From Acidobacteriota bacterium (GTDB taxonomy: Bacteria > Acidobacteriota > Vicinamibacteria > Marinacidobacterales > Marinacidobacteraceae): a DNA stretch of 64,000 nt. The notes beneath the pieces were generated by a model, which did not search any database, was not told where the DNA came from, and saw only the letters and a list, made by a program, of their open reading frames with translations. The DNA lies in assembly GCA_009840635.1 (NCBI GenBank), contig VXNL01000082.1:1-64000 (forward strand), read 5' to 3'. The number at the start of each line of letters is the position of its first letter. Within the stretch, counting starts at the first letter, position 1. The position numbers and the translations under genes are program-made. Positions 1 to 64,000 of this stretch are shown one piece after another.

Positions 1-39
1 CGCCGGAGAGCCCACAAAAAAGACTCCCCGAACGGTATA

Positions 40-187
40 GACCTCCGGTCGGCACGCGCGGCGCCGAGCCGCCGGATGGCTCTCGCTGTGCAGATCAGCA
101 GACGGGACGATCCCGGGCCTGCGTCGCCCTGAGCGGATAGCGGCACGTCGTCCGCGGGCCTTCGGCCCGCTGTGCCGACCGGAGGTC
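40..187. repeat. REP-like palindrome pair at the left end of the window
   Basis: A perfect 16-nt inverted repeat lies at 40-55 and 172-187 (gacctccggtcggcac and its complement). Just inside the right arm, 154-170 forms a hairpin with a 7-bp GCGGGCC/GGCCCGC stem. The order hairpin, then TGTGCCG, then an inner palindrome matches the copies near 11.3, 21.1 and 27.6 kb, so this is a divergent member of the same dispersed family. The rest of 1-383 has no convincing gene. A second small palindrome, CTGTAA/TTACAG, sits at 201-206 and 216-221. It could be an operator for the following gene, but nothing further supports that. Confidence 0.6.
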
Positions 188-383
188 CGTTGCCAAATCT
201 CTGTAACCTCATGATTTACAGTGCCTTAAGGAGCCATCGGGAAAGTCCGGTACCACATTCTCTATCAGAGTTGTTGCGGACGGTCGTCGCCGTGGCGCCG
301 CGGACAGCCCAGGGGCCTGTCGGCCTGTCGGAAGCGCTCGATCTTGGGGGTATGGAGCCCGCCGCCTGCCCTAGACTCTTCGA

Positions 384-956
384 ATGACCGAAAGAAAATG
401 GGTGAAGGACGTTCTCACGAAGCGACTAGAGGATGCGCAGCGAGAGGGTGCGCTGCCCAATGGCCTTACTCTCCAACCCGAACAGCGGCTTCCCTACGCA
501 TTCGAGATCCCGAGCTATTCGGGAGATGGACAAAAGGGGGGCGTGCTGTCACCGAGGACGGACACCAAGTCTTATGCCATCGACCTGCTGATCGGTGAGT
601 GGACCGGAGCCAAGTCCTGGAATCCTCGTGTGGCTGTTGAAGTCAAGCTCCAGATCAACACGCATTCCGTCATCACTTACAGCCAGAAGGCAGCAGACCA
701 CCGGGCCGTATCGCCGTACCTCCGTTACGGCATGCTTGCGGTCGGCTTTGCGACACTTCCATGGAGGCTTCTCCGGCACGGTAGCCACTTTGACTTCATG
801 ATTCGCTGTGGGACAGGGCTCCCCGATTCCGAACTGCGAGACTTGGCCGATTTGGTCTACCAAGAGGTTGAAGCCTCCCGACGACTGGAGGCTGTCCTCT
901 ACAAGTCTCCGAAGCAAAAGACGACGCTTCTGCATCGGTCACTGACGCTCGATTAA
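384..956 (+). CDS. PD-(D/E)XK nuclease-like protein
   Basis: A 190-residue cytoplasmic protein with no signal peptide or membrane segment. It contains the layout of a PD-(D/E)XK nuclease core: Asp67 in AIDLLIGEW, then Glu86 and Lys88 in VAVEVKLQ. This is the usual D-X(10-30)-E-X-K metal-binding triad. The following helix (YSQKAADHRAVSPY) and the strand LRYGMLAVGFA fit the rest of the fold. Such proteins include restriction endonucleases and repair nucleases; no partner methyltransferase or helicase is next to it, so the role is open. It stands alone between REP-like DNA and an unexplained 0.87-kb stretch, which suggests accessory, possibly acquired DNA. The start was chosen as the first ATG giving full coverage of the domain. 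The fold call is inferred from the motif. Confidence 0.75.
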   Translation: MTERKWVKDVLTKRLEDAQREGALPNGLTLQPEQRLPYAFEIPSYSGDGQKGGVLSPRTDTKSYAIDLLIGEWTGAKSWNPRVAVEVKLQINTHSVITYSQKAADHRAVSPYLRYGMLAVGFATLPWRLLRHGSHFDFMIRCGTGLPDSELRDLADLVYQEVEASRRLEAVLYKSPKQKTTLLHRSLTLD

Positions 957-1824
957 CAAGCGTAAGTGCCAGCCGGCTTCGGGGGCCTCGGCGGGATCGC
1001 TCTCGGGGCTGCGTTCGGGATGAGCGGAAGTCAGTACCCCCTTCTGCTCATACTTCCGCTCACCCGCTCCGCCAACCTGCGTCTCGAAACACGTTGGCTC
1101 CGTTGCGTTTTGCGCGGATGCCTCCGAATCCACTCCCGCCTTTGGGCGGAGAGTGGGGCTGCGAGCGACCCCCCCTCCGATCCACGGATCTACAGCCCCG
1201 GAGTCCGGGACTTATGCCCAGGACCTGGTTCCGAGGTTCGGGGTCGCTCGCAGCCTGCGCCTGCGGCGCGAGGTATCCCTGCGGGAAGGCCACGAAGCCG
1301 GCTAGGAGCGGCTGGAGGCGGCGGCCGGCCGGATCTCCGGCCACCGGGTGGTCCTCGATGCGGACCAGGACGGCGATCTGGGGCTCCTCGAGGCCGCTGA
1401 CGGCGTTTTGGGCCAGCTCCCGGAGGTCCGGGCCGCCGGAGGGCCTCCGCCGCGCCGTAGGCGGCGTGGTTCGCCAGCGTGAGGTGGCTAGCGACCACAG
1501 CGGTGCGCCGCTGCACGCGGCGTGCGCGGGTGCGGGGGTTCGGGGGCTGGCGCCCCCGTTCGCGAGGTGCTCCAGCAGCGGCGCGAGAGGGAGGGGTTCG
1601 AAGGGGAGCGCAGCTCCCCTCGCAAGAGCCCGGTGTGTACACACTGGGTAGGCTTGCCTAGAACCAAGTTGGCTAGCCGGGCTCTGGCGATTCTCCCGGC
1701 CGGAGTGGCCTTGGTGACGACCGTCACCGGGGCACACGGAGGTGCCGCTGTGGTCGGTTCTCCTCTGGTGCCGAATCAAGTTGGGCACCCTGCGCCGAAA
1801 CGGCGCATACTGTTTCGGCCAAAC
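957..1824. other. 868-bp stretch without a recognised gene
   Basis: Long open frames exist on both strands because stop codons are rare at this GC content, but none shows a recognisable domain. A perfect 15-bp inverted repeat (GCTGCGAGCGACCCC at 1158-1172, complement at 1240-1254) encloses 67 bp. Minus-strand frames between about 1300 and 1470 read like ordinary protein, so a decayed gene is possible. I cannot name it. Confidence 0.4.
1021..1062. terminator. hairpin downstream of the nuclease-like gene
   Basis: An 11-bp perfect inverted repeat (TGAGCGGAAGT at 1021-1031, ACTTCCGCTCA at 1052-1062) with a 20-nt loop lies 65 bp after the stop of the preceding gene. There is no T-run after it, so termination is only one possibility. 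A recombination or protein-binding palindrome is equally plausible. Confidence 0.3.
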
Positions 1825-2157
1825 GTGGAGAAGCCTCTGTTCGGGTACGTCGTACCGCTCGCGATCCTGGCGGTCTCCACGCTGTTCATCCAAGGCAGGA
1901 TTCCCCCCAACCGCATCCTCGGCTTCCGGACGGGAGACACCCTCTCCGATCCGGAGGACTGGTACCGGTTCAATCGAGCCATGGGTTGGTACCACGCGCC
2001 CGCCGCCGCCCTGTCCCTCGCTTTCAATCTGACGCTCTGGTGGGCATTCCCGGAATGGCCGCTGGAGAGGACGCTGTCCTGGACGAAGGCCGGAACCGTG
2101 ATTCCGCTGCTGATCGCGATGCTGTTGTCGGTGCGGTACTACCTCCGACCTCCGTAA
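1825..2157 (+). CDS. SdpI-like small membrane protein
   Basis: About 110 residues from the GTG used here. The frame stays open upstream to 1522, but that part looks unlike protein and no good ribosome-binding site was seen, so the start is uncertain. The diagnostic part is the SdpI-type signature: NRILGFRTGDTLSDPEDW followed by FNRAMGW. In SdpI immunity proteins the same block reads N-x-x-x-G-x-R-T, then T, then W. It is preceded by one hydrophobic segment (YVVPLAILAVSTLFI) and followed by two more (residues about 60-75 and 90-105). SdpI of Bacillus protects against the SdpC toxin, but short SdpI-domain proteins in other phyla have no established role. No toxin gene was seen nearby. Confidence 0.65.
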   Translation: MEKPLFGYVVPLAILAVSTLFIQGRIPPNRILGFRTGDTLSDPEDWYRFNRAMGWYHAPAAALSLAFNLTLWWAFPEWPLERTLSWTKAGTVIPLLIAMLLSVRYYLRPP

Positions 2158-2292
2158 CCCTGTGGTGCAACTCCGGCGGCGTCTTCGACCCCGGACAGGA
2201 TCGGGCTCCAGGACATCGACGAGCGGGCGCGGCCGCTCGAACGGGTCCATCCGCCGCTGGGCGGCCCCGGTTTTGGTTCCTGGGGAGGGCTC

Positions 2293-2344
2293 TTGGTTCC
2301 CGTGGGTACCAAGGGGAGGGTTTTTTGGTTCCCGTGGATACCAA
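2293..2344. repeat. two imperfect palindromes spaced 32 bp
   Basis: TTGGTTCCCGTGGGTACCAA at 2293-2312 recurs at 2325-2344 with one change (A for G). Each copy is itself nearly palindromic (TTGGT-CCC / GGG-ACCAA). A third partial copy, TTGGTTCC, starts at 2273. The 32-bp centre-to-centre spacing puts both on the same face of the helix. They lie about 300 bp upstream of the metal-efflux operon and after the SdpI-like gene. They could be operator sites or hairpins; the sequence does not decide. Confidence 0.5.
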
Positions 2345-2494
2345 ATGGATATCAGATAATGAGCGGGAACAAGCGGACTGCGGCGGAGTTCTACGGGACG
2401 GTACGGCACGACTAATTCGTTGTAATCATTAGCCTTATGAGAACACCGTGGCGTCTACTGGCATTGCATGGAAACCAATGCATGCGGACCGGAG

Positions 2495-2564
2495 GTCGGC
2501 GTTCCAAGCCGTACGCGTCACCTCCGGAGGTGGGTGTCCAAGCCGTACGCCTCACCTCCGCAGG
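2495..2564. repeat. partial REP element and a 28-bp direct repeat
   Basis: GTCGGCGTTCCAAGCCG near 2495-2511 matches the outer end of the REP-like family. The following sequence starting TCCAAGCCGTACGC is present twice, at 2503-2530 and 2537-2564, with two mismatches. The remaining DNA of 2158-2648 shows nothing I recognise apart from the palindromes at 2293-2344 and a GCATTG/CAATGC inverted repeat at 2461-2481. Confidence 0.5.
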
Positions 2565-2648
2565 AGGGCGCCCCGCGTGCGGTCTGAAGAGCGGCGGTGC
2601 CTTGCGCCCGGATGCCGGTAGGCTCCCGTTCCGTATAAGGAGGCCGAC

Positions 2649-3890
2649 ATGCGCAGCACCGTTCTCCTGGCCGTCTGGCTCCTGATCGCGGCTCCGATCG
2701 CCGCCCAGGACGCCCCGGCGCCGGAGCCCATCACGCTCGCCGAGGTGCTGGCGGCCGGCCGGGCCGAGTCGCCGGCGATCGCGGCGGCGCGTTCCCGCGA
2801 GCGGGCGGCCGCCGCCGCCGCGGCGGTCGCCGGGCGCTGGACCAACCCCGCCATCGAGTTTCGGAGTGAGAACTTCGGAGCGGACGTCCCGGGCGGCCTT
2901 CCCGTGGACAGCTTCGCCACCGTCACCCAGCGGCTTGAACTCGGTGGCAAGCGCGGCGCCCGGCGCGGCGCGGCGCTGGCCGGCGCGGAGACGGCCCGGG
3001 TGGACGCGTTCGCCACCACGCGGGGAATCGAAGGTGAGCTGGCCGCGCGCTTCCTGGAAACCGTCCGCCTCCGCGACCGGGCGGCGATCCTCGCCATGCA
3101 GCGCGACGCGCTCGCCGAACTCGTCCGCGTCCTCGAGCGCCGGGTGGCCGAGGGTTTCGCGCCGGACGCCCAACGCGCCCGCCTCGCCGCGGAGTCGGCC
3201 GCTGTCTCCATCGCGGCCACCCGCGCCGGAGCGGCTGCCGAACGCGCCTTCCTGGAACTCCGCGCAATCGCCGCTCTTCCGGATGGAGCGGCCGCGGCGG
3301 CCCTCGTCCGGCCCGACCCGCTTCCGCCACCCACGGGAGATCCGGCGCAGCTCGCGGCTGGCGCCGCGGCGGAGCGTCCGGATGTCCGCGCCGCCGCCGC
3401 GCGGGTCGAGACCGCGTTGCGTGCGCTGCGCCTCCAGAACTCGCTCCGGGTCCCCGACCTGACGGTGAACACGGGCCTGAAGCGCACGCTCGATACGAAC
3501 ACGGGCGTCTTCGCCCTGGGAGTGGGTCTGCCGGTCTTCGACCGCAACCAGGTAGCGGCGACGCTCGCCCGCGGTGAGGTCCGCGCCGCGGAGCTCGAAC
3601 GCGACCTCGTGACCCGGCGCGCCGAGGCGGATGCCACCGCCGCACTCCTGAATGCCCGGCGGCTGGCCGAGGCAGCCGCGGGTTCCGAAGCGCAACTGGT
3701 CGAGCCGGCGACCGTCGCGCGCACCGCGATGCGGTCGGCCTTCGACCTCGGCGCGGCGGACATCCTGCTGGTCGTGGACGCGGAACGCGCCTTCGCCGAC
3801 GCCCGCCTGCTCGCGAACGACATCCGGATCGAAGCTGTTGCCGCCGCCATCGCGGCCCGCCTGGCGCTTGGGGAGGCGCCCCTGCCATGA
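2649..3890 (+). CDS. TolC-family outer-membrane efflux protein, CzcC/CusC-like
   Basis: A 413-residue outer-membrane channel component of a heavy-metal tripartite pump. Residues 1-20 are a signal peptide ending near PIAAQD. The two-fold repeated, Ala-rich helical architecture of the OEP domain follows: a first repeat from ITLAEVLAAGRAESPAI with a strand TNPAIEFRSENFG and the segment VTQRLELGGKRGARR; a second from about residue 230 with VPDLTVNTGLKR and GVGLPVFDRNQ. The QxLELGGKR element is typical of the CzcC branch. A strong ribosome-binding site, AAGGAGG at 2637-2643, sits 5 nt before the ATG. Its stop overlaps the next start (ATGA), so it is translationally coupled to the adaptor gene. It is the first gene of the czcCBA-type operon. 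Confidence 0.92.
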   Translation: MRSTVLLAVWLLIAAPIAAQDAPAPEPITLAEVLAAGRAESPAIAAARSRERAAAAAAAVAGRWTNPAIEFRSENFGADVPGGLPVDSFATVTQRLELGGKRGARRGAALAGAETARVDAFATTRGIEGELAARFLETVRLRDRAAILAMQRDALAELVRVLERRVAEGFAPDAQRARLAAESAAVSIAATRAGAAAERAFLELRAIAALPDGAAAAALVRPDPLPPPTGDPAQLAAGAAAERPDVRAAAARVETALRALRLQNSLRVPDLTVNTGLKRTLDTNTGVFALGVGLPVFDRNQVAATLARGEVRAAELERDLVTRRAEADATAALLNARRLAEAAAGSEAQLVEPATVARTAMRSAFDLGAADILLVVDAERAFADARLLANDIRIEAVAAAIAARLALGEAPLP

Positions 3891-5072
3891 CCCGGGCCAC
3901 CCTGTTCCCGGTTCTCGTACTCGGGCTCGCCTGCGGCGGCGTCCCCGAAGATCCGTCTTCCTCGGCCGCCGCCACCGCCGATCCCGCCACCGGCATCGTC
4001 ACCATGACCGAAGCGGGCCGCGAAGCCGCCGGCATCGCGACCGCTCGCGTGCGCGAAACGGTCCACACCGACGCGCTGGAAGCCCTCGGGGTGGTGAGCC
4101 TCGACGAGCGGCGCACCGCCCGGCTGGGCGCCATCGTGGACGGCGTCGTCGCGGAGGTGCTGGTGCAGCCCGGGGACCGGGTCGAGGCGGGTGCGGTGCT
4201 GGCGCTCATCCTCAGCCACCACATCCACGATGTGTGGGCCGAGTACTTCTCGGCGATCGCGGCACCGGCAGGAGGCCGAGGCCGAGTTCGACTACGCGCG
4301 GACCGCGGAGTCCCGCGCCGAGCGCCTTCTGAACGACAGGGCGCTCGCGGAACAGGAGTTCCAGCGGGCCCGCGCCGACCGGGTCGCCGCCGAGGAGGCA
4401 CTCGCGGCAGCCCGTGCCGAAGTCCGGCGGACCGAGCAGGATCTCCAGCACTACGGCCTCACTCCCGGCCCGGACGCCGATCCGCGCGAGAACGAGCACG
4501 TGCCGGTGCGCGCGCCGTTCGCCGGCGCCGTCATCGAGCGGCTCGTCTCACCGGGGGAGGCCGTGACCCTGGGCGCCCCGCTCCTGGTGGTCTCGGACCT
4601 GTCGCGGGTGTGGATCACCGCCGAGGTCCCGGAGGCAGACCTCCACCGCCTGTCCGCTCCCGAGCCCGTGGAGTTCTCGGTAACCGCCTGGCCGGACGAG
4701 GTCTTCGCCGCCACCCTCACGGCCATCGGTGACGTGATCAATCCGGCCACCCGCCGGGTCACCATCCGCGCCGAAGCCGACAACGCCGACGGCCGTCTCA
4801 AGCCCGAGATGTTCGCGAACCTCACCGTCGCTTCCGGAACCCCGCGCGACCTGCTGCTGGTTCCCGCGGCGGCGGTGCAGGAACTGGCCGGCGAGTCCGT
4901 GGTGTTCGTCGAGACCGGCCCCGGGGAATTCCGCCGCCGCCGGGTGGTCACCGGCGCCACCTTCGACGCTGACATCGAGATCCGCGAGGGCCTGGCGGCG
5001 GGAGAGCTGGTCGCGGTCGAAGGCGCCTTCCTGCTCAAGTCGGCCCTGATCGGCCTCCCCGAAGAGGAATAG
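3887..5072 (+). pseudogene. RND periplasmic adaptor (CzcB/CusB type), interrupted by a frameshift
   Basis: The membrane-fusion subunit linking inner-membrane pump and TolC channel. The first part begins MTRATLFPVLVLGLACGG, a lipoprotein signal with Cys16, and continues to WAEYFSAIA with the biotinyl-lipoyl-like piece VAEVLVQPGDRVEAG. The homologous sequence then continues in the next frame as HRQEAEAEFDYARTAE, through the coiled coil, the second lipoyl half (VPVRAPFAGAVIERLVSPGE), the beta-barrel and the membrane-proximal domain, ending LLKSALIGLPEEE. Removing one G of the pair at 4261-4262 restores one frame of about 394 residues. The flanking parts are well conserved, so this is either a recent mutation or a sequencing/assembly error. 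If real, the pump would lack its adaptor. It sits between czcC- and czcA-like genes. Confidence 0.88.
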
Positions 5073-5075
5073 CCC

Positions 5076-8000
5076 GTGGGCCTCGTCGAACGCTTCGTCG
5101 GCGCCGCCACCGGGCAGCGCGCGCTCGTTCTGCTGTTCGTCGCCACGCTCGCGGTGGTTGGCGTCGCGGCGCTGTGGAACCTGCCGGTCGAGGCGTTCCC
5201 CGACCTGACGAACAACCAGGTCGTCGTCATCACCGAGGCCCCGAGCCTCGGCGCTCCGGAAGTCGAGCAGCAGGTCTCCTACCCGATCGAGACTGCCCTC
5301 ATGGGCGTGCCCGACGCCGAGGAGGTCCGCTCGGTCTCCAAGTTCGGGCTCTCCCTCGTCACCGTGGTGTTCGACGATGCGGTGCCGATGTACCTCGCCC
5401 GGCAGCTCGTGACCGAGCGGCTGACCGAGGTCCGCGGGCAGATGCCCGCCGGGCTCGAGCCCACCCTCGGCCCTCCGGCCACCGCGTTCGGGGAGATCTA
5501 CCAGTACGTCGTCACCGGCGACGACCCGATGGCGAACAAGACGGTCCACGACTGGGAGGTGCGCACCCGGCTGCGCTCGGTGCCGGGGGTGAGCGAAGTG
5601 AACTCGTGGGGCGGGCTGACCCAGCAGTTCGAGGTGACCGTGCGGCCGGAGGCGCTCGAGGAGTACGACCTCACCCTGCGGGACGTCTTCCATGCCATCG
5701 GCGACAGCAACCGCGCCTTCAGCGGCGGGTTCATCGAGGCCCGCGACGAGCGCTTCACGGTGCGCGGGATCGGGCTCCTCACGGGTGTGGAAGACCTCGA
5801 GCGGGTGGTGGTGCGCGCCGACGACGGCGTTCCGGTGCTCCTCGCCGACATCGCCGAGGTCGGACTGGGGGCGATGCAGCGGAGCGGCGCCGTCACCGCG
5901 GGCGGCCGGGGGGAGGTCGCGAGCGGCATGGTGGTCATGCTGAAGGGCGAGAACGCGCTCGAGGTCTCCGACCTGGTCAAGGAGCGGATGTCCGAGATCC
6001 TGCCCGGCCTCCCGCCGGACATGGACATCGAGCCGTTCTACGACCAGAGCGAGGTCATCGACCGCACCTCGGCGACCGTGCGCCGCAACCTCATCGAGGG
6101 CTGCCTGCTGGTCATCCTGGTGCTCTTCATCTTCCTGCGCGACGTCCGGGCGGCGCTCATCGTCGCCGCGGTCATTCCGCTCTCGATGCTGGTGGGGTTC
6201 ACCGGCATGCGCGCCTTCGGCATCTCGGCCAACCTGATGTCGCTCGGCGCCATCGATTTCGGGCTCATCGTGGACGGCGCGGTGGTGATGATGGAGAGCT
6301 TCGTCCGCCGCCGGGCCGCCTCCGGGGAAGGCGGCGGGCGCGTCGCGCAGATCCGCGGCGCGGCGATGGAGGTGGCGCGCCCGGTGCTCTTCGGCGTGCT
6401 GATCATCATCGCCGTCTATCTGCCGATCCTGACCCTCGAAGGCCTCGAGGGGAAGATGTTCCGGCCGATGGCCATCACGGTCTGCTCGGCGCTCTTCGGG
6501 TCGCTCCTCCTCTCCCTCACCGGCGTCCCGGTGGTCTCGTCCTTCCTGCTCAAGTTCGGCGGGGTCCACCGGGAGGCGCGCTGGTTCGAGCGGCTCCGGG
6601 AGCGGTACCTCCGGGTGCTGCGGGTCGCCATGACGCGGAAGGCGGCAACGGTCGGGATCGCGACGGTCATCGTCGTGACCGCCATCGGTTCCGTTCCCTT
6701 TCTGGGCACCGAGTTCATGCCGCGTCTCGACGAGGGCTCGATCCTGATCGAGACCCGGAAGCTGCCGTCGGTGTCGCTCGAGGAGTCGGCCGAGATCTCG
6801 ACGCGCGTCGAGCGGAAGCTGCTCGCCGAATTCGACGAGATCTCCGACATCGTCACCAAGATGGGCCGGCCGGACCTCGCGACCGAGGCGATGGGCATCT
6901 ACCAGGGCGACGTCTACGTCCTGCTTCACCCCGAGGACGACTGGGAGAGCGGACGGTCCAAGGAGGAGCTGATCGACGCGCTCGCGGCTTCGCTGGCGGA
7001 GATCCCGGGGCTGTCGGTGAACTTCACCCAACCGATGGCCATGCGCCTCGACGAGGTCGTCTCCGGGATCAAGGCGGACGTGGCGGTGAAGATCTTCGGC
7101 CCCGACGCCGCGGTCCTCGAACGCCTGGGAGCGGAGGTGCTCCGGGTCGTCGAGGCGGTCCCGGGCGCCGCCGACGCCCAGGTGGAGGTCCTCTCCGGAG
7201 CGGCGCAACTCGAAGTCCGCCTCGACCGCGACGCCCTGGCCCGCTACGGGCTCCACGTGGGGGACGTGCAGGAGTTCGTCGAGACCGCGGTCGCCGGCAG
7301 CGTCGTCACCCAGCTCATCGATGGCGCCCGCCGGTTCCCGGTGGTGGTCCGCTTCCCGCCCGAGAGCCGTGCCGATGCCGCGGCGCTGGCGTCGCTGCCG
7401 ATCGTCGCCCCCGGCGGCGAGCGGATCCCGCTGGGCCGGATCGCGGAGATCGGCGCCGCGCCCACCCCGGAGGCGATCAACCACGAGAACGGGGAGCGCC
7501 GGCTGGTGGTCCAGACGAACGTCCGGGGCCGGGACATCGGCAGCTTCGTCGCCGAGGCGGAGGACCGGATCGCGGAGGCGGTCGCGCTGCCCTCCGGCTA
7601 CTACCTGACCTGGGGCGGCCAGTTCGAGAACCAGCAGCGCGCCATGTCCCGGCTGACGCTCGTGGTGCCGCTCTCCATCGCCATCATCTTCGGCCTGCTC
7701 TACGTCACCTTCCGGCGGGTGCGCTGGGCGCTCCTGATCCTCCTGAACGTCCCGTTCGCCGCGGTGGGCGGGATCGCCGCGCTCTGGATCCGGGGCCTGA
7801 CGCTCAACCTGTCCGCCTCGGTGGGGCTGATCGCGCTCTTCGGGATCGCGACGCTGAACGGCATCGTGATGCTCGCCGCGATCCGGGCGCTCCGCGAGGA
7901 CGAGGGGCTCGGGCTTCGCGAGGCGATCGTCACCGGGACCGGCTCCCGGTTGAAGCCGGTGCTGATGACCGCCACCGTGGCGTCCATCGGCTTTCTGCCG

Positions 8001-8153
8001 ATGGCGCTCTCGCAGGGCGCCGGCGCCGAGGTGCAGCGGCCGCTGGCCACCGTCGTGATCGGGGGCATCGTCACCTCCACGCTGCTGACGCTCGTGGTGC
8101 TGCCGACGCTCTACGAGCGGATGGAGCAGTGGGTGGCGGCGCGCGCCGGGTAG
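5076..8153 (+). CDS. heavy-metal RND efflux pump, CzcA family
   Basis: A 1025-residue proton-driven inner-membrane pump, full length for HME-RND proteins. The N-terminal helix and WNLPVEAFPDLTNNQVVV, then the porter domain, lead to TM4 with the metal/proton-relay motif AIDFGLIVDGAVVMMES: Asp394, Asp400 and Glu407. This DFG-x3-D pattern matches CzcA/CnrA-type (Co, Zn, Cd, Ni) pumps rather than the Cu/Ag CusA type, so a divalent cation substrate is inferred. The second half repeats the fold, ending with LATVVIGGIVTSTLLTLVVL. It starts with GTG three bases after the adaptor stop. No metal-sensing regulator or CzcD-like gene accompanies the operon in this window. Confidence 0.95.
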   Translation: MGLVERFVGAATGQRALVLLFVATLAVVGVAALWNLPVEAFPDLTNNQVVVITEAPSLGAPEVEQQVSYPIETALMGVPDAEEVRSVSKFGLSLVTVVFDDAVPMYLARQLVTERLTEVRGQMPAGLEPTLGPPATAFGEIYQYVVTGDDPMANKTVHDWEVRTRLRSVPGVSEVNSWGGLTQQFEVTVRPEALEEYDLTLRDVFHAIGDSNRAFSGGFIEARDERFTVRGIGLLTGVEDLERVVVRADDGVPVLLADIAEVGLGAMQRSGAVTAGGRGEVASGMVVMLKGENALEVSDLVKERMSEILPGLPPDMDIEPFYDQSEVIDRTSATVRRNLIEGCLLVILVLFIFLRDVRAALIVAAVIPLSMLVGFTGMRAFGISANLMSLGAIDFGLIVDGAVVMMESFVRRRAASGEGGGRVAQIRGAAMEVARPVLFGVLIIIAVYLPILTLEGLEGKMFRPMAITVCSALFGSLLLSLTGVPVVSSFLLKFGGVHREARWFERLRERYLRVLRVAMTRKAATVGIATVIVVTAIGSVPFLGTEFMPRLDEGSILIETRKLPSVSLEESAEISTRVERKLLAEFDEISDIVTKMGRPDLATEAMGIYQGDVYVLLHPEDDWESGRSKEELIDALAASLAEIPGLSVNFTQPMAMRLDEVVSGIKADVAVKIFGPDAAVLERLGAEVLRVVEAVPGAADAQVEVLSGAAQLEVRLDRDALARYGLHVGDVQEFVETAVAGSVVTQLIDGARRFPVVVRFPPESRADAAALASLPIVAPGGERIPLGRIAEIGAAPTPEAINHENGERRLVVQTNVRGRDIGSFVAEAEDRIAEAVALPSGYYLTWGGQFENQQRAMSRLTLVVPLSIAIIFGLLYVTFRRVRWALLILLNVPFAAVGGIAALWIRGLTLNLSASVGLIALFGIATLNGIVMLAAIRALREDEGLGLREAIVTGTGSRLKPVLMTATVASIGFLPMALSQGAGAEVQRPLATVVIGGIVTSTLLTLVVLPTLYERMEQWVAARAG

Positions 8154-8171
8154 CGGCTGGCGCCCCCGGGC

Positions 8172-9413
8172 CTACCGGTCGCTGACGTCGTAGGCGACCA
8201 GCACGTCCTGGTCGCGGAGGTACAGCAGGCCGTTCGCGACCACCGGGTGGCTCCAGGTGTTCTCCCCGGAGCGGTCCCGCTGGCGGAGTTCGAAACGGCC
8301 GCGCTCCCGGTAGCCGGCGCGCGACGGTTCCACGAGGGCCACGTCCCCGCGTTCGCTGAACACGTAGAGCCGGTTGTCCGCGAAGGTGAGGGAGCCCTTC
8401 CGGATGGAGCGGTCGCGCCAGAAGAGGGCCCCGGTCTCGATGTCGACCGCGCTGAAGATGGACCCGGAGAACCCGTAGAGGACGCCTTCGTGGAGCACGG
8501 GCGTCATGTGGTGGGCCCGCATGTTCCGGGTGAAGTACTTCTCGCTGGCCGTGACTCCGCCGGCGCCGTCGGCCTGCAGCTCGAGCAGGGCGCCGCCGGT
8601 GCCGTAGTCCGAGGACAGGAAGACCTCCGCGGTGCCCTCACGGTTCGAGACGAGGACCGGTGTCGCGATGTTGGCCGTGCGGTTCGAGGCGCGGCGGTAG
8701 CTCCAGAGCAGGGCTCCGTCGTCGGCGCGGATGCCGGCGGCGCGCTCGCCGCTGAAATAGACGATGTGCGGCGCGCCCGCGAGATCCACCGGCAGCGGTG
8801 AGGAATAGCCCGCCTCGTCGCCTGTGGTCCCCCAGAGGAGTTCGCCGGACTCCCGGTCGAAGGCGGCGAACCCGACCTGCCGGCTGCCGGGCGAGACCAG
8901 CACCCGGTGGTCGAGCACGAGCGGCGATTCGCTGATGCCCCAACTGATGTTTCGACCCCGGAAGCGCTCGAGGAGGTTGAGGGTCCAGAGGATCTGGCCG
9001 CTGGCGGCGTCGAGGGCGGTGAGTTGCCCCCGGGCGCCGAGGGCGTACACCGTCCCGTCCACCACCGTCGGGACGCCGCGGGGACCGTCGCCCCGGCCGT
9101 CCCGATAGGCGTCGGCGTGCGGCGTCGCCCAGAGCTGGGCGCCGGTTGCCGCGTCCAGCGTCACGATCCACTCCCGGCCGGAGAACATTCCCTGGGTGTG
9201 GATGCGGCCGTCGGCCACCGCGACCGTCGAGTAGCCGGCGCCGAGGCCGTCGGCCCGGAAGATGAGCGGCGGGCCGCCGTCGGGCCAGCTCTGCCGGAGA
9301 CCGGTTTCGAGGGAGATTCCGTCCCGGTTCGGCCCCCGCCACTGCGGCCAGTCCTCGCCGGCGGTAGCGGGCAGGGGGAGGAGGAGCAGGGCGGCGAGGG
9401 CGGCGAACCTCAT
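8172..9413 (-). CDS. secreted PQQ-binding-like beta-propeller protein
   Basis: A 413-residue exported protein with signal peptide MRFAALAALLLLPLPATAGE and the opening DWPQWRGPNRDGIS that marks this group of PQQ-like propeller proteins. Repeated blades of the form V-x-D-G-x-V-Y-A-L ... D-A-A-S-G-Q-I-L-W are seen across the whole length (for example LTALDAASGQILWTLNL and SAVDIETGALFWRD). It resembles BamB and quinoprotein propellers in fold, but lacks a dehydrogenase domain, so binding of PQQ is not shown. Its ATG overlaps the stop of the upstream serine hydrolase gene by 4 bp (ATGA), so the two are translationally coupled. A role in sugar, alcohol or cell-envelope metabolism cannot be decided. 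Confidence 0.9.
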   Translation of the reverse strand: MRFAALAALLLLPLPATAGEDWPQWRGPNRDGISLETGLRQSWPDGGPPLIFRADGLGAGYSTVAVADGRIHTQGMFSGREWIVTLDAATGAQLWATPHADAYRDGRGDGPRGVPTVVDGTVYALGARGQLTALDAASGQILWTLNLLERFRGRNISWGISESPLVLDHRVLVSPGSRQVGFAAFDRESGELLWGTTGDEAGYSSPLPVDLAGAPHIVYFSGERAAGIRADDGALLWSYRRASNRTANIATPVLVSNREGTAEVFLSSDYGTGGALLELQADGAGGVTASEKYFTRNMRAHHMTPVLHEGVLYGFSGSIFSAVDIETGALFWRDRSIRKGSLTFADNRLYVFSERGDVALVEPSRAGYRERGRFELRQRDRSGENTWSHPVVANGLLYLRDQDVLVAYDVSDR

Positions 9414-10441
9414 TCGGGAACTCCCTCGCGTTGCAACCACTGGCGGGCCACCGGTAACGCGGCTTCGCGAAGCGCTTCGAGATGGTCCTGGAGGCGCCGG
9501 CCCGCATCGCCCGGCTCCAGGTTGCCGGGCGCGACGCTCTCCGGTCCGGGGATTTCGGCCATGAAGGCGTAAACGAGTTCCCGGCCGGCAGGTTCCCCGG
9601 GTGTCGCGTAATACCCCGAGAGCACGCGGGTGATGGGGTTCGAGTTGAGCGAGCCGCCCTTGTAGAAGTGGCGGCCGTCCCCGGTGTCCTCGAGGAAGAG
9701 GATGTCCCGCATCGCGCCGTGGGTCTCGGGCGAGAGCCCGGGGATGTCGCCCCGGGCGACGGCGGCGAGGACCGCGGCGAGGGAGCCGGCCGTCGCGGTG
9801 TTGTCCCCGGTCACGTCCCGCGCGGCCAGCATGTAGCGGCGCGAGTCGATCCCCGCGTAGTCGGGATGGCGGGCCTGGATCCGGGCCGTCAGTTCGGGCG
9901 GTCCGCCGAGGAAAGCGGTGACCAGGTTCGCTGCGGCGTTGTAGACCGGGTTCGAGACGCCGGTCCCCCGGATCATGTGGCGCCCCACCGTCCGTGCCGT
10001 GGCCGTCTCCAGATGCTCCTTGATTTCCGCCTGGGTGTCCGCGTCGAAGTGGACGATGGCGGGGTGATCGGGATTGCCGACGACGTCCACCGCGTCCGGG
10101 ACGGGTTCGTCGAGCGCGTCGGCGCGGTCCGAGAAGAACTCGACCAGGTAGGCGGTCTTGATGGAGCTGGCGGCGGGGCGGGGGGTGTCGGGAGACTCGT
10201 CGTAGAGGGTTTCGCCGTCCGCCGTGCCGATCCAGATGCTGTGGCCGAGGTCGGTGAACTCCGCGGCGTCGACGCCTTCCAGGGCGGCGGCGATCGCCTG
10301 GGGTCCGTCGAGCGGAGCGGGGGCCGGAGCGCCCCCGCTGCACCCGATCGCCCACGCCGGGGCCAGCGCCAACCCGGCCGTGAGGGGAACGAATGCGGTT
10401 AGGGTGTTCCGAAGTAGGGCGAACATGGCTTTGGTGAGCAT
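9410..10441 (-). CDS. class A beta-lactamase-like serine hydrolase lipoprotein
   Basis: A 343-residue penicillin-recognising enzyme homologue anchored as a lipoprotein: the hydrophobic segment FVPLTAGLALAPAWAIGC gives a lipobox with Cys34. The active-site elements of the class A fold are present: Ser92-x-x-Lys95 in AASSIKTAYLVEF, a VYNAAANLV element where SDN would be, and YKGGSLNS as the KTG-type box. TATAGSLAAVLAAV matches the helix found in class A enzymes. It could be a beta-lactamase, a DD-peptidase-like enzyme or an esterase; the omega-loop glutamate was not identified, so antibiotic hydrolysis is not claimed. Starts at 10465 or 10426 are also possible. 10441 leaves a normal signal peptide and avoids overlap with the divergent gene. 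It is coupled to the propeller gene downstream. Confidence 0.82.
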   Translation of the reverse strand: MLTKAMFALLRNTLTAFVPLTAGLALAPAWAIGCSGGAPAPAPLDGPQAIAAALEGVDAAEFTDLGHSIWIGTADGETLYDESPDTPRPAASSIKTAYLVEFFSDRADALDEPVPDAVDVVGNPDHPAIVHFDADTQAEIKEHLETATARTVGRHMIRGTGVSNPVYNAAANLVTAFLGGPPELTARIQARHPDYAGIDSRRYMLAARDVTGDNTATAGSLAAVLAAVARGDIPGLSPETHGAMRDILFLEDTGDGRHFYKGGSLNSNPITRVLSGYYATPGEPAGRELVYAFMAEIPGPESVAPGNLEPGDAGRRLQDHLEALREAALPVARQWLQREGVPE

Positions 10442-10463
10442 ATTCCGTGTCTGTTGAGCCGTC

Positions 10464-11276
10464 ATGTGGGTGACCCGGCCGCTCGCGCGGGACTTCGATC
10501 CGGCGCGGATCAAGGACCCCGAACGTTCGGGCGGGGTGGACTGGGCGCTCTTCAACGCCAACTTCGAACGGTTCCTGAACACCCCCTGGTGGCAGGTCAA
10601 CCAGGGACATCGCGGGCCGGCGTGGTTGCGTGTTCTCCGTCTCGGCATGGCATGCGCGCAGCGGCGGCGGGACGCGGTCCACGACTTCGCGGGCAAGGCG
10701 GCGGCGCTCGCCCGCCTGCGCGTTCCGCCCGACCCCAGCATCGTGTTTTTCGGCGCCGAGGCGGGCTGGGAGGCGGCGATCCTGCAGGCGCTCTTCGGAG
10801 CGGGCGGCGAAGTGGTCCTGATTGACGAGGACCCCGCGGCCTACGACCGCTTCCTCCGGGCGCCCGCGAGCGTTCGCGTTCGGGCGCCGCGGGGGGCGGG
10901 CCGGCCCGAACTGCTCGTGACGCGCGATCTTGACCGTTGGCGCTACCTACGGCAGAACTTCTTCGACGTGCCGCCCGAGGGCCGTTTCGACGTCGGCATC
11001 GACTGGGGCCTCATCGAGCACTTCCCCGATCCGGGCAAGCGGAAGCTCATCACCCACTTCCGGAAGTTCCTCAAGCGGGGCGGACTCCAGATCTCCAGCA
11101 GCCCCCGGGACCGCCTGGCCGTCCGCCTCTTCTACCGCGCCTTCGCCGACGAGTTGAACACCGGCTACCGCGAGCTCATGACCCTCCGGGAGTTGGCAGA
11201 ACGCATCGAAGGGGCAGGGGGCGTGATCGAGCACCGCCGCACCCTCCCCGCCCACAACATCGTCGCGTATCGGTGA
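10464..11276 (+). CDS. class I SAM methyltransferase-like protein
   Basis: A 270-residue cytoplasmic protein. The Rossmann part begins with PSIVFFGAEAGWEAAILQAL, a degenerate motif I without the GxGxG run, followed by VVLIDEDP as the acidic strand end. The post-motif block VGIDWGLIEHFPDPGKRK followed by FLKRGGLQISSSP is typical of class I methyltransferases (catalytic-domain strands 4 and 5). The substrate is unknown. Its ATG is only 22 bp from the divergent serine hydrolase start, so the two genes share a very short regulatory region. REP-like hairpins follow directly after the stop and may terminate the transcript. Confidence 0.75.
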   Translation: MWVTRPLARDFDPARIKDPERSGGVDWALFNANFERFLNTPWWQVNQGHRGPAWLRVLRLGMACAQRRRDAVHDFAGKAAALARLRVPPDPSIVFFGAEAGWEAAILQALFGAGGEVVLIDEDPAAYDRFLRAPASVRVRAPRGAGRPELLVTRDLDRWRYLRQNFFDVPPEGRFDVGIDWGLIEHFPDPGKRKLITHFRKFLKRGGLQISSSPRDRLAVRLFYRAFADELNTGYRELMTLRELAERIEGAGGVIEHRRTLPAHNIVAYR

Positions 11277-11282
11277 CGCGCC

Positions 11283-11453
11283 GGCTTGGAACGCCGGCTT
11301 TAGCCGGCACCGCGCGGCGCTGATCGAGTGGAAGACCCGTACGGCCGGGACCGCCGGTCTTCAGACCGGCAGCGGCCCGCAGGGCCGCAGAGCGCGCCAC
11401 ACTGATCCGTGTGGATGACGCGACGGCTTGGAACGCCGGTCTCCAGACCGGCA
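11283..11453. repeat. three tandem REP-like palindromes
   Basis: GGCTTGGAACGCCGG plus CTTTAGCCGGCA at 11283-11309, a second copy at 11341-11388 (CCGGTCTTCAGACCGG followed by the hairpin GCGGCCCGCAGGGCCGC) and a third at 11425-11453 (GGCTTGGAACGCCGG then TCTCCAGACCGGCA). Each has a short palindrome of the form CCGGYnnnnRCCGG with compensating changes in the stem, so pairing is conserved while the sequence varies. They begin 7 bp after the stop of the methyltransferase-like gene. Confidence 0.85.
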
Positions 11454-11518
11454 CGCGCCGCGCTCCGCGCCGCGCACGGCGTAACTCCATGCATCCTCAC
11501 GGAGCACCAACCGAAAAC

Positions 11519-11900
11519 GCCGACCCCGATATCGCCCCAGGCTCGAACCGTCCGACTCCGATATCGCCCCAGGCTTGAGCCCGCCGACTCTCATATCGCC
11601 CCAAGCTCGGGCCCGCGGGCTCCCGTATCGCCCCAGGCTTGAGCCCGCCGGCTCTCGTATCGCCCCGAGCTCGAGCCCGCCGACTCTCATATTGCCCCAG
11701 GCTTGAGCCCGCCGACTCGCATATCGCCCCAAGCTCGGGCCCGCCGGCTCTCGTATCGCCCCAAGCTCGAGCCCGCCGATCTCGATATCGCCCCAGGCTC
11801 GGACTCACCGACCCCGATATCGCCCCAGGCTCGAACCCGCCGACTCTCATATCGCCCCAAGCTCAGGCTCGCCCACTCTTGTATCGCCCCAGGCTCCGAA
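11519..11900. repeat. minisatellite of twelve 32-bp units
   Basis: The core ATATCGCCCC (or GTATCGCCCC) recurs at 11529, 11561, 11593, 11625, 11657, 11689, 11721, 11753, 11785, 11817, 11849 and 11881: twelve copies exactly 32 bp apart without one insertion or deletion. Unit sequence is roughly CCGACTCTCATATCGCCCCA followed by AGCTCGGGCCCG. Units differ by scattered substitutions. Since 32 is not a multiple of 3, the frame shifts with every unit, so the array is not a protein repeat. There are no unique spacers, so it is not CRISPR. It is joined directly to a second array. Confidence 0.9.
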
Positions 11901-11917
11901 AAAGGACCGAGAGGGGT

Positions 11918-12299
11918 CCGGTCGATAACGGGCGTCTCGGATTCCGAACTCCGGTCGATATCGGTGAGGTCCGGTCGATATCGGGCGTCGCGGATTCCGA
12001 ACTCCGGTCGATATCGGTGAGGTCCGGTCGATATCGGGCGCCGCGGATTCCGAGCTCCGGTCGATATCGGTGAGGTCCGGTCGATAACGGGCGTCTCGGA
12101 TTCCGAGCTCCGGTCGATATCGGTGAGGTCCGGTCGATATCGAGGGTCGCGGATGCCGAGGTCCGGTCGATATCGGTGGGGTCCGGTCGATAACTGCGGA
12201 GGTCCGGTCGATATCGAGGGTCTCGGGTCCGAGGTCCGGTCGATTACGGTCGGCTCCGGTCGATAGCGCAGGTCGGCGGCGGCAGCTCCGGTCGATAAC
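11918..12299. repeat. phased array of fifteen CCGGTCGATA(T/A)CG sites ending at a start codon
   Basis: The core CCGGTCGATA, or a one-base variant, starts at 11918, 11951, 11971, 12004, 12024, 12057, 12077, 12110, 12130, 12163, 12183, 12204, 12236, 12256 and 12288. Spacing alternates 33 and 20 bp (53-bp period, five helical turns), loosening to 21/32/20/32 near the gene. Many sites are extended to CGATATCG, a palindrome. The last copy ends on the base before the ATG of the ankyrin gene at 12300, so the array occupies its whole upstream region and no Shine-Dalgarno sequence is visible. This looks like a multi-site protein-binding region; the binding protein is unknown. Confidence 0.88.
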
Positions 12300-13091
12300 A
12301 TGCGAGTTGTGACTCCTCGTGGTGCGGCCCTTGGCGGTGTGCTGGCGTTCGTGGCGGTCTTGGCGACGATCGCCGTGATCCGGCAGTCAGCGACGTCACC
12401 ATCGCCCACCCCTCCGGCAGACGAGGCGCTCGCCCCGGAGCCACCGCCCGACAGCGCGAGTGAAACGGACGCCGCCGCGACGGAGACTGGGTCGGGATCC
12501 TCACAGGTCCCCGATGGGTTTCCGGTCGTTCAGATGCTGCAGGACAGCAGCCCGGCGGGACTCCTGGTGGCAGCCGCCGGCGCGGGCGACGCCGAACGCG
12601 TTCGGGAACTGCTCGCTGCCGGAGTAGCGCCGGACTCCGAGAGTCAGGGGATCTTCGCCATTCACCGGGCCGCCGTCACCGGTTCGGTCGCGGCGCTCCA
12701 GGCTCTCGTGGCGGCCGGAGCGCACCTCGAAGCCCTCAACCAATACGGGCAGACAGCCCTGACCCAAGCTGCGTTCTACGGCAATGCGGAAGCCGTGGTG
12801 TTCCTGCTGAGCGCGGGCGCCAACCCGAACGCCCATGCCGAACCGAACCACCAGACTCCTCTGCGGGCGATCCTGAGCGGCTGGACGATGACTCTCTCGC
12901 ATCGGTCGCCGCTTCCCGCGAAGGACGAGGAACGCTTCGCGGCGGCCTGGGCGCTCATTCAGGCGGGGGCCGATCCACACTTCGGTCCCGGAGACCATCC
13001 TCCGCCAGCCATGATGGCGGAGGCCCTGGGCGGCGAAATCGGGCGGCTCTTCGCCGGTAGTCCGACCGATCCGGGACAGCGCCCGCGCTGA
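12300..13091 (+). CDS. membrane-anchored ankyrin-repeat protein, copy 1
   Basis: A 263-residue protein with an N-terminal membrane anchor (ALGGVLAFVAVLATIAVI), a Pro/Ala/Glu-rich linker of about 55 residues, and four or so ankyrin repeats from about residue 85: LLVAAAGAGDAERVRELLAA, then IFAIHRAAVTGSVAALQALV, then TALTQAAFYGNAEAVVFLLS, and a divergent last one. It is closely related to the ankyrin gene at 15563-16333; shared stretches include ANPNAHAEPN (DPNAHAEPN in the paralogue) and PAMMAE. The two genes face each other with a permease gene between. The ankyrin domain would lie in the periplasm or cytoplasm depending on anchor orientation. The start codon is at the very end of the phased repeat array, and no ribosome-binding site is visible. 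Confidence 0.85.
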   Translation: MRVVTPRGAALGGVLAFVAVLATIAVIRQSATSPSPTPPADEALAPEPPPDSASETDAAATETGSGSSQVPDGFPVVQMLQDSSPAGLLVAAAGAGDAERVRELLAAGVAPDSESQGIFAIHRAAVTGSVAALQALVAAGAHLEALNQYGQTALTQAAFYGNAEAVVFLLSAGANPNAHAEPNHQTPLRAILSGWTMTLSHRSPLPAKDEERFAAAWALIQAGADPHFGPGDHPPPAMMAEALGGEIGRLFAGSPTDPGQRPR

Positions 13092-13125
13092 ACGCGTTCG
13101 GCGCTGCCCGTTAGCCGCGTCCGGA

Positions 13126-15555
13126 TCAGAGCGAGCGGAGGGTGGCCCAGGGATCGCCGCGCAGCGTCCTGAGCCCGGCGATCGCCGAAGCGGCCAGCAT
13201 CAGTAGCAGCAGGAGAGCCGCCGGACCCAGGTAGAAGAGCGGGTCCCCGGTCTCGATCCACGGCACCCGCGCCGCCACCGCTCGCGAGAGCATCCAGCCG
13301 AACAGGGTTCCGAATCCGACGCCGACCACCGCGGCGAACGCGGTCGACCGGAACGCCCCCCAGACGAGGAGATCCGGGTCGGCGCCCAGCGCGGTTCGCA
13401 CCGCCGTCGGGTGGGCCTCCCGAACCACGAAGTCCGCGATGTGGCCGATCCCTCCGACGACCGCGAGCACCAGTCCGGCGACGGCGAAAATGCCGAGCGC
13501 GACCCCGGCCAGCAGGGGAGCGCCCAGCAGCCGGATCCGGCGTTCCCGCACCGACGTGGCAGCGGTCACGCGCATCGAGGCGTCCACCTCGGGCGGCAGA
13601 CGGCCAAGGGCCGCCACCTGCTCGGGCGTCGGCCCGTCGCCAAACCGGGCCACCAGTTCCACCTTGGGATTGCCGAGGAAAACCGGAGGAATGGCGAACG
13701 GCGCGTACGCGGTGGGGAAGGTCGAACGGTCCGGAAAGACGCGAAGATCGGGAACCACTCCGACCACCCGTTGCTGCGCGGGGCCCATCCGCAGCGTTTC
13801 GCCAACCGGATCCGCAAGCCCGGCGGCGCGGGCGTACGACCGGTCGACCACCGCCACCTGCTCGGATCCGGGAGTGTCCTCCATGGTGATTCCCCGCCCG
13901 CTCACGATCGGAATGCCGAGCACGCCGAGCAGGCCGGGGCTGACGGAGCGTGTCGCGCGTCCCGAGTCCGGATCACGGGGACTGCCCGGTCCCGCGCTCG
14001 TGAACATGACCCTGCCACCCATCTCGTCCGGGAGGGCGTCCGCGTAGGCCGCCGACTCAACCTCGGGCAGCGCCCTCACACGCTCGACGAGCCGATCCAA
14101 CAGCACCACCTTCTCGCTGTGGGGGAGCGAGGCGCCCGCAGCGCCACCCTCGAAGTCCAGCGTGACCTGCGCGAGTCCCGCGTCCGAATAGCCGCCCTTG
14201 CCGGCAAAGAGCCGCCACGCGCTTCCGCCCAGGACCGCGGTTGCGGTCAGGATCACCATGGCGGTCGCCACCCCGAGCACCAGGGTCGGAGACACCGTGC
14301 GCACCCGGTGAGCGCCGCCGAAACGCGCCATTCCTGCCGCGTGCTGACGAACCCGCAGCGTGTCCAGCAGCGGTGCAGCCTCCGCCGCCGCGCACGCGAG
14401 CAGCGCAATCAGGAAGGCCTGGCCGGCCACTCCCCAACCAGCGGTCCAGTCCGCCGCGAACGGGAGGTCCGCCCCGTATCGGCGGAGCAGCGGAACGACC
14501 CAGGCCGCGAGCAGTGCGCTGCCGGCCGTCACTGCCGCCGCCAACAGCGTGACGCGGAAGAGCGCTGCCAGGAACTCGTCGCCAGAGGAACTCCCCAGCG
14601 CCCGCCGGACGGCCGCCGCGCGCCGCCCGGCGAAGGATCGGGCGAGGCGCAGGCCCGAAACGCTGATCGCGGCCGCGAGCACGAGCAGCAGCGCTCCGAC
14701 GCGCAGGATCTCGAGCGTCGGGCGTACGGACGCCGTGAGGGACTGCGCCAACGGAACGACTTCGATGCGCTCCTCCTCTCGCCGGAAGCCGGCTTCGGCG
14801 ACCCGGGCCGAGGCTTCGGCCGCGGCCGCCGCAGCGGTCACCCCCGTCCGGAGCCGGCCGTAGGCGTGCGCACTACGGGAGCTGCCGCCGGGACTCGTCC
14901 CGACCTGACGGCGACGCGCCGGCACCCAGATCTCGGTCGACAGGTTGGGCGTGAAGAATCGTTCCGGGAGCACGCCGACCACGCGCATCGGTTCGCGATT
15001 CAGGATGATCTGTGTTCCCACCACCTCTGCCGTCCCGCCGAGCGCCGTTCTCCAGAAGTTGTGGCTCACCAAAACGACGGCCTGGCCCTGGTCCAGTTCG
15101 AGCGGAGAAGGCCCTCCCGCTCCAGCGCGCGCCTCCCCTTCGTGGTGTTCCGGTTGGAAGGTCCGTCCGACGGCCGGCGTCACTCCGAGCATCTCGAGGA
15201 AACCCGGCTCCAGCGCCCCCACGGTCACCGACCGCACCGGAGGGTCACCGAACATCATGGACGCGCTCCAGAGATGCCCAACCCACGTGAACGAGTCGGC
15301 GCTCTCCCGTAGCAGAGCAGTCTCACGGTCGGAAAGGAAGCGGTTGAACATCTGCTCCCCACCGGCTGCCCGCAGGGCGACGAGCTCTTGAGGATCGGCG
15401 TAGGGAAGGGCGCGATCCACCGCGGATTCCCAAACGGTGCCGACCGCGTGGAAGGCCCCCACCGCAAACGCCAGCGCCAGCACCGCCGCCGCGGAGTTCG
15501 CGGGCGCGGAGGTCAGCGAACGCCAGGCGGTGATGAACGCGAGTCTTACGCGCAC
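13126..15555 (-). CDS. ADOP-type duplicated MacB/FtsX permease
   Basis: An 809-residue inner-membrane protein with the duplicated architecture of acidobacterial duplicated orphan permeases: N-terminal TM (AVLALAFAVGAFHAVG), a MacB_PCD periplasmic domain (about 25-255), an FtsX three-TM domain (about 280-400), a TM then a second periplasmic domain (about 425-650), and a second FtsX domain (about 680-800). Typical pieces are NFWRTALGG, ILNREPMRVVGVLPE and the C-terminal LRTLRGDPWATLRSL. No ABC ATPase is encoded near it, which is the usual state for this family. It starts 7 bp after the stop of the ankyrin gene upstream, so the two form an operon. The substrate is unknown; related MacB permeases are mechanotransmission exporters. 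Confidence 0.9.
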   Translation of the reverse strand: MRVRLAFITAWRSLTSAPANSAAAVLALAFAVGAFHAVGTVWESAVDRALPYADPQELVALRAAGGEQMFNRFLSDRETALLRESADSFTWVGHLWSASMMFGDPPVRSVTVGALEPGFLEMLGVTPAVGRTFQPEHHEGEARAGAGGPSPLELDQGQAVVLVSHNFWRTALGGTAEVVGTQIILNREPMRVVGVLPERFFTPNLSTEIWVPARRRQVGTSPGGSSRSAHAYGRLRTGVTAAAAAAEASARVAEAGFRREEERIEVVPLAQSLTASVRPTLEILRVGALLLVLAAAISVSGLRLARSFAGRRAAAVRRALGSSSGDEFLAALFRVTLLAAAVTAGSALLAAWVVPLLRRYGADLPFAADWTAGWGVAGQAFLIALLACAAAEAAPLLDTLRVRQHAAGMARFGGAHRVRTVSPTLVLGVATAMVILTATAVLGGSAWRLFAGKGGYSDAGLAQVTLDFEGGAAGASLPHSEKVVLLDRLVERVRALPEVESAAYADALPDEMGGRVMFTSAGPGSPRDPDSGRATRSVSPGLLGVLGIPIVSGRGITMEDTPGSEQVAVVDRSYARAAGLADPVGETLRMGPAQQRVVGVVPDLRVFPDRSTFPTAYAPFAIPPVFLGNPKVELVARFGDGPTPEQVAALGRLPPEVDASMRVTAATSVRERRIRLLGAPLLAGVALGIFAVAGLVLAVVGGIGHIADFVVREAHPTAVRTALGADPDLLVWGAFRSTAFAAVVGVGFGTLFGWMLSRAVAARVPWIETGDPLFYLGPAALLLLLMLAASAIAGLRTLRGDPWATLRSL

Positions 15556-15562
15556 TGGCGCC

Positions 15563-16333
15563 TCACCGCGAGCGCGGCGGGGTGTCGGAGGCGCCGTCGA
15601 GGAGCAACGAACGGATTTCGCCGCCGATGCCCTCCGCCATCATCGCCGGCGAGATCATTCCGGGAGCGAGTTGGGGGTCCGCACCCGCAGCGAGCAGCGC
15701 GCGGGCCGCGGTCAGCCGTTCCTCTTCGCTGGCCTCGATGCCGAGCGGATTCGGCGACTGGCCGAGGGACCAGCCGAAGAGAAGGCCGAGGAGCGGAGTC
15801 TGGTTGTTCGGCTCCGCATGGGCGTTGGGGTCCGCGCCGGACTCCAGCAGGAAGGACACGGCGCCGGCCCGGCCGAAGAGAGCGGCCCGGGCGAGCGCCG
15901 TATGACCCGACCGGTCCAGCGCCTCCAGGTCGGCTCCTGCCGCAACGAGCAACTCCAGCACGGCCAGTGAATCCGCTTGCGCCGCCCGGTGGATGGCGGG
16001 AAACCCGCGGCTCTGCGCGTCAGGGGGCACGCCCTCGTCCAGAAGCGCACCCACTCTCATGACGTCACCGGCCATTGCCGCCGCCACGAGTTGGCCCACG
16101 GGGGAATCGTCCGCCGCCTCGTCGTTGCCGTCCGAATTGCCGCCCAACGGAACGCGCGTCACCGAGATCGACACCGGACCCGCTTTTGGTCTCGGTGCCG
16201 GCTCATCCGTCACGCTTACCTCGACGCCGACCGGCAGGATGCGTCCGAACCGGGTCACGGCGAACGCGACAACCACGATCAGCGCCGTCAGGACGGCCGC
16301 GAAAAGGGACCGCCGGCGCGTCATGAACGACAT
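15563..16333 (-). CDS. membrane-anchored ankyrin-repeat protein, copy 2
   Basis: A 256-residue paralogue of the protein at 12300-13091. The N-terminal anchor is SLFAAVLTALIVVVAFAVTRF. An acidic linker leads to ankyrin repeats from about residue 80: QLVAAAMAGDVMRVGALLDE, then FPAIHRAAQADSLAVLELLV, then TALARAALFGRAGAVSFLLE. It lies 7 bp upstream of the ADOP permease gene on the same strand and is very likely co-transcribed with it, which suggests a working partnership (a scaffold or regulatory subunit for the permease). Copy 1 lies on the other side of the permease in opposite orientation, giving an inverted duplication around it. Functional pairing is inference. Confidence 0.85.
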   Translation of the reverse strand: MSFMTRRRSLFAAVLTALIVVVAFAVTRFGRILPVGVEVSVTDEPAPRPKAGPVSISVTRVPLGGNSDGNDEAADDSPVGQLVAAAMAGDVMRVGALLDEGVPPDAQSRGFPAIHRAAQADSLAVLELLVAAGADLEALDRSGHTALARAALFGRAGAVSFLLESGADPNAHAEPNNQTPLLGLLFGWSLGQSPNPLGIEASEEERLTAARALLAAGADPQLAPGMISPAMMAEGIGGEIRSLLLDGASDTPPRSR

Positions 16334-16844
16334 CGGTTCAAAGCCTCGCGGGATTGCCCGCGGTCACGGCGCCCGTTTGTCGGGTCGTGCACCATCCTGT
16401 TCTACCTCCACCCGATGAGCGGTGAGCAGTTTACGGGCGTAACCTTCATCCCGCGCTCGGCCTAACGCCGCTTCGGCCAGAGGGTTCCCACGGTCGCGGC
16501 CGGATCCATGCCGCTCGCGGTGTCGGTAGTGACTGGACTCGACGGCCTCGTGCACGGGAGGCGACTTGCGGGCGGCTGGCCCAAGGGAAGCGCGCGTTGT
16601 CCCATGACCGGGACAACTCGGAGTTCCTTTCGCTTGTGCTGGGCACAGCAAGCCCAGCAAGTAGTGGGTGGGATGGAATCTGCGTGAGGACGACGGCCCT
16701 CATCCGCCGCCCTCGGCGAAAGGCAGGCCCGTCGCCCGCCCAGCCGAAAGTGTTCCCAATCAGTTCGGGTACGTGGCCGTAACCGACCTACCCCAGTCTC
16801 TGTCGCTGAATCCTCGGTGGAAGGGATGTCGTCGTCCGAGCAGG
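16334..16844. other. 511-bp stretch without a recognised gene
   Basis: No frame gives a recognisable protein. On the minus strand the DUF2513 gene ends in GCCTAAC (16846-16852 region), and a matching GCGTTAGGC occurs at about 16457-16465. These two ends resemble the outer arms of integron attC sites, but they are nearly 390 bp apart, too far for one attC. I see nothing else in it. Confidence 0.3.
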
Positions 16845-17216
16845 TTAGGCTGAAAGGCCAAGATCCCCACGGGCAAGGGCCTCCAGAGTCTCCTTGAGCA
16901 GTTCCAGTGTGATCCCGACACCGGCATCGGCGAGACGTTGTTTGGCTCTGGCCCACCTCCCCTCGTCGCGGGCAGCATCGAGGAAGTCGTGCCCAGCCCA
17001 AGTAAGGCTCTTGATGACGAAATCCGGTGGATCGGAACTCACGTACCTAATGATCTCGGCGTCGATGAGTCTCGCGTCTTTGAGCAATGCAACGTGCTCT
17101 GTAACGACGACATGCTCGTACTCGTTGTCGAACGGGAATTCTTGAGTCCAAGTGTTGGCCGGACTGGATTCGACCGCTAGCAGGATTCGCCTGCACAGGT
17201 CCATGTCGCGAATCAT
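16845..17216 (-). CDS. DUF2513-family protein
   Basis: A 123-residue cytoplasmic protein. The opening MIRDMDLCRRILLAVESSP matches the DUF2513 signature (M-x-R-D-x-D-L-x-R-x-I-L-L-x-x-E). The middle part, VTEHVALLKDARLIDAEIIR, followed by the closing block SLTWAGHDFLDAARDE, looks like a winged-helix fold, and this family often reads as such. DUF2513 genes are frequent in mobile and phage-derived regions, and their function is unknown. It stands alone between an empty stretch and the groEL terminator region. The start is the first ATG that gives the full family N-terminus. Confidence 0.8.
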   Translation of the reverse strand: MIRDMDLCRRILLAVESSPANTWTQEFPFDNEYEHVVVTEHVALLKDARLIDAEIIRYVSSDPPDFVIKSLTWAGHDFLDAARDEGRWARAKQRLADAGVGITLELLKETLEALARGDLGLSA

Positions 17217-17321
17217 TGGTCAGTTGCCTTCGGACGGCTCCGCCTCGTCCTCGCCCTTGCGACTCATCATTTCGCGGCCTAGGTCGAACATAGAGAGCGT
17301 CTAGCTTGAGGAGTTGGCTCC

Positions 17322-17359
17322 AAAAAAAGTTGGGCGCCGGCGCGTGAGCGCCGACGCCC
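17322..17359 (-). terminator. intrinsic terminator of groESL
   Basis: Read on the minus strand, GGGCGTCGGCGC TCAC GCGCCGGCGCCC forms a 12-bp stem with one mismatch (hairpin 17332-17359). A T7 run at 17322-17328 follows after three bases. It lies 25 bp after the groEL stop, and all the features of a rho-independent terminator are present. Confidence 0.93.
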
Positions 17360-17383
17360 TGGAGTTGGAGGGAAAGGAGCGGA

Positions 17384-19042
<1,659 letters not shown>

Positions 19043-19056
19043 TCAGTGGGGGCCGT

Positions 19057-19344
19057 CTACTCGACGATGCCCAGAATCTCGTCCTCGCGGACGATGATGT
19101 AGTCCTCGCCGTCGAGCTTGACCTCGGACCCGGAGTACTTCCCGATCAGCACGGTCTGTCCCGGCTTGACCTCGGGAGCCTGACGGGCGCCGTCCTTCAG
19201 GACCTTGCCGGCGCCCACCTCGACCACTTCGGCGGTCATCGGTTTTTCCTTGGCGGTATCGGGGACGATGATGGAGCCGATCTTCTCCTCGGCCGCCTCG
19301 AGACGGCGAAGCAGAACGTTCTCCCTCAGAGGCTTGAACTTCAT
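19057..19344 (-). CDS. groES: co-chaperonin GroES (Hsp10)
   Basis: A 95-residue lid of the GroEL chamber, standard length. The start MKFKPLRENVLLRRLEAAEE, the mobile loop region (EKIGSIIVPDTAKEKP) and the roof/strand segments (VVEVGAGKV, VKPGQTVLIGKYSGSEV) are all present, with the conserved end DEILGIVE. It is the first gene of the groESL operon, transcribed from a consensus promoter about 155 bp upstream. No CIRCE operator was found between promoter and gene. Confidence 0.97.
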   Translation of the reverse strand: MKFKPLRENVLLRRLEAAEEKIGSIIVPDTAKEKPMTAEVVEVGAGKVLKDGARQAPEVKPGQTVLIGKYSGSEVKLDGEDYIIVREDEILGIVE

Positions 19345-19497
19345 CGGAATTGGTCTCCTCTTTACTGGATGGACGCCACGCGGCGTCCATGACTGGGTTG
19401 CGATGCGTCCGGTCGGCCGGGCTTCAGGGCCTCGGGCCGTCCTCGCCGGTCCGCGCGGCGGGCCGGCGGCGCCGGTCAGGAGCGCCGGACAGCGGGA

Positions 19498-19526
19498 ACG
19501 ATACTTGCGGACGCGATTTCTGTCAA
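19498..19526 (-). promoter_or_regulatory. sigma-70-type promoter of groESL
   Basis: On the minus strand TTGACA (19521-19526) is a perfect -35 box, followed by a 17-bp spacer and TATCGT (19498-19503) as -10 box. It points at groES and leaves a leader of roughly 145 nt. There is no CIRCE-like inverted repeat (TTAGCACTC-N9-GAGTGCTAA) around it, so HrcA control is not supported by the sequence. Confidence 0.8.
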
Positions 19527-19559
19527 GTACTTGTTAGCCACGGCTTACTACATAAAGTT

Positions 19560-19574
19560 GAGTCGAAACGACTC
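19560..19574 (-). terminator. possible terminator hairpin after the VOC gene
   Basis: GAGTCG-AAA-CGACTC is a perfect 6-bp palindrome with a 3-nt loop, 10 bp after the stop of the VOC gene and just upstream of the groESL promoter. The following minus-strand sequence AACTTTATG has only a weak T-run. Confidence 0.4.
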
Positions 19575-19584
19575 TGATTCCGGT

Positions 19585-20367
19585 TCAGGCCGAATTCTGG
19601 TTCCGCACGACGACTTCGAAGCCCGTCACGCCGGCGGCTATCCGCAGTTCCCTCCCGCCGTTCGTCGATAGCGCTTCGGCCGGAGTCCCCGCCGCCTCCA
19701 GCGCGCGGCGGTCCGCGTCGAGGTCCGCGGTGTCGAGCACCAGGCTCCGGAGCCCCGGTCGGCCCGGCTGGAAACGGAGCACGCAACCGTTCCCGAAGGG
19801 GATGCGGGCGCTCGCGCCGTCCATCGCGAACCCCACGTCGAAGAGTTCCTCGAAGCGCCGCCCCGCCGCCGCGGGATCCGCGCTGCCCGCGACCACCTCG
19901 GCGAGGTGCGTCACCGAGAGCAGCGGGCTGACCCGCTCGGGCGGCGGATCGGGCCAGTTCCAGCTCGAAGCGTGCGGCTGGATCAGCTCCACGGTGAAGC
20001 CGCAGGCGTCCTCGGGGTAGACGAACGCCTCGAACCCGTCCGCCGCGTGGAAGATCCGGTCCTCGAAGATCGGCGCCGATTCCTTGACGCGGGTGACCGC
20101 CCCCTCGATGTCGTCGGTCTCGATGGCGATGTGTTCGAGTCCCTCGCCGATGGTCCGCAGGTACTGGCAGACCCGGGCTTCCGGATTCCAGTTGTGGACC
20201 ACGTGTAGCCAGCACTCGTTGCCGAGCAGCTTCCGCGAGTCGAGCTGGAAGCCGCGGCCCTGATCGGTGCGCAGTTCCGCGGGTTCGAGGCCAACCTGGC
20301 GGAGGCGCTCGGCGGCGGACGCGTGGCTCCGGTGGGCGGTGCCGATGTGCTGGAGGCGGAGGATCAC
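19585..20367 (-). CDS. VOC-superfamily (glyoxalase-like) protein
   Basis: A 260-residue cytoplasmic protein with two vicinal-oxygen-chelate modules. Module 1 starts ILRLQHIGTAHRSHASAAER and includes GLEHIAIETDDIEGAVTRVK and the strand end DACGFTVELIQP, with a His and a Glu at the positions that bind metal in epimerases and glyoxalases. Module 2 begins near VSPLLSVTHLAEVVAG and ends with LRIAAGVTGFEVVVRN. The arrangement resembles methylmalonyl-CoA epimerase-like proteins, but the substrate is unknown. It starts with GTG 4 bp after the stop of the HEPN gene and probably ends a POP-HEPN-VOC transcript. Confidence 0.82.
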   Translation of the reverse strand: MILRLQHIGTAHRSHASAAERLRQVGLEPAELRTDQGRGFQLDSRKLLGNECWLHVVHNWNPEARVCQYLRTIGEGLEHIAIETDDIEGAVTRVKESAPIFEDRIFHAADGFEAFVYPEDACGFTVELIQPHASSWNWPDPPPERVSPLLSVTHLAEVVAGSADPAAAGRRFEELFDVGFAMDGASARIPFGNGCVLRFQPGRPGLRSLVLDTADLDADRRALEAAGTPAEALSTNGGRELRIAAGVTGFEVVVRNQNSA

Positions 20368-20371
20368 TGTG

Positions 20372-21136
20372 TCATTGCTCCGAAAGCCTTGGGGGATACC
20401 AAGGTGGGCCCCAGGTCGCTTCCGGGTGGCTAAGCATTATCTGGAGGAAGATCGGCACCAGGAAGCCCATTACGCTGGCGCCGTCCCGTACGGAGTCCCG
20501 ATTGAGGGCACTGTTCTGTGTCGCGCCACCGTGCACCAGTTGATTCCGTAGGGTGTAGAGGCGACCGAACACGGTGGACAGGAAGCTTTCAGTCTTGCCC
20601 TCTTGAAGGAATCCACGCGCGTGCGCGTTCCTTTGCTCGAGGCGCGCCCGCCAGTCTGCGTATCCGAACCTTCCGTTCGCATGCTGCCAGAACCCGTCGT
20701 ATAGATACCGGTCTTCCAGGATCTGCTCGACAGTCTCCTTGAATCGATCGTGAATCGCGTGGTGGATGTCATTGCGCTCATCGAGTTCGATGAGCGCGCC
20801 TAGGAATTCCCCAAACGAATCGCTCTCGGTACCGTTCTCGTTCAGATCTTTCCCGTATACAGAGTTGAAGGCGATCCAGTAGAGGATGAACGCGACGTCC
20901 GTGTCGCCGAAGTCGTGTTCGCGCACTGCGCGCTCAAACCAACGGATCGCACGATGCGTACGAAGGGCGAGGCCGCCGTTTGTGTGGCTGTTGAAACGCT
21001 GGGCGGGATCCCAGATGGCTTGGTGCTTCGCCTTCAGGCGTTCGACAACGCCGCTGGCGCCGTGCGGTTCGCGGCCTGCGGCCGCGGTGCCGGTCTGAAG
21101 ACCGGCGCTCCCAGCCGTCTGCGTGGTTTGGCCCAT
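20372..21136 (-). CDS. HEPN-domain protein with REP-encoded N-terminus
   Basis: A 254-residue protein. The C-terminal half has the Apea/HEPN pattern: FLSTVFGRLYTLRNQLVHGG, then NSALNRDSVRDGASVMGFLV. RNQLVH fits the R-x(4-6)-H ribonuclease motif of HEPN nucleases, so an RNase activity is possible. The N-terminal region ILYWIAFNSVYGK also matches the long HEPN forms. Residues about 6-21 (SAGLQTGTAAAGREPHG) are encoded by a copy of the REP-like palindrome family at 21071-21117, and no ATG, GTG or TTG lies between that repeat and the conserved domain. The protein must therefore begin within or before the repeat. It sits between the peptidase gene (6-bp gap) and the VOC gene (4-bp gap). No cognate MNT antitoxin is next to it. 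Confidence 0.8.
   Translation of the reverse strand: MGQTTQTAGSAGLQTGTAAAGREPHGASGVVERLKAKHQAIWDPAQRFNSHTNGGLALRTHRAIRWFERAVREHDFGDTDVAFILYWIAFNSVYGKDLNENGTESDSFGEFLGALIELDERNDIHHAIHDRFKETVEQILEDRYLYDGFWQHANGRFGYADWRARLEQRNAHARGFLQEGKTESFLSTVFGRLYTLRNQLVHGGATQNSALNRDSVRDGASVMGFLVPIFLQIMLSHPEATWGPPWYPPRLSEQ
21071..21117. repeat. REP-like palindrome inside a coding region
   Basis: GCGGCCTGCGGCCGC hairpin, then GGTGCCGGTCTGAAGACCGG, then CGCTCCCAGCCG. Same architecture and orientation rules as the copies at 11.3 and 27.6 kb. It overlaps the 5-prime end of the HEPN gene and encodes part of its N-terminus in the frame AGLQTGTAAAG. Confidence 0.82.
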
Positions 21137-21142
21137 GGGCGC

Positions 21143-23320
21143 TCAGCCCACCCCGAGGTGGTGCAGGACGAACGCCCAGCGGTCGGCTTCGAGCTCCACG
21201 CGCATGGAAACCGGCATCCCGCCGCCGTGTCCGGCGCTCTTCTGGATGCGGATGAAGACCGGGTTCGGCCCGTCCCCGTGGACCTCCTGGATCCGCGCCG
21301 CGTACTTGAAGGAGTGCCCCGGGGCCACCCGGTCGTCGTGATCCGCCGTGGTCACGAGCGTCGGTGGGAAGTCCTCGCTCGGCGCCACGTTGTGGTACGG
21401 CGAATAGGCGCGGAGCACCTCGAACATCTCCGGATTGTCCGGGCTCCCGTAGTCCGAGGTCCAGGCCCAGCCGATCGTGAACTTGTGGAAGCGGAGCATG
21501 TCCATCACCCCGACGGCGGGGAGCGCCGCCCCGAAGAGCTCCGGCCGCTGGTTCAGGACTGCCCCGACGAGCAGCCCCCCGTTCGAGCCGCCCGCGATGG
21601 CGAGCCGGGCCGGCTGGGTGACCGAGTCGTGGATCAGGAACTCGGCGGCGCCGATGAAGTCGTCGAAGACGTTCTGCTTGTTTTCGAGCATGCCCGCCCG
21701 GTGCCAGCTCTCGCCGTACTCGCCGCCGCCCCGTAGGCTCACCTGCGCGTAGACCCCGCCGCGTTCGAGGAACACGAGGTTCGACGGGTTGAAGCTCGGC
21801 GTCAGGCTGATGTTGAACCCGCCGTAGCCGTAGAGCAGGGTGGGGTTGTCGCCGTCCCGCGTCATGTCCTTCCGGTGGGTGAGGAACATGGGGATCTGGG
21901 TGCCGTCCTCCGAGGCGAAGAACACCTGATTCGTCTCGAACTGGTCAAAGTCGAAGGGGACCTCGGGGGCCCAGTGCGGCTCGGTTTCGCCCGAGGCGAG
22001 GTCGTAGCGGTAGATCGACGGCGGGAAGAGGAACGAGGAGAAGGCGAAGTGGAGGACGTCGTCCTTCCGGGTCCCGCTCAACTGTCCGACCGAGCCGATG
22101 CCCGGCAGCGGCACGTCCCTCTCGAAGGCGCCGTCCATGGTGTGGACGGCGAGCCGGCTCTTCGCGTCGTCGAGGTAGCCGAGGACGAAGCGGTCCCCGA
22201 CGATGCGGGCGGTGAGCAGGGTGTCCCCGGTCTCCGGGACGATCTCCAGCCAGTTGCCGGGATCCGGGCGCCGGATGTTGATCGCCACCACCCGGTAGCG
22301 GGGCGCGTCGTTGTCGGTCAGGAAGTAGAAGCGCTCGCCGTCGTTGCCCAGGAAGCCGTAGGAGGCGTCGAGCACGTCAAGGACGGGCACGATCTCCCCG
22401 TCGAAGCTCGGTGATGCCGGCCGCCCCAGATCCAGGACGTGGATGCCGTTCCGCTGGTCGGTGCCTTCCTGGATCGTGAAGACCGCGTAGCGGCCGTCGT
22501 CGGAAACCTGCGCGCCGACCAGACGGTTCGGGAACTCGGGGTTGGAATAGACCACGGTGTCGGCGTCCTGCGCGGTCCCGAGCGCGTGGTACCAGACGGT
22601 CTGGTTCTCGTTGATGCCGCCCTGCGCCGCGTCCGGGTCCGGCTCGGGATAACGGCTGTAGAAGAAGCCCCCGTTGTCGTGGGTCCAGGAAGCGCCCGAG
22701 AACTTGATCCAGCGCAGGTGGTCGTCGAGCTTCTCGCCGCTTGCGACCTCCATCACATGGAACTCCCGCCAGTCGGAGCCCGCTTCGGCAAGCCCGTAGG
22801 CGAGGAGCGCCCCGTCCTCGGTGAAGGCCGTCATTCCGACGCTCGTCGTGCCGTCCTCGGAGAGTTCGTTCGGGTCGAGGAGCACCTCCCAGCCGGTCGG
22901 GTCCTCTCCGGGCGACTCGATCCGGTAGAGGACGTCCTGGTCCTGGAGCCCGTCGTTCGCCCGCACGAACCACTGCTCGCCGAAGCGGAAGGGGGCGCTC
23001 TGCCGCGCGTGGTCCTGGAGTTCGAGGAGGCGGGTCCGGATCGCCTCCCGTCCAGAAAGCGAGCGCAGGTGTTCGAAGGTGACCTCGTTCTGGGCGTCCA
23101 CCCATTCGAGGACCTCGGGGGCCTGGTCGTCCTCGAGCCAGCGGTAGGGGTCCTCGACGGTGACGCCGTGGAGTTCCTCGGAGACGTCGTCCTTCCGGGT
23201 GTCGGGGTAGTCGTAACCGCCGCCGCAGGCTACGAGGGCGGGGAGCAGCACGGCGAGGAGCGCGGCCCAGCCGCCCGTGCGGGCGTGTCTGTCGGTGATG
23301 GAGTGTCTGGAATCGTTCAT
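21143..23320 (-). CDS. prolyl oligopeptidase family lipoprotein (S9A)
   Basis: A 725-residue secreted peptidase. The start MNDSRHS is followed by LLAVLLPALVACGGG, a lipobox with a Cys. The N-terminal S9 beta-propeller begins with EDPYRWLEDDQAPEVLEWV, the PEP signature, and the C-terminal alpha/beta-hydrolase has the Ser in AGGSNGGLLVG (about residue 579), the Asp in DHDDRVAPGHSFKY and the His in SAGHGGG. All three catalytic residues are present. Prolyl endopeptidases cut short peptides after proline; the lipoprotein signal suggests periplasmic or surface peptide degradation. The upstream in-frame extension lacks a plausible signal peptide, so this ATG was chosen. It heads a tight minus-strand run with HEPN and VOC genes. 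Confidence 0.94.
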   Translation of the reverse strand: MNDSRHSITDRHARTGGWAALLAVLLPALVACGGGYDYPDTRKDDVSEELHGVTVEDPYRWLEDDQAPEVLEWVDAQNEVTFEHLRSLSGREAIRTRLLELQDHARQSAPFRFGEQWFVRANDGLQDQDVLYRIESPGEDPTGWEVLLDPNELSEDGTTSVGMTAFTEDGALLAYGLAEAGSDWREFHVMEVASGEKLDDHLRWIKFSGASWTHDNGGFFYSRYPEPDPDAAQGGINENQTVWYHALGTAQDADTVVYSNPEFPNRLVGAQVSDDGRYAVFTIQEGTDQRNGIHVLDLGRPASPSFDGEIVPVLDVLDASYGFLGNDGERFYFLTDNDAPRYRVVAINIRRPDPGNWLEIVPETGDTLLTARIVGDRFVLGYLDDAKSRLAVHTMDGAFERDVPLPGIGSVGQLSGTRKDDVLHFAFSSFLFPPSIYRYDLASGETEPHWAPEVPFDFDQFETNQVFFASEDGTQIPMFLTHRKDMTRDGDNPTLLYGYGGFNISLTPSFNPSNLVFLERGGVYAQVSLRGGGEYGESWHRAGMLENKQNVFDDFIGAAEFLIHDSVTQPARLAIAGGSNGGLLVGAVLNQRPELFGAALPAVGVMDMLRFHKFTIGWAWTSDYGSPDNPEMFEVLRAYSPYHNVAPSEDFPPTLVTTADHDDRVAPGHSFKYAARIQEVHGDGPNPVFIRIQKSAGHGGGMPVSMRVELEADRWAFVLHHLGVG

Positions 23321-23470
23321 GGCCTCTTCACCCGCCTTGTGGCCGGCAAGCGTAACCCGGCCCGGATCGGGCTTGGCGTCCGGGGTTGCCGCCCGCCGCG
23401 GTGATTGTCCGGCCCCTGGTTGCGATGATCGCCGGGTCTGCTCCATCCTGTGTCCGTGGCCAGGGGACGG

Positions 23471-23905
23471 ATGCGACCCAAGCTTCGACCGGGCTCATGC
23501 GCCGCGCTCGCGGCGGGCCTCCTCTGCCTCCCGGGATGCGGTGAGGATGCGGGTGTCCCACGCGTGGCGCCCATGGTTCCGAGCCAGGCGCCGGCGCAAA
23601 CGAACCGGCGTCCCGTCGCGGATGCCGGACCCCCGCAGCGGGCTCGCGAAGGTGACCGCGTCGTCCTGGACGGTACCGGGAGCACGGATCCCGACGGGAC
23701 GATCGTGAGTTTCCGGTGGACACCGAGAGTCGACAACGAGGTTCTCGTGGTCCTGGAGAATCCCGAAACCGCGACCCCCAGTTTCACCGTGCCGGAACTC
23801 GAGGAGGACACCACCTTCGTGTTCGACCTGGTGGTGGTCGACGACCAGGGGGCTTCGTCGGCGGACGCGGCCGAGGTCTTCGTGACCACCTACGACGACA
23901 TGTAG
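23471..23905 (+). CDS. PKD-domain lipoprotein
   Basis: A 144-residue exported protein. MRPKLRPGSCAALAAGLLCL ends in PGCGED, giving a lipoprotein Cys. A single PKD-type Ig fold follows: RRPVADAGPPQRAREGDRVV, LDGTGSTDPDGTIVSFRW, then FDLVVVDDQGASSADAAEV. The G-S-T-D-P-D-G-T-I element is the classical PKD core. PKD domains are usually stalks or carbohydrate/protein-binding modules; here no catalytic domain is attached. A GTG at 23450 is an alternative start, but it adds residues before the basic n-region. It is divergent from the peptidase gene, and a long hairpin follows it. Confidence 0.85.
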   Translation: MRPKLRPGSCAALAAGLLCLPGCGEDAGVPRVAPMVPSQAPAQTNRRPVADAGPPQRAREGDRVVLDGTGSTDPDGTIVSFRWTPRVDNEVLVVLENPETATPSFTVPELEEDTTFVFDLVVVDDQGASSADAAEVFVTTYDDM

Positions 23906-23968
23906 CCGGTCGAGTTCATCCTGACAGCCGGTCAACCCTGTTCGTTGCCGGCGTGAGCGGGGGGAAAG

Positions 23969-23996
23969 TGTGAAAGGGGGCACTCCCCCTTTCACA
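23969..23996. terminator. bidirectional terminator hairpin
   Basis: TGTGAAAGGGGG / CCCCCTTTCACA is a perfect 12-bp stem with a CACT loop. It lies between the convergent PKD-lipoprotein gene (stop 23905) and the amidohydrolase gene (stop 24130). There is no long T-run, but the position and stem strength support termination of both transcripts. Confidence 0.7.
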
Positions 23997-24129
23997 AGAA
24001 GGCAACGACGAATCGGAACTCGCCGAACCGCGCATCAGCGCGGGAGGGAGTTGCGATTCGCGGCACGAAGTGCCGGGCGGTTCGGGAGCGGGGGCCGCCG
24101 GTGAATCTGTTGGATGAATCGTGCTTCGT

Positions 24130-27100
24130 TTACCGACGTGCCCCCGGTCCCGAACCGCTCGACGGCGACGGCGGGGTGTCGTCCACCCAGAAGCGGTCGG
24201 GCGCGGGCCGTTCCACCGGCCACAACTGGGCCATGGTGTTCGCGTCGAAGAGTCCGCCGTTCAGCATCACGAAGCGGACCGAGTTCGTGTTCCGGATGTC
24301 CGCGAGCGGATCGGCGTCGAGAATCTGGATGTCGGCCAGCTTCCCGGCTTCGAGCGTCCCCAGGTCCTCGGGGAACCCGATGGCCTCCGCCCCGAAGAAC
24401 GTCGCGGCGATCAGGGTCTCGTGCTCGGTGAGCCCACCCGACTGCATGGCCCAGATCTCCCAGTGGGCGCCGAGACCCTGGAGCTGGCCGTGGCTGCCCA
24501 GCGCGCAGCGCCCGCCGGCGCGCATCACCTTCATGCAGCCCTCGGAGATCCCTTCGTGGACATATTCCTCGGGGAGGAACCACTGGCCGCGCCGGCGCAC
24601 CATGTTGTCGAGGATGGCGGCCGGGATGAAGCGGGCCAGCTTCTCGTCCCCCACCACGTCGGTGTTCTGGAAGTAGTAGTTCTCGCTCCAGGGTCCGCCG
24701 TAGGCGACCAGGATGGTCGGCGTGTAGTAGGTGTCGGTGCGCGCCACGTACTGCGCCACGTCGTCGTAGATCGGGACGATGGGCAGGCTGTGCTCGTGGC
24801 CGGAAAACCCGTCGGCCATCTGGGTCAGGTTGAGCTTGAGATCGAGGGCGCCCTCGGTGGTCGGGATGAGCTGGTGTTTCATGGACGCCATCGCGACCCA
24901 CTGCCGGACGATGCGGTCCCCGACGATGTACTGCTTGATGGTGACCGCGTCGTAGGCCTCGGCGTAGCGCTTCAGGAAGTCGTCGGCGGCGTCCGCGTCG
25001 TACACGCCCGAGCGGGAGAAGATCCCCGGGCCGGTGGCGTAGATCCGCGGCGCCAGGATCCGCCCGATCTCCTGGAGATCCCGGTAGGCGAAGACGTCCG
25101 CGGTGGAGGTCTGCGGATCGCGCGTGGTCGTGACCCCGTAGGCCAGGTTCGCGAGGTGCTGGAACACCTGGCGCTGGTGGACGCCGCGCGGCGCCCACAT
25201 GTGGGCGTGGGCGTCCACGTAGCCCGGCATCACCGTCTTCCCGGAGACGTCGAAGACCCGGGCGCCCTCGGGGGCGTCGAGATCCGGTCCCACGGCGGCG
25301 ATCCGGTTGTCCTCGACGAGAACGTCGCCGCCGCGGATGATCTCCTCGCCGTTCATGGTGAGCACCTGCGCCGCGTCCTTCAGCAGGATCGCTCCACTGG
25401 GGCGCGCCCGCGGCTCGGTCACCACCGCGTCGAAGGTGTCCGGCGCGAGATCCTCGTCGCCCCCGATCGCCGCCGCGTCCTGACGGTGGATGGTGTTCCC
25501 GAGCGACCAGACCACCGCGTCGCCCGAGGCCGACCAGGCCAGGTGGTCGCCGCCCTCGGGCGCCACTTCCCGTACCGGGACCGGGTTCTCGCCGCCCCCG
25601 ACCTTGATCTCGAGGGTGTTCTTCCCGAAGCTCGGGACCTCGACCAGGTAGTGGCGGTTCTGGAGCTCGAAGAACGCCCGGTCGCCGTCGGGGGAGAGCA
25701 TGATCTGGCTCGCGGGTGGCGTGTTCGCTCCCGCACCCCGGCCGGTGACCTTGAGGTGCGTCTTCCGGTCGGTTCCGTCGAGCTGCAGCGAATAGAGCCC
25801 GGCGCCCGACCCGGTGAGGTACACGCGATCGGGGTCGCTCGTGAAGTGGGGGAAGCGTCCCCCCTCCGCCGGGCCGATGACGGTCAGGTCGCCGCCCGTG
25901 GCCGGCACGAGCAGCAATTCGGAGAGTTCCGCCGGCCGCATGCCGCCGATCTCGTCCTCATCGGCGTAGAGATCGGTCTTCCCCGAGCCTTCCCGCAGGA
26001 AGGAGTAGAGATGCTCCTTGACCGGCGCCCGCCGGATCACGATGGCGTTGCCCGCCGGGTTCCACGCCGGCTCCGCGTAGAAGGCCGGGTCCGTGGTCAG
26101 CGCCGTGCCCGAACCGCCGGCCGCGGGGACCGTCTTGAGATGGCCTCCGGTGCTCGACCAGGTGACGTAGGCGACCCTGTTCCCGTCAGGCGACCAGGCG
26201 GGCATGAACTCGTCCTCGTCGGAATCGGTCAGCCGGGCCGGGGTGCCGGCCGGCAAGTCCATCCGGTAGAGGCGGCTGAACGCCGAGAAGACCACCGCGC
26301 TGCCGTCCGGCGCGACGCGCGGCCAGCGGATGATGCTGGCGGTGACCGTCGGCCCGTCGTCCACGCGGCGGGGAAAGTAGAGGCGAGGCGCCACTTCCGC
26401 TTCCACCTGCGCCTCGAACGGAATGGTGGTCATGGCGCCGGTCTCGAAGTCGATCCGGCGGAAGCCGCCGTCCACGGTGGCGATCAGCGCCGAACCGTCC
26501 GGGGTGAAGGCGTAGCCGGGCATCGTGTCGCGGCTGGCGCGGGATTCCTGGTCGTCGCGGGTCACCCCGTCCGCCAGCCAGCGCTCCTCGCCGGTTTCGA
26601 GGTCGCGCACCCGGAGGGCGGTCCGGGTGCGGTGGCGGGTGGCGTAGACCAGGTGGCGACCGTCCGGATGCAGCAGCGGGCGCATCGCGCTGCCCGGGGC
26701 GCTGGTGATGGTGGTCTCCTCGCCCGTCTCGCGGTCGAAGCGCACCACCTGCCAGATCGGGAACTGCGCGTTGTAGTTGAAGGTCCCGCGCCGCTCGGAG
26801 ACATAGACGTGACGGCCGTCGGCCGAGGCGACGGCGCCGAGACGGTTCGGCGGCTGCGATCCGGGCACGCCGGGGGTCGGCTCGGGCGGCTTGTCGCCGA
26901 GCCGGACCCCGGTCCCGCCGTCGCGGTGGATCAGGAACACCGCAGCGGTCCGCTCGGGCGGCCGGGACTTCGATACGAGGAGATACTGCCCGTCCGCGGT
27001 CCAGCTCGGCGAGACCATGAGCTGCGGCCGATCGCGGGTTGGGCCGTCCTTGGTGACGGCCCGGGGTTCGCTGCCGTCGGCGTTCGCGATCCAGAGGTTC

Positions 27101-27450
27101 TCGACCCCGTTCCGGTCGCTCACGAACGCGATCTCGCTCCCGTCGGGGGAGAAGACCGGCTGGCTTTCGAACGAGATGTCTCCCATGATCCGGGTCGCGG
27201 CGCCCCCCGTGATCGGCAGGGTATAGAGGTCGCCGAGCAGCTCGAAGACGATCGTCTGTCCGTCCGGAGAGACGTCGAGGGACATCCAGGTGCCCTCGGT
27301 GACGGTGAAGGACAGCGTGTCGCTGGCGGCCAGCGGCAGGCCCTCGTCCTTTTCTTCGGCGTCCGCATCGTCCTGCAGGGCGGCGCCCGCTGGGGCCAGC
27401 AGAAGGAGGCCCGCAAGGACAAACAGCAAGGACAACAGGCGAAATCGCAC
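24130..27450 (-). CDS. exported TolB-propeller amidohydrolase
   Basis: A protein of about 1106 residues. The signal peptide is VRFRLLSLLFVLAG to AGAAL. Residues about 50-650 are PD40/TolB-type propeller repeats (LDVSPDGQTIVFELLGDLYT, PVFSPDGSEIAFVSDRNG, PAWSPDGNRVAYVTW). Residues about 690-1080 form an amidohydrolase barrel: VMPGYVDAHAHMW gives the H-x-H, IKQYI the lysine, SGHEHS a histidine, and GTLEAGKLADIQILDADPL closes the beta-sandwich. Family members hydrolyse amide or imide bonds of peptides and small molecules, and this one is presumably periplasmic. A second GTG at 27450 has a better-spaced ribosome-binding site (GGAGG, 8 nt) than the one at 27456. A REP pair lies upstream. Confidence 0.93.
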   Translation of the reverse strand: MRFRLLSLLFVLAGLLLLAPAGAALQDDADAEEKDEGLPLAASDTLSFTVTEGTWMSLDVSPDGQTIVFELLGDLYTLPITGGAATRIMGDISFESQPVFSPDGSEIAFVSDRNGVENLWIANADGSEPRAVTKDGPTRDRPQLMVSPSWTADGQYLLVSKSRPPERTAAVFLIHRDGGTGVRLGDKPPEPTPGVPGSQPPNRLGAVASADGRHVYVSERRGTFNYNAQFPIWQVVRFDRETGEETTITSAPGSAMRPLLHPDGRHLVYATRHRTRTALRVRDLETGEERWLADGVTRDDQESRASRDTMPGYAFTPDGSALIATVDGGFRRIDFETGAMTTIPFEAQVEAEVAPRLYFPRRVDDGPTVTASIIRWPRVAPDGSAVVFSAFSRLYRMDLPAGTPARLTDSDEDEFMPAWSPDGNRVAYVTWSSTGGHLKTVPAAGGSGTALTTDPAFYAEPAWNPAGNAIVIRRAPVKEHLYSFLREGSGKTDLYADEDEIGGMRPAELSELLLVPATGGDLTVIGPAEGGRFPHFTSDPDRVYLTGSGAGLYSLQLDGTDRKTHLKVTGRGAGANTPPASQIMLSPDGDRAFFELQNRHYLVEVPSFGKNTLEIKVGGGENPVPVREVAPEGGDHLAWSASGDAVVWSLGNTIHRQDAAAIGGDEDLAPDTFDAVVTEPRARPSGAILLKDAAQVLTMNGEEIIRGGDVLVEDNRIAAVGPDLDAPEGARVFDVSGKTVMPGYVDAHAHMWAPRGVHQRQVFQHLANLAYGVTTTRDPQTSTADVFAYRDLQEIGRILAPRIYATGPGIFSRSGVYDADAADDFLKRYAEAYDAVTIKQYIVGDRIVRQWVAMASMKHQLIPTTEGALDLKLNLTQMADGFSGHEHSLPIVPIYDDVAQYVARTDTYYTPTILVAYGGPWSENYYFQNTDVVGDEKLARFIPAAILDNMVRRRGQWFLPEEYVHEGISEGCMKVMRAGGRCALGSHGQLQGLGAHWEIWAMQSGGLTEHETLIAATFFGAEAIGFPEDLGTLEAGKLADIQILDADPLADIRNTNSVRFVMLNGGLFDANTMAQLWPVERPAPDRFWVDDTPPSPSSGSGPGARR

Positions 27451-27505
27451 GGGCACTACCTCCGACGGCTTTCGAGCCCGCCGATTCTATTTGTGGTGGC
27501 ACAAC

Positions 27506-27671
27506 GGCTTGGAACGCCGGCTTCAGCCTGCACAGCGGCCCGCAGGGCCGCGGGCGGTTCTTCCCGACCCCGGGTGTATCGGTGTGCGCTGCCGAGCCAT
27601 CACGGCGAATGACCTCCGTCCCGCCGCCCGCCTTCGGCGGGCTGTGCCGGCTGAAGCCGGCGTTCCAAGCC
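27506..27671. repeat. inverted pair of REP-like palindromes
   Basis: Left copy 27506-27551: GGCTTGGAACGCCGG, TTCAGCCTGC, then GCGGCCCGCAGGGCCGC. Right copy 27627-27671 in opposite orientation: CCCGCCTTCGGCGGG, TGTGCCGGCTGAAGCCGG, CGTTCCAAGCC. The two outer ends GGCTTGGAACG and CGTTCCAAGCC are exact complements, giving a 166-bp element similar in layout to the pair at the left end of the window. The rest of 27457-27726 holds no gene. Confidence 0.88.
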
Positions 27672-27726
27672 GGCGGCGCCATGACAGCTACCGGCCTACC
27701 GGCGGGCTTTCGCGGCGCTCTGCCGG

Positions 27727-28074
27727 TCAGCCCTCTACGGGCTCGTCCCCCATGCCGCAGGCGAGTCCGTCCTCGTTCGTATCGAGGTGCTCGTTGGCCC
27801 GATAGACACGTCCCTCGGAGCGGGTGACGCCGGAAACCTTGCCGGCGGAGATGGCGCCGGTCGTGTCCCCTCCATAGCCTCCCGCTCCCGTTCCGCCGGG
27901 CACGCCGAGACGATCGCCCGTCGACGCGTAACGCGTTCGCACACCGTTGGGCCAGTACTCGAGCAACGAGGCGCAATCGGGAAAGACCTGCTCCGCCGGG
28001 TCGTTCGGGTCGAGCCTGCCGGAACACCCGGCCAAGAGCACGAGTGTCAGCAGGAGCAGAGCCGTGTTTCTCAT
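27727..28074 (-). CDS. small lipoprotein with Excalibur-like calcium-binding domain
   Basis: A 115-residue protein. MRNTALLLLTLVLLAGCSGR is a clear lipoprotein signal. The mature part begins NDPAEQVFPDCASLLEYWPN and ends with RANEHLDTNEDGLACG, which is the Excalibur pattern (D-x-D/N-x-D-G-x-x-C) with paired cysteines, one in FPDCASL and one at the end. Excalibur domains are EF-hand-like extracellular calcium sites. A longer in-frame reading upstream is only the shadow of ilvD. The gene lies 71 bp after the ilvD stop on the same strand, so it could be co-transcribed. Confidence 0.85.
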   Translation of the reverse strand: MRNTALLLLTLVLLAGCSGRLDPNDPAEQVFPDCASLLEYWPNGVRTRYASTGDRLGVPGGTGAGGYGGDTTGAISAGKVSGVTRSEGRVYRANEHLDTNEDGLACGMGDEPVEG

Positions 28075-28145
28075 CGCGTTCTCCCTTGCCTGGCCACAGT
28101 CTCCCGGCCCCTGGGACCGCATGCAAGCCGGAGACCGGCAATGCC

Positions 28146-29789
28146 CTACGCGGTCGTCACCGCGCCGCGGCTCGCGGAGGAGACCGTCCGGGCGTACTTG
28201 GCGAGCGCGCCCACCCGGAACTCGGACTCCGGCAGGGTTGCCACCCGCGACTGCGCGTCCGGCATTTCCACGTCCAGCCTTCGCGACTCCAGATCGATGG
28301 TGATCCGGTCGCCGTCCCGGACCAGCCCGATCGGGCCGCCCGCGGCGGCCTCGGGGGCGATGTGGCAGATCATGAAGCCGTAGGTGGCGCCGCTGAAGCG
28401 GCCGTCGGTGATGAGCGCGACGCTGTCCCCCAGTCCGCGCCCGATGATCGCAGCGGTGACGCCGAGCATCTCGCGCATGCCGGGTCCTCCCTGCGGACCC
28501 TCGTAGCGGATGACCACGACGTCTCCGGGTTGGATCCGGCCTTCCTGGACCGCGGCAAAGGCCGCCTCCTCCGAATCGAAGACCCGCGCCGGCCCCTCGT
28601 GCCGCGTCTTGCTGTGCCCGGCGAGCTTCAGCACGCAACCTTCCGGAGCGAGGCTGCCGGTGAGGATGGCGAGGCCTCCCCGCGCCTTGACCGGCTGGGC
28701 GGCGGGCCGGATCACCTCCTGGCCGGGCGCTTCCGCGGCCTGCTCCGCGAGCTCGAACAGGGAGTCGCCCGAGACCGTCGGGGTGTCGGTGACCAGCCCG
28801 CGTTCACGGAGCCGTGACGCCAGCAGGCGCATTCCCCCGGCGGCCTCCATGTCGGGAGCGGTGAACCGGCCCCCGGGTTTCAGGTCGGTGAGGACGGGCG
28901 TGCCGGCCCCGATCTCGTCCAGATCCTCGAGGGTCAGTTCGCTTCCCGCCTCGTGGGCGATCGCGAGCAGGTGGAGCACCGCGTTCGTCGAGCCGGCGGT
29001 CGCGGAGACCGAGGCGTAGGCGTTCCGGAGCGCCTCCCGTGAAAGGAAATCCCGGGCGGTCCTGCCTTCCCGCAGCAGTTCCATCACCCGCTCGCCGGCC
29101 CGCCGCGCCGCGGCAGGCTTGCGCGGATCCATCGCGGGCACTTCGTTGCCCACCATAGGGGAGATCCCGAGAAAGGCGGTGGCCACCGACATGGTGTTGG
29201 CCGTGAACTGTCCGCCGCAGGCGCCGGGGCCGGGACAGGCGGCGTCCTCGATCTCCCGGAGCTCCTCGTCGGTGATGTTGCCGGCGGCGTGGGCGCCCAC
29301 CGCCTCGTAGACCTCCTGGAGCGTGATCGCCTCGCCCCGGTACCGTCCGGCGGCGATGGAGCCGCCGTAGAGCATGACCGAGGGCAGGTCCAGCCGGGCC
29401 AGCGCCATGACGGTCCCCGGGATGGTCTTGTCGCATCCCGAAATCGCCACGACCCCGTCGAGCAGGTGGCCGCGCGCCACGAGCTCGATGGAGTCCGCCA
29501 CCACTTCGCGGGAGACGAGCGAGGCCCGCATCCCCGACGTCCCCATCGCGATCCCGTCGGTCACCACGATGGTGTTGAACTCGAGCGGAGTTCCGCCCGC
29601 CTCCCGCACCCCGATCTTCACCTGCTCCGACAACGCGCGCAGGTGCCAGTTGCAGGGGGTGATCTCGGTCCAGGTGTTCGCGATCCCGATGAGCGGCCGG
29701 GAGATCGCCTCGTCCGTCAGGCCGATCGCCTTCCACATGGCGCGGGCGCCGGCGCGGGCCGGGCCGCTCTTGACTTCGTCGCTTCGCAT
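28146..29789 (-). CDS. ilvD: dihydroxy-acid dehydratase
   Basis: A 547-residue Fe-S enzyme that dehydrates 2,3-dihydroxy-isovalerate and -methylvalerate to the 2-keto acids of valine and isoleucine, the third step of branched-chain amino acid synthesis. The three cluster cysteines are visible in [17 protein letters not shown] and [18 protein letters not shown]. The C-terminal [19 protein letters not shown] is also diagnostic. A Shine-Dalgarno GGAGG lies 5 nt before the ATG. It is divergent from panE, which uses the valine-branch keto acid downstream (2-ketoisovalerate to ketopantoate to pantoate), so the pair serves one metabolic branch. Confidence 0.97.
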
Positions 29790-29863
29790 GGGGTCCTCCT
29801 CGGGGCGGGCGCCGCCGGTGGGCGGGGCGGCGGAGGGCCGCTACTCTGTCATGACCCGGTCCC

Positions 29864-30784
29864 ATGACGCCCAAAGAGCCTCTCCGTTTCCTCGTCTTCG
29901 GCGCCGGGGCGATCGGCAGCGTCTTTGCCGCCCGTCTTGCCGTGCGCCACCCGGTGGCGGTCGTGGCCCGGGGGGCGAGGCTCGGCCAGATCGTGCGCGA
30001 CGGCATCCGTGTGGAGGGAGCGACCGAGGCGGCGATCCGTCCGCCTGCCGCGCCCCTGGCCCGGGAGTTCGCCGACTTTCGGCCCGACTACGTGCTGGTC
30101 ACCGTCAAGGCGCATTCGACCCGAGCCGCGACGCCCCTGCTCGAACCGCTCGGCCGCCGGCCGGTGCGCGTCTCGCTGCAGAACGGTCTCGGGAACGAGG
30201 AGGCGCTCGCGGCAGGGGGCTTTCCGGTAGTCGGCGCCGTGTCCAACAACGGGGCGACGCTGCTCGATTCCGGACGCGTGTTCCACGCCGGGCTCGGCGA
30301 GGTCATCCTCAGCGGGTTTCAGGCCGCGTCTCGCGAACAGTTGGAGGGCCTCGCCGGCTGCCTGACCGAGGCGGGTTTCCCGGTAGAGCGTGTTCCGGAC
30401 ATCCGGAAGCCGCTGTGGGACAAGACCATCCTGAACGTCGCGGTCAATCCGGTCACCGCGCTGCTGGGCATCCGCACCGGGGCGTTGCTTCGGGATCCCG
30501 GCACCGAACTGCTGGTCCGAATGCTGGTCCGGGAGGCGGTTGCCGTCGCCGGCGCCGAGGGTGTCGCTACCTCGGAAACCGAGGTCTGGGAAATGATCCG
30601 GCGGATCGTGGCGCGAACCGCCGGGAACAAGACGAGCATGCTCCAGGATCTGGAGCGCGGAGTTCCAACGGAAGTGGAGGCGATGAACGGGATCGTCGTC
30701 GCCCGCGGCACGGAACACGGCATCGCGACTCCCTGGAACCGGCTCATGCTCCGGCTGATCCGGAGTCGCGAACGCGGCGGCTAG
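29864..30784 (+). CDS. panE: 2-dehydropantoate 2-reductase (ketopantoate reductase)
   Basis: A 306-residue NADPH-dependent enzyme that reduces ketopantoate to pantoate in the coenzyme A pathway; standard length. The Rossmann start is FLVFGAGAIGSVFAARLA, the middle has VSLQNGLGNEE, and KPLWDKTILNVAVNPVTAL contains the catalytic lysine and substrate-binding asparagine. The C-terminal EVEAMNGIVVARGTEHGIAT is the usual E-x-x-x-x-N-G motif. Enzymes of the ApbA/PanE family can have other keto-acid substrates, but the pairing with ilvD supports the pantothenate role. The stop codon is 2 bp from the convergent repressor gene. Confidence 0.93.
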   Translation: MTPKEPLRFLVFGAGAIGSVFAARLAVRHPVAVVARGARLGQIVRDGIRVEGATEAAIRPPAAPLAREFADFRPDYVLVTVKAHSTRAATPLLEPLGRRPVRVSLQNGLGNEEALAAGGFPVVGAVSNNGATLLDSGRVFHAGLGEVILSGFQAASREQLEGLAGCLTEAGFPVERVPDIRKPLWDKTILNVAVNPVTALLGIRTGALLRDPGTELLVRMLVREAVAVAGAEGVATSETEVWEMIRRIVARTAGNKTSMLQDLERGVPTEVEAMNGIVVARGTEHGIATPWNRLMLRLIRSRERGG

Positions 30785-30786
30785 CG

Positions 30787-31674
30787 CTACGCGCCGGCGG
30801 TGTCGTGCCGGTCGCGCGGCCAGTGCCACGCCACCCGTCCGAGGATGCGGTCGTCTTCGGACAGGGGACGGGCGGGGTGGGCCGGGTTGTCCGCAACCAC
30901 GATCCAGCCATCCTGCACCGAAAGACGCCGGACCACCGGTCCGGCGCCGGTAGCGAGGGCGAAGAGGGCCCGATCGACCGGGTCGGTGTGTCCCGGGTCG
31001 AACGCGACGATGTCTCCCTCCCGCACGGTGCCGTCCAGGGAATCCTCCGTGGCCCGCATGCATACCAGGCGATCCGGCCCTGCCCAGGAGGGAAGCGCTT
31101 CCCGCGCCACCCCCACCGCCAGTTCCGGAGATTGATCGAACACGGGCCCCCCATGGCGATCGCCCGCCCGGATTCCGGCGGCGAACGGGATCATCACCAG
31201 CCGATCCCCGGCCGGCGCAGCCTCCACGGTCCTGGCGCCGACGGCGCCTGGCGCGAGTTCCCGGCCGGCGACCACCTGCAGCAACGACTGCGCCGCCGTT
31301 GCCAGCCGATCGGCCATTCCCTTCACGATGGCGACGCCATCGCTCAGCGGCGTTGCGATGGCCCCGCCGTAGTGCTCCGGAAACACCGCTGACGCCGGTA
31401 CGGCCTCCAGTGCCCGGAGGGAAGCCGGATTGTTCTCCGGATACGGCGCCGATGCCAGATCGCCCGTTCCGGGGCCGATCAGGAGCCGCACGCCGAGCAC
31501 CTCCGTCATGGACTGGATGGTCGTGACGCGGACCGCCCGTCCGTCGAGCAGGCTCCGGATCTGACCCACCGGGATCCCCGTTCTCGCGGCGAGCGGCCGA
31601 AGTCCCTCTGCTTCCACCAACTCGCGAAATGCGTTTCTTAATCTCTCTATTCCGTTGAGTGTCACATCCGTCAC
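30787..31674 (-). CDS. S24-like repressor with altered catalytic lysine
   Basis: About 295 residues from a GTG start. An N-terminal helix-turn-helix (RPLAARTGIPVGQIRSLLDG) precedes a long linker and a C-terminal LexA/CI-type S24 domain: RATEDSLDGTVREGDIVAFD, FALATGAGPVVRRLSVQDG, then VVADNPAHPARPL. Ser212 matches the catalytic serine of LexA, but the catalytic lysine of the V-K-R-L motif is Arg249 (VVRRL), so self-cleavage is doubtful. It would act as a DNA-binding regulator. It is divergent from the small HTH gene at 31820 over 145 bp, an arrangement like phage CI/Cro switches. The frame runs on upstream to 31893, but that part overlaps the divergent gene; the GTG just before the HTH was preferred. 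Confidence 0.75.
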   Translation of the reverse strand: MTDVTLNGIERLRNAFRELVEAEGLRPLAARTGIPVGQIRSLLDGRAVRVTTIQSMTEVLGVRLLIGPGTGDLASAPYPENNPASLRALEAVPASAVFPEHYGGAIATPLSDGVAIVKGMADRLATAAQSLLQVVAGRELAPGAVGARTVEAAPAGDRLVMIPFAAGIRAGDRHGGPVFDQSPELAVGVAREALPSWAGPDRLVCMRATEDSLDGTVREGDIVAFDPGHTDPVDRALFALATGAGPVVRRLSVQDGWIVVADNPAHPARPLSEDDRILGRVAWHWPRDRHDTAGA

Positions 31675-31802
31675 ATTACACCAAGTCTCCGTCGCGTGTC
31701 GGGACCGCGACCGGGTCGGCATCCGCTCGGTTGGTGACCGGGCGTGGCTCACGGATGATCGGTCGCTCGACCGGATTCCACTTGCCGCTTTCGTGCCCTC
31801 TG

Positions 31803-31820
31803 TGGCATGCTTGCGTGCCA
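31803..31820. promoter_or_regulatory. palindromic operator candidate over a start codon
   Basis: TGGCATGC-TT-GCGTGCCA is an 18-bp palindrome with one mismatched pair (7 of 8). Its last base is the A of the ATG of the HTH gene at 31820. A second repeat, TGTGAC twice with a 9-bp shift, lies at the other end of the intergenic region at about 31665-31680 near the S24 gene start. Both could be binding sites of the two divergent regulators. This is inference from position and symmetry. Confidence 0.45.
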
Positions 31821-32092
31821 TGGATGACACGGCACGGCAGCTCGTCAGGCTATGCGGCCTCTTCGCCGAACACACGGGCCGGAGCGTGTCCACGGTTTCG
31901 CGCTACGCGACCGGGAGTGGGGAGACCGTGGCCCGGCTCTGCCGCGGCAAGACGATCACGACCCGCCGGGCAGAGCGTGCGTTTCGTTTCCTCTCGGAGA
32001 ACTGGCCGGAACCGGCGGAGTGGCCTGACGGGATTCCGCGCCCGGCCCCGATCGAGACGGCGGAATCCGGAGTCGACGCCCGGACGGCCTAG
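31820..32092 (+). CDS. small HTH-like regulator divergent from the S24 gene
   Basis: A 90-residue basic protein, MDDTARQLVRLCGLFAEHTG, with SVSTVSRYATGSGETVARLC as probable helix-turn-helix and TRRAERAFRFLSENWP after it. It has the size and make-up of Cro-like or small XRE regulators. The upstream in-frame extension (to 31655) lies in the intergenic region and is not conserved-looking; the ATG chosen is directly overlapped by a palindrome. It ends 72 bp before the convergent rhodanese gene. The family was not named. Confidence 0.65.
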   Translation: MDDTARQLVRLCGLFAEHTGRSVSTVSRYATGSGETVARLCRGKTITTRRAERAFRFLSENWPEPAEWPDGIPRPAPIETAESGVDARTA

Positions 32093-32164
32093 TCTTCGGG
32101 ACGCCCGGTCCGGACGGCGGATCGGTCTTTCGCCTCTCCGGGCCGCGAACCCCGGCCGGAGCCG

Positions 32165-33028
32165 CTACGGCGTTCCCCGTGCCAACGGACGGCCCGGGTC
32201 CGCGCACCACTCGGACCACGATCCCGAGTACACCGCCACGTCCTCGATGCCGGCGAGTTCCAGCGCCAATGCGTTGTGCGCGGCGCTCAGGCCGGAGCCG
32301 CAGTAGCACACGATGCGGCGTCCCGCCCGGTCCGCGGCGAGGGCGCCGAGAATCTCGCGCAGGTCCTCCGGCGCCCGGAAGCGGCCGTCCGGGTCGAGGT
32401 TGCCCTTCCAGAGATGGTTCCTGGCCCCCGGGATCCGTCCGGCGACCGGGTCGATGGGTTCGTGCTCCCCGCGCCAGCGGATCGGTTCCCGGGCGTCGAC
32501 GAGAAGGTGGGCGCCGCTGGCGAGACCGGCCTCGACTTCGGCTATGCCGAGCGCCATTCCCGCCTCCGGCTTCGGGGTGAAGCGCCGAGGCGCCCGCGTC
32601 TCCTCTCCCGGGACGAGGGACCCTCCGGCCTGCTCCCAGGCGTCCATCCCGCCGTCCAGCACGGCCACCTCGCCGTGTCCGAGATAGCGGAGCATCCACC
32701 AGAGCCGGGCCGCGAACAGTCCCGAAACATGGTCGTAGGCGACGACCACGCTGTCCGGCCCGATGCCGAGGCGCCCGAACACCTCCGCCATGCGTTCCAC
32801 CGTGGGGAGCGGGTGACGTCCGTTGGTCCCGGTCTTCGGCGCGGAGAGGTCGCGGTCGGTATCCGCGAACACGGCTCCGGGGAGGTGCCCTTCGAGATAG
32901 CGGGCGCGCCCCCAGGCCGGGTCCTTGAGGTCGGAACGGACATCCACCAGGACCAGCTTGGAGTCGCGGGCTGCGAGCCGCTGGCGGAGCCAGGTGGCGG
33001 AGACGATGGATTGCGGGACGCCGTTCAC
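32165..33028 (-). CDS. tandem-rhodanese sulfurtransferase (SseA-like)
   Basis: A 287-residue protein with two rhodanese domains, the usual length for thiosulfate or 3-mercaptopyruvate sulfurtransferases. Domain 1 (about 5-140) is inactive-type and contains LVLVDVRSDLKDPAWG and YLEGHLPGAVFADTDRDL. Domain 2 (about 165-285) has LVDAREPIRWRGEHEPIDPV, GRIPGARNHLW, and the active-site loop CYCGSGLSAA with the persulfide-forming Cys. It transfers sulfur from thiosulfate or mercaptopyruvate to an acceptor such as cyanide or thiols. A GTG start is used. It is the last gene of the long minus-strand run, 71 bp after the amidohydrolase. Confidence 0.92.
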   Translation of the reverse strand: MNGVPQSIVSATWLRQRLAARDSKLVLVDVRSDLKDPAWGRARYLEGHLPGAVFADTDRDLSAPKTGTNGRHPLPTVERMAEVFGRLGIGPDSVVVAYDHVSGLFAARLWWMLRYLGHGEVAVLDGGMDAWEQAGGSLVPGEETRAPRRFTPKPEAGMALGIAEVEAGLASGAHLLVDAREPIRWRGEHEPIDPVAGRIPGARNHLWKGNLDPDGRFRAPEDLREILGALAADRAGRRIVCYCGSGLSAAHNALALELAGIEDVAVYSGSWSEWCADPGRPLARGTP

Positions 33029-33099
33029 CGGAAAAAGCGTAGCGGCTGGCTTCCCGAGGCGGACGCGGAGAACCGGCCCGCTGCCCGGACGGCGGCCCG

Positions 33100-34809
33100 T
33101 CAGCGTTCCGCCCGATAGGTGGACGCCCCGCCCAGCCAGGTGGAATCCACCCGCAGGTCGAGGATCGATGCGTCCGGCGGGTCCGGAACCGCGGCGTTCA
33201 ACACGACGAAATCGGCCCACTTCCCCACCTCGATCGACCCGATTTCGCCATCCCAGCCGGAGGCGGCCGCGGGCGCCAGCGTGTAGGCGGTCAGGGCTTC
33301 CCGCCAGGAAACGCGCTGCCCCGGATACCAGCCGCCCGGCGGTCCGCCGGCGGGTTTCTCCCGCACGGTCGCGGCGTAGAGCTGGCGGAGCGGGTCGAGC
33401 GGCGCCGTGGCCCAGTCGCTGCCGAACACCAGGGTCGCGCCCGCGTCGCGCACCGCGCCCCAGGCGAAGGACCACGCCGCCCGGGACTCTCCCAGACGGT
33501 CGGTGTTGTAGACGTCGATCCCGGTGATGCAGTGGTGCGGATTGAAGGAGGCGAGCACTCCGAGTTCCTCGAATCGCGGGGCGTCTTCCGGATCCAGAAC
33601 TTCGATGTGTTCGATGCGGTCGGCGAGCCCGGGGCGCGGTCCCGAGCTAGCGGCGCGCTCGAAGGCGTCGAGGGAAACGCGCACCGCGCGATCGCCGATC
33701 GCGTGGATCGCCACCGGGAAGCCGGCCTCGTGGATCCGGGTCACCGCGCCGGCGAGATCGTCGAATTCGGTCACCATGAACCCGGATTCGTCGAGAGCGT
33801 CGGCGTACGGAGCGAGGAGGGCCGCCGTCCGGGCGGACAGCACCCCGTCCGCCATCAGCTTCGCGTAACCGACTTCGAACGTCGGACCCCGCTCCGCGGT
33901 GACGGTGGCCAGCGCGCTCCGCGCGTCATCGCGCGCCCCTGCCAGCTCGTCGACCCGGTCCTCGGCGCCGAAAGCGCCGTACCAGACCCGAAGCGGCAAC
34001 TCGCCGTCGGCGCCGAACCCGACGTAGGCCGGAATCCGGTCCAGTCCCGCCATCGTGTGGACTCCGGTGAGTCCGAGCCTGGCGGCGGCCCGAAACGTCT
34101 GGCGCAGGATCTCGCGCTCCTCGTCGCTGCTGAGCGGCGGGACATGTTCCTCGACGAGCCCGCCGGCCGTCTCCAGGAGGATCCCGGTCGGGTCGCCCGA
34201 CGCGTAGCGGAGGATGCGGCCACCCGGGGGATCCGGGGTGGTGGCGTCAACGCCGGCGATCTCGAGCGCGAGGCTGTTGGCCCAGGCGGTGTGTCCGTCG
34301 ATGTCGGACAGCAGCACCGGATTCTCGGGAGTTACGGGATCGAGCTCCTCGAGGGAGGGGAACTCGCCGCCGGACAGGGTGTGGTCCCACCGTCCGCCCA
34401 CGATCCACGCGCCCGGACCCAGTTCGGCGGCGCGGGCGGCAATCCGGCGCATCCATTCGTCCCGGTCCGCGATTCCGGTCAGGTCCACTCCGCGGATGAG
34501 GGAGAGTCCGGACTCCAGGTGGACGTGTCCGTCGATGAGGCCCGGAATGACCGCTCGGCCGTTGAGTTCGATCACGTCCGTGGCTTCGCCGATCCAGCGC
34601 TCCGCCTCGCGCGCATCTCCCACGAAGACGAACCGGCCGTCCCGCACCGCCAGGGCCTCCGCGACCGGGTTCCGGGCGTCCGCGGTGTGGATCGCGCCCC
34701 CGCGCACGACGAGGTCCACCGGTTCTGGTTCGGATGGTCCCGCACACCCCGCGGCGACGGCGAGCACCAGAGCGGGGAACGCCGTGCGATGGGGAAGGCA
34801 TGTCGTCAT
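33100..34809 (-). CDS. YtcJ-like amidohydrolase lipoprotein
   Basis: A 569-residue exported metal-dependent hydrolase. The ATG at 34809 gives the lipoprotein signal FPALVLAVAAGCAGP. The urease-like barrel of the Amidohydro_3 family is complete: VIPGLIDGHVHLESGLSL with H-x-H, HAIGDRAVRVSLDAFE, RIEHIEVLDPED, and VFGSDWATAPLDPL with the metal-binding Asp. The beta-sandwich closes with IGSIEVGKWADFVVLN. YtcJ homologues act on amides or formamides of unknown identity. The start overlaps the stop of the preceding lipoprotein gene by 4 bp, so expression is coupled to the lipoprotein family upstream. Confidence 0.92.
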   Translation of the reverse strand: MTTCLPHRTAFPALVLAVAAGCAGPSEPEPVDLVVRGGAIHTADARNPVAEALAVRDGRFVFVGDAREAERWIGEATDVIELNGRAVIPGLIDGHVHLESGLSLIRGVDLTGIADRDEWMRRIAARAAELGPGAWIVGGRWDHTLSGGEFPSLEELDPVTPENPVLLSDIDGHTAWANSLALEIAGVDATTPDPPGGRILRYASGDPTGILLETAGGLVEEHVPPLSSDEEREILRQTFRAAARLGLTGVHTMAGLDRIPAYVGFGADGELPLRVWYGAFGAEDRVDELAGARDDARSALATVTAERGPTFEVGYAKLMADGVLSARTAALLAPYADALDESGFMVTEFDDLAGAVTRIHEAGFPVAIHAIGDRAVRVSLDAFERAASSGPRPGLADRIEHIEVLDPEDAPRFEELGVLASFNPHHCITGIDVYNTDRLGESRAAWSFAWGAVRDAGATLVFGSDWATAPLDPLRQLYAATVREKPAGGPPGGWYPGQRVSWREALTAYTLAPAAASGWDGEIGSIEVGKWADFVVLNAAVPDPPDASILDLRVDSTWLGGASTYRAER

Positions 34810-35555
34810 GGCCCTATTCTCGATTCCGTTCGGGGACTGCAGGCCGGCAATCCGCGCCATCGGCGGAATTTGCGGTCGGCGAGGGAGCTGCGCAGTTCCT
34901 GAGAAGAGACAATGACCTCCCCGAGTTGGGTCATCGCGCTCTCGATCGCCACCTCCACGGCGAGCCCCACGGCTTCCGCCCCGCCCTTGCACGTCATCCC
35001 GCCCGCGGCATGGACTCCGCTCCCGTAGACGATTTCCCGGAGCAGCAGTCCGTCGCTCGTGAAGGCCGAGACGGCAAGGGTCAGCTCGGCACTACCGCTG
35101 AAGCCCGAGAACGGGTCTCCGGCAACTCTGGCGTCGAAGGTGTCGGTTCGGACCACGATCACGGCGTCGAAGCCCCTGGATTCCATCGTTTCCCGGTCGA
35201 GAGGCGTCGCGGTTCGACGTACCTCGTCCGTCAACTGCTCGAGGGTTCCGATGACCGACAGTTCGAGCGCTTCCCCGGCGTCCACGGGGTATCGGGAGTC
35301 CTGGCACCACCCGTAGCCATCGGTTGCCGCGGGACCGAGATGCACTTCCCGCCGGAGCCCGTCCGAGTCCACGAACACGGCGGCCGCCGCCGGCAGCGGC
35401 GCTTCGAAGACGAGGACATCGTACGAAGGTGCAGGACGCACCACGGTCGAGTGAGAACAGGAGAGGACGAAACTCAACGGGAACGCTGCGATCGCCGCCC
35501 GCCGGTGGTCCAGTATCGCGCGGCGTTCCCTCGACCTTGCCTCTTCTGGTCGCAC
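34806..35555 (-). CDS. uncharacterised lipoprotein, four-paralogue family, member 1
   Basis: A 249-residue exported protein with a lipobox near PLSFVLSCSHS. It shares with members 2 and 3 the blocks VVRPAPSYD, EAPLPAAAAVFVDSDGLRRE, SRYPVDAGEALELSVIGTLE, ESRGFDAVIVVRTDTFDA, ELTLAVSAFTSDGLLLRE and AVEVAIESAMTQLGE. Two cysteines (in GWCQDS and MTCKGG) are at conserved places and may form a disulfide. I do not recognise the family; the layout of strands and a C-terminal amphipathic helix suggests a small globular periplasmic protein. It overlaps the amidohydrolase start by 4 bp. Compared with its paralogues, the N-terminus is longer and the C-terminus carries an extra 20 residues. Confidence 0.8.
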   Translation of the reverse strand: MRPEEARSRERRAILDHRRAAIAAFPLSFVLSCSHSTVVRPAPSYDVLVFEAPLPAAAAVFVDSDGLRREVHLGPAATDGYGWCQDSRYPVDAGEALELSVIGTLEQLTDEVRRTATPLDRETMESRGFDAVIVVRTDTFDARVAGDPFSGFSGSAELTLAVSAFTSDGLLLREIVYGSGVHAAGGMTCKGGAEAVGLAVEVAIESAMTQLGEVIVSSQELRSSLADRKFRRWRGLPACSPRTESRIGP

Positions 35556-35627
35556 CGATGCGCCGCTCCGTGATTTGCCTGAGTGTATGGCGCGACCGCG
35601 GCTCCCGCCGTGGCCCGCGGTGCCGGA

Positions 35628-36302
35628 CTAGCTGGAGCCGCGCAGCGAGTCGCGCAGGGCGGGGGAGTTGGCGATGAGTTCCCCGAGGTCGGTCATGGCG
35701 TCTTCAATGGCGGCTTCGACCGCGTGGCCGAGAACGTCGGCGCCGGTGTCGCAAAAGACGCTGCTCCGGTGCTCGATTCCGTTGCCGAAGATCACTTCCC
35801 GCAGTTCCAGGCCGTCACGCGTGAACGCCGACACCGAGAGGGTCAGTTCGACGCCCGCCTGAAAAGTCAGGAGAGCGCCGCTCGCGAGCCCGATGTTGAA
35901 CGTGTCCACCCGTATCACGATCACGGCATCGAGTCCGCGAGCCTCCATCGCCTCGGCGTCGAGTGGAGTGGAGATCGGCTCCACCTGGCGCACCAGCCGC
36001 TCCACGGTGCCGAGTACCGACACCTCGAGCGCGTCGCGGGCGTCCACCGGGTATCGCGAGCCGATGCAGTGCTCTCCATCCCCTGACGGATGGGGCACCA
36101 CGTGGACTTCCCGAAGGAGTTGATCGGCGTTCACGAAGACTGCGGCGGCCGCCGGCAGGGGCGCCTCGAACGCGAACGCATCGTAGGAAGGCGCCGGCCG
36201 CACCACGACGGCGTGCGAGCACGCCGCCATCCCCAGGCACCCGGCGATGAGCGCCGTGGGCAACGCGCCGTTCCTGGCCCTGCCTCCCGCGAGGTCTGTC
36301 AC
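35628..36302 (-). CDS. uncharacterised lipoprotein, four-paralogue family, member 2
   Basis: A 224-residue lipoprotein starting with GTG; TALIAGCLGMAACSH holds the lipid-bearing Cys. The block order is the same as in member 3, with VVVRPAPSYDAFAFEAPLPA, VNADQLLREVHV, SRYPVDARDALEVSVLGTVE, EARGLDAVIVIRVDTFNIG, ELTLSVSAFTRDGLELREVI and AIEDAMTDLGELIANSPALR. The paired cysteines occur in EHCIGS and VFCDTG. Strong similarity to members 1 and 3 shows tandem duplication. Gaps are 72 bp to member 1 and 54 bp to member 3, so all are probably on one transcript. Function unknown. Confidence 0.82.
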   Translation of the reverse strand: MTDLAGGRARNGALPTALIAGCLGMAACSHAVVVRPAPSYDAFAFEAPLPAAAAVFVNADQLLREVHVVPHPSGDGEHCIGSRYPVDARDALEVSVLGTVERLVRQVEPISTPLDAEAMEARGLDAVIVIRVDTFNIGLASGALLTFQAGVELTLSVSAFTRDGLELREVIFGNGIEHRSSVFCDTGADVLGHAVEAAIEDAMTDLGELIANSPALRDSLRGSS

Positions 36303-36356
36303 GGCGCGGTACAGGTCGCCGGACGAAGAGCGACGGCTGCCGGACTCCGCAGGCTG

Positions 36357-37016
36357 CTAGGGGCCCGGATCACCCAGGGACGCGCGCAACTCCGGCGAGT
36401 TCGCGATCAACTCGCCGAGTTCGGTCATCGCATTCTCGATGGCGACTTCGACCGCCGCTCCGAGAGCCTCGGAGCCGTTGCCGCAGGTGATGCCGCTCTC
36501 GGTCTGGACGGCGTTGCCGAACACCACGTCGCGTAGCTGCAGGCCGTCGCCGGTGAATGCCGAGACCGAGAGCGTGAGTTCGGCGCCCGCCTCGAAGCTC
36601 AGGAACGCCCCGCTCGTCAGACCCACGTTGAACGTATCGGCGCGGACCACGAGCACGGCGTCGAGGCCGCGCGCCTCCATCGCCTGCCGGTCCAGCGGCG
36701 CCGCGGTCGGCACGACGTCGCGCACCAGCCGTTCCAGCGTGCCGACGACCGAGACCTCGAGCGCTTCGCGGGCGTCGACCGGGTAGGAGACCTCGTCGCA
36801 CAGGGAGTCCCCATCCACCGGATCGGGCGTCATCCGGACCTCCCGGAAGAGCTGGTCGGCGTCCACGAAGACCGCGGCCGCCGCCGGCAGCGACGACTCG
36901 AAGGCGAACGCCTCGTAGGAAGGGGCCGGACGCACCAGCACGGCCTGCGAGCAGGCGGCCAGAGCGAGCACCAGACCGCCCGCGATGGCCGCCGCGCGAA
37001 GGAAGTCGTTTCTCAT
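36357..37016 (-). CDS. uncharacterised lipoprotein, four-paralogue family, member 3
   Basis: A 219-residue lipoprotein: MRNDFLRAAAIAGGLVLALA then ACSQ gives the lipobox. It carries all the shared blocks, ending AVEVAIENAMTELGELIANS plus PELRASL. Conserved cysteines are in SLCDEV and ITCGNG. The ATG overlaps the TGA of member 4 by 4 bp, so the two are translationally coupled. Codon use and base composition look like its neighbours, so the duplication is probably native and not recently acquired. A bacterial surface complex or a decoy family are possibilities, without evidence. Confidence 0.83.
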   Translation of the reverse strand: MRNDFLRAAAIAGGLVLALAACSQAVLVRPAPSYEAFAFESSLPAAAAVFVDADQLFREVRMTPDPVDGDSLCDEVSYPVDAREALEVSVVGTLERLVRDVVPTAAPLDRQAMEARGLDAVLVVRADTFNVGLTSGAFLSFEAGAELTLSVSAFTGDGLQLRDVVFGNAVQTESGITCGNGSEALGAAVEVAIENAMTELGELIANSPELRASLGDPGP

Positions 37017-37675
37017 GGCGTGGATCCCTCCCCGCGGCCCGGCACCGAATGGAGCGTTTCGGCAGTCCATTCGGCGAGTTCGGTCATCCCGTTTCGGATG
37101 GCACGCTCCGCGGCCTGGGTGGCGGGCAACGCGCCCCGTCCGCAACCGGTGAGGCCCCAGCGGTCCGCGGCCGTCGAGGTCGCCTCGCCGAGCATGCTCT
37201 TGCGGATTTCGCCGCGTTCCGGAGTCATGGCGACCGCCGTTAGAGCGATTCGGGCTTCAGCCGTATAGGTCGCGCCGGTCAGCGTCCGGGTCGGGCGCAG
37301 GTTCACCTCGAAAGTGTCCACTTGAACCGTCAACGCAGCATCGAAGCCGTCGTCGCGAAGACTCCATGGGTGTGCCGGGCGATCGAGGAGGTGAACATCG
37401 GGAGCTGTCGAGCGGACCGTTTCGATCACCGACTGCGCGAAAGCCTCGCGGACCGCAAGGGGGTAGCGCACGAAACCGCAGGTGGGGCTGTCGTACGAGT
37501 CCTGGACCACAACCGCATCCGCAACCCGGGCGGCATTGACCAAAAGGCCCACTGAATCTGGCGACGGAGCGAGTGGAAGGAGTGTGTCGCTGGCCGGCAG
37601 CGGTTGCACGGCGACCGGGTAGCTACACCCCGCGCCTACAAGGAGGGCGGAACAGAGAAAAGCGAGGGAATGCAC
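37013..37675 (-). CDS. uncharacterised lipoprotein, four-paralogue family, divergent member 4
   Basis: A 220-residue lipoprotein: MHSLAFLCSALLVGAGCSYP. It is the most divergent member but keeps the layout: VAVQPLPASDTLLPLAPSPD, FVRYPLAVREAFAQSVIETV, RDDGFDAALTVQVDTFEVNL, and AERAIRNGMTELAEWTAETL. The two cysteines are in PTCGFV and TGCGRG. It begins 1 bp after the D-Ala-D-Ala ligase stop and overlaps member 3 by 4 bp, so it is the first of the four to be translated. Its divergence suggests it is the oldest branch of the local family. Confidence 0.75.
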   Translation of the reverse strand: MHSLAFLCSALLVGAGCSYPVAVQPLPASDTLLPLAPSPDSVGLLVNAARVADAVVVQDSYDSPTCGFVRYPLAVREAFAQSVIETVRSTAPDVHLLDRPAHPWSLRDDGFDAALTVQVDTFEVNLRPTRTLTGATYTAEARIALTAVAMTPERGEIRKSMLGEATSTAADRWGLTGCGRGALPATQAAERAIRNGMTELAEWTAETLHSVPGRGEGSTP

Positions 37676-37676
37676 C

Positions 37677-38738
37677 TCATTCCCTCCTTCTGGCTGCCAG
37701 CTTGGCGATCCGGTCGCAGAGCGCCGGAAAGCTCATCCCCATCACCGCTGCCGACTGCGGCAGCAGGCTGCGGGTCGTCATTCCCGGGAGGGTGTTGGCC
37801 TCCAGCACGAAGGGATCGCCGTTCGCGTCGAGGCGAAAGTCCACCCGGGAAAAGTCCCTCAGGCCGAGGGCCCGATGGGTCGCCACCGTCAGATGGCGCA
37901 GTTCCCGCGCCAGTGCCTCCGGGATGTCCGCGGGGAAGATCTCCTCGGCGATTCCCGGGGTGTACTTGGCGTGGTAGTCGAAAAGCCCGGAGCCGGTCAC
38001 GATCTCGCCCACGCCCAGCGGCTCGAGGCTGACGCCGTCGGGATCTCCGACGATGCCAACGGTGAATTCGCGACCGGGAAGCATTTCTTCCACCAAAACG
38101 CAACGATCGTGCCAGCGGGCCTCGGCGACGGCGGAGCGGACGTCGTCGAAGCCATGGGCGATCCTGAGCCCCACCGATGAACCCACCCGGGAAGGCTTCA
38201 CGACCACCGGTGTGCCGAGAGCCTCGATCTCCCCCCGCCGGTCCTCCGGCGTCTGGAACTCGAGCATCTCGAAGCGCGGGGTGGGAATCCCGGCGCCCTG
38301 CAGGACCCGCTTGGCCGAGGCCTTCTCCATCGCCAGGGCGCTCGCGAGCACCCCGCTGCCGGTGTACGGAAGTCCTCCCAGTTCGAGGACCGCCTGCAGC
38401 AGCCCGCCCTCGCCGTCGAGCCCGTGGAGCACCAGAAAGGCAAGGTCAGCGTCGCTGACCGCCTTCTGACGGAGGAGCCCGGGCACGTCCTCACGGTCCC
38501 GCGCCAGCGCCAGTTCCTCGTCCGCCGGCGGTTTGCGGCCCACCCGGAGCGCGAGGAGCTGACCCTCCTGCTCGGGCCCCAGGGCGCCGTGCACGGTATC
38601 CACCGCGGTCACTTCATGTCCCGCTACCCGCAGGGCGCGGAGGACCTCGCCGCCGCCGGCGAGCGCCACGTCGCGCTCCGGAGTAGAGCCGCCGGTAATC
38701 AGCGCTATGCGCAGGCGCCCGCCCGATGCGCCGGTCAC
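37677..38738 (-). CDS. ddl: D-alanine--D-alanine ligase
   Basis: A 353-residue ATP-grasp enzyme joining two D-alanines for peptidoglycan. The N-terminal domain begins RIALITGGSTPERDVAL and has FLVLHGLDGEGGLLQAVLEL plus GLPYTGSGVLASALAMEK (substrate- and ATP-binding). The ATP-grasp core has PVVVKPSRVGSSVGLRIAH, VLVEEMLPGREFTVGIVGD, SRVDFRLDANGDPFVLEANT and LPGMTTRSLLPQSA with the Mg-binding residues. A GTG start overlaps the symporter stop (GTGA). Its place in an operon with a Na symporter and the lipoprotein family is unusual; ddl normally lies in the dcw/mur cluster, so this may be a second copy with a specialised role. Confidence 0.94.
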   Translation of the reverse strand: MTGASGGRLRIALITGGSTPERDVALAGGGEVLRALRVAGHEVTAVDTVHGALGPEQEGQLLALRVGRKPPADEELALARDREDVPGLLRQKAVSDADLAFLVLHGLDGEGGLLQAVLELGGLPYTGSGVLASALAMEKASAKRVLQGAGIPTPRFEMLEFQTPEDRRGEIEALGTPVVVKPSRVGSSVGLRIAHGFDDVRSAVAEARWHDRCVLVEEMLPGREFTVGIVGDPDGVSLEPLGVGEIVTGSGLFDYHAKYTPGIAEEIFPADIPEALARELRHLTVATHRALGLRDFSRVDFRLDANGDPFVLEANTLPGMTTRSLLPQSAAVMGMSFPALCDRIAKLAARRRE

Positions 38739-40180
38739 AGCGTCATCGCGAGCCGCACGGGCTCGGGAACCGGCTCCGGCCGGGAGAGGAGGCCGGCGGC
38801 GAGCAGCACGAGAAAGCCCGCCGCCATGGCGAGCAGCGCAGACGGGACCGGAGACTGCGGTAGCAGGCTCTCGATCGCGATCAGTGATCCGAGTCCCGCG
38901 GCCATGGACAGGGTCGCGGCCCGCGCGGTGATCCGCCGCCAGGCGAGCCCGAGCAGGAGCGTGGGCGCGAGGGACGCGGCGAACGCGCCGAATCCGAGCG
39001 TCCCGAGCAGCGCGATGAGGCCCCCTTCCGTGAGGTGCCAGGCGGCGATCCCCAGCGCCGCGAACCCCACGACGAGGGCCGCGATCCGGGCAGCCGCCAG
39101 GCTCGACAGCCGTTCCCGATGGAATGCCCGCGGGAGGTCCCGGCAGATGGCGGCCGCCCCCAGGTTCAGGAAGGCGTCGCTCGTGGACATGATGGCGGCG
39201 AGCACCGCCGCGGCGACGAGACCGGCCAGCAGTTCGGGAGTTCCGGGCAGGTCGAGGACGGCGAGCGCTGCCTCGTCGGGGTGTCGGGAAGCGTTCCCCG
39301 GAGCGCTGCCGAGCAGGAGCATGGCGCCGGTCCCGAGGCCGATCCAGACGAGGATGCTGAGTCCCTGGGCGCCCCCGATCACCGCGGGCAGATAGCGGAG
39401 CGCCTCCGGGCTCTTCAGCATCAGGAACTTGTGGAGCATATGGGGTTGCCCGAGGGTGCCGATCGAGAAGAGCAGCAGGAAACCGAACCCCGTCGCGGGC
39501 TCCAGGACCCCGAGGGGCTCGAGGAATCCGCCGGTGTCGAGTCCCGCCGCGTGTGCGTTTTCGGCCACTCCAGCCGGACCCCCGACCTGCGTCATCGCCC
39601 ACGCGAAAGCGGCCACCGCGGCGGCCGCCATCACGACTGCCTGCAGCACGTCGGTGTTCACCGAGGCCACCATTCCGCCGGCGAGCGAATAGGCGAGCAC
39701 CACCGCCAGCCCGAGCACGAGAGCGGTCATCAGGTTCACCTCCGGGAAAGCGAAGCGGGCTGCCCGGGCGAGCGCCGCGAGCTGGACGCCCAGGTAGATA
39801 ACGCTCCCGATCAGGATGGCGACCGCCGCCAGGGCGGCCGGAGCCCGGCCTCCGAACCGGAAGGCGATGGATTCCGGCAGGGTCTGGGCACCGCTCGCCT
39901 CGGCGATCAGGGCCAGCCGCCGGCCGGCGGTGCGGCAGAGCAGCGCCGCCGTGAACCCGGCGGGAACCACGATGAACAGCGAACCGAACCCGACCTCGGC
40001 GGTCAACCCCGGCCCGCCGAGGAACACGAAACCGCTGAAGGCCGAGGCGGCGACCGCGAGTCCGGCGCGTACGCCGCCCAAGCGGCGCCCGGCGACGAAG
40101 AAATCCGCGGAATCCCGGGTCTTCCGGACCGCGGCGAGTCCGATCGCCAGGGTCAGGAGGAGCAGGAGCGCCGGAATCAA
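38735..40180 (-). CDS. sodium/solute symporter (SSS family), PanF-like
   Basis: A 481-residue inner-membrane transporter with about 13 membrane segments. The first motif, DSADFFVAGRRLGG then VAASAFSGFVFLGGPGL, carries the sodium-site helix; LAYSLAGGMVASVNTDVLQA is the SSS core G-G; and MSTSDAFLNLGAAAICRDL is the conserved S-T-x-D. The substrate is unknown. The small YhdT-like protein upstream and the presence of panE suggest a pantothenate-type (PanF) symporter, but this is inference; acetate or other acids are possible. A TTG start overlaps the upstream TGA (TTGA), and its stop overlaps the D-Ala-D-Ala ligase start, so the three are translationally coupled. Confidence 0.9.
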   Translation of the reverse strand: MIPALLLLLTLAIGLAAVRKTRDSADFFVAGRRLGGVRAGLAVAASAFSGFVFLGGPGLTAEVGFGSLFIVVPAGFTAALLCRTAGRRLALIAEASGAQTLPESIAFRFGGRAPAALAAVAILIGSVIYLGVQLAALARAARFAFPEVNLMTALVLGLAVVLAYSLAGGMVASVNTDVLQAVVMAAAAVAAFAWAMTQVGGPAGVAENAHAAGLDTGGFLEPLGVLEPATGFGFLLLFSIGTLGQPHMLHKFLMLKSPEALRYLPAVIGGAQGLSILVWIGLGTGAMLLLGSAPGNASRHPDEAALAVLDLPGTPELLAGLVAAAVLAAIMSTSDAFLNLGAAAICRDLPRAFHRERLSSLAAARIAALVVGFAALGIAAWHLTEGGLIALLGTLGFGAFAASLAPTLLLGLAWRRITARAATLSMAAGLGSLIAIESLLPQSPVPSALLAMAAGFLVLLAAGLLSRPEPVPEPVRLAMTL

Positions 40181-40605
40181 GGGTCTTCCCGCGATCGCGC
40201 GCGGAGCCGTTCCAGTTCCGCCGGAGTCGGGGCCGTGAAGGAGACTGCGAAACCGAGGCTGGTCAGGGCCAGGGGAATCAGCCAGATCCCGAGCAGCAAC
40301 CCCCAAAGGGACCGGGGCAGGCCGAAGAATCCGGGGCCGTCAGCGAGGCCCGCCGCGAGCAGCGCGCCGGCGGCGAGGGACAGGCCAAGTCCGACGGTGA
40401 CCGCCTGGGAGGGAAGGTTCCGCCGCTGCGGCGTTCCGGATTTCGGGCGGCCGGCGGTGCCGACGTTCCATACCGCGATGATGGCGAGGCTCGCCGCGGC
40501 GCCAGCGGCCAGACCCGCGGATTCCCTGGCTACGAGAAGCGTCGCCGCCGCCGCAACCACGAGGGACGCCGCGAGAACTCCGGAAAGGCCCCCTTTGGCT
40601 AGCAT
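40177..40605 (-). CDS. YhdT/DUF997-like symporter small subunit
   Basis: A 142-residue inner-membrane protein with four hydrophobic segments (about 7-25, 33-48, 68-88 and 98-122). The C-terminal portion GLPRSLWGLLLGIWLIPLAL then TSLGFAVSFTAPTPAELERL resembles the small proteins encoded before SSS symporters, such as YhdT (DUF997) before PanF. It probably assists the symporter. The call rests on position and general resemblance. Only 23 bp separates its start from the divergent cyclase gene. The N-terminal half is longer than YhdT of E. coli (80 residues). Confidence 0.65.
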   Translation of the reverse strand: MLAKGGLSGVLAASLVVAAAATLLVARESAGLAAGAAASLAIIAVWNVGTAGRPKSGTPQRRNLPSQAVTVGLGLSLAAGALLAAGLADGPGFFGLPRSLWGLLLGIWLIPLALTSLGFAVSFTAPTPAELERLRARSREDP

Positions 40606-40628
40606 TTCGTCTGCAAGGCAGGTTTCTC

Positions 40629-41450
40629 ATGGTAGCCCGATTCTCCCCCGCCGCCGTTGTCATCGCCGCCTTGGGCGCCGCATCCTGCGAGGCTCCCCCG
40701 GAGCCGCCACCGCCACCCGGCCCGGAGACCGTCGCCGGCTGGACGATGGTGGATCTCAGCCACGGATACGGCGAGAACACGCTCTACTGGCCCACCGACG
40801 AGAAGGGGTTTCAACTCGACACCCTGGCGGAGGGAATGACCCCGGCCGGTTACTTCTACGCGACCAAGGAGTTCGCCACCGCCGAGCACGGCGGAACGCA
40901 CCTCGACGCGCCGTACCACTTCTACGAGGGGGCCGATCTCGTCGGCGAGATTCCGCTCAGCCGGCTGATCGCTCCCGGGGTGGTGGTGGACGTGAGCGCC
41001 CAGGCGGCGGCGGACGCGGACTACCGGGCGAGTGCGGACGACATCCGGAACTGGGAGGCGGAACACGGGATCATCGCGCCGGGCACCGCCGTTTTGTTCC
41101 GGACCGGTTGGGCCGCCCGCTGGCCGGATGCGCTGTCCTATCTCGGGGATGACGAACCGGGGAGCGCCGACAACCTGCACTTTCCGGGAGTCGCCGAGGA
41201 CGCGATGCGGCTCCTGGTCGAGCGGGACGTGGGGCTCGTGGGCATCGACACCGCGAGCGTGGACTACGGCCCTTCCACCGACTTCATCGTGCACCAGGTC
41301 GGCGGCGCCGCCGGGATTCCAAACCTGGAGAACGTCGGGGACCTTTCGGAAGTGCCGGCGATCGGATTCCTGTTGATCGCCCTGCCCATGAAGATCGAGG
41401 CCGGGACCGGCGCCCCGGTAAGGGTCGTCGCGCTGATTCCGCCGGCCTGA
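40629..41450 (+). CDS. exported cyclase-family hydrolase (kynurenine formamidase-like)
   Basis: A 273-residue lipoprotein, with the lipobox VIAALGAASCEAPP. The enzyme fold is the cyclase/formamidase family: HGGTHLDAPYHFYEGADLVG is its metal-binding H-x-G-T-H-x-D-x-P-x-H motif, followed by PLSRLIAPGVVVDV, GTAVLFRTGW, VGLVGIDTASVDYGPS and HQVGGAAGIPNLENVGDL. These are Zn- or Mn-dependent hydrolases of N-formyl or lactam-type bonds; the substrate is unknown, and an exported form is less common than cytoplasmic KynB. It is divergent from the symporter operon by 23 bp. Expression of both would rely on promoters inside the opposite gene. Confidence 0.9.
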   Translation: MVARFSPAAVVIAALGAASCEAPPEPPPPPGPETVAGWTMVDLSHGYGENTLYWPTDEKGFQLDTLAEGMTPAGYFYATKEFATAEHGGTHLDAPYHFYEGADLVGEIPLSRLIAPGVVVDVSAQAAADADYRASADDIRNWEAEHGIIAPGTAVLFRTGWAARWPDALSYLGDDEPGSADNLHFPGVAEDAMRLLVERDVGLVGIDTASVDYGPSTDFIVHQVGGAAGIPNLENVGDLSEVPAIGFLLIALPMKIEAGTGAPVRVVALIPPA

Positions 41451-41535
41451 TCCGGTACCCGAAAATGCGCCCCTCCTGTCACACGGCCGGCTGTACGGAC
41501 GGCGGTAGCTGACCCCACCGACCTCTCAAGCCACC

Positions 41536-42933
41536 ATGCCCCTGGGCTCGAGGACGCGGCGCGTGCTCGCGCTCGTTGTCGAAGCGCTGCGGGGTTCCGA
41601 CCGCGATCTGACGTCCGGCCCGCTCACCCCCGCGGTGTTCGTGCTCGCGGTGCCGATGGCGCTCGAGATGGTGGGCGAGTCCATCTTCGCGGTGGTGGAC
41701 GCGTTCTTCATCGCGCGTCTGGGAGCCGCGTCGCTCGCGTCCGCGGGGATCACCGAGACCGCGCTCGATCTGGTGTACGCGATCGCCATCGGCTTCTCGT
41801 TCGCGGTGACCGCGGTGGTGTCGCGCCGCGTCGGGGAAGGGGACCGGCGGGGAGCGGCGCGCGCGGGAGTTCAGGCGATCGGACTCGGGCTCGTGGTGTC
41901 GGTGGCGCTCGGAGCGCTCGGGGTGATCTTCGCGCCGCGGGTGCTGGGCCTCATGGGGGCGGACGCCGAGACGGTCGCCGTCGGCACGCCCCACGCGCGG
42001 ATCATGTATGCCGGGATGGCCACCATCATCCTGCTGTTCCTGAACAACGCGATCCTGCGGGGCGCGGGGGACGCGCAGGCGGCCATGCGGGCGCTGTGGG
42101 TCTCGAACGGGATCAACATCGTGCTGGATCCCTGTCTGATCTTCGGGCTCGGGCCGTTCCCGGAACTCGGGCTGCCGGGAGCCGCCGTGGCCACGACGAT
42201 CGGCCGGGGAACCGGTGTCCTCTACCAGTTCTGGATCCTCACCCACGGGTCGCGGCTCCGGATCCGGCGCGCGGACATCCGGACCCAGTGGGGGGTGCTC
42301 CGGAACCTCTGCCGCGTGTCGGTCGGCGGGATCGCGCAGATGCTCGCCGACATGCTGCCGTGGATCCTCCTGATCCGCATCATCGCGAGCTTCGGCACCA
42401 TCGCGGTCGCCGGCTGGGTGATCGCCATCCGGGTGGCGCTCTTCGTCATCCTCCCGTGCTGGGGGCTCTCGAATGCGGCGTCGACGCTCGTCGGCCAGAA
42501 CCTCGGGGCCGGGAAGCCCGACCGTGCCGAGCGCGCGGTCTGGATCACGAGCGCCTGGAACATGGGCTTCATGGCCCTGGTCACGGGCGCCTTCGTGGCG
42601 TTCGCGCCGGACATCGCCCGGATCTTCACCGACGACCCGGAGGTGCTCGGGATCGCCGCCACCGCGCTCCGCGTGGTCAGCTACGGCTACGTCTTCTACG
42701 CCCTCGGGATGGTCACCCGGCAGGCGTTCAACGGGGCCGGGGACACCCGCACGCCGACCTGGATCGACCTCTTCTGCTTCTGGCTCTTCGAGATACCGGC
42801 GGCCTGGCTGCTGTCGCGCACCGCGCTCGGGGTGGACGGGGTGTTCTGGGCGGTGGCGCTCGCCTATTCCCTCTCCGCGGTGGTGAGCACGCTGGTCTTC
42901 CGCCGCGGCGGCTGGAAGACCACGTCCGTCTGA
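41536..42933 (+). CDS. MATE-family multidrug/toxin efflux transporter
   Basis: A 465-residue inner-membrane protein with twelve membrane segments in two pseudo-repeated halves. The first half has VFVLAVPMALEMVGESIFAV and DAFFIARLGAASLASAGITE; the joint is ILRGAGDAQAAMRALWVSNG; the second half has GLSNAASTLVGQNLGAGKPD and RQAFNGAGDTRTPTWIDLFC, the MatE motif. MATE transporters export cationic drugs or metabolites with Na or proton counterflow. Single-gene transcript; the convergent peptidase gene follows after a hairpin. Confidence 0.94.
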   Translation: MPLGSRTRRVLALVVEALRGSDRDLTSGPLTPAVFVLAVPMALEMVGESIFAVVDAFFIARLGAASLASAGITETALDLVYAIAIGFSFAVTAVVSRRVGEGDRRGAARAGVQAIGLGLVVSVALGALGVIFAPRVLGLMGADAETVAVGTPHARIMYAGMATIILLFLNNAILRGAGDAQAAMRALWVSNGINIVLDPCLIFGLGPFPELGLPGAAVATTIGRGTGVLYQFWILTHGSRLRIRRADIRTQWGVLRNLCRVSVGGIAQMLADMLPWILLIRIIASFGTIAVAGWVIAIRVALFVILPCWGLSNAASTLVGQNLGAGKPDRAERAVWITSAWNMGFMALVTGAFVAFAPDIARIFTDDPEVLGIAATALRVVSYGYVFYALGMVTRQAFNGAGDTRTPTWIDLFCFWLFEIPAAWLLSRTALGVDGVFWAVALAYSLSAVVSTLVFRRGGWKTTSV

Positions 42934-42942
42934 GCCGGAGAC

Positions 42943-42961
42943 GCCGTTCCGCGGGAACGGC
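42943..42961. terminator. terminator hairpin between MATE and oligopeptidase genes
   Basis: GCCGTTCC-GCG-GGAACGGC is a perfect 8-bp stem with a 3-nt loop, 10 bp after the MATE stop and 3 bp from the stop of the convergent peptidase gene. No T-run follows on either strand. Confidence 0.55.
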
Positions 42962-42963
42962 CG

Positions 42964-45057
42964 CTACTTCCCGCTCAGCCCGATGAGGAACGCGTAGATC
43001 TCCGCGGTCTCCTCGAGGCCCCGGTAGCGCCCCGAGCGGCCTCCGTGGCCGGCGTCGAGGTTCGTGCGGAGGAGGATCCGCGCTTCCGGATCGGTGTTCC
43101 GGTCCCGCAGGCGCTGCACCCATTTCGTGGGCTCCCAGAACTGCACCTGGGAGTCGTGGAGGCCGCTGGTGACCAGCACGTGGGGCAGGGGAGCCTCGGG
43201 GACGTTCTCGTAGGGTGCGTAGCTCGCCAGCAGTTCGAAGAACTCCGTCCGGTTGGGATCGCCCCACTCGTCGTACTCGGCGGTGGTCAGGGGAATCTCC
43301 GGGTCGAGCATCGTGTTTAGCACGTCCACGAAGGGGACGATCGCCACCATTCCGGCGAAGAGTTGCGGTTCCTCGTTGAGGACGGCACCCATCAGGAGCC
43401 CTCCGGCGCTGCCCCCCATCGCGAACATCCGGTCCGGATCGCACATCCGGCGCTTTCGGACGTGCCGCGCGCAGGCGATGAAGTCGTGGAAGGTGTTCGT
43501 CTTCCGCTCCTGGCGGCCCGCCTCGTACCAGGCCCGCCCGAGTTCCTGGCCGCCGCGGATGTGTGCGACCGCGAAGGCGAAGCCCCGGTCGAGCAGGCTG
43601 GGGCGCGCCCGGGAGAAGGCGGGATCCATGGAAATGCCGTAGGCGCCGTAGCCGTAGAGCAGCAGGGGCGACGACGGCGACGGAGGATGGTCCCGGTGGT
43701 GGACCAGCGAAATCGGAATCCGGGTCCCGTCCTCCGCCCGCGCCGAGAGACGGCGGACCCGGTAGTCGGCGGAGCGGAGTCCGGGCACCTCTTCCCGCTT
43801 CAGCGTCCGGCGGCGGCCGGTCTCGAGCGAGACGGCAAGGGTGGTGGGCGGCGTCTTCGGGGTGCTGACCACGACGCGCACTTCGCTTGCTCCGGGTTCC
43901 GGGTTGTCTTCCTCGTCGAGCGCCCGCACCGGGCCAGGCAGCGGCACCCGCCGGTCCGGGCCTCCGTCCCAATCGAGCAAACGGAGTTCCTGGCGCCCGG
44001 CGCGCCGCTCGAAGAGAGCCAGATGGGTGTCGAAGAGCTCGAAGCTCTCGAGCTGGACGTCCTTTCGGGCGGGAACGAGGTCCTCCCAGGCGGCTTCGTC
44101 CGCGGGGTTCTCCTCGGGTGCGGCCACCAGCCGGAAATCGGGAGCGCCGCGGTTCGTCCGGATCAGGAAGCGGCCGCGGAAGTGGTCGAGCTGGAACTCG
44201 TGGGGCCCGCCCCGGGGAATGATCCGGCGCGGGCCGGCGGCCGGGTCGCCGCTTGGGATCGCCCAGGCCTCGGCGCGATCCGTCTGTTCGCAGTGGAGCA
44301 GCACGAACTCCCGCGAACGGCTCTCGTGGGCCGCCACCCAGAAAGTCTCGTCGGTCTCCTCGTAGAGCAGGAGGTCCTGGTCGGCTGGTTCGCCGAGGCG
44401 ATGGAGCATCACGCGGTCCCAGCGCAGCGTCTCCGGATCGAGGCGGGTATAGACGATCGCGTCTCCGGGCCGCGCCCAGACGACGTTGGGCGCGGCGCCC
44501 GGAATCCGGTCCGGCAGCTCCCTGCCGGTCCGGGTGTCCAGGAACCGGATCTCGTGGATGCGCCGTCCCACGGTGTCGGTGGCGAAGGCGAGGATCCGGT
44601 GCTCGGGACAGATCTCGAGGGCGCCGAGCGAGAAGTAGCCGTCGGCCGCGTCCCCATGCGCCTCCCGCGCCAGTTGATTGCCATCCAGGAGGAGTTCCTC
44701 CCGGCCGGCCCGGCGGCCCGGGGGTCCGGCCCGCCGCCGGCAGAACACGGGGTACTCCTCGCCCCGGCGATAGCGCGAGAAATAGAGGAAGGGGCCGTGC
44801 CGGACCGGCGGCGAGGCGGTGTCCGGGACGATGCGGGACTTCATCTCCTGAAGCACCGCATCGCGAACGCCGGACCAGGGGGCGAGACACCGCTCGGTCC
44901 ACGCGTTTTCCGCCTCCAGATGACCGAGCACCTCGGGGTCGTCGCGGTCCCGGATCCAGGCCCAGGGATCCGTCCAGCGCCGTCCGAACCTCTCGTAGGA
45001 GACGGGGCGGCGCGGCGCGCGCGGCGGCCCCGGAAGGCGAGCCCTGCTGGCGGTCAT
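42964..45057 (-). CDS. oligopeptidase B-like S9A peptidase
   Basis: A 697-residue serine peptidase without a signal peptide, so probably cytoplasmic. The N-terminal propeller begins YERFGRRWTDPWAWIRDRDD and the C-terminal catalytic domain has AMGGSAGGLLMGAVLN with the serine, SGLHDSQVQFWEPTKWVQRL with the Asp, and DAGHGGRSGRYRGLEE with the His. HIRGGQELGRAWYEAGRQE and FHDFIACARHV are oligopeptidase B hallmarks. These enzymes cut short peptides after Arg or Lys. It stands alone with its own stop hairpin. The region upstream of the start (45058-45227) leads to the VapBC operon. Confidence 0.93.
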   Translation of the reverse strand: MTASRARLPGPPRAPRRPVSYERFGRRWTDPWAWIRDRDDPEVLGHLEAENAWTERCLAPWSGVRDAVLQEMKSRIVPDTASPPVRHGPFLYFSRYRRGEEYPVFCRRRAGPPGRRAGREELLLDGNQLAREAHGDAADGYFSLGALEICPEHRILAFATDTVGRRIHEIRFLDTRTGRELPDRIPGAAPNVVWARPGDAIVYTRLDPETLRWDRVMLHRLGEPADQDLLLYEETDETFWVAAHESRSREFVLLHCEQTDRAEAWAIPSGDPAAGPRRIIPRGGPHEFQLDHFRGRFLIRTNRGAPDFRLVAAPEENPADEAAWEDLVPARKDVQLESFELFDTHLALFERRAGRQELRLLDWDGGPDRRVPLPGPVRALDEEDNPEPGASEVRVVVSTPKTPPTTLAVSLETGRRRTLKREEVPGLRSADYRVRRLSARAEDGTRIPISLVHHRDHPPSPSSPLLLYGYGAYGISMDPAFSRARPSLLDRGFAFAVAHIRGGQELGRAWYEAGRQERKTNTFHDFIACARHVRKRRMCDPDRMFAMGGSAGGLLMGAVLNEEPQLFAGMVAIVPFVDVLNTMLDPEIPLTTAEYDEWGDPNRTEFFELLASYAPYENVPEAPLPHVLVTSGLHDSQVQFWEPTKWVQRLRDRNTDPEARILLRTNLDAGHGGRSGRYRGLEETAEIYAFLIGLSGK

Positions 45058-45190
45058 GCGGCGCGAAGGCTAGCCGGAGCCATGCGGCCGCAGGTCGTGA
45101 CGGACGTGCGTGGCGTTCGCCCCCCTCTGGAGGAGCCAAGCGTCGCGTTCTTCGGTTGCGGTCACATGGCGCATATGAATCGGTCTTAGA

Positions 45191-45210
45191 TTATGCGTAT
45201 CAGAGCATAA
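45191..45210. promoter_or_regulatory. palindrome upstream of vapBC
   Basis: TTATGC-GTATCAGA-GCATAA is a perfect 6-bp inverted repeat with an 8-bp centre, 17 bp before the vapB start. VapB/VapC complexes usually autoregulate through such palindromes, so this is a likely operator. Confidence 0.55.
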
Positions 45211-45227
45211 CTGGATAGACTCATCGT

Positions 45228-45425
45228 ATGCGCACCACACTCGATCTCCCCTCGGAGCTACTCGATGAGGCCCAGCGTTTGCTCGGCTTCAAGTCGAAGA
45301 CCGACACGGTCGTGCAGTCCCTCCGCGAACTCGTTCGGCGAAAGCGAATCGAGGAGCTCAGGTCCCTGCTGGGAGCCGTCACCCTCGATGTGGATGTCGC
45401 GAAGTCACGGCGTCGGCCCCGTTGA
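45228..45425 (+). CDS. type II antitoxin, VapB family
   Basis: A 65-residue ribbon-helix-helix-like protein. MRTTLDLPSELLDEAQRLLG is the classic VapB_antitoxin start, followed by KTDTVVQSLRELVRRKRIEE, the DNA-binding and helix portion; the tail (AVTLDVDVAKSRRRPR) would bind the toxin. The TGA stop overlaps the toxin ATG (ATGA), so synthesis is coupled with antitoxin first. It is preceded by a palindrome that fits an autoregulatory operator. Confidence 0.9.
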   Translation: MRTTLDLPSELLDEAQRLLGFKSKTDTVVQSLRELVRRKRIEELRSLLGAVTLDVDVAKSRRRPR

Positions 45426-45838
45426 TGATCTGCGCCGACACTTCGGTGTGGATCGAGGCGCTTCGTGACCGCGACTCGGATGAGGGGCGGCTTCTGGACA
45501 GGCTGCTGGACGACGACCAGATCGCGCTGCCGGTTCCGGTGCGCGTCGAACTCTTGAGCGGGGTGTCCTGCGCCCAGGAGTCCCGCTTGCGGCGGGCGCT
45601 CTCCGGTCTGCCCGTGCTGCTACCGACCGAGGCAACCTGGGAGCGGATCGATCGCTGGGTTCGAATCGCCTCGGCGCAGGGCCATCGCTTCGGGGTTGGC
45701 GACTTGCTGATCGCCGCCATTGCGGCGGAGCACGGCACGCTCCTGTGGTCACTCGACAGCGATTTCGCGCGGATGGAACGCCTGGGCCTGATCCAGGCGT
45801 ACGGCGCCGAAGGCCAGGATCAGGCGCCGGCCGGCTGA
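45425..45838 (+). CDS. type II toxin, VapC PIN-domain ribonuclease
   Basis: A 137-residue PIN-domain RNase. The four acidic active-site residues are present: Asp in CADTSVWIEAL, Glu in PVRVELLSG, Asp in FGVGDLLIAAIAAEHG, and Asp in LWSLDSDFARMER. VapC toxins cleave tRNA or rRNA and are blocked by VapB. A TTG codon three bases upstream is a possible alternative start, but the ATG overlaps the antitoxin stop. The pair stands between the oligopeptidase and penicillin acylase genes. Nothing suggests decay. Confidence 0.92.
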   Translation: MICADTSVWIEALRDRDSDEGRLLDRLLDDDQIALPVPVRVELLSGVSCAQESRLRRALSGLPVLLPTEATWERIDRWVRIASAQGHRFGVGDLLIAAIAAEHGTLLWSLDSDFARMERLGLIQAYGAEGQDQAPAG

Positions 45839-45887
45839 GCCGATTCGCAGCGCGACGGCTCAGCTTCCGCCGGAGGCCGGCGTTTCC

Positions 45888-48305
45888 TTACGGATTCAAC
45901 AGCAGGCGGTGTTCGGTGACCGACTCCACCTTGGCCCGGGTATAGGCCAGGGGGAAATACTGGTTGCGGACCCAGAGTTCGAAGAGGTCGCGGTAGTGCG
46001 GGTTCATCGGGTCGCCGGATTGTCCGGGAGCGCTCGTGGCGATCGAGTTGTCCCAGTTCGACGGGTCCAGGATGACGCGGAAGCTGCCCCCGGAGCGCTG
46101 GTTGTCGCTGCCGCCGGTGTTGTTCACGGTGGATTCGTAGCCGCCCCGCGGATAGGGCCCAACCTCGAGGAGCTGCCGCGTCTCCTCGTTCACCGCCTGC
46201 GCCATGTAGTGGGTGATGTGGACGTGCTTCATGGCGTTTTGGCCGTAGTGCCAGTTCGCCATGTCCGCGCCGAGCCGCTCGGTGACGTCCTGAACGCCGT
46301 CGGCGAACGCCTTCACGAGCAGCGCGTCCCGCGCGGTGATCGGGTCGTCTCCGAATTGCCCCAGCGGCGCCATCAGGTGGTCGAGCATGCGCTTCTTGTT
46401 GACCCCCCGGACGAGTCCGCGAACGGCCTCGGGAATGAAGAGCTCGCGCATCGCCTCGGAAACCCGCCGCTCGAAGTGGAGGTAGATGGTTGCGGCCACG
46501 GAGTCCATGTCCATGACGTAGTCCCAGTCGGCCAGGGCGGCCTTCGCCGCGCTCTCGGGCGGCTCGGCCTGCATGAGCAGTGGCACCAGGTTGCGGGCGA
46601 CCACGCTGAGTTCGTCGTGCTGGTAGGCCATCATGTCCTGGACGGTGTGGCGCTGGCCGTTCCGCATCAGCTCGTCTACGCGGAGCCCCCGCATCTCGTC
46701 GCCCCAGGTGAAGTGCAGGGCCTCGGGGTGGGGATAGTGGGAGGCCACTGCGGGAGCCATCAGGTTGTTCGCGGTGCCCCAGAAGCCCTTTTCGGGGTTC
46801 TTGACGGCGGGCAGCGCCTTGATCGGCAGGTATCCCTGCCACTCGTAGCGCCCGTCCCCGGGGACGGGGACGAGGCCGCTCCAGTTCGCGTTCCGGATGG
46901 GCGAGACCCCGACCGCCTGGTAGCCGATGTTGCCGTCCACGTCCCCCCAGATCATGTTCTCGGCCGGGATGCCGCTGTAGTTGCAGGCCTCGACGAACTC
47001 CTCCCACGTCTGGGCCTGGTCCATCCGCAGGCTGGCGAGGTAGGGAGAGTTGCCGATCTCGAGCCAGGCGGCGCGGAGCGCGTAGGCCTTGTTGTTCTCG
47101 GTGTCCTCGTAGACCACGGGGCCGTGCCGGGTGTACTTCAGCGTCGCTTCGTGGTCGGCGGCGCCCTTGACCTCGATGGTCTCGGTGCGGACGGTCATGG
47201 ACTCCCATTCGCCGAGGTAGCGGTACTGGTTCGGGTCAGCGGGATTCGTGTCGTAGACCATCAGGTCCTCGTTGTCCTGGCCGAAGACGGTCAGGCCCCA
47301 GCCGCCCTTCTCGTTGTGTCCGATGGAAAGGCCGGGGAGGACCGGCTCGCCGCCCCCGATGACGTCCCAGCCGGGCGCTTTCAGGTGCACGAAGTAGCGG
47401 AGCGAGGGGGCCACGATCGTGCGGTGGGGGTCGTTCACGATCAGCGGCAGCCCGGTCCAGGTCCGCTCACCGTGGGCCACCCAGTTGTTCGAGCCGATGT
47501 GCTCCCCGAGGTCCACCATGTTCAGCTCCGAGGGAATCTCATTGAGCAGCGCCAGTCGCTCGGCGTCCGGGTTCCGGTACTCGGCGGCGATCTGTTCCGG
47601 CGTGAAGATCACCGGACCCCGGAACGCGCGGTAGATGTCGAGGATCTCGGGCTTCAGCAGCGATCCGTCGATCGCCGGGTCGAGTTCGAGCTGGGGCACG
47701 CCCGGCCGGAACCAGTCGATTTCCATGAGCGTCTCGGCGCCCACCGCGGCCACCGCCATCCCGTAGTTGAGCTCCTGGTTCACGTTCGACAGGAGTCCCT
47801 GATGGCGGGAGATCACCACCTCCTCGGTCCACGGCTCGGGGAGGATTCCGAGCAGGCGGAACTCGAGGGGCAGGGAGTCCGGGTTCTGGCGGGCGCGTTC
47901 CACGGCCGCGTTGATGCCGCGCACGAAGGCCGGGATGATCTTGTCCCCGCGCGGGTGGTACCACCGCATCTCCTCGCCCATGTCCTTCCGGAACATGTGG
48001 AGCCGGGTGCCGATGTCCCGCTGCAACTCCGACGGGCCGAGGATGGCCGCCACGGTCCCGGTCGCCTGCCGCCGCCACATCTCGAACTGGAACAGGCGGC
48101 TCTCGGCGGCGCGGTAGCCCTGGACGAAGAACAGGTCGTCCTCGTTCGCGGCGTAGATGTGGTCGAGGCCCCAACGGTCGGTGAGGACCTCGACGGGAGC
48201 CGCCAGGCCGGAGACCTCGCGAGTCTCGTCCTGAGCCGCGGCTCCGGTGGCGAGAAGAGCGCTGACGAGCAGTGGCCGGAAAACGCGGACGGCGGAACGA
48301 CGCAT
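45888..48305 (-). CDS. penicillin acylase family (Ntn) hydrolase
   Basis: An 805-residue periplasmic N-terminal-nucleophile hydrolase. A signal peptide (MRRSAVRVFRPLLVSALLAT to GAAAQ) precedes the alpha-subunit region, which starts VEVLTDRWGLDHIYAANEDD and has FVQGYRAAESRLFQFEMWRR. The autoprocessing site is GSNNWVAHGERT, where Ser would become the N-terminal nucleophile of the beta subunit; PLIVNDPHRT then fits the beta-chain start. The subfamily cleaves side-chain amides of beta-lactams, acyl-homoserine lactones or other N-acyl compounds; the substrate here is unknown. A Shine-Dalgarno AAGGAG stands 8 nt before the ATG. The open frame continues beyond this start into the divergent gene's shadow, which was rejected. 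Confidence 0.93.
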   Translation of the reverse strand: MRRSAVRVFRPLLVSALLATGAAAQDETREVSGLAAPVEVLTDRWGLDHIYAANEDDLFFVQGYRAAESRLFQFEMWRRQATGTVAAILGPSELQRDIGTRLHMFRKDMGEEMRWYHPRGDKIIPAFVRGINAAVERARQNPDSLPLEFRLLGILPEPWTEEVVISRHQGLLSNVNQELNYGMAVAAVGAETLMEIDWFRPGVPQLELDPAIDGSLLKPEILDIYRAFRGPVIFTPEQIAAEYRNPDAERLALLNEIPSELNMVDLGEHIGSNNWVAHGERTWTGLPLIVNDPHRTIVAPSLRYFVHLKAPGWDVIGGGEPVLPGLSIGHNEKGGWGLTVFGQDNEDLMVYDTNPADPNQYRYLGEWESMTVRTETIEVKGAADHEATLKYTRHGPVVYEDTENNKAYALRAAWLEIGNSPYLASLRMDQAQTWEEFVEACNYSGIPAENMIWGDVDGNIGYQAVGVSPIRNANWSGLVPVPGDGRYEWQGYLPIKALPAVKNPEKGFWGTANNLMAPAVASHYPHPEALHFTWGDEMRGLRVDELMRNGQRHTVQDMMAYQHDELSVVARNLVPLLMQAEPPESAAKAALADWDYVMDMDSVAATIYLHFERRVSEAMRELFIPEAVRGLVRGVNKKRMLDHLMAPLGQFGDDPITARDALLVKAFADGVQDVTERLGADMANWHYGQNAMKHVHITHYMAQAVNEETRQLLEVGPYPRGGYESTVNNTGGSDNQRSGGSFRVILDPSNWDNSIATSAPGQSGDPMNPHYRDLFELWVRNQYFPLAYTRAKVESVTEHRLLLNP

Positions 48306-48395
48306 GGCTTGACTCCTTCGGATGGATTCGAACGGAACCGATGATACGGGAGAACTCCGCGTTTTCCCGACGCGTCCGCCCGCTGCGCTGATACC

Positions 48396-49628
48396 GTGCC
48401 GCCCGTGACCGACGTCCGCCGTCGCCTCCCCTCGCTCGGCAACCTGATGCTGATCGGGATGGGGGTCGGGGTGGTGGCCGGGATTCTCCTCGGCGAGAGC
48501 GCAACGCGGGCCTCGTTCCTCGGCGACATCTTCATCCGGCTGCTGACCCTGGTCGCGGTGCCGCTGGTCTTCTTCAACCTCATCACGGCGCTCGCCTCGT
48601 CGGCTGCAGCGGGAGGGGTGAGCCGGCTGCTGCTCCGGATCGGGACTTTCTTTGCCCTGACCACCGTGGCCGCTCAGCTGATCGCGCTGGCGGTCGTCGG
48701 CCTGCTTCGTCCCGGAGCCGGCCTCGCTCCCTCGGAAGGGGGCGAACCGGGCGCGGGGCCGACTGCGACCCCGGGTTTCGAGGACTTCCTGTTCACCATG
48801 GTCCCCGACAATGCGTTCCGGGTCTTCGTGGACGACCGGGTCACCGCGGTGGTGGTGCTCGGCCTGATGGTGGGTTTCGCCACCTGGGGTCTCGACCGGG
48901 AACGACGCGCCGACGTCACCCGGTTCTTCGCTTCGGGGACCGCCCTGCTGCGCCAGCTCGTCTCCGGCGTCCTCTGGTTCGGACCGGTCGGAGTCGCGGC
49001 GCTCGCCGCGGCCAGCGTGGGCGAGTATGGAAGCTCGATTTTCGGTCCGCTCGGCGTATATATTGCTGCCGTCTGGATCGCGGACGTCGCGATCTTCGCT
49101 CTGTATTTCGCCGCCCTGCGCTTCCTGGCGGCGACTTCGCCGCTGTCGTTCGTACGGCGAACGGCAACCGTGTGGACCACCACCGTATCCACCTGCAGCA
49201 GTCTCGCGAGTCTCGGCGCCTCGCTCAACGCCGCCGAGAAGATGGGCTTGCCCCGTTCGACCTATGCCCTCACGTTGCCGCTCGGCGCCCAGTTCAACAA
49301 GGACGGGAGCGCGGTTCTGCTCTGCGGGATCGTCCTGTTTACCGCGCAGGCCGTCGGAGTGTCGTTCGGGGTTGGCGAACTCCTGGTGCTGATCGCCTTG
49401 GGAGCCCTCTTCTCGGCCGCCGCCCCGGGAGTGCCCAACGGCGGGCTGGTGAACCAGTTCCTGCTGCTCCGCGCCTTCGGGCTGCCGGTTGAAATCGGCG
49501 TGCTCGTCGCGGGTGTCTATCGCCTCGTGGACATGCCCACCACGACCGCCAACATCATGGGTGACCTCGTGGGGACGACGGTCGTAGCCCGTGGGGAAAA
49601 GGAGGAATCCAGCGTTGTCGCATCCTGA
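48396..49628 (+). CDS. dicarboxylate/amino-acid:cation symporter (SLC1/DAACS)
   Basis: A 410-residue inner-membrane transporter of the GltP/DctA family. LTLVAVPLVFFNLITALASS, DNAFRVFVDDRVTAVVVLGL and TTVSTCSSLASLGASLNAAE (a variant of the re-entrant loop HP1 serine-rich motif) are present. LPLGAQFNKDGSAVLLCGIV and DMPTTTANIMGDLVGTTVVA match the TM7 N-M-x-x-D-G-like and TM8 substrate-site regions (here FNKDGSA). It imports acidic amino acids or C4-dicarboxylates with Na or protons. It starts with GTG and is divergent from the acylase gene. The next gene overlaps its end by 14 bp. Confidence 0.92.
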   Translation: MPPVTDVRRRLPSLGNLMLIGMGVGVVAGILLGESATRASFLGDIFIRLLTLVAVPLVFFNLITALASSAAAGGVSRLLLRIGTFFALTTVAAQLIALAVVGLLRPGAGLAPSEGGEPGAGPTATPGFEDFLFTMVPDNAFRVFVDDRVTAVVVLGLMVGFATWGLDRERRADVTRFFASGTALLRQLVSGVLWFGPVGVAALAAASVGEYGSSIFGPLGVYIAAVWIADVAIFALYFAALRFLAATSPLSFVRRTATVWTTTVSTCSSLASLGASLNAAEKMGLPRSTYALTLPLGAQFNKDGSAVLLCGIVLFTAQAVGVSFGVGELLVLIALGALFSAAAPGVPNGGLVNQFLLLRAFGLPVEIGVLVAGVYRLVDMPTTTANIMGDLVGTTVVARGEKEESSVVAS

Positions 49629-50838
49629 ATCCCGGTCCATCCGGGCCGCCCGGGAGCTCTATCCCGGCGCTCCCCTTCGGCCCTACCTGAACGTCGCGGT
49701 GCGAAGCCTGCTCGCGCGCCCGGTGCGCGAGGTTTGCGACTGGTACCTCGACGGCGCCATGGAAGGTGGACCCGACAAGGACCAGTTGTTCGAGACCGTG
49801 GAGCGCGGCCGCGCCCGCTTCGCCCGCTGGATCGGCGCGGACCCGGACGAGGTGGCCTGGACGCGCAACGTGACGGATGGAATGAACCTCTTCCTGACCG
49901 CGCTCGACTGGCGGGATGGAGACGAGGTCGTCTATTGCCCGGACCTGGAGCACCCGGCAAACGTGTTGCCCTGGCGGAACCTGGCGCTCCGGCGGGGCGT
50001 GCGGCTCAAGGCGGTTCCCGCTGACGGCGGGTGGCTGCCGTCGGTCCGGATGGCGGAGGCGGTCGGACCGCGGACCCGGGTGATCGCCGCCGCGGCAGTG
50101 TCGTATTCGCCCGGCTTCGTCGCCGATCTCGCCCCTCTCAAGGAGGCGCGGGATCTGCACGGGGCCCGTCTGGTGGTGGATGCGGCCCAGTCGGTGGGCG
50201 TGCTACGCACCGACGTGGACCGGATCGGCGCCGATGTGCTGGCGGTGGCCACCCAGAAGTCGCTCTCGGCGTTCTACGGCACCGGCTTCCTCTATTGCCG
50301 CCGAGGTGTCGCGGAGGCGCTGAAGCCCGCCGCGCTCGGCCGTCACGGAGTGCTCTTCAACGCCTCCGAGACCGCGCTGCCCGACGCGGACATTCCGTAC
50401 GCGCCGGGAGCCCGCCGCTTCGATCTCGGCAACTACAACTACCTGGGCGCGGTGGCCGCCGACCGGGCCCTCGCCATGCTGGAGACGTTCGGAGCGGCGG
50501 CGATCGAGGCGCGGAGCCTCGGGCTGGCGCGCCGTCTCGCCGACGGACTCGCGGAACTCGGTCTGCCGCTGACCGGCGGCGAGCCGGGCTCCTGGCTCTC
50601 CCACATCGTCACCGTCGGGGAACTCGGCCGCCAGGGCGAACGCACGGTGAAGGACCCGGGGCTTGCCGATCTCTGGGCCCGGCTGAAGGCTGCCGACGTC
50701 GTCATGTCGGTGCGCCGCGCCGTCCTGCGCATGTCGTGCTTCATCCACAACGACGAGGCCGATATCGACCGGGTGCTCGAGGTGGCCCGCGAATGGCGCC
50801 GTGAGACCGCTCCCCCGGTCCTCAGCGGAGTCGCCTAG
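49615..50838 (+). CDS. class V PLP-dependent aminotransferase-fold enzyme
   Basis: A 407-residue enzyme of the cysteine-desulfurase/isopenicillin-N-epimerase class. The conserved blocks are WTRNVTDGMNLFLTALDWRD, VYCPDLEHPANVLPWRNLAL, LVVDAAQSVGVLRTDVDRIG (PLP Asp-x-x-Gln) and VATQKSLSAFYGTGFLYCRR with the Schiff-base Lys. The class is broad (desulfurases, kynureninases, epimerases), so the reaction is not predicted. A strong ribosome-binding site AAAAGGAGG lies 9 nt before TTG 49615, which decides this start over a GTG at 49591. It overlaps the symporter gene, so it may act on a compound taken up by that transporter. Confidence 0.88.
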   Translation: MSHPESRSIRAARELYPGAPLRPYLNVAVRSLLARPVREVCDWYLDGAMEGGPDKDQLFETVERGRARFARWIGADPDEVAWTRNVTDGMNLFLTALDWRDGDEVVYCPDLEHPANVLPWRNLALRRGVRLKAVPADGGWLPSVRMAEAVGPRTRVIAAAAVSYSPGFVADLAPLKEARDLHGARLVVDAAQSVGVLRTDVDRIGADVLAVATQKSLSAFYGTGFLYCRRGVAEALKPAALGRHGVLFNASETALPDADIPYAPGARRFDLGNYNYLGAVAADRALAMLETFGAAAIEARSLGLARRLADGLAELGLPLTGGEPGSWLSHIVTVGELGRQGERTVKDPGLADLWARLKAADVVMSVRRAVLRMSCFIHNDEADIDRVLEVAREWRRETAPPVLSGVA

Positions 50839-50902
50839 AATTCCCGCCGTTCAGCCACCGCCGCGGTCAGCGGCGCCCAACTTCCTCAACGGAGAACGAT
50901 CC

Positions 50903-51400
50903 ATGACCCGCATCGCTTCCCTCACGCTCGCTGCGCTCGCCGTCGCCGCGCTGGCCTTCGCCCATCCGCACTTCAACAAGACGGTTTCCACCACCATCGG
51001 CGAGGTGGAAGTCTCCGTCTCGTACAACTCCACCGACGCCAACATGGACCACGTCGCCGCCGTGGAGGCGGGCACGTTTGTGAGTCCGCGCGGGCCGCGC
51101 CTGAACGTTTCCGCCGACGTGATGGCGGGCGACGTGACCATCGCCGCCGGCGAATACACCATCGGGGTCATCCAGGGCGACGACGGCTCCTGGACCATGG
51201 CCCTCCACGAGGGCCGGATCCCGCGGGGCGAGATGCCCGACATGGCCAAGATCACGAAGCTGGACTCCCGCTTCTCCGATCAGATGGGGACCGCCGATCA
51301 CATGCTGATCGACATCACCGCGGGTTACGGCGACTTCGCCGGGAAGCCCGTGCTGACGATCCACTTCGGCAACATGCACCTCCAGGCCGCGATCGGCTAG
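50903..51400 (+). CDS. exported DUF2911-like protein
   Basis: A 165-residue secreted protein with signal peptide MTRIASLTLAALAVAALAFA. The mature part carries EVEVSVSYNSTDANMDHVAA, VTIAAGEYTIGVIQGDDGSW then TMALHEG, and ends in VLTIHFGNMHLQAAIG. The A-G-E-Y-x-I-G and W-x-x-x-L blocks match the DUF2911 fold common in Acidobacteriota and Bacteroidota. The family is a beta-sandwich of unknown function. It follows the aminotransferase by 64 bp and a large hairpin ends the transcript. Confidence 0.75.
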   Translation: MTRIASLTLAALAVAALAFAHPHFNKTVSTTIGEVEVSVSYNSTDANMDHVAAVEAGTFVSPRGPRLNVSADVMAGDVTIAAGEYTIGVIQGDDGSWTMALHEGRIPRGEMPDMAKITKLDSRFSDQMGTADHMLIDITAGYGDFAGKPVLTIHFGNMHLQAAIG

Positions 51401-51409
51401 GTCGGCGCG

Positions 51410-51464
51410 GCCGGTAGGCGCTCCGCTCTTCGGAAAGGGAGAGCGGGCTCGCGCGCCTACCGGC
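51410..51464. terminator. long cruciform/terminator between convergent genes
   Basis: GCCGGTAGGCGC (51410-51421) pairs perfectly with GCGCCTACCGGC (51453-51464). An inner stem CCGCTCT/AGAGCGG (51423-51429 and 51440-51446) extends it. It lies right after the DUF2911-like gene and includes the stop codon of the convergent beta-barrel gene. No T-run, but the position fits bidirectional termination. Confidence 0.6.
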
Positions 51465-52263
51465 CGAAGACGAGCATGAGCGACAGGCCCGGCCCGCCGC
51501 CCCGGACGCTCGTGGGAACGGTGACCCGCACCTCGGGGAAGTCGGCGACCCAGTTCTCTTCGCCGTAGCTCGCGTAGCGGCCCTCGGCGCGGATCGCGAG
51601 GCGCTCGCCCAGACCCTTCTCGAACCCCACCCCCACCGTCCAGGTCAGGAAGTCCAGGTCGCGCGGGTCGGTGCCGGACGTGAACTGGTCCGGAGTGCAG
51701 GGGACCGGCGAAAGGCACCCGTGCCAGTTGACCGTCATTTGCGCGGTGACCCGGTGCAGGCCGGCGAGGAGGTACACGCTCTCCTCGCGCGAACCGAGGG
51801 CGCCGGGGCTGCCGCCGAGACGCATGGTCACCCCGTAGCTGCGCTGCTTCTCGAAGGACCACTCGTCCGGCCACACTTCGCCGAGCTGTCTCCCGGACGG
51901 GGAGGTCCCCGAACCTGCGAGCTGCGCTTCCAGAGAGCCGCGGTGCAGTGCAAGGTCCGCTTCGGCGCTGAGGAACGTGCCGCCGCCCAGCGGCCAGCGG
52001 TAGCCGGCCAGCAGCGCGAGTCCGGCCAGCGGACCGCTGGCGGACCCCTCATCCTCGAACACCTGGCCGCTGCGCGGCGCCGGCACCAGGGTCTCCGGAT
52101 CGGTGTTGTCGACGGCCTTTTCGTACGTGACTCCGGTGCGCTCCACGGGAATGGCGATCCCGAAGCGAAAACCGCGGCGGTCCTGGGCGGCGGCGGGTTC
52201 GGCCGCGGTGAGGCCCGCCGCCAGGCTGACCGATACCGCGAGCAGTTTTCCGGTGAGGCTCAT
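51457..52263 (-). CDS. outer-membrane beta-barrel protein
   Basis: A 268-residue protein with signal peptide MSLTGKLLAVSVSLAAGLTA to AAAQDRR. The mature part is made of alternating amphipathic strands (FRFGIAIPVERTGVTYEKAV, LAGLALLAGYRWPLGGGTFL, SYGVTMRLGGSP, VYLLAGLHRVTAQMTVNWHG, LTWTVGVGFEKGLGERLAIR) and ends in LSLMLVFGR, an outer-membrane-insertion-like C-terminus. A small 8- to 10-strand barrel is likely; no transport function is assigned. It is 23 bp downstream of the octaheme cytochrome gene on the same strand. Confidence 0.85.
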   Translation of the reverse strand: MSLTGKLLAVSVSLAAGLTAAEPAAAQDRRGFRFGIAIPVERTGVTYEKAVDNTDPETLVPAPRSGQVFEDEGSASGPLAGLALLAGYRWPLGGGTFLSAEADLALHRGSLEAQLAGSGTSPSGRQLGEVWPDEWSFEKQRSYGVTMRLGGSPGALGSREESVYLLAGLHRVTAQMTVNWHGCLSPVPCTPDQFTSGTDPRDLDFLTWTVGVGFEKGLGERLAIRAEGRYASYGEENWVADFPEVRVTVPTSVRGGGPGLSLMLVFGR

Positions 52264-52286
52264 GTGCTGTCGCTTCTCACCCCGCC

Positions 52287-54302
52287 TCAGGGTTCGAGCT
52301 GGCGGAGCAGGTTCTGCGCTTCCTGGGCGAAGGGGTCTTCCGCGGAAACCGAGCGCAGCAGGTCCCGCGCCTCCGGAATCCGCTGCTGCGAGAGGCGGGT
52401 CACCGCCATGAAGAAGCGGATTCCGGGCTGGTTGGAGTCCAGGTTGTAACTCTGTTCGAACGCCCGGCCGGCCGCCGCGGAGTTGCCGTCGAGGACGTGC
52501 AGCCGCCCGAGGTTGAGCTGTTGGGGCGCATCGTCGGCGAAGAAGTTGCCCCGGATCGCGTGGAGGCGCTTCGCCAGTTCGAAGCTCCGCTCCGCTTCTC
52601 CCGGAAGGGTGCGGATGCCCAGGTTGAGAAGCGAGATCGCCGCGTTCATCCGCACGGAACGGCGCTCGTCCTGGACGCGGGCCACGAGGGTGTCCCGGAT
52701 CTCGGCGGACTCGGTGTTCCCGGTCTCTCCCAGCTTCAGCGACGCGACGGCCCGCACCAGGGGGTGTGAATCCTCCGAGGCGGCGAGCAGAGCGCGGGTC
52801 GCCGGCTCCCGGGTCGCCGGATCCGCGAGGTAGCGGCCGAGATGCCCGGCGGCGTTCGCCCGATTGATGGGGCCCTCGTCTTCATCGGCCGACATGGCGA
52901 GCAGGAGATCGAGCGCCTCCCGGCTCAGTTCGCGGGCACCGGTGTAGGCATCGGCGCGCCGTTCGATCTTCCGCCGGCGCGACGTCTCGCCCCACCACTC
53001 GTCCATCCGCTCGGTGGCCCATTCGGGGCTCTCGGCGGTGTGGCACTCGTTGCAGGCGTTGGGCACTCCGTAGCGGGCAGTGTTCCGGGGCGATGGGATC
53101 GAGATGCTGTGGTCGCGCATCTTCGCCCGGATGCTGGTGACGCTGCGCGGCATGTGGCACTCGACGCACGAACTGCCCTCGCTCTGGGCGGGGTGGAAGG
53201 TGTGCGCCGTGAGATCGGCGCCGATCGCCTCGTGGCAGCCGGTGCAGAGCCCATTGTTCGTCGGCAGGAGCTGTTCGTTCCTCTCGATGTCCGGGCGGTG
53301 GGGATCGATATGGCAACCCGTGCAGGTGGCGCCCCCCTCCACGAAACACTCGCTTTGCCAGATGCCGAGGGTGTTGGTGGAGAACCGGCGGGTCTTCCCG
53401 TCCGGGTACCAGGTGGGGTCCTCGGAGGGCTCCTGGGTGTACTCGAGGATCGGGAAGAAATGGTCGAAGTAGTTGTCGCCGGCGGCGAACCCGAAGGCCA
53501 TCTGGTCCCGGAACGAGTGGCACTGGGCGCAGACCATCGAGTTCGTCTCGTGGTCCAGCCGAGTCTGCTGCACGATGTAGCTCGCGGGATCGTCGCCGTA
53601 GAAGTCGAGGTTCATGTATTTGTCCACGTGCCGGCTGCCCGGTCCGTGGCAGCGCTCGCAGGTGGTGCCGAAGTCGAGCCAGGTGGTGTCGTAGCGGTCT
53701 TCCCCCGGCCGGAAGCCCTTGATCTGGTCGCTCACGTGACAGCCGAAACAGTTCTTGTTCCAGAGCTGGACCGGGACGATGCCCTCCGCCTGGTCGGGGG
53801 CCGCGATCTCCAGGTTGTGGAACCACTCCCGGCGCAGCACATCCCAGGTCGGCGGCAGCACGATGACCCGGCCGTCCTCGAGTGTCGTCAGGTAGTGCTG
53901 GATGCGGCGGTTCCCGAGCGTGTAGTCGACCCGGTGCTCGACGGGTTCGCCGGTGAAGAACGGCTCGGTGATGAAGTACCTGGAGCCGGTCCGGCGAATC
54001 CGGTACTCCTCGCCGCGGAGCCTGAGGACCTCCTGGGAGAAGTCCCCGAGCACCTGCCCGGGGACGGCCGGCTGCACCATCTTGGAATGCCGGGACGAGG
54101 TCCAGTCGTCATGGGCCTGCTCGTGGCAGGTCAGGCACTCGGCGGAACCCACCATCATCGCGGGCTGTTCGGAGAGCGGCGGAGGGACCGGCTGCGCCGC
54201 CTGAACCGCGGCCGCGGCGACGGGCGGCGACCCGATGGAGGTCACGAACAGGCCGAGCGTCGCGAGGGCGGCCGCGCCGGCGCAAGCGAGGACGAACCTC
54301 AT
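52287..54302 (-). CDS. octaheme cytochrome c with C-terminal HEAT/TPR region
   Basis: A 671-residue exported protein. Eight CXXCH motifs are seen: CLTCH (Cys56), CFGCH, CERCH, CAQCH, CTGCH twice, CVECH and CNECH. The haem region covers about 55-430. After it, HEAT-like repeats (SREALDLLLAMSADEDEG, PLVRAVASLKLGETGN) and TPR-like helices (FELAKRLHAIRGNFF, AAAGRAFEQSYNLDSNQPGI) run to the end. Such proteins are probably periplasmic electron carriers whose helical repeat tail binds partners. No nitrite- or hydroxylamine-reductase active-site motif was recognised. The ATG overlaps the stop of the CRTAC1 gene (ATGA), so the two are coupled. Confidence 0.92.
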   Translation of the reverse strand: MRFVLACAGAAALATLGLFVTSIGSPPVAAAAVQAAQPVPPPLSEQPAMMVGSAECLTCHEQAHDDWTSSRHSKMVQPAVPGQVLGDFSQEVLRLRGEEYRIRRTGSRYFITEPFFTGEPVEHRVDYTLGNRRIQHYLTTLEDGRVIVLPPTWDVLRREWFHNLEIAAPDQAEGIVPVQLWNKNCFGCHVSDQIKGFRPGEDRYDTTWLDFGTTCERCHGPGSRHVDKYMNLDFYGDDPASYIVQQTRLDHETNSMVCAQCHSFRDQMAFGFAAGDNYFDHFFPILEYTQEPSEDPTWYPDGKTRRFSTNTLGIWQSECFVEGGATCTGCHIDPHRPDIERNEQLLPTNNGLCTGCHEAIGADLTAHTFHPAQSEGSSCVECHMPRSVTSIRAKMRDHSISIPSPRNTARYGVPNACNECHTAESPEWATERMDEWWGETSRRRKIERRADAYTGARELSREALDLLLAMSADEDEGPINRANAAGHLGRYLADPATREPATRALLAASEDSHPLVRAVASLKLGETGNTESAEIRDTLVARVQDERRSVRMNAAISLLNLGIRTLPGEAERSFELAKRLHAIRGNFFADDAPQQLNLGRLHVLDGNSAAAGRAFEQSYNLDSNQPGIRFFMAVTRLSQQRIPEARDLLRSVSAEDPFAQEAQNLLRQLEP

Positions 54303-55999
54303 GAGGTCGGTTCCTCCACGAGGTGCATCCGGCGCGCCTCGGGGGCCTCGATCTCACTCGTGCCTCCCGAAGGCCAGAGCACTTCGGCGGAAACCGCCCG
54401 CCCGCCGGAACCCAGGCCGAACACCACCTCGAGCTGGTTCTGCGAGGCGTATCCGGTGGCGCTCTTCACGACGCGGGTCTCGCTGCGGGTCATGCCGGCA
54501 TCCTCGATGGCAACGATGATCTTCGCACCGATTCCGTCCCGGTTCGAATTTCCTCCCCGGAGCCGGAAACCCACCCAGCCGTTCCGCTCGCCGCCGTCGT
54601 TCCGGAAGAGACGCGCCGGACCGCCGTTCCCGCTGACCGCGAGGTCCGGATCGCCGTCGCCGTCGATGTCGCCGAAGGCCGCTCCCCGGGCCACCATGGG
54701 TCGGGCGAGATCCGGGGAGGCGGTGGTCACTTCGTCGAAGCCGCCATCGCCCCGGTTCCGGAAGAGATGGGGAGCCTGGCGGTAGCTGACCCGCTGCTGG
54801 ACCGCGGCGATGTCGTTCTCGACGTGGCCGTTCGCGACGAAGATGTCCTGGCGTCCGTCGAGGTCGTAATCGAAGAAGAAGGCCCCGAACGCCAGGGTGA
54901 GCAGGCTGTTGCGGCCGATCTCGGAGACGGGGGCCTGGTCGATGAAGAATCCGACGCCTTCGTTGTGGTAGAGCGAGACCATCTCGTTCGAGAAGTTCCC
55001 GATCACGAGGTCGGGCATGCCGTCGCCGTCGTAGTCGGAGGCGTCGATGCCCATCGCGCCCCGGGCGGCTCCGTTCTCCGCAAAGGCGATACCGGAGAGC
55101 ACTCCGGCGTCCTCGAACCGTCCGCCGCCGAGATTGCGGTAGAGGTAGTTGGGCTGGGTGTCGTTCGCCACCGCGAGGTCGAAGAGCCCGTCAGCGTCGA
55201 AGTCGAGGACCGCGACGCCAAGCCCCTTCCCCCGGGGGTTGAAGAGTCCCGCCTCCCGCGTCACGTCGGTGAACCCCTCCGCGCCGTCGTTCCGGTAGAG
55301 GACGGCGCTCGCCCCGTTGTAGGACTCGGGGGTGCAGTAGCTCTTGTTCACCCCGTCGAGGGCGCAGAAGATGTCCTCCTCGATGGACCACTCCACGTAG
55401 TTCAGCAAGAAGAGATCGAGGTCCCCGTCTCCGTCGGCGTCAAGCCAGGTGGCAACGCTCGAGAAACCGGGATCCGCCACCGACGCGGCGTGCGGCGCCT
55501 CCCGGAACACCCCGCCGCCCGTGTTCTCGAGCAGGCGGTTCGGCCCGAGGACGGTGAGATAGATGTCCTGGTCCCCGTCGGCGTCGTAGTCGGCGATGGC
55601 CACGCCCAATCCGTAGAGCGGGATGTCCAGCCCGGAACCGGCCGTCCTGTCCTCGAAGGTCCCGTCGCCCCGGTTCAGGTAGAGCGCCGCCGTGGGCTCC
55701 GGCTCGGTCCGGTGTCCCGGCCACCGGCGGCTGTTCACGAAGAGCAGGTCCTGGTCGCCGTCGCCGTCGGCGTCGAAGATAGCCACCCCCGAGCCCATCG
55801 TCTCTGGAAGGTACTTCTCGCCGAAGGCCCCGTTCTCGTGGACGAAGTCGATCCCGGCGGCTTCGGTCACGTCCACGAAACGTGCTTCCTGGGCGCTGGC
55901 TGGCGCGATCAGGGCGGCCACGAAGAGCAGCGTTCCGGCGCCCGTCCCGAAGCGGAACGGTCGTTGTGCGATCACGACCCCACCCGAATCAGAGGTCAC
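54299..55999 (-). CDS. CRTAC1-family ASPIC/UnbV protein with FG-GAP repeats
   Basis: A 566-residue exported protein starting with GTG; the signal is GTLLFVAALIAPASAQ. FG-GAP/VCBS calcium-binding repeats of the form D-x-D-G-D-G-D-x-D-L recur (IFDADGDGDQDLLFVNSRR, IADYDADGDQDIYLTVLGPN, WLDADGDGDLDLFLLNYVEW, VLDFDADGLFDLAVANDTQP, FGDIDGDGDPDLAVSGN). The C-terminal ASPIC/UnbV domain follows: RDGIGAKIIVAIEDA, VVKSATGYASQNQLEVVFGL and VLWPSGGTSEIE. A seven-blade propeller is expected. The function is unknown; such genes often neighbour multiheme cytochromes. It is coupled to the octaheme cytochrome gene. Confidence 0.92.
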   Translation of the reverse strand: MTSDSGGVVIAQRPFRFGTGAGTLLFVAALIAPASAQEARFVDVTEAAGIDFVHENGAFGEKYLPETMGSGVAIFDADGDGDQDLLFVNSRRWPGHRTEPEPTAALYLNRGDGTFEDRTAGSGLDIPLYGLGVAIADYDADGDQDIYLTVLGPNRLLENTGGGVFREAPHAASVADPGFSSVATWLDADGDGDLDLFLLNYVEWSIEEDIFCALDGVNKSYCTPESYNGASAVLYRNDGAEGFTDVTREAGLFNPRGKGLGVAVLDFDADGLFDLAVANDTQPNYLYRNLGGGRFEDAGVLSGIAFAENGAARGAMGIDASDYDGDGMPDLVIGNFSNEMVSLYHNEGVGFFIDQAPVSEIGRNSLLTLAFGAFFFDYDLDGRQDIFVANGHVENDIAAVQQRVSYRQAPHLFRNRGDGGFDEVTTASPDLARPMVARGAAFGDIDGDGDPDLAVSGNGGPARLFRNDGGERNGWVGFRLRGGNSNRDGIGAKIIVAIEDAGMTRSETRVVKSATGYASQNQLEVVFGLGSGGRAVSAEVLWPSGGTSEIEAPEARRMHLVEEPTS

Positions 56000-56219
56000 G
56001 CCAGGCGGTCTCGTCTTCCTTCGAGCTCCACTCTTTCAAGGTCTCCCGAACGGCCTGCAGGTACTCGTCGACCGTTGCCGGGGCCTTGCGGAACTGCCGC
56101 TCCTTTACCGGCACGGCGAACGCCGGCGTGTCCCCTCGGCGCGGCCGGGATACCGCCCGGATGCGTTCCGGGCTCGTGGTCTGTCCACACGCGCCAGGTC
56201 GCGCCAATCCGTTACACAT
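55989..56219 (-). CDS. short basic/acidic ORF resembling an antitoxin tail
   Basis: A 76-residue frame. The C-terminal half KAPATVDEYLQAVRETLKEW then SSKEDETAWRDL looks like real protein (Glu-rich amphipathic helix, E-D-E-x-A-x-R-D-L end), of the kind found at the ends of small type II antitoxins. The N-terminal half is Arg- and Pro-rich and may not be coding. It overlaps the CRTAC1 start by 11 bp. No toxin gene is adjacent, so it may be an orphan or a remnant. Function not assigned. The 277 bp upstream, to 56496, show no gene. Confidence 0.35.
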   Translation of the reverse strand: MCNGLARPGACGQTTSPERIRAVSRPRRGDTPAFAVPVKERQFRKAPATVDEYLQAVRETLKEWSSKEDETAWRDL

Positions 56220-56496
56220 CAGCCGGAATCTTATCGGTCGGAAAACCTGTTTCGCGTTCGTGCGGGGCCCATGGAAGTCGCGGAATCAGAAAGCCCCTGA
56301 AGCCACGATTCCCGGGTATCGGGACCGGCGCGAGCGACCGTGCGCAACCGGAGTCACGAAGCCTTCCGCGGAATCTAACGCTCCTGTCGCAACAGGCGGC
56401 TGTACTCTCGGTCGATCGCGACAGCTGCCGCGCGAGTTCCTGCCGGCCGACTTTCGCTGTCATCCGCTTTCGGTAACCGGTCAGGAGGCCGCCCGC

Positions 56497-58140
56497 ATGT
56501 TCGACCTGTTCGGCGGAATGATCGGCGGCGTCGGACTCTTCTTCGTCGGGATGTGGCTCCTGACGGAAAACCTCAAAGCGCTCGCCGGCCGGCGCCTGCG
56601 CCTCATCGCCAGGCGATGGACGGAGAGGCGCGTCGCCGCGTTCGGCATTGGCGCGCTTGCTGGCGTCACCACCCAGAGCATGTCGGCGCTCACCTTCATC
56701 GTGGTGAGCATGGCGAAGTCGCGGCTCATTTCCACCCGGGGGGCTTTCGCCATCGTCCTCGGCGGGAACGTTGGAGTGACGTTGCTGGTGTTCATGTTGA
56801 CCTTCGACATCCGGCTGGTGGCGCTCTACGTGGTGGGGGCGGCGGGCCTGGTCATTGCCAGCGACCGGGTCGCCGGGGACTTTCGGCGGGTTGCGGCGTC
56901 CGTCTTCGGAGTGGGGATGATCTTTCTCGGCCTGGGCATGCTGGTCGCGGCGGCGGCGCCGCTCGGCGACCACCCGTGGTTCAGCGAGATGATGCAGTGG
57001 AGTGTGGGTTCGCTTCTGCTCACGTTCCTCGTCGCGGCGTTGCTGACCGCCATCGTGCAGTCGGGCGCCGCGGTCTGTGTGCTGGGCATCAGCATGGCGA
57101 CACTTGGCGTCCTCACCGTGGACCAGACCATCATGCTCCTCTACGGGGTCACCTTCGGATCGGCCCTGATCCTGTACCTCCTGTCCGTGAACCTGGCGGG
57201 CCGATCCCGCCAGGTTGCCATGTGCCAGGTGGGTCTGAACGTGTTGATCTGTCTGGTCGGGGTCCCGGCGTTGTTCCTGGAACTGGAACTCGGAGTGCCC
57301 CTGGTCAAGGCGCTCGCGCTCTCGCTCGATCACGGGCTCGGCCAGCAGATGGCAATCGTGCTCCTGCTCGTGAACCTCCTCGGCGCTCTGGCATTGCTCT
57401 CCGTCGTCGGACCGGTGGAGCGGGTGTTCGCGAGGCTCTGGCCGGCGACCGCGACGGAAGAACTGGAAAAGCCCGAGTTCCTGCACGACGGCGCACTGGA
57501 AGATGCCGGTTCGGCGCTGTCGCTCGTGGATCTCGAGCAGCGGCGCGTGTTCGAGAACCTGCCGCGCTACTTCGAAGCCGTCCGGGCCGGGACCGATCTC
57601 GCCGGGCTGCGCCGTGGGCTCCGGAGCCTGTTGACGGAAATCGAGAGATTCCAGATCGACCTGTTGATCCGCCACGGCGTGAGCACGGTTGACGACCACA
57701 ACTCGATGCTCACCCGCCTGAAGCTGCTCGGCTGGCTCGAGGAGCAGGTCGGCGCCCTTTGCGAAGCGCTGCGCGAGCTTCCGGATCGGTCGGACCTCGG
57801 CAACCTGCGAGCGAATCTCTGCGAGGGAACGGATGCCGTCTTCCAATCCCTGAACCACGCGATGCGGAGCCGCGACCGGGAAGCCTGGGCGCTCGCCAGG
57901 GAGCTGGCCGGCGACCGCAGCGAGGTGATGCGGTCGATGCGCCACAAGTACGGGACGGCCCTCATGCAGACCGACGGCCGGACCCGCAGCCGGGTCATCG
58001 CACTGACGAATACCGTGGAGCACGTGTTCTTTCTGATGTCGAAGTTCGTGCGCGAACTCGACGTTTCCCCGATGACGGGGACCGCTGCACCGGAGCGCAT
58101 GGCGCCCCGGGCGCCGGAGCCGGTGGCGGAGTCCGGCTGA
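56497..58140 (+). CDS. Na/Pi cotransporter with PhoU-like C-terminal domain
   Basis: A 547-residue inner-membrane protein. Two inverted Na_Pi_cotrans repeats carry the glutamine-serine motifs: GVTTQSMSALTFIVVSMAKS (about residue 60) and TAIVQSGAAVCVLGISMATL (about residue 190). Eight to nine membrane segments end near residue 310. The cytoplasmic tail has two PhoU-like helical stretches (LEQRRVFENLPRYFEAVRAG, LLTEIERFQIDLLIRHGVST, then VIALTNTVEHVFFLMSKFVR). The layout equals NptA/YjbB proteins that move phosphate with Na. SD CAGGAGG (56482-56488) is 8 nt from the ATG, which decides this start against a longer open frame. Single-gene transcript; the next gene is convergent. Confidence 0.92.
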   Translation: MFDLFGGMIGGVGLFFVGMWLLTENLKALAGRRLRLIARRWTERRVAAFGIGALAGVTTQSMSALTFIVVSMAKSRLISTRGAFAIVLGGNVGVTLLVFMLTFDIRLVALYVVGAAGLVIASDRVAGDFRRVAASVFGVGMIFLGLGMLVAAAAPLGDHPWFSEMMQWSVGSLLLTFLVAALLTAIVQSGAAVCVLGISMATLGVLTVDQTIMLLYGVTFGSALILYLLSVNLAGRSRQVAMCQVGLNVLICLVGVPALFLELELGVPLVKALALSLDHGLGQQMAIVLLLVNLLGALALLSVVGPVERVFARLWPATATEELEKPEFLHDGALEDAGSALSLVDLEQRRVFENLPRYFEAVRAGTDLAGLRRGLRSLLTEIERFQIDLLIRHGVSTVDDHNSMLTRLKLLGWLEEQVGALCEALRELPDRSDLGNLRANLCEGTDAVFQSLNHAMRSRDREAWALARELAGDRSEVMRSMRHKYGTALMQTDGRTRSRVIALTNTVEHVFFLMSKFVRELDVSPMTGTAAPERMAPRAPEPVAESG

Positions 58141-58153
58141 ACGCCGGCGGCCG

Positions 58154-60883
58154 TCAGCGCTCCGCGAGCCCGTTGCGGTGCTCGTGGATGGGCAGCCGCA
58201 TGTTGTTGTCGTCGGGATGGGTGCGCCGGTAGTCCCCGGTGACGAACTGGGAGGCCTCGTCGGCCTTGAAGCGGAGGTACAGCTCGCGGTGGCGGGCGGC
58301 GCGCTCCGGATCCCGGAGGCCCTGGGAGGCGAGCATCAGGTTGTAGTGGGCCTCGAGGTCCTCGGGATCGATGGAGAGCGTCTTCTCGAGCACCGCGACG
58401 GCATCGGCGAACTCACGCTTCAGGAACAGCAGGCGTCCGACCTGGTTGTTCACCACGCGGTCCCGCGGATAGACCTCCTGCACCGCGTCGAGGTCGGCGA
58501 GCGCCTCGTCGTACCGGCCAAGCGCCTTCAGCGCCATCGCCCGGAAGAAGAGCGCCCGCGGAAGCCCCGGGGCCAGTTCCAGCGCCGCTTCCGCCGCCTC
58601 CCGGGCGCCCTCGGGATCCCCTTCCTGGAGACGGACCCGCGCGAGATTGACCGGCGCGTCCGCGAAGGCGGGGGCGAGCCGCGCCACGGTGGTGAAGGCG
58701 GCTTCCGCGGCGCGGAGGTCGCCGGCGAGCAGCATCCCGATGCCGTAGTCGTTGAAGCGCAGCGCTCTCGCGAGGTCACCCGGGGCGGGTTCGGGTGGGG
58801 GAGAGGCTTCACCGGCTACCGGAAGCCGGACCGAGGCGGCAGCCATCTCGACGATGGGCACGTCGGGCGCAGCGACGTCGTCCGCGAACCGGACCGCCCG
58901 GTCGTCGTAGTCCGAAGCCACCTCGCCGGTCTCGTCGAGCTGTCCCCGGAAGGTCCACTGGGTGTGCCACCAGTCGAACTTCCGGTAGTTCAGACGCGCG
59001 GTCAGGGTCACTGGCCCCTCGACGTCCTCCGGGACCTGCAGCCGGTAGCGCACCGTGTGGGCCGCGCCCGGGGGGATCGGGGAGACATAGAGGACGCTGC
59101 GCGCCGACCAGGCGTTCCGCTTGTTGATCGGGTTGCCACGGGCGTCGAGCAGCAGCGAGCGGAAGAAGTGTGCGGAGCCGTCCACGGGCGCGTCGTCCGG
59201 CTCGCCCGCCTCGCCGGTGAAACCGCTCCAGAAGAAGGATCGGCCGGCGGCGTCTTCGGCCTGGAACTCGAGCCAGACCTCCTGGGCGTCGATGGTGCCG
59301 CTCGGGAAGAAGTGGCCCACGTTGCGGGTGCGCACCACGACGTCCACCCTCACCGATTCGCCCGGCACCACTGCGGGAACCGCCTCGTCGAGGGGGGCGC
59401 TCAGTTCGCCGATCGGACCGGCGCCGGCATAGCGCGCGGTGGGTGCGGCCGCCTCTTCTCCCACCGCGAAAGTGGATGCCAGGGCCAGTGGGTCGGGGCC
59501 AACGGCCGGCTGCGCTTCGTCGTGGCCTTCGCCGGCATCGTCACGCACGAGGCCGAAGATGTCCACGGTCACCTGTCCGGCGCGGAGGAAGTCGCGGACC
59601 GCCTGGAGCTGATCGTCGAGACCGAAGTGGGTGGGAAGCGCGGTGTTGGCGGTGGCGAAGCGATGGGAGCGGATCAGGCCGCCCACGGCCGCCGGGTCCT
59701 CGCCGGCCACCGGCGGCATGTGGCAGTCGGCGCACGTCTTGGGAGACTCGGGGTAGTAGAACGATCGGGCGCCCTCTCCGGACACGCCGCTCGCCTGCCA
59801 GTTGTCGTAGCTGTTGAAACCCCGCAGCCAGCGGTAGTCGTTGACCGGCTCGTCGAGATGCACCTTGTGGCACGTCGAGCAGAAGGCCGAGCTGTCGCCG
59901 GTGTGGAGCGGCTTCAGGAACGCCTGGCGGTGGGGTTCGGGGTCGAGGTGGATGACGAGGTCGTGAAGGGTCCGGATCAGCGGATCCTCCGAGGTGGCGA
60001 GGTCGTGCATCTCCGGGTACTCGATGACGAACCCGGCGTTCCCCATCGTGTCCTTCACCCGGGTGATCGCGTGGCAGGAAACGCAGCCGAGTCCGGCGCT
60101 TGCGGATGGACGGTCCACGATCTCGGCGATCGGCTGGTCCATGAGTCCGCTGAAGAGCACCGCGTGGTCGTGACAGCCGGCGCACCACTTCGACGGGGTG
60201 ACGCCGACGACGTCCTGCATGTATTCGATGGAGCGGCGGTACCAGGGGTTGTTGAAGGAGGCGAAGCGATGCGCCGACTCGCTCCACTGGTGGGTGATGT
60301 CGGCGTGGCAGCGGCCGCACGCGTCGCTGCCCAGGAAGAACTCCTCGGGGATGAGCCCTCCGTGACGGGTTTCGGCCGCCGATGGGAAGAAGGGTCCGTC
60401 CGCCCCGCCCATCGCCTCGCCCGACATGGTCGTCGGCGGCAGCCCGGCGTTCAGCAGCGGTCCGGACGCCGGGAGCAACGGTCTCAGGAGGGCCCCCGCC
60501 GGGATGGCGACGGCCAGCAGCAGTGGAGCGAACAGCACCCGGCGCCTGGCGAGAAGCGCCGCGAACCCGGCGGCGGCGGCGAGGTGGACGTAGAGGAGCG
60601 GCCGGGTCGCCAGGGTCGATCCGACGACGGCGAGCCCCAGTCCGGTGAGCGTCAGCAGGGATCCCGCGACCCAGAACCAGCGCCGCAGCGGATCGGTTCG
60701 GAGCGCGGGGCCGACCTTCTTCCACCCCCAGAGCATCAGTTTGAGCGCCGCGATGCCGAGCACCGGGTGCAGGAGGATCTGCGCGGAGTGGAAGAGGTTC
60801 GCTCCCCGCGCGGCCAGCAGGTACCCGGAATTGACCAGCAGCAGCGCCGCGGTGGCGACCAGGAACCGGTGGCGGAGAATCAG
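58154..60883 (-). CDS. membrane-anchored pentaheme cytochrome c with TPR tail, CTG start
   Basis: About 909 residues. Five membrane segments near the N-terminus (FLVATAALLLVNSGYLLAA, FWVAGSLLTLTGLGLAVVG, YVHLAAAAGFAALLA, VLFAPLLLAVAIPAGALL and one more) precede five CXXCH motifs: CGRCH, CAGCH, CVSCH, CSTCH and CADCH. TPR repeats (YGIGMLLAGDLRAAEAAFTT, LDAVQEVYPRDRVVNNQVGR, and more) end it. No ATG, GTG or TTG opens the frame. The best candidate is CTG at 60883, with GGAGG 6 nt upstream and CTGA overlap with the TVP38 stop; ATT at 60880 is an alternative. It may pass electrons from the membrane to a periplasmic or outer-membrane partner. Confidence 0.85.
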   Translation of the reverse strand: MILRHRFLVATAALLLVNSGYLLAARGANLFHSAQILLHPVLGIAALKLMLWGWKKVGPALRTDPLRRWFWVAGSLLTLTGLGLAVVGSTLATRPLLYVHLAAAAGFAALLARRRVLFAPLLLAVAIPAGALLRPLLPASGPLLNAGLPPTTMSGEAMGGADGPFFPSAAETRHGGLIPEEFFLGSDACGRCHADITHQWSESAHRFASFNNPWYRRSIEYMQDVVGVTPSKWCAGCHDHAVLFSGLMDQPIAEIVDRPSASAGLGCVSCHAITRVKDTMGNAGFVIEYPEMHDLATSEDPLIRTLHDLVIHLDPEPHRQAFLKPLHTGDSSAFCSTCHKVHLDEPVNDYRWLRGFNSYDNWQASGVSGEGARSFYYPESPKTCADCHMPPVAGEDPAAVGGLIRSHRFATANTALPTHFGLDDQLQAVRDFLRAGQVTVDIFGLVRDDAGEGHDEAQPAVGPDPLALASTFAVGEEAAAPTARYAGAGPIGELSAPLDEAVPAVVPGESVRVDVVVRTRNVGHFFPSGTIDAQEVWLEFQAEDAAGRSFFWSGFTGEAGEPDDAPVDGSAHFFRSLLLDARGNPINKRNAWSARSVLYVSPIPPGAAHTVRYRLQVPEDVEGPVTLTARLNYRKFDWWHTQWTFRGQLDETGEVASDYDDRAVRFADDVAAPDVPIVEMAAASVRLPVAGEASPPPEPAPGDLARALRFNDYGIGMLLAGDLRAAEAAFTTVARLAPAFADAPVNLARVRLQEGDPEGAREAAEAALELAPGLPRALFFRAMALKALGRYDEALADLDAVQEVYPRDRVVNNQVGRLLFLKREFADAVAVLEKTLSIDPEDLEAHYNLMLASQGLRDPERAARHRELYLRFKADEASQFVTGDYRRTHPDDNNMRLPIHEHRNGLAER

Positions 60884-61560
60884 GACGAACCTCCGGACTC
60901 CACGCCGGCCTCGCGGAGCGCCTTCCTGGCGATCCGGGTGATCAGGATCGTGACCAGCACGAACGCGGCGAGACCGACGATCCGCAGCCCGGCTTCCAGC
61001 GGGTCCGATTCGCCGGAGACGGCGCGGGCGACGCTGCTCCCCAGATAGATGTAGAGAAGCGTTCCCGGGAGGATCCCGGTCGCCGAGGCCAGCAGATAGC
61101 CCATGAACGAGACGCCCGTCAGTCCGTAGGCGTAGTTGAGTACCGTGAACGGGAACACCGGCGTCAACCGGGTGAGGAAGACGATCTTCCAGCCCTCGGC
61201 GGCCACCGCGCGGTCCACCGCGGCGAAGGAGGGCTTCGCGGCGAGCCAGCCGGTCACCCGTTCGCGGGCGAGCCGCCGGGCAGCGAGGAAGGCGAGCGCC
61301 AGTCCGGTCGTGGCTCCCAGCCAGACCGCGGCGGTGCCGGCGCCGAACCCGAAGGCGCCGCCCGCGATGAGGGTGAGCGCCGATCCCGGGACCGCGAACA
61401 CGGTGGCGACGGCGTAGAGCGCCGCGAAGACAAGGAGTCCCGCGGTTCCCTGACCCTGCGCCCACCCGGCGCCCGCCTCGATCCAGTCACCGATGGGGAA
61501 GATCACCACGAGCGCGACGATCAGGACGAGGAGCGCGCCGAGCTTGAGATTCCTGCTCAT
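60880..61560 (-). CDS. TVP38/TMEM64 (DedA-like) membrane protein
   Basis: A 226-residue inner-membrane protein of the SNARE-associated/VTT family. The core is GSALTLIAGGAFGFGAGTAA, the long amphipathic helix RVTGWLAAKPSFAAVDRAV, then the re-entrant FLTRLTPVFPFTVLNYAYGL and GYLLASATGILPGTLLYIYL. VTT proteins are scramblase/flippase-like or transport small ions and lipids. Upstream overlap with the FAD-oxidoreductase gene (ATGA) and CTGA overlap with the cytochrome gene make a tightly coupled operon. The first gene of the pair is commonly found next to this family. Confidence 0.93.
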   Translation of the reverse strand: MSRNLKLGALLVLIVALVVIFPIGDWIEAGAGWAQGQGTAGLLVFAALYAVATVFAVPGSALTLIAGGAFGFGAGTAAVWLGATTGLALAFLAARRLARERVTGWLAAKPSFAAVDRAVAAEGWKIVFLTRLTPVFPFTVLNYAYGLTGVSFMGYLLASATGILPGTLLYIYLGSSVARAVSGESDPLEAGLRIVGLAAFVLVTILITRIARKALREAGVESGGSS

Positions 61561-63017
61561 CGCCGCCTCCGGTAGAGCCATTCGAAGATCGCTTTCGCGC
61601 GCGGGGTCAGCCGGGTGCGCTGGTAGGCGTCCGCCACCCGCTGCGCCGCCTGGGCCCAGGTGGGATAGCCGTGAATCGTCGAGGACAGCGACGCCAGTCC
61701 GACCCCGTGCTTCGCGGCGACCATGATCTCGTGAAGGATCTCACCCGCGCGGGGGGCGCAGACGGTGGCGCCCAGGATTTCGTCCTTGCCCTTCCGCGTG
61801 AGGACCTTCACGAAGCCCCGGGTCGCCGCCTCGGTGATCGCACGGTCGAGATCGTCGTTGCGGTGCCGGTGGACGTCCACGGGGATGTTCTTCGCCTCCG
61901 CGTCCTCCTCCCGGAGCCCGAAGTGGGCGACTTCGGGGTCGACGTAGGTGACCCAGGGGACGTAGCGGTAGTCCGCCTTCGCGCGGGGCAGGGGGGGCGG
62001 CAGGAGGATGTTCCGCACCACCAGCCGCGCCTGGTAGTCGGCGGTGTGGGTGAAGCGGTAGGGACCGGCCACGTCTCCGCACGCGTAGATGTGGCCCACG
62101 TTTGTGCGAAGCGCGCCGTCCACGGGCACGCCGCCCCGGACGTCGTACTCGACTCCGGCGGCTTCGAGACCGAGGTCCCGCACGTTCGGAGACCTTCCGG
62201 TGGCCACCAGGAGCCTCGAAGCGGTGACCGAGCGGGTGCCGCCGTTACAGCCCATCTCCGCGGTGACGTCGCCGTTGGACTCCCGGTGGAATCCCTCGAC
62301 GCGGCAGTCGGTGACGGTCTCGATCCCTTCGGCCGCGAAGGCTTCGTGAACGACCGCCGAGGCCTCGGCATCGTCCCGGGGCAGGAGCCGGCTGACATCC
62401 GTGAGGATCGTCACCCGGACCCCGAGCCGGTTCATGACCTGGCCCATCTCGCACCCGATGGGGCCGCCCCCGAGCACGATCAGCGATTCGGGAGGCGTTT
62501 CCTGCTCGTCGAAGAAGGTCTCGTTGGTGAAGTAGGGCGCCTCGTCGATCCCCGGGATGGGAGGGACGAGCGGCCTCGTTCCGGTGGCGATCACGAAGTG
62601 GGCGCCCTCGAGACGGGTTCCGTCGTCGAGTTCCACCGCGTGCGGGCTGACGAACCGGGCGCGGGCTTCGAAGACGTCCACCCCGAGACCCTCGAACCGC
62701 TCCACCGAGTCGTTGGGAGCGATCCGGGCGCGCCGCTCGCGCATGTGCTCGAAGACGCGCTGGAAGCGGAAACGCGGCTCCATCGCATCGAGTCCGTGGG
62801 CTTCCGCGTTGCGGATGCTCTGGATCAGCTTCGAGGTGGACACGAGCGCCTTCGAGGGCACGCACCCATAGTTGAGGCAGTCGCCACCCATCTTGGCGGC
62901 CTCCACCAAGGCGACCCGTCCTCCGAGCCCGGCGGTGCCGGCGGCGGTAACGAGACCCGCCGTGCCCGCTCCGATGATGACTACGTTGTATCGGCCCTTG
63001 CCGCGTTCATTCTTCAT
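61557..63017 (-). CDS. FAD-dependent disulfide oxidoreductase (mercuric-reductase-like, TVP38-associated)
   Basis: A 486-residue soluble flavoprotein. VVIIGAGTAGLVTAAGTAGL binds FAD, and MGGDCLNYGCVPSKALV carries the redox pair Cys47 and Cys52. A second Rossmann motif is VLGGGPIGCEMGQVMNRLGV. The dimerisation domain ends in TIHGYPTWAQAAQ, where lipoamide dehydrogenases have HxHPTxxE; here Tyr and Gln replace the catalytic His and Glu, which is seen in the TVP38-linked group. MerA features (N-terminal HMA domain, C-terminal Cys pair) are missing, so mercury reduction is unlikely. First gene of the FAD-TVP38-cytochrome operon. The electron acceptor is unknown. Confidence 0.9.
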   Translation of the reverse strand: MKNERGKGRYNVVIIGAGTAGLVTAAGTAGLGGRVALVEAAKMGGDCLNYGCVPSKALVSTSKLIQSIRNAEAHGLDAMEPRFRFQRVFEHMRERRARIAPNDSVERFEGLGVDVFEARARFVSPHAVELDDGTRLEGAHFVIATGTRPLVPPIPGIDEAPYFTNETFFDEQETPPESLIVLGGGPIGCEMGQVMNRLGVRVTILTDVSRLLPRDDAEASAVVHEAFAAEGIETVTDCRVEGFHRESNGDVTAEMGCNGGTRSVTASRLLVATGRSPNVRDLGLEAAGVEYDVRGGVPVDGALRTNVGHIYACGDVAGPYRFTHTADYQARLVVRNILLPPPLPRAKADYRYVPWVTYVDPEVAHFGLREEDAEAKNIPVDVHRHRNDDLDRAITEAATRGFVKVLTRKGKDEILGATVCAPRAGEILHEIMVAAKHGVGLASLSSTIHGYPTWAQAAQRVADAYQRTRLTPRAKAIFEWLYRRRR

Positions 63018-63094
63018 GCTTCGTACGGAACTCTATTCCGGCCGGGTGCGGGGCATGCCGGGCGGACCGGCGCGCCGAGCGGACGCCGCCCGGG

Positions 63095-63994
63095 TCAGAA
63101 CTCGTAGCGGATCGTGAAGGTGAGCGCCCAGAGCGAGACGTCGTCGGTGGTCATCACGTAGCGGATCCGCTCCCCGCGGCCGACGTCGGACTCGTGGCTG
63201 CGGAGCTGTACCCACTCGTCGTCACCCTCGAGGGTGGAGAAGGCGGCCCTCCGGAGCCGCACTCCGAAGCCCGCCGGTCCGATTCCCCCGAAGTCGGCGC
63301 CGACGATGGCCTGGTAGCCGAGGAGCAGGTCGGAGAGCGTGGTCCGGCCGATGGTGGTGGTGCCCGCCACCTTCGCGTTCAGCAGCGGATCGCGGAAGGT
63401 GGTGATGTACGCGGGATCGTCGTTCCGCTTCCAGCGGACGAAGTAGTCGAGCGAGGCGCTCATGGCGCCCACCCCGACGCCGACCCAGGGCGAAATCCCG
63501 GCGTTCGGGAGCGGGTCGAAATAGAGGTTCGCGAAGACGGCGTGACCCTTCAGGTCCCGGGCGCTCCCCTCGGTCGTCTCGAGTTCCTGCTCCGCCTTGT
63601 CCTGCGTCTCCACGTCGCCGATCCGAAACGCCAGCTCGTCGCCGAGCGTTGCGCCGAGGAACGAGTACTCGGCCTCGACCCGCAGGTTGCCGGTGAGGCG
63701 CCAGCCGGCCGCCAGCGAGGCGATGACCCCGCCTCCGGCCGCGAAGTCATGGGACCAGGAGGTCCGGGGCGGGGGCGTGGCGCAACGGTCGCCCACCTCG
63801 ATCTGATCGGGGTTGATGAGCAGGTCGCACTGGGTGCTCCAGTCGTTGTCGGATCCGTCGAGGGTGATGCCCGGGTTGCGCGTCCGGCCGAGCTCCATCC
63901 GCAGGTAGCGGTTCTCCTGCGCCTCGGCCACGGCCGACAGGCCGAGGGCGGCGGTCAGGAGCGCCGCGGTGATGGACGGGATCGGGCGTTGCAT
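63095..63994 (-). CDS. outer-membrane beta-barrel protein
   Basis: A 299-residue exported protein with signal peptide MQRPIPSITAALLTAALGLS to AVAEAQENR. Alternating amphipathic strands cover the mature part: GGGVIASLAAGWRLTGNLRV, EAEYSFLGATLGDELAF, AVFANLYFDPLPNAGISPWV, GVGVGAMSASLDYFVRW, TLSDLLLGYQAIVGADF, and the terminal SLWALTFTIRYEF, which ends in Phe as outer-membrane barrels do. Insertions between strands are acidic loops. The OmpA/OmpX-like fold is likely; no function assigned. It reaches close to the right edge but appears complete. Confidence 0.87.
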   Translation of the reverse strand: MQRPIPSITAALLTAALGLSAVAEAQENRYLRMELGRTRNPGITLDGSDNDWSTQCDLLINPDQIEVGDRCATPPPRTSWSHDFAAGGGVIASLAAGWRLTGNLRVEAEYSFLGATLGDELAFRIGDVETQDKAEQELETTEGSARDLKGHAVFANLYFDPLPNAGISPWVGVGVGAMSASLDYFVRWKRNDDPAYITTFRDPLLNAKVAGTTTIGRTTLSDLLLGYQAIVGADFGGIGPAGFGVRLRRAAFSTLEGDDEWVQLRSHESDVGRGERIRYVMTTDDVSLWALTFTIRYEF

Positions 63995-64000
63995 GAACAG

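Follow-up and report, generated by a model that had tools for sequence, protein, structure and literature searches.

Helically phased repeat arrays and a family of winged-helix-like proteins encoded beside them in a genus of Acidobacteriota

Two arrays at the window locus

The window, by which we mean the whole stretch of 64,000 nucleotides analysed, belongs to a genome (G000) of the Acidobacteriota; judged from isolate names, these bacteria are presumably sponge-associated (RHO probably stands for Rhopaloeides odorabile). Table 1 gives an overview of the locus, at which two arrays of direct repeats on opposite strands lie between a methyltransferase-like gene and a gene for an ankyrin-repeat protein. 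The latter gene has a paralog at 15563-16333 (55% identity over 186 aa), and the two flank an ADOP-type permease gene. Between genes, at 11287-11470, lies a dispersed repeat that contains a GC-rich hairpin (GGAACGCCGGTCTCCAGACCGGC and variants), with similar copies at 2483-2517 and 27505-27551; repeats of this type also adjoin several arrays at other loci.

Table 1 Features of the window locus and cores of the array groups
Feature	Coordinates	Strand	Sequence and remarks
Methyltransferase-like gene	10464..11276	+	Pfam match below threshold; next to the array locus in each of G000, G005, G007 and G008
Group V array	11518..11896	-	12 sites C(C/T)TGGGGCGATA, exact 32-bp period, core CTGGGGCGATA
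Junction of the two divergently oriented arrays	11897..11916	.	Near-identical junction in G005:C51
Group I array	11917..12299	+	15 sites TCCGGTCGATA(A/T)C, spacing 20-21 and 32-33 bp
Ankyrin-repeat protein gene	12300..13091	+	263 aa; abuts the array in the window genome only
Group I core			TCCGGTCGATA
Group II core			CACCGGCGTCKAT
Group III core			GCATGCGTCWATT
Group IV core			CCCAGCGATA
Group V core			CTGGGGCGATA/CTGGGGTCGATA
Group VI core			CAGCTNYCCGCATTCG
Group VII core			AACTAGTNAC
Sister genus core			AGCTGGGGRAATA

A site search confirmed the fifteen recurring sites on one strand which a preliminary description had flagged; they start at 11918, 11951, 11971, 12004, 12024, 12057, 12077, 12110, 12130, 12163, 12183, 12204, 12236, 12256 and 12288. 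Eleven of them match CCGGTCGATAWCG exactly and the other four with one mismatch. The alternation of 33 and 20 bp (53-bp period) that had been described for the array is strict for the first 11 sites only (33 and 20 bp five times), while the last four intervals measure 21, 32, 20 and 32 bp. If up to two mismatches are allowed, the core has 28 matches in the window compared to 6.3 expected and a maximum of 15 in 100 dinucleotide shuffles, which excludes a chance origin of the flagged sites. CRISPR arrays consist of near-identical repeats separated by unrelated spacers of similar size, whereas a 13-bp core and related linkers of 7 or 20 bp are found here. The second array, absent from the preliminary description, was revealed by TRF directly upstream of the flagged one (32-bp unit, 11.8 copies), and its minus-strand unit GCCTGGGGCGATATNNGAGTCGGCGGGCTCGA and the flagged array's long unit are related.

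The final core of the flagged array, CCGGTCGATAAC, ends at 12299, on the base before the ATG of the ankyrin gene, and no Shine-Dalgarno-like sequence precedes this ATG; both observations had been made before and hold. The array reaches up to the ATG and alone makes up the upstream sequence of the gene, and could therefore be read as its regulatory leader or promoter. DNA comparison showed the order of methyltransferase gene and array to be the same in four species (G000, G005, G007, G008), but the ankyrin orthologs of G007 (75% identical) and G008 (71%) are separated from the array by about 4 kb that contain other genes. Two contig ends of G005 that lie in arrays correspond to the window locus; here the ankyrin gene is missing and the array runs directly into the ADOP gene. 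When the window's ankyrin protein is aligned with the G007 ortholog, its N-terminal 47 residues stay unaligned. Since the ankyrin gene is distant or missing at the orthologous loci, the contact between array and start codon is accidental and, among the genomes compared, peculiar to the window genome. Synteny thus shows no link of the array to the ankyrin/ADOP gene as had been suspected, and arrays do not always precede such genes; what the array follows is the methyltransferase gene. For 32 arrays both neighbouring genes are present; these genes point the same way at 18 arrays, converge at 9 and diverge at 5, so that no orientation is preferred, and no sigma-70 promoter match was found. The earlier idea of an unusual promoter is therefore rejected as a general role, and it is highly improbable that the array serves the ankyrin gene as promoter or regulatory leader. 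A structured RNA leader, also suggested earlier, was discarded as well: the fold is no more stable than that of shuffled sequences (z = 0.18 and -0.94) and Rfam gave no match.

Phasing, conservation and distribution of the arrays

The core also occurs in arrays at five further places of the window genome (C7, C33, C49 and twice in C54). A search of the same clade, as proposed in the preliminary description, detected arrays throughout the genus: the pattern of site pairs matched all eight genomes of the genus and neither of two other genera of the family (0/2), and one genome of another family of the same order contained a stray match pair spaced 39 and 36 bp without an array. The arrays of the eight genomes hold 3-68 sites and are intergenic, with one of 41 overlapping a predicted gene. 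A literature search found no paper on these arrays.

A total of 463 intervals was obtained from the fetched array loci of the eight genomes. Of these, 163 measure 19-22 bp and 284 measure 30-35 bp (together about 97%), none falls at 23-29 bp, and the few remaining ones are 18 bp or longer than 36 bp. At 10.5 bp per turn the two classes equal two and three helix turns. The arrays are thus direct repeats in helical phase, as are iterons with their helix-phased spacing. Unit pairs within arrays differ at about 0-6% of core positions (in a few cases 10-13%) and at 20-56% of linker positions; sites were chosen by core similarity, which biases this comparison toward core conservation, and since only about 11 of the 463 intervals look like skipped sites the bias is small.

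These data bear on the possibility of a neutral minisatellite, which would arise by slippage, unequal crossing-over and gene conversion and whose spacing would reflect two founder unit lengths. Copy number and unit type do vary at the window locus (15 alternating sites in G000, 14 all-32-bp sites in G008, 5 in G007, split arrays in G005), and arrays are found in genomes lacking the matching gene (see below). Nevertheless, divergence is not spread evenly over the unit as it would be in a neutral minisatellite, and the interval between the two spacing classes is empty although 1-bp indels are common. Moreover, eight unrelated cores mostly keep a spacing of 31-33 bp, and the arrays adjoin genes of one protein family at every evaluable locus, as described below. 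The preliminary description had held that free variation of copy number and spacing between strains with no link to the gene would point to a neutral satellite; copy number and unit type indeed vary and the gene link is absent, but core and helical phase are kept. Because the 11-bp core is nearly invariant while linkers vary by 20-56%, a plain neutral satellite seems unlikely, and we consider the minisatellite explanation as a whole quite improbable.

Nine matching loci from a collection scan were inspected. The array family is carried by a MAG of the same genus (two contigs) and by a Gemmatimonadetes MAG (one contig); the remaining inspected loci are chance matches or unrelated repeats (among the matches listed). 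A contig binned as Gemmatimonadetes (L116, JAJDWE010000017.1) has a group I array at 1-300, by mis-binning or transfer. Several contigs start or stop in or near arrays (C33, C39, C73 and C101 of G000, C131 of G003, C74 of G005, C14 of G009), and the arrays therefore break these assemblies. Repeats of the GGCGACATCTAAAACTGGGCCACC type abut array ends in L014 (2400-3060), L279, L280, L252, L216 and L283. They look like ends of an IS21-type element, and an IstB-like gene adjoins the array in L014.

A winged-helix-like protein family and its cores

Comparison of the repeat-masked flanks of the arrays revealed DNA common to five array loci, which encodes a protein of about 370 aa. Proteins of this family (about 360 aa, between about 320 and 400) comprise a helical N-terminal part, a Pro-rich linker and a C-terminal winged-helix-like (WH) domain, the latter assigned from sub-threshold Pfam matches: the C-terminal 35-50 residues or so match Fic-like_C (PF21247) below the curated cut-off with E values of 1e-3 to 1e-5. 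A profile search identified homologs in all eight genomes of the genus and in one sister genus, and in 0 of 51 other genomes of the class; with a 16-sequence profile and 199 genomes across the phylum, the window genome was the only one to match (0/198 others). Neither Pfam (above cut-off) nor NCBIfam nor PHROGs has a match to the family, a Rep-family initiator match was likewise absent from these three databases, and no convincing relative was present among PDB sequences. The family thus appears from these searches to be uncatalogued and confined to the genus and its sister genus. A viral, phage or plasmid origin was rejected, as no homologs were found in plasmids, phages or viral contigs (the viral scan used group I only; the all-paralog alignment was too diverse). 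The three-site pattern matched 19 viral contigs, and the one inspected was unrelated.

At loci found via the protein and not via the repeats, a tandem repeat search shows arrays with a period of 20-33 bp next to the genes; their cores differ from that of the flagged array. All 17 evaluable family genes, i.e. those with enough flanking sequence (two genes cut by contig ends, two fragments and one relic were left out), have an array of this period within about 600 bp. At 14 of the 17 loci the array lies upstream of the gene, as do type II and III centromeres relative to the gene for their binding protein, and at three it is found downstream only; where the orientation was determined, the upstream array is antisense to the WH gene. 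The array of G005:C64 (core AACTAGTNAC, spacing 31-33 bp) is too diverged for the repeat finder and was first spotted by eye, and it was confirmed by 10 sites versus at most 3 in 500 shuffles. In the window genome a group V-type WH gene (G000:C97:4572-5603) matches the second array, not the flagged one.

Between the cis array and the WH gene lies AT-rich DNA over about 100-200 bp (47-59% GC), which may be a promoter and is absent at dispersed arrays such as the window's. A CGTAAGTTAC/CGTAAGTGAC-like motif, absent from the window, lies in the common AT-rich region about 80-175 bp before the WH gene start (L245, L246-L249, L252-L255, L261-L264). Proteases, antitoxin/PIN, RecQ and a metal transporter are conserved neighbours of the WH genes; an NTPase partition motor is not among them. 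Directly downstream of the group V/VII WH gene, with a RecQ helicase nearby, two related genes stand in tandem, one of which has a trypsin-like peptidase match (L255 6237-7989, L256 5324-7017, L245 2619-4523).

The eight cores (Table 1) differ by clade of the WH protein. Groups I, II, III, VI and VII each form one clade of the protein tree, and the core labels need 7 changes on this tree, the smallest possible number, which was reached in none of 200 shuffles. Group VII arises within group V in the same chromosomal neighbourhood, and the core therefore changed at one locus, CTGGGGCGATA being replaced by AACTAGTNAC at an unchanged spacing of 32 bp. Groups II and III likewise share a chromosomal locus, at which they are found in different species. 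Core distance is correlated with WH distance over all loci (Mantel r = 0.73, p = 0.0002), but not significantly when one sequence per deep group is used (n = 8, r = 0.28, p = 0.085), and it tracks WH distance hardly better than the distance of the N-terminal part. The Mantel signal is mostly within-group constancy and so does not by itself separate recognition from common descent.

The II/III core is found at the WH gene only, apart from two contigs of G009, with an exact pattern that misses the variant cores of G006 and G008. Arrays of groups I, IV and V also occur away from any WH gene. The three genomes that have a group IV gene (G003, G004, G009) carry group IV arrays, as does G000, and the other four carry none. 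Group I arrays exist without a group I gene in the assemblies of G000, G004, G006, G007 and G009; G007 retains a broken relic of the gene. Orphan group V arrays are found in G005, where the gene of the group V locus is now associated with core VII. Either the genes of orphan arrays are missing in assembly gaps, often within arrays, or arrays may outlive their gene.

A selfish, spreading element was considered as an explanation: a WH gene and its array would found a family, and arrays would copy to new sites and persist after gene loss. The dispersed arrays of three groups, set against the near restriction of II/III to its gene, are consistent with spreading, as are the orphan arrays, the gene relic and the group V array at the window locus, which is present in the window genome and G005 and absent from G008. 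However, no transposase or integrase is encoded with the WH gene, several loci are conserved between species, and target-site duplications are not demonstrated, so that we regard this explanation as rather doubtful.

Proposed role and comparison with known systems

We propose, with a probability of roughly 0.6, that the arrays are in-phase cognate binding sites, each for its own member of the WH family. The cooperative DNA-binding protein put forward in the preliminary description remains the best reading of the phased spacing, the invariant core and a WH family with clade-matched cores, from which we infer binding itself. Each WH protein would act on the array beside which it is encoded, usually downstream of an opposite-strand array with the AT-rich stretch between. 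Cores two or three turns apart would place the bound proteins on one face of the DNA and allow cooperative assembly, to which the Pro-rich linker and the helical N-terminal part perhaps contribute. The complex formed at the home locus probably regulates the WH gene via the AT-rich, putative promoter region, i.e. by autoregulation, while dispersed arrays, including the two of the window, may be secondary sites that recruit the same protein or left-over copies. The group I arrays in five genomes without a group I gene (contigs often end in arrays), the group V arrays that G005 retains, the non-significant test on deep groups and the sub-threshold WH assignment count against the cognate-site reading.

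More tentatively, the modules may serve diversifying self-recognition: a WH protein and its phased array would make up a nucleoprotein complex of their own (a condensate or a filament) by which chromosome regions are marked or organised, its specificity being repeatedly replaced at the same locus and orphan arrays being left behind. Centromere- or origin-like sites, at which the WH protein would pair, anchor or segregate chromosome regions or control replication via iteron-like arrays, were considered as well. Iteron-like repeats two to three turns apart, a WH gene and an AT-rich stretch (about 100-200 bp) do resemble iteron origins and tubC/TubR (PMC4857107, PMC5016525). This role is nonetheless unlikely in view of the lack of a partition motor among conserved neighbours and of a Rep family match, the several paralogs and arrays per chromosome, and the failure to find the system in plasmids, phages or viral contigs.

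If arrays are cognate sites, they and their proteins provide, as a natural series, at least eight pairs of protein and site whose specificity has changed on a single fixed helical spacing, and with such a series the rules by which winged helices recognise DNA and assemble cooperatively could be tested directly. The system may represent an unrecognised mode of chromosome marking in uncultured symbionts. Assembly breaks at arrays may explain why WH genes are often missing.

Several known systems share features with the arrays. Bacterial intergenic minisatellites are likewise intergenic and variable in copy number, but here the core is far more conserved than the linkers and the adjoining protein clades go with the core. 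Proteins with the Fic-like_C winged-helix domain (PF21247) differ from the WH family, which lacks a Fic domain and has a different N-terminal part and linker. Iteron origins (RepA/oriV of pPS10 and relatives) also combine direct repeats with a winged-helix binding protein encoded alongside, and for iterons and RepA cooperative binding and pairing of arrays are known (PMC4857107). In contrast, the arrays described here are chromosomal, hold 3-68 sites and occur together with many other arrays and paralogs, and the protein has a long Pro-rich linker and no Rep match. In tubC/TubR (type III) and parC/ParR (type II) direct-repeat arrays likewise lie upstream of the gene for the binding protein, and TubR, itself of the winged-helix type, assembles into a filament and represses the operon that encodes it (PMC5016525). 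TubR is small compared to the WH proteins of about 320-400 aa, and here no motor gene adjoins, several specificities exist per genome and many arrays are orphans. Because of the missing Rep match and motor gene we assign the arrays and WH proteins to neither the iteron/Rep nor the tubC/TubR systems; by analogy, the best reading is that they would work like them.
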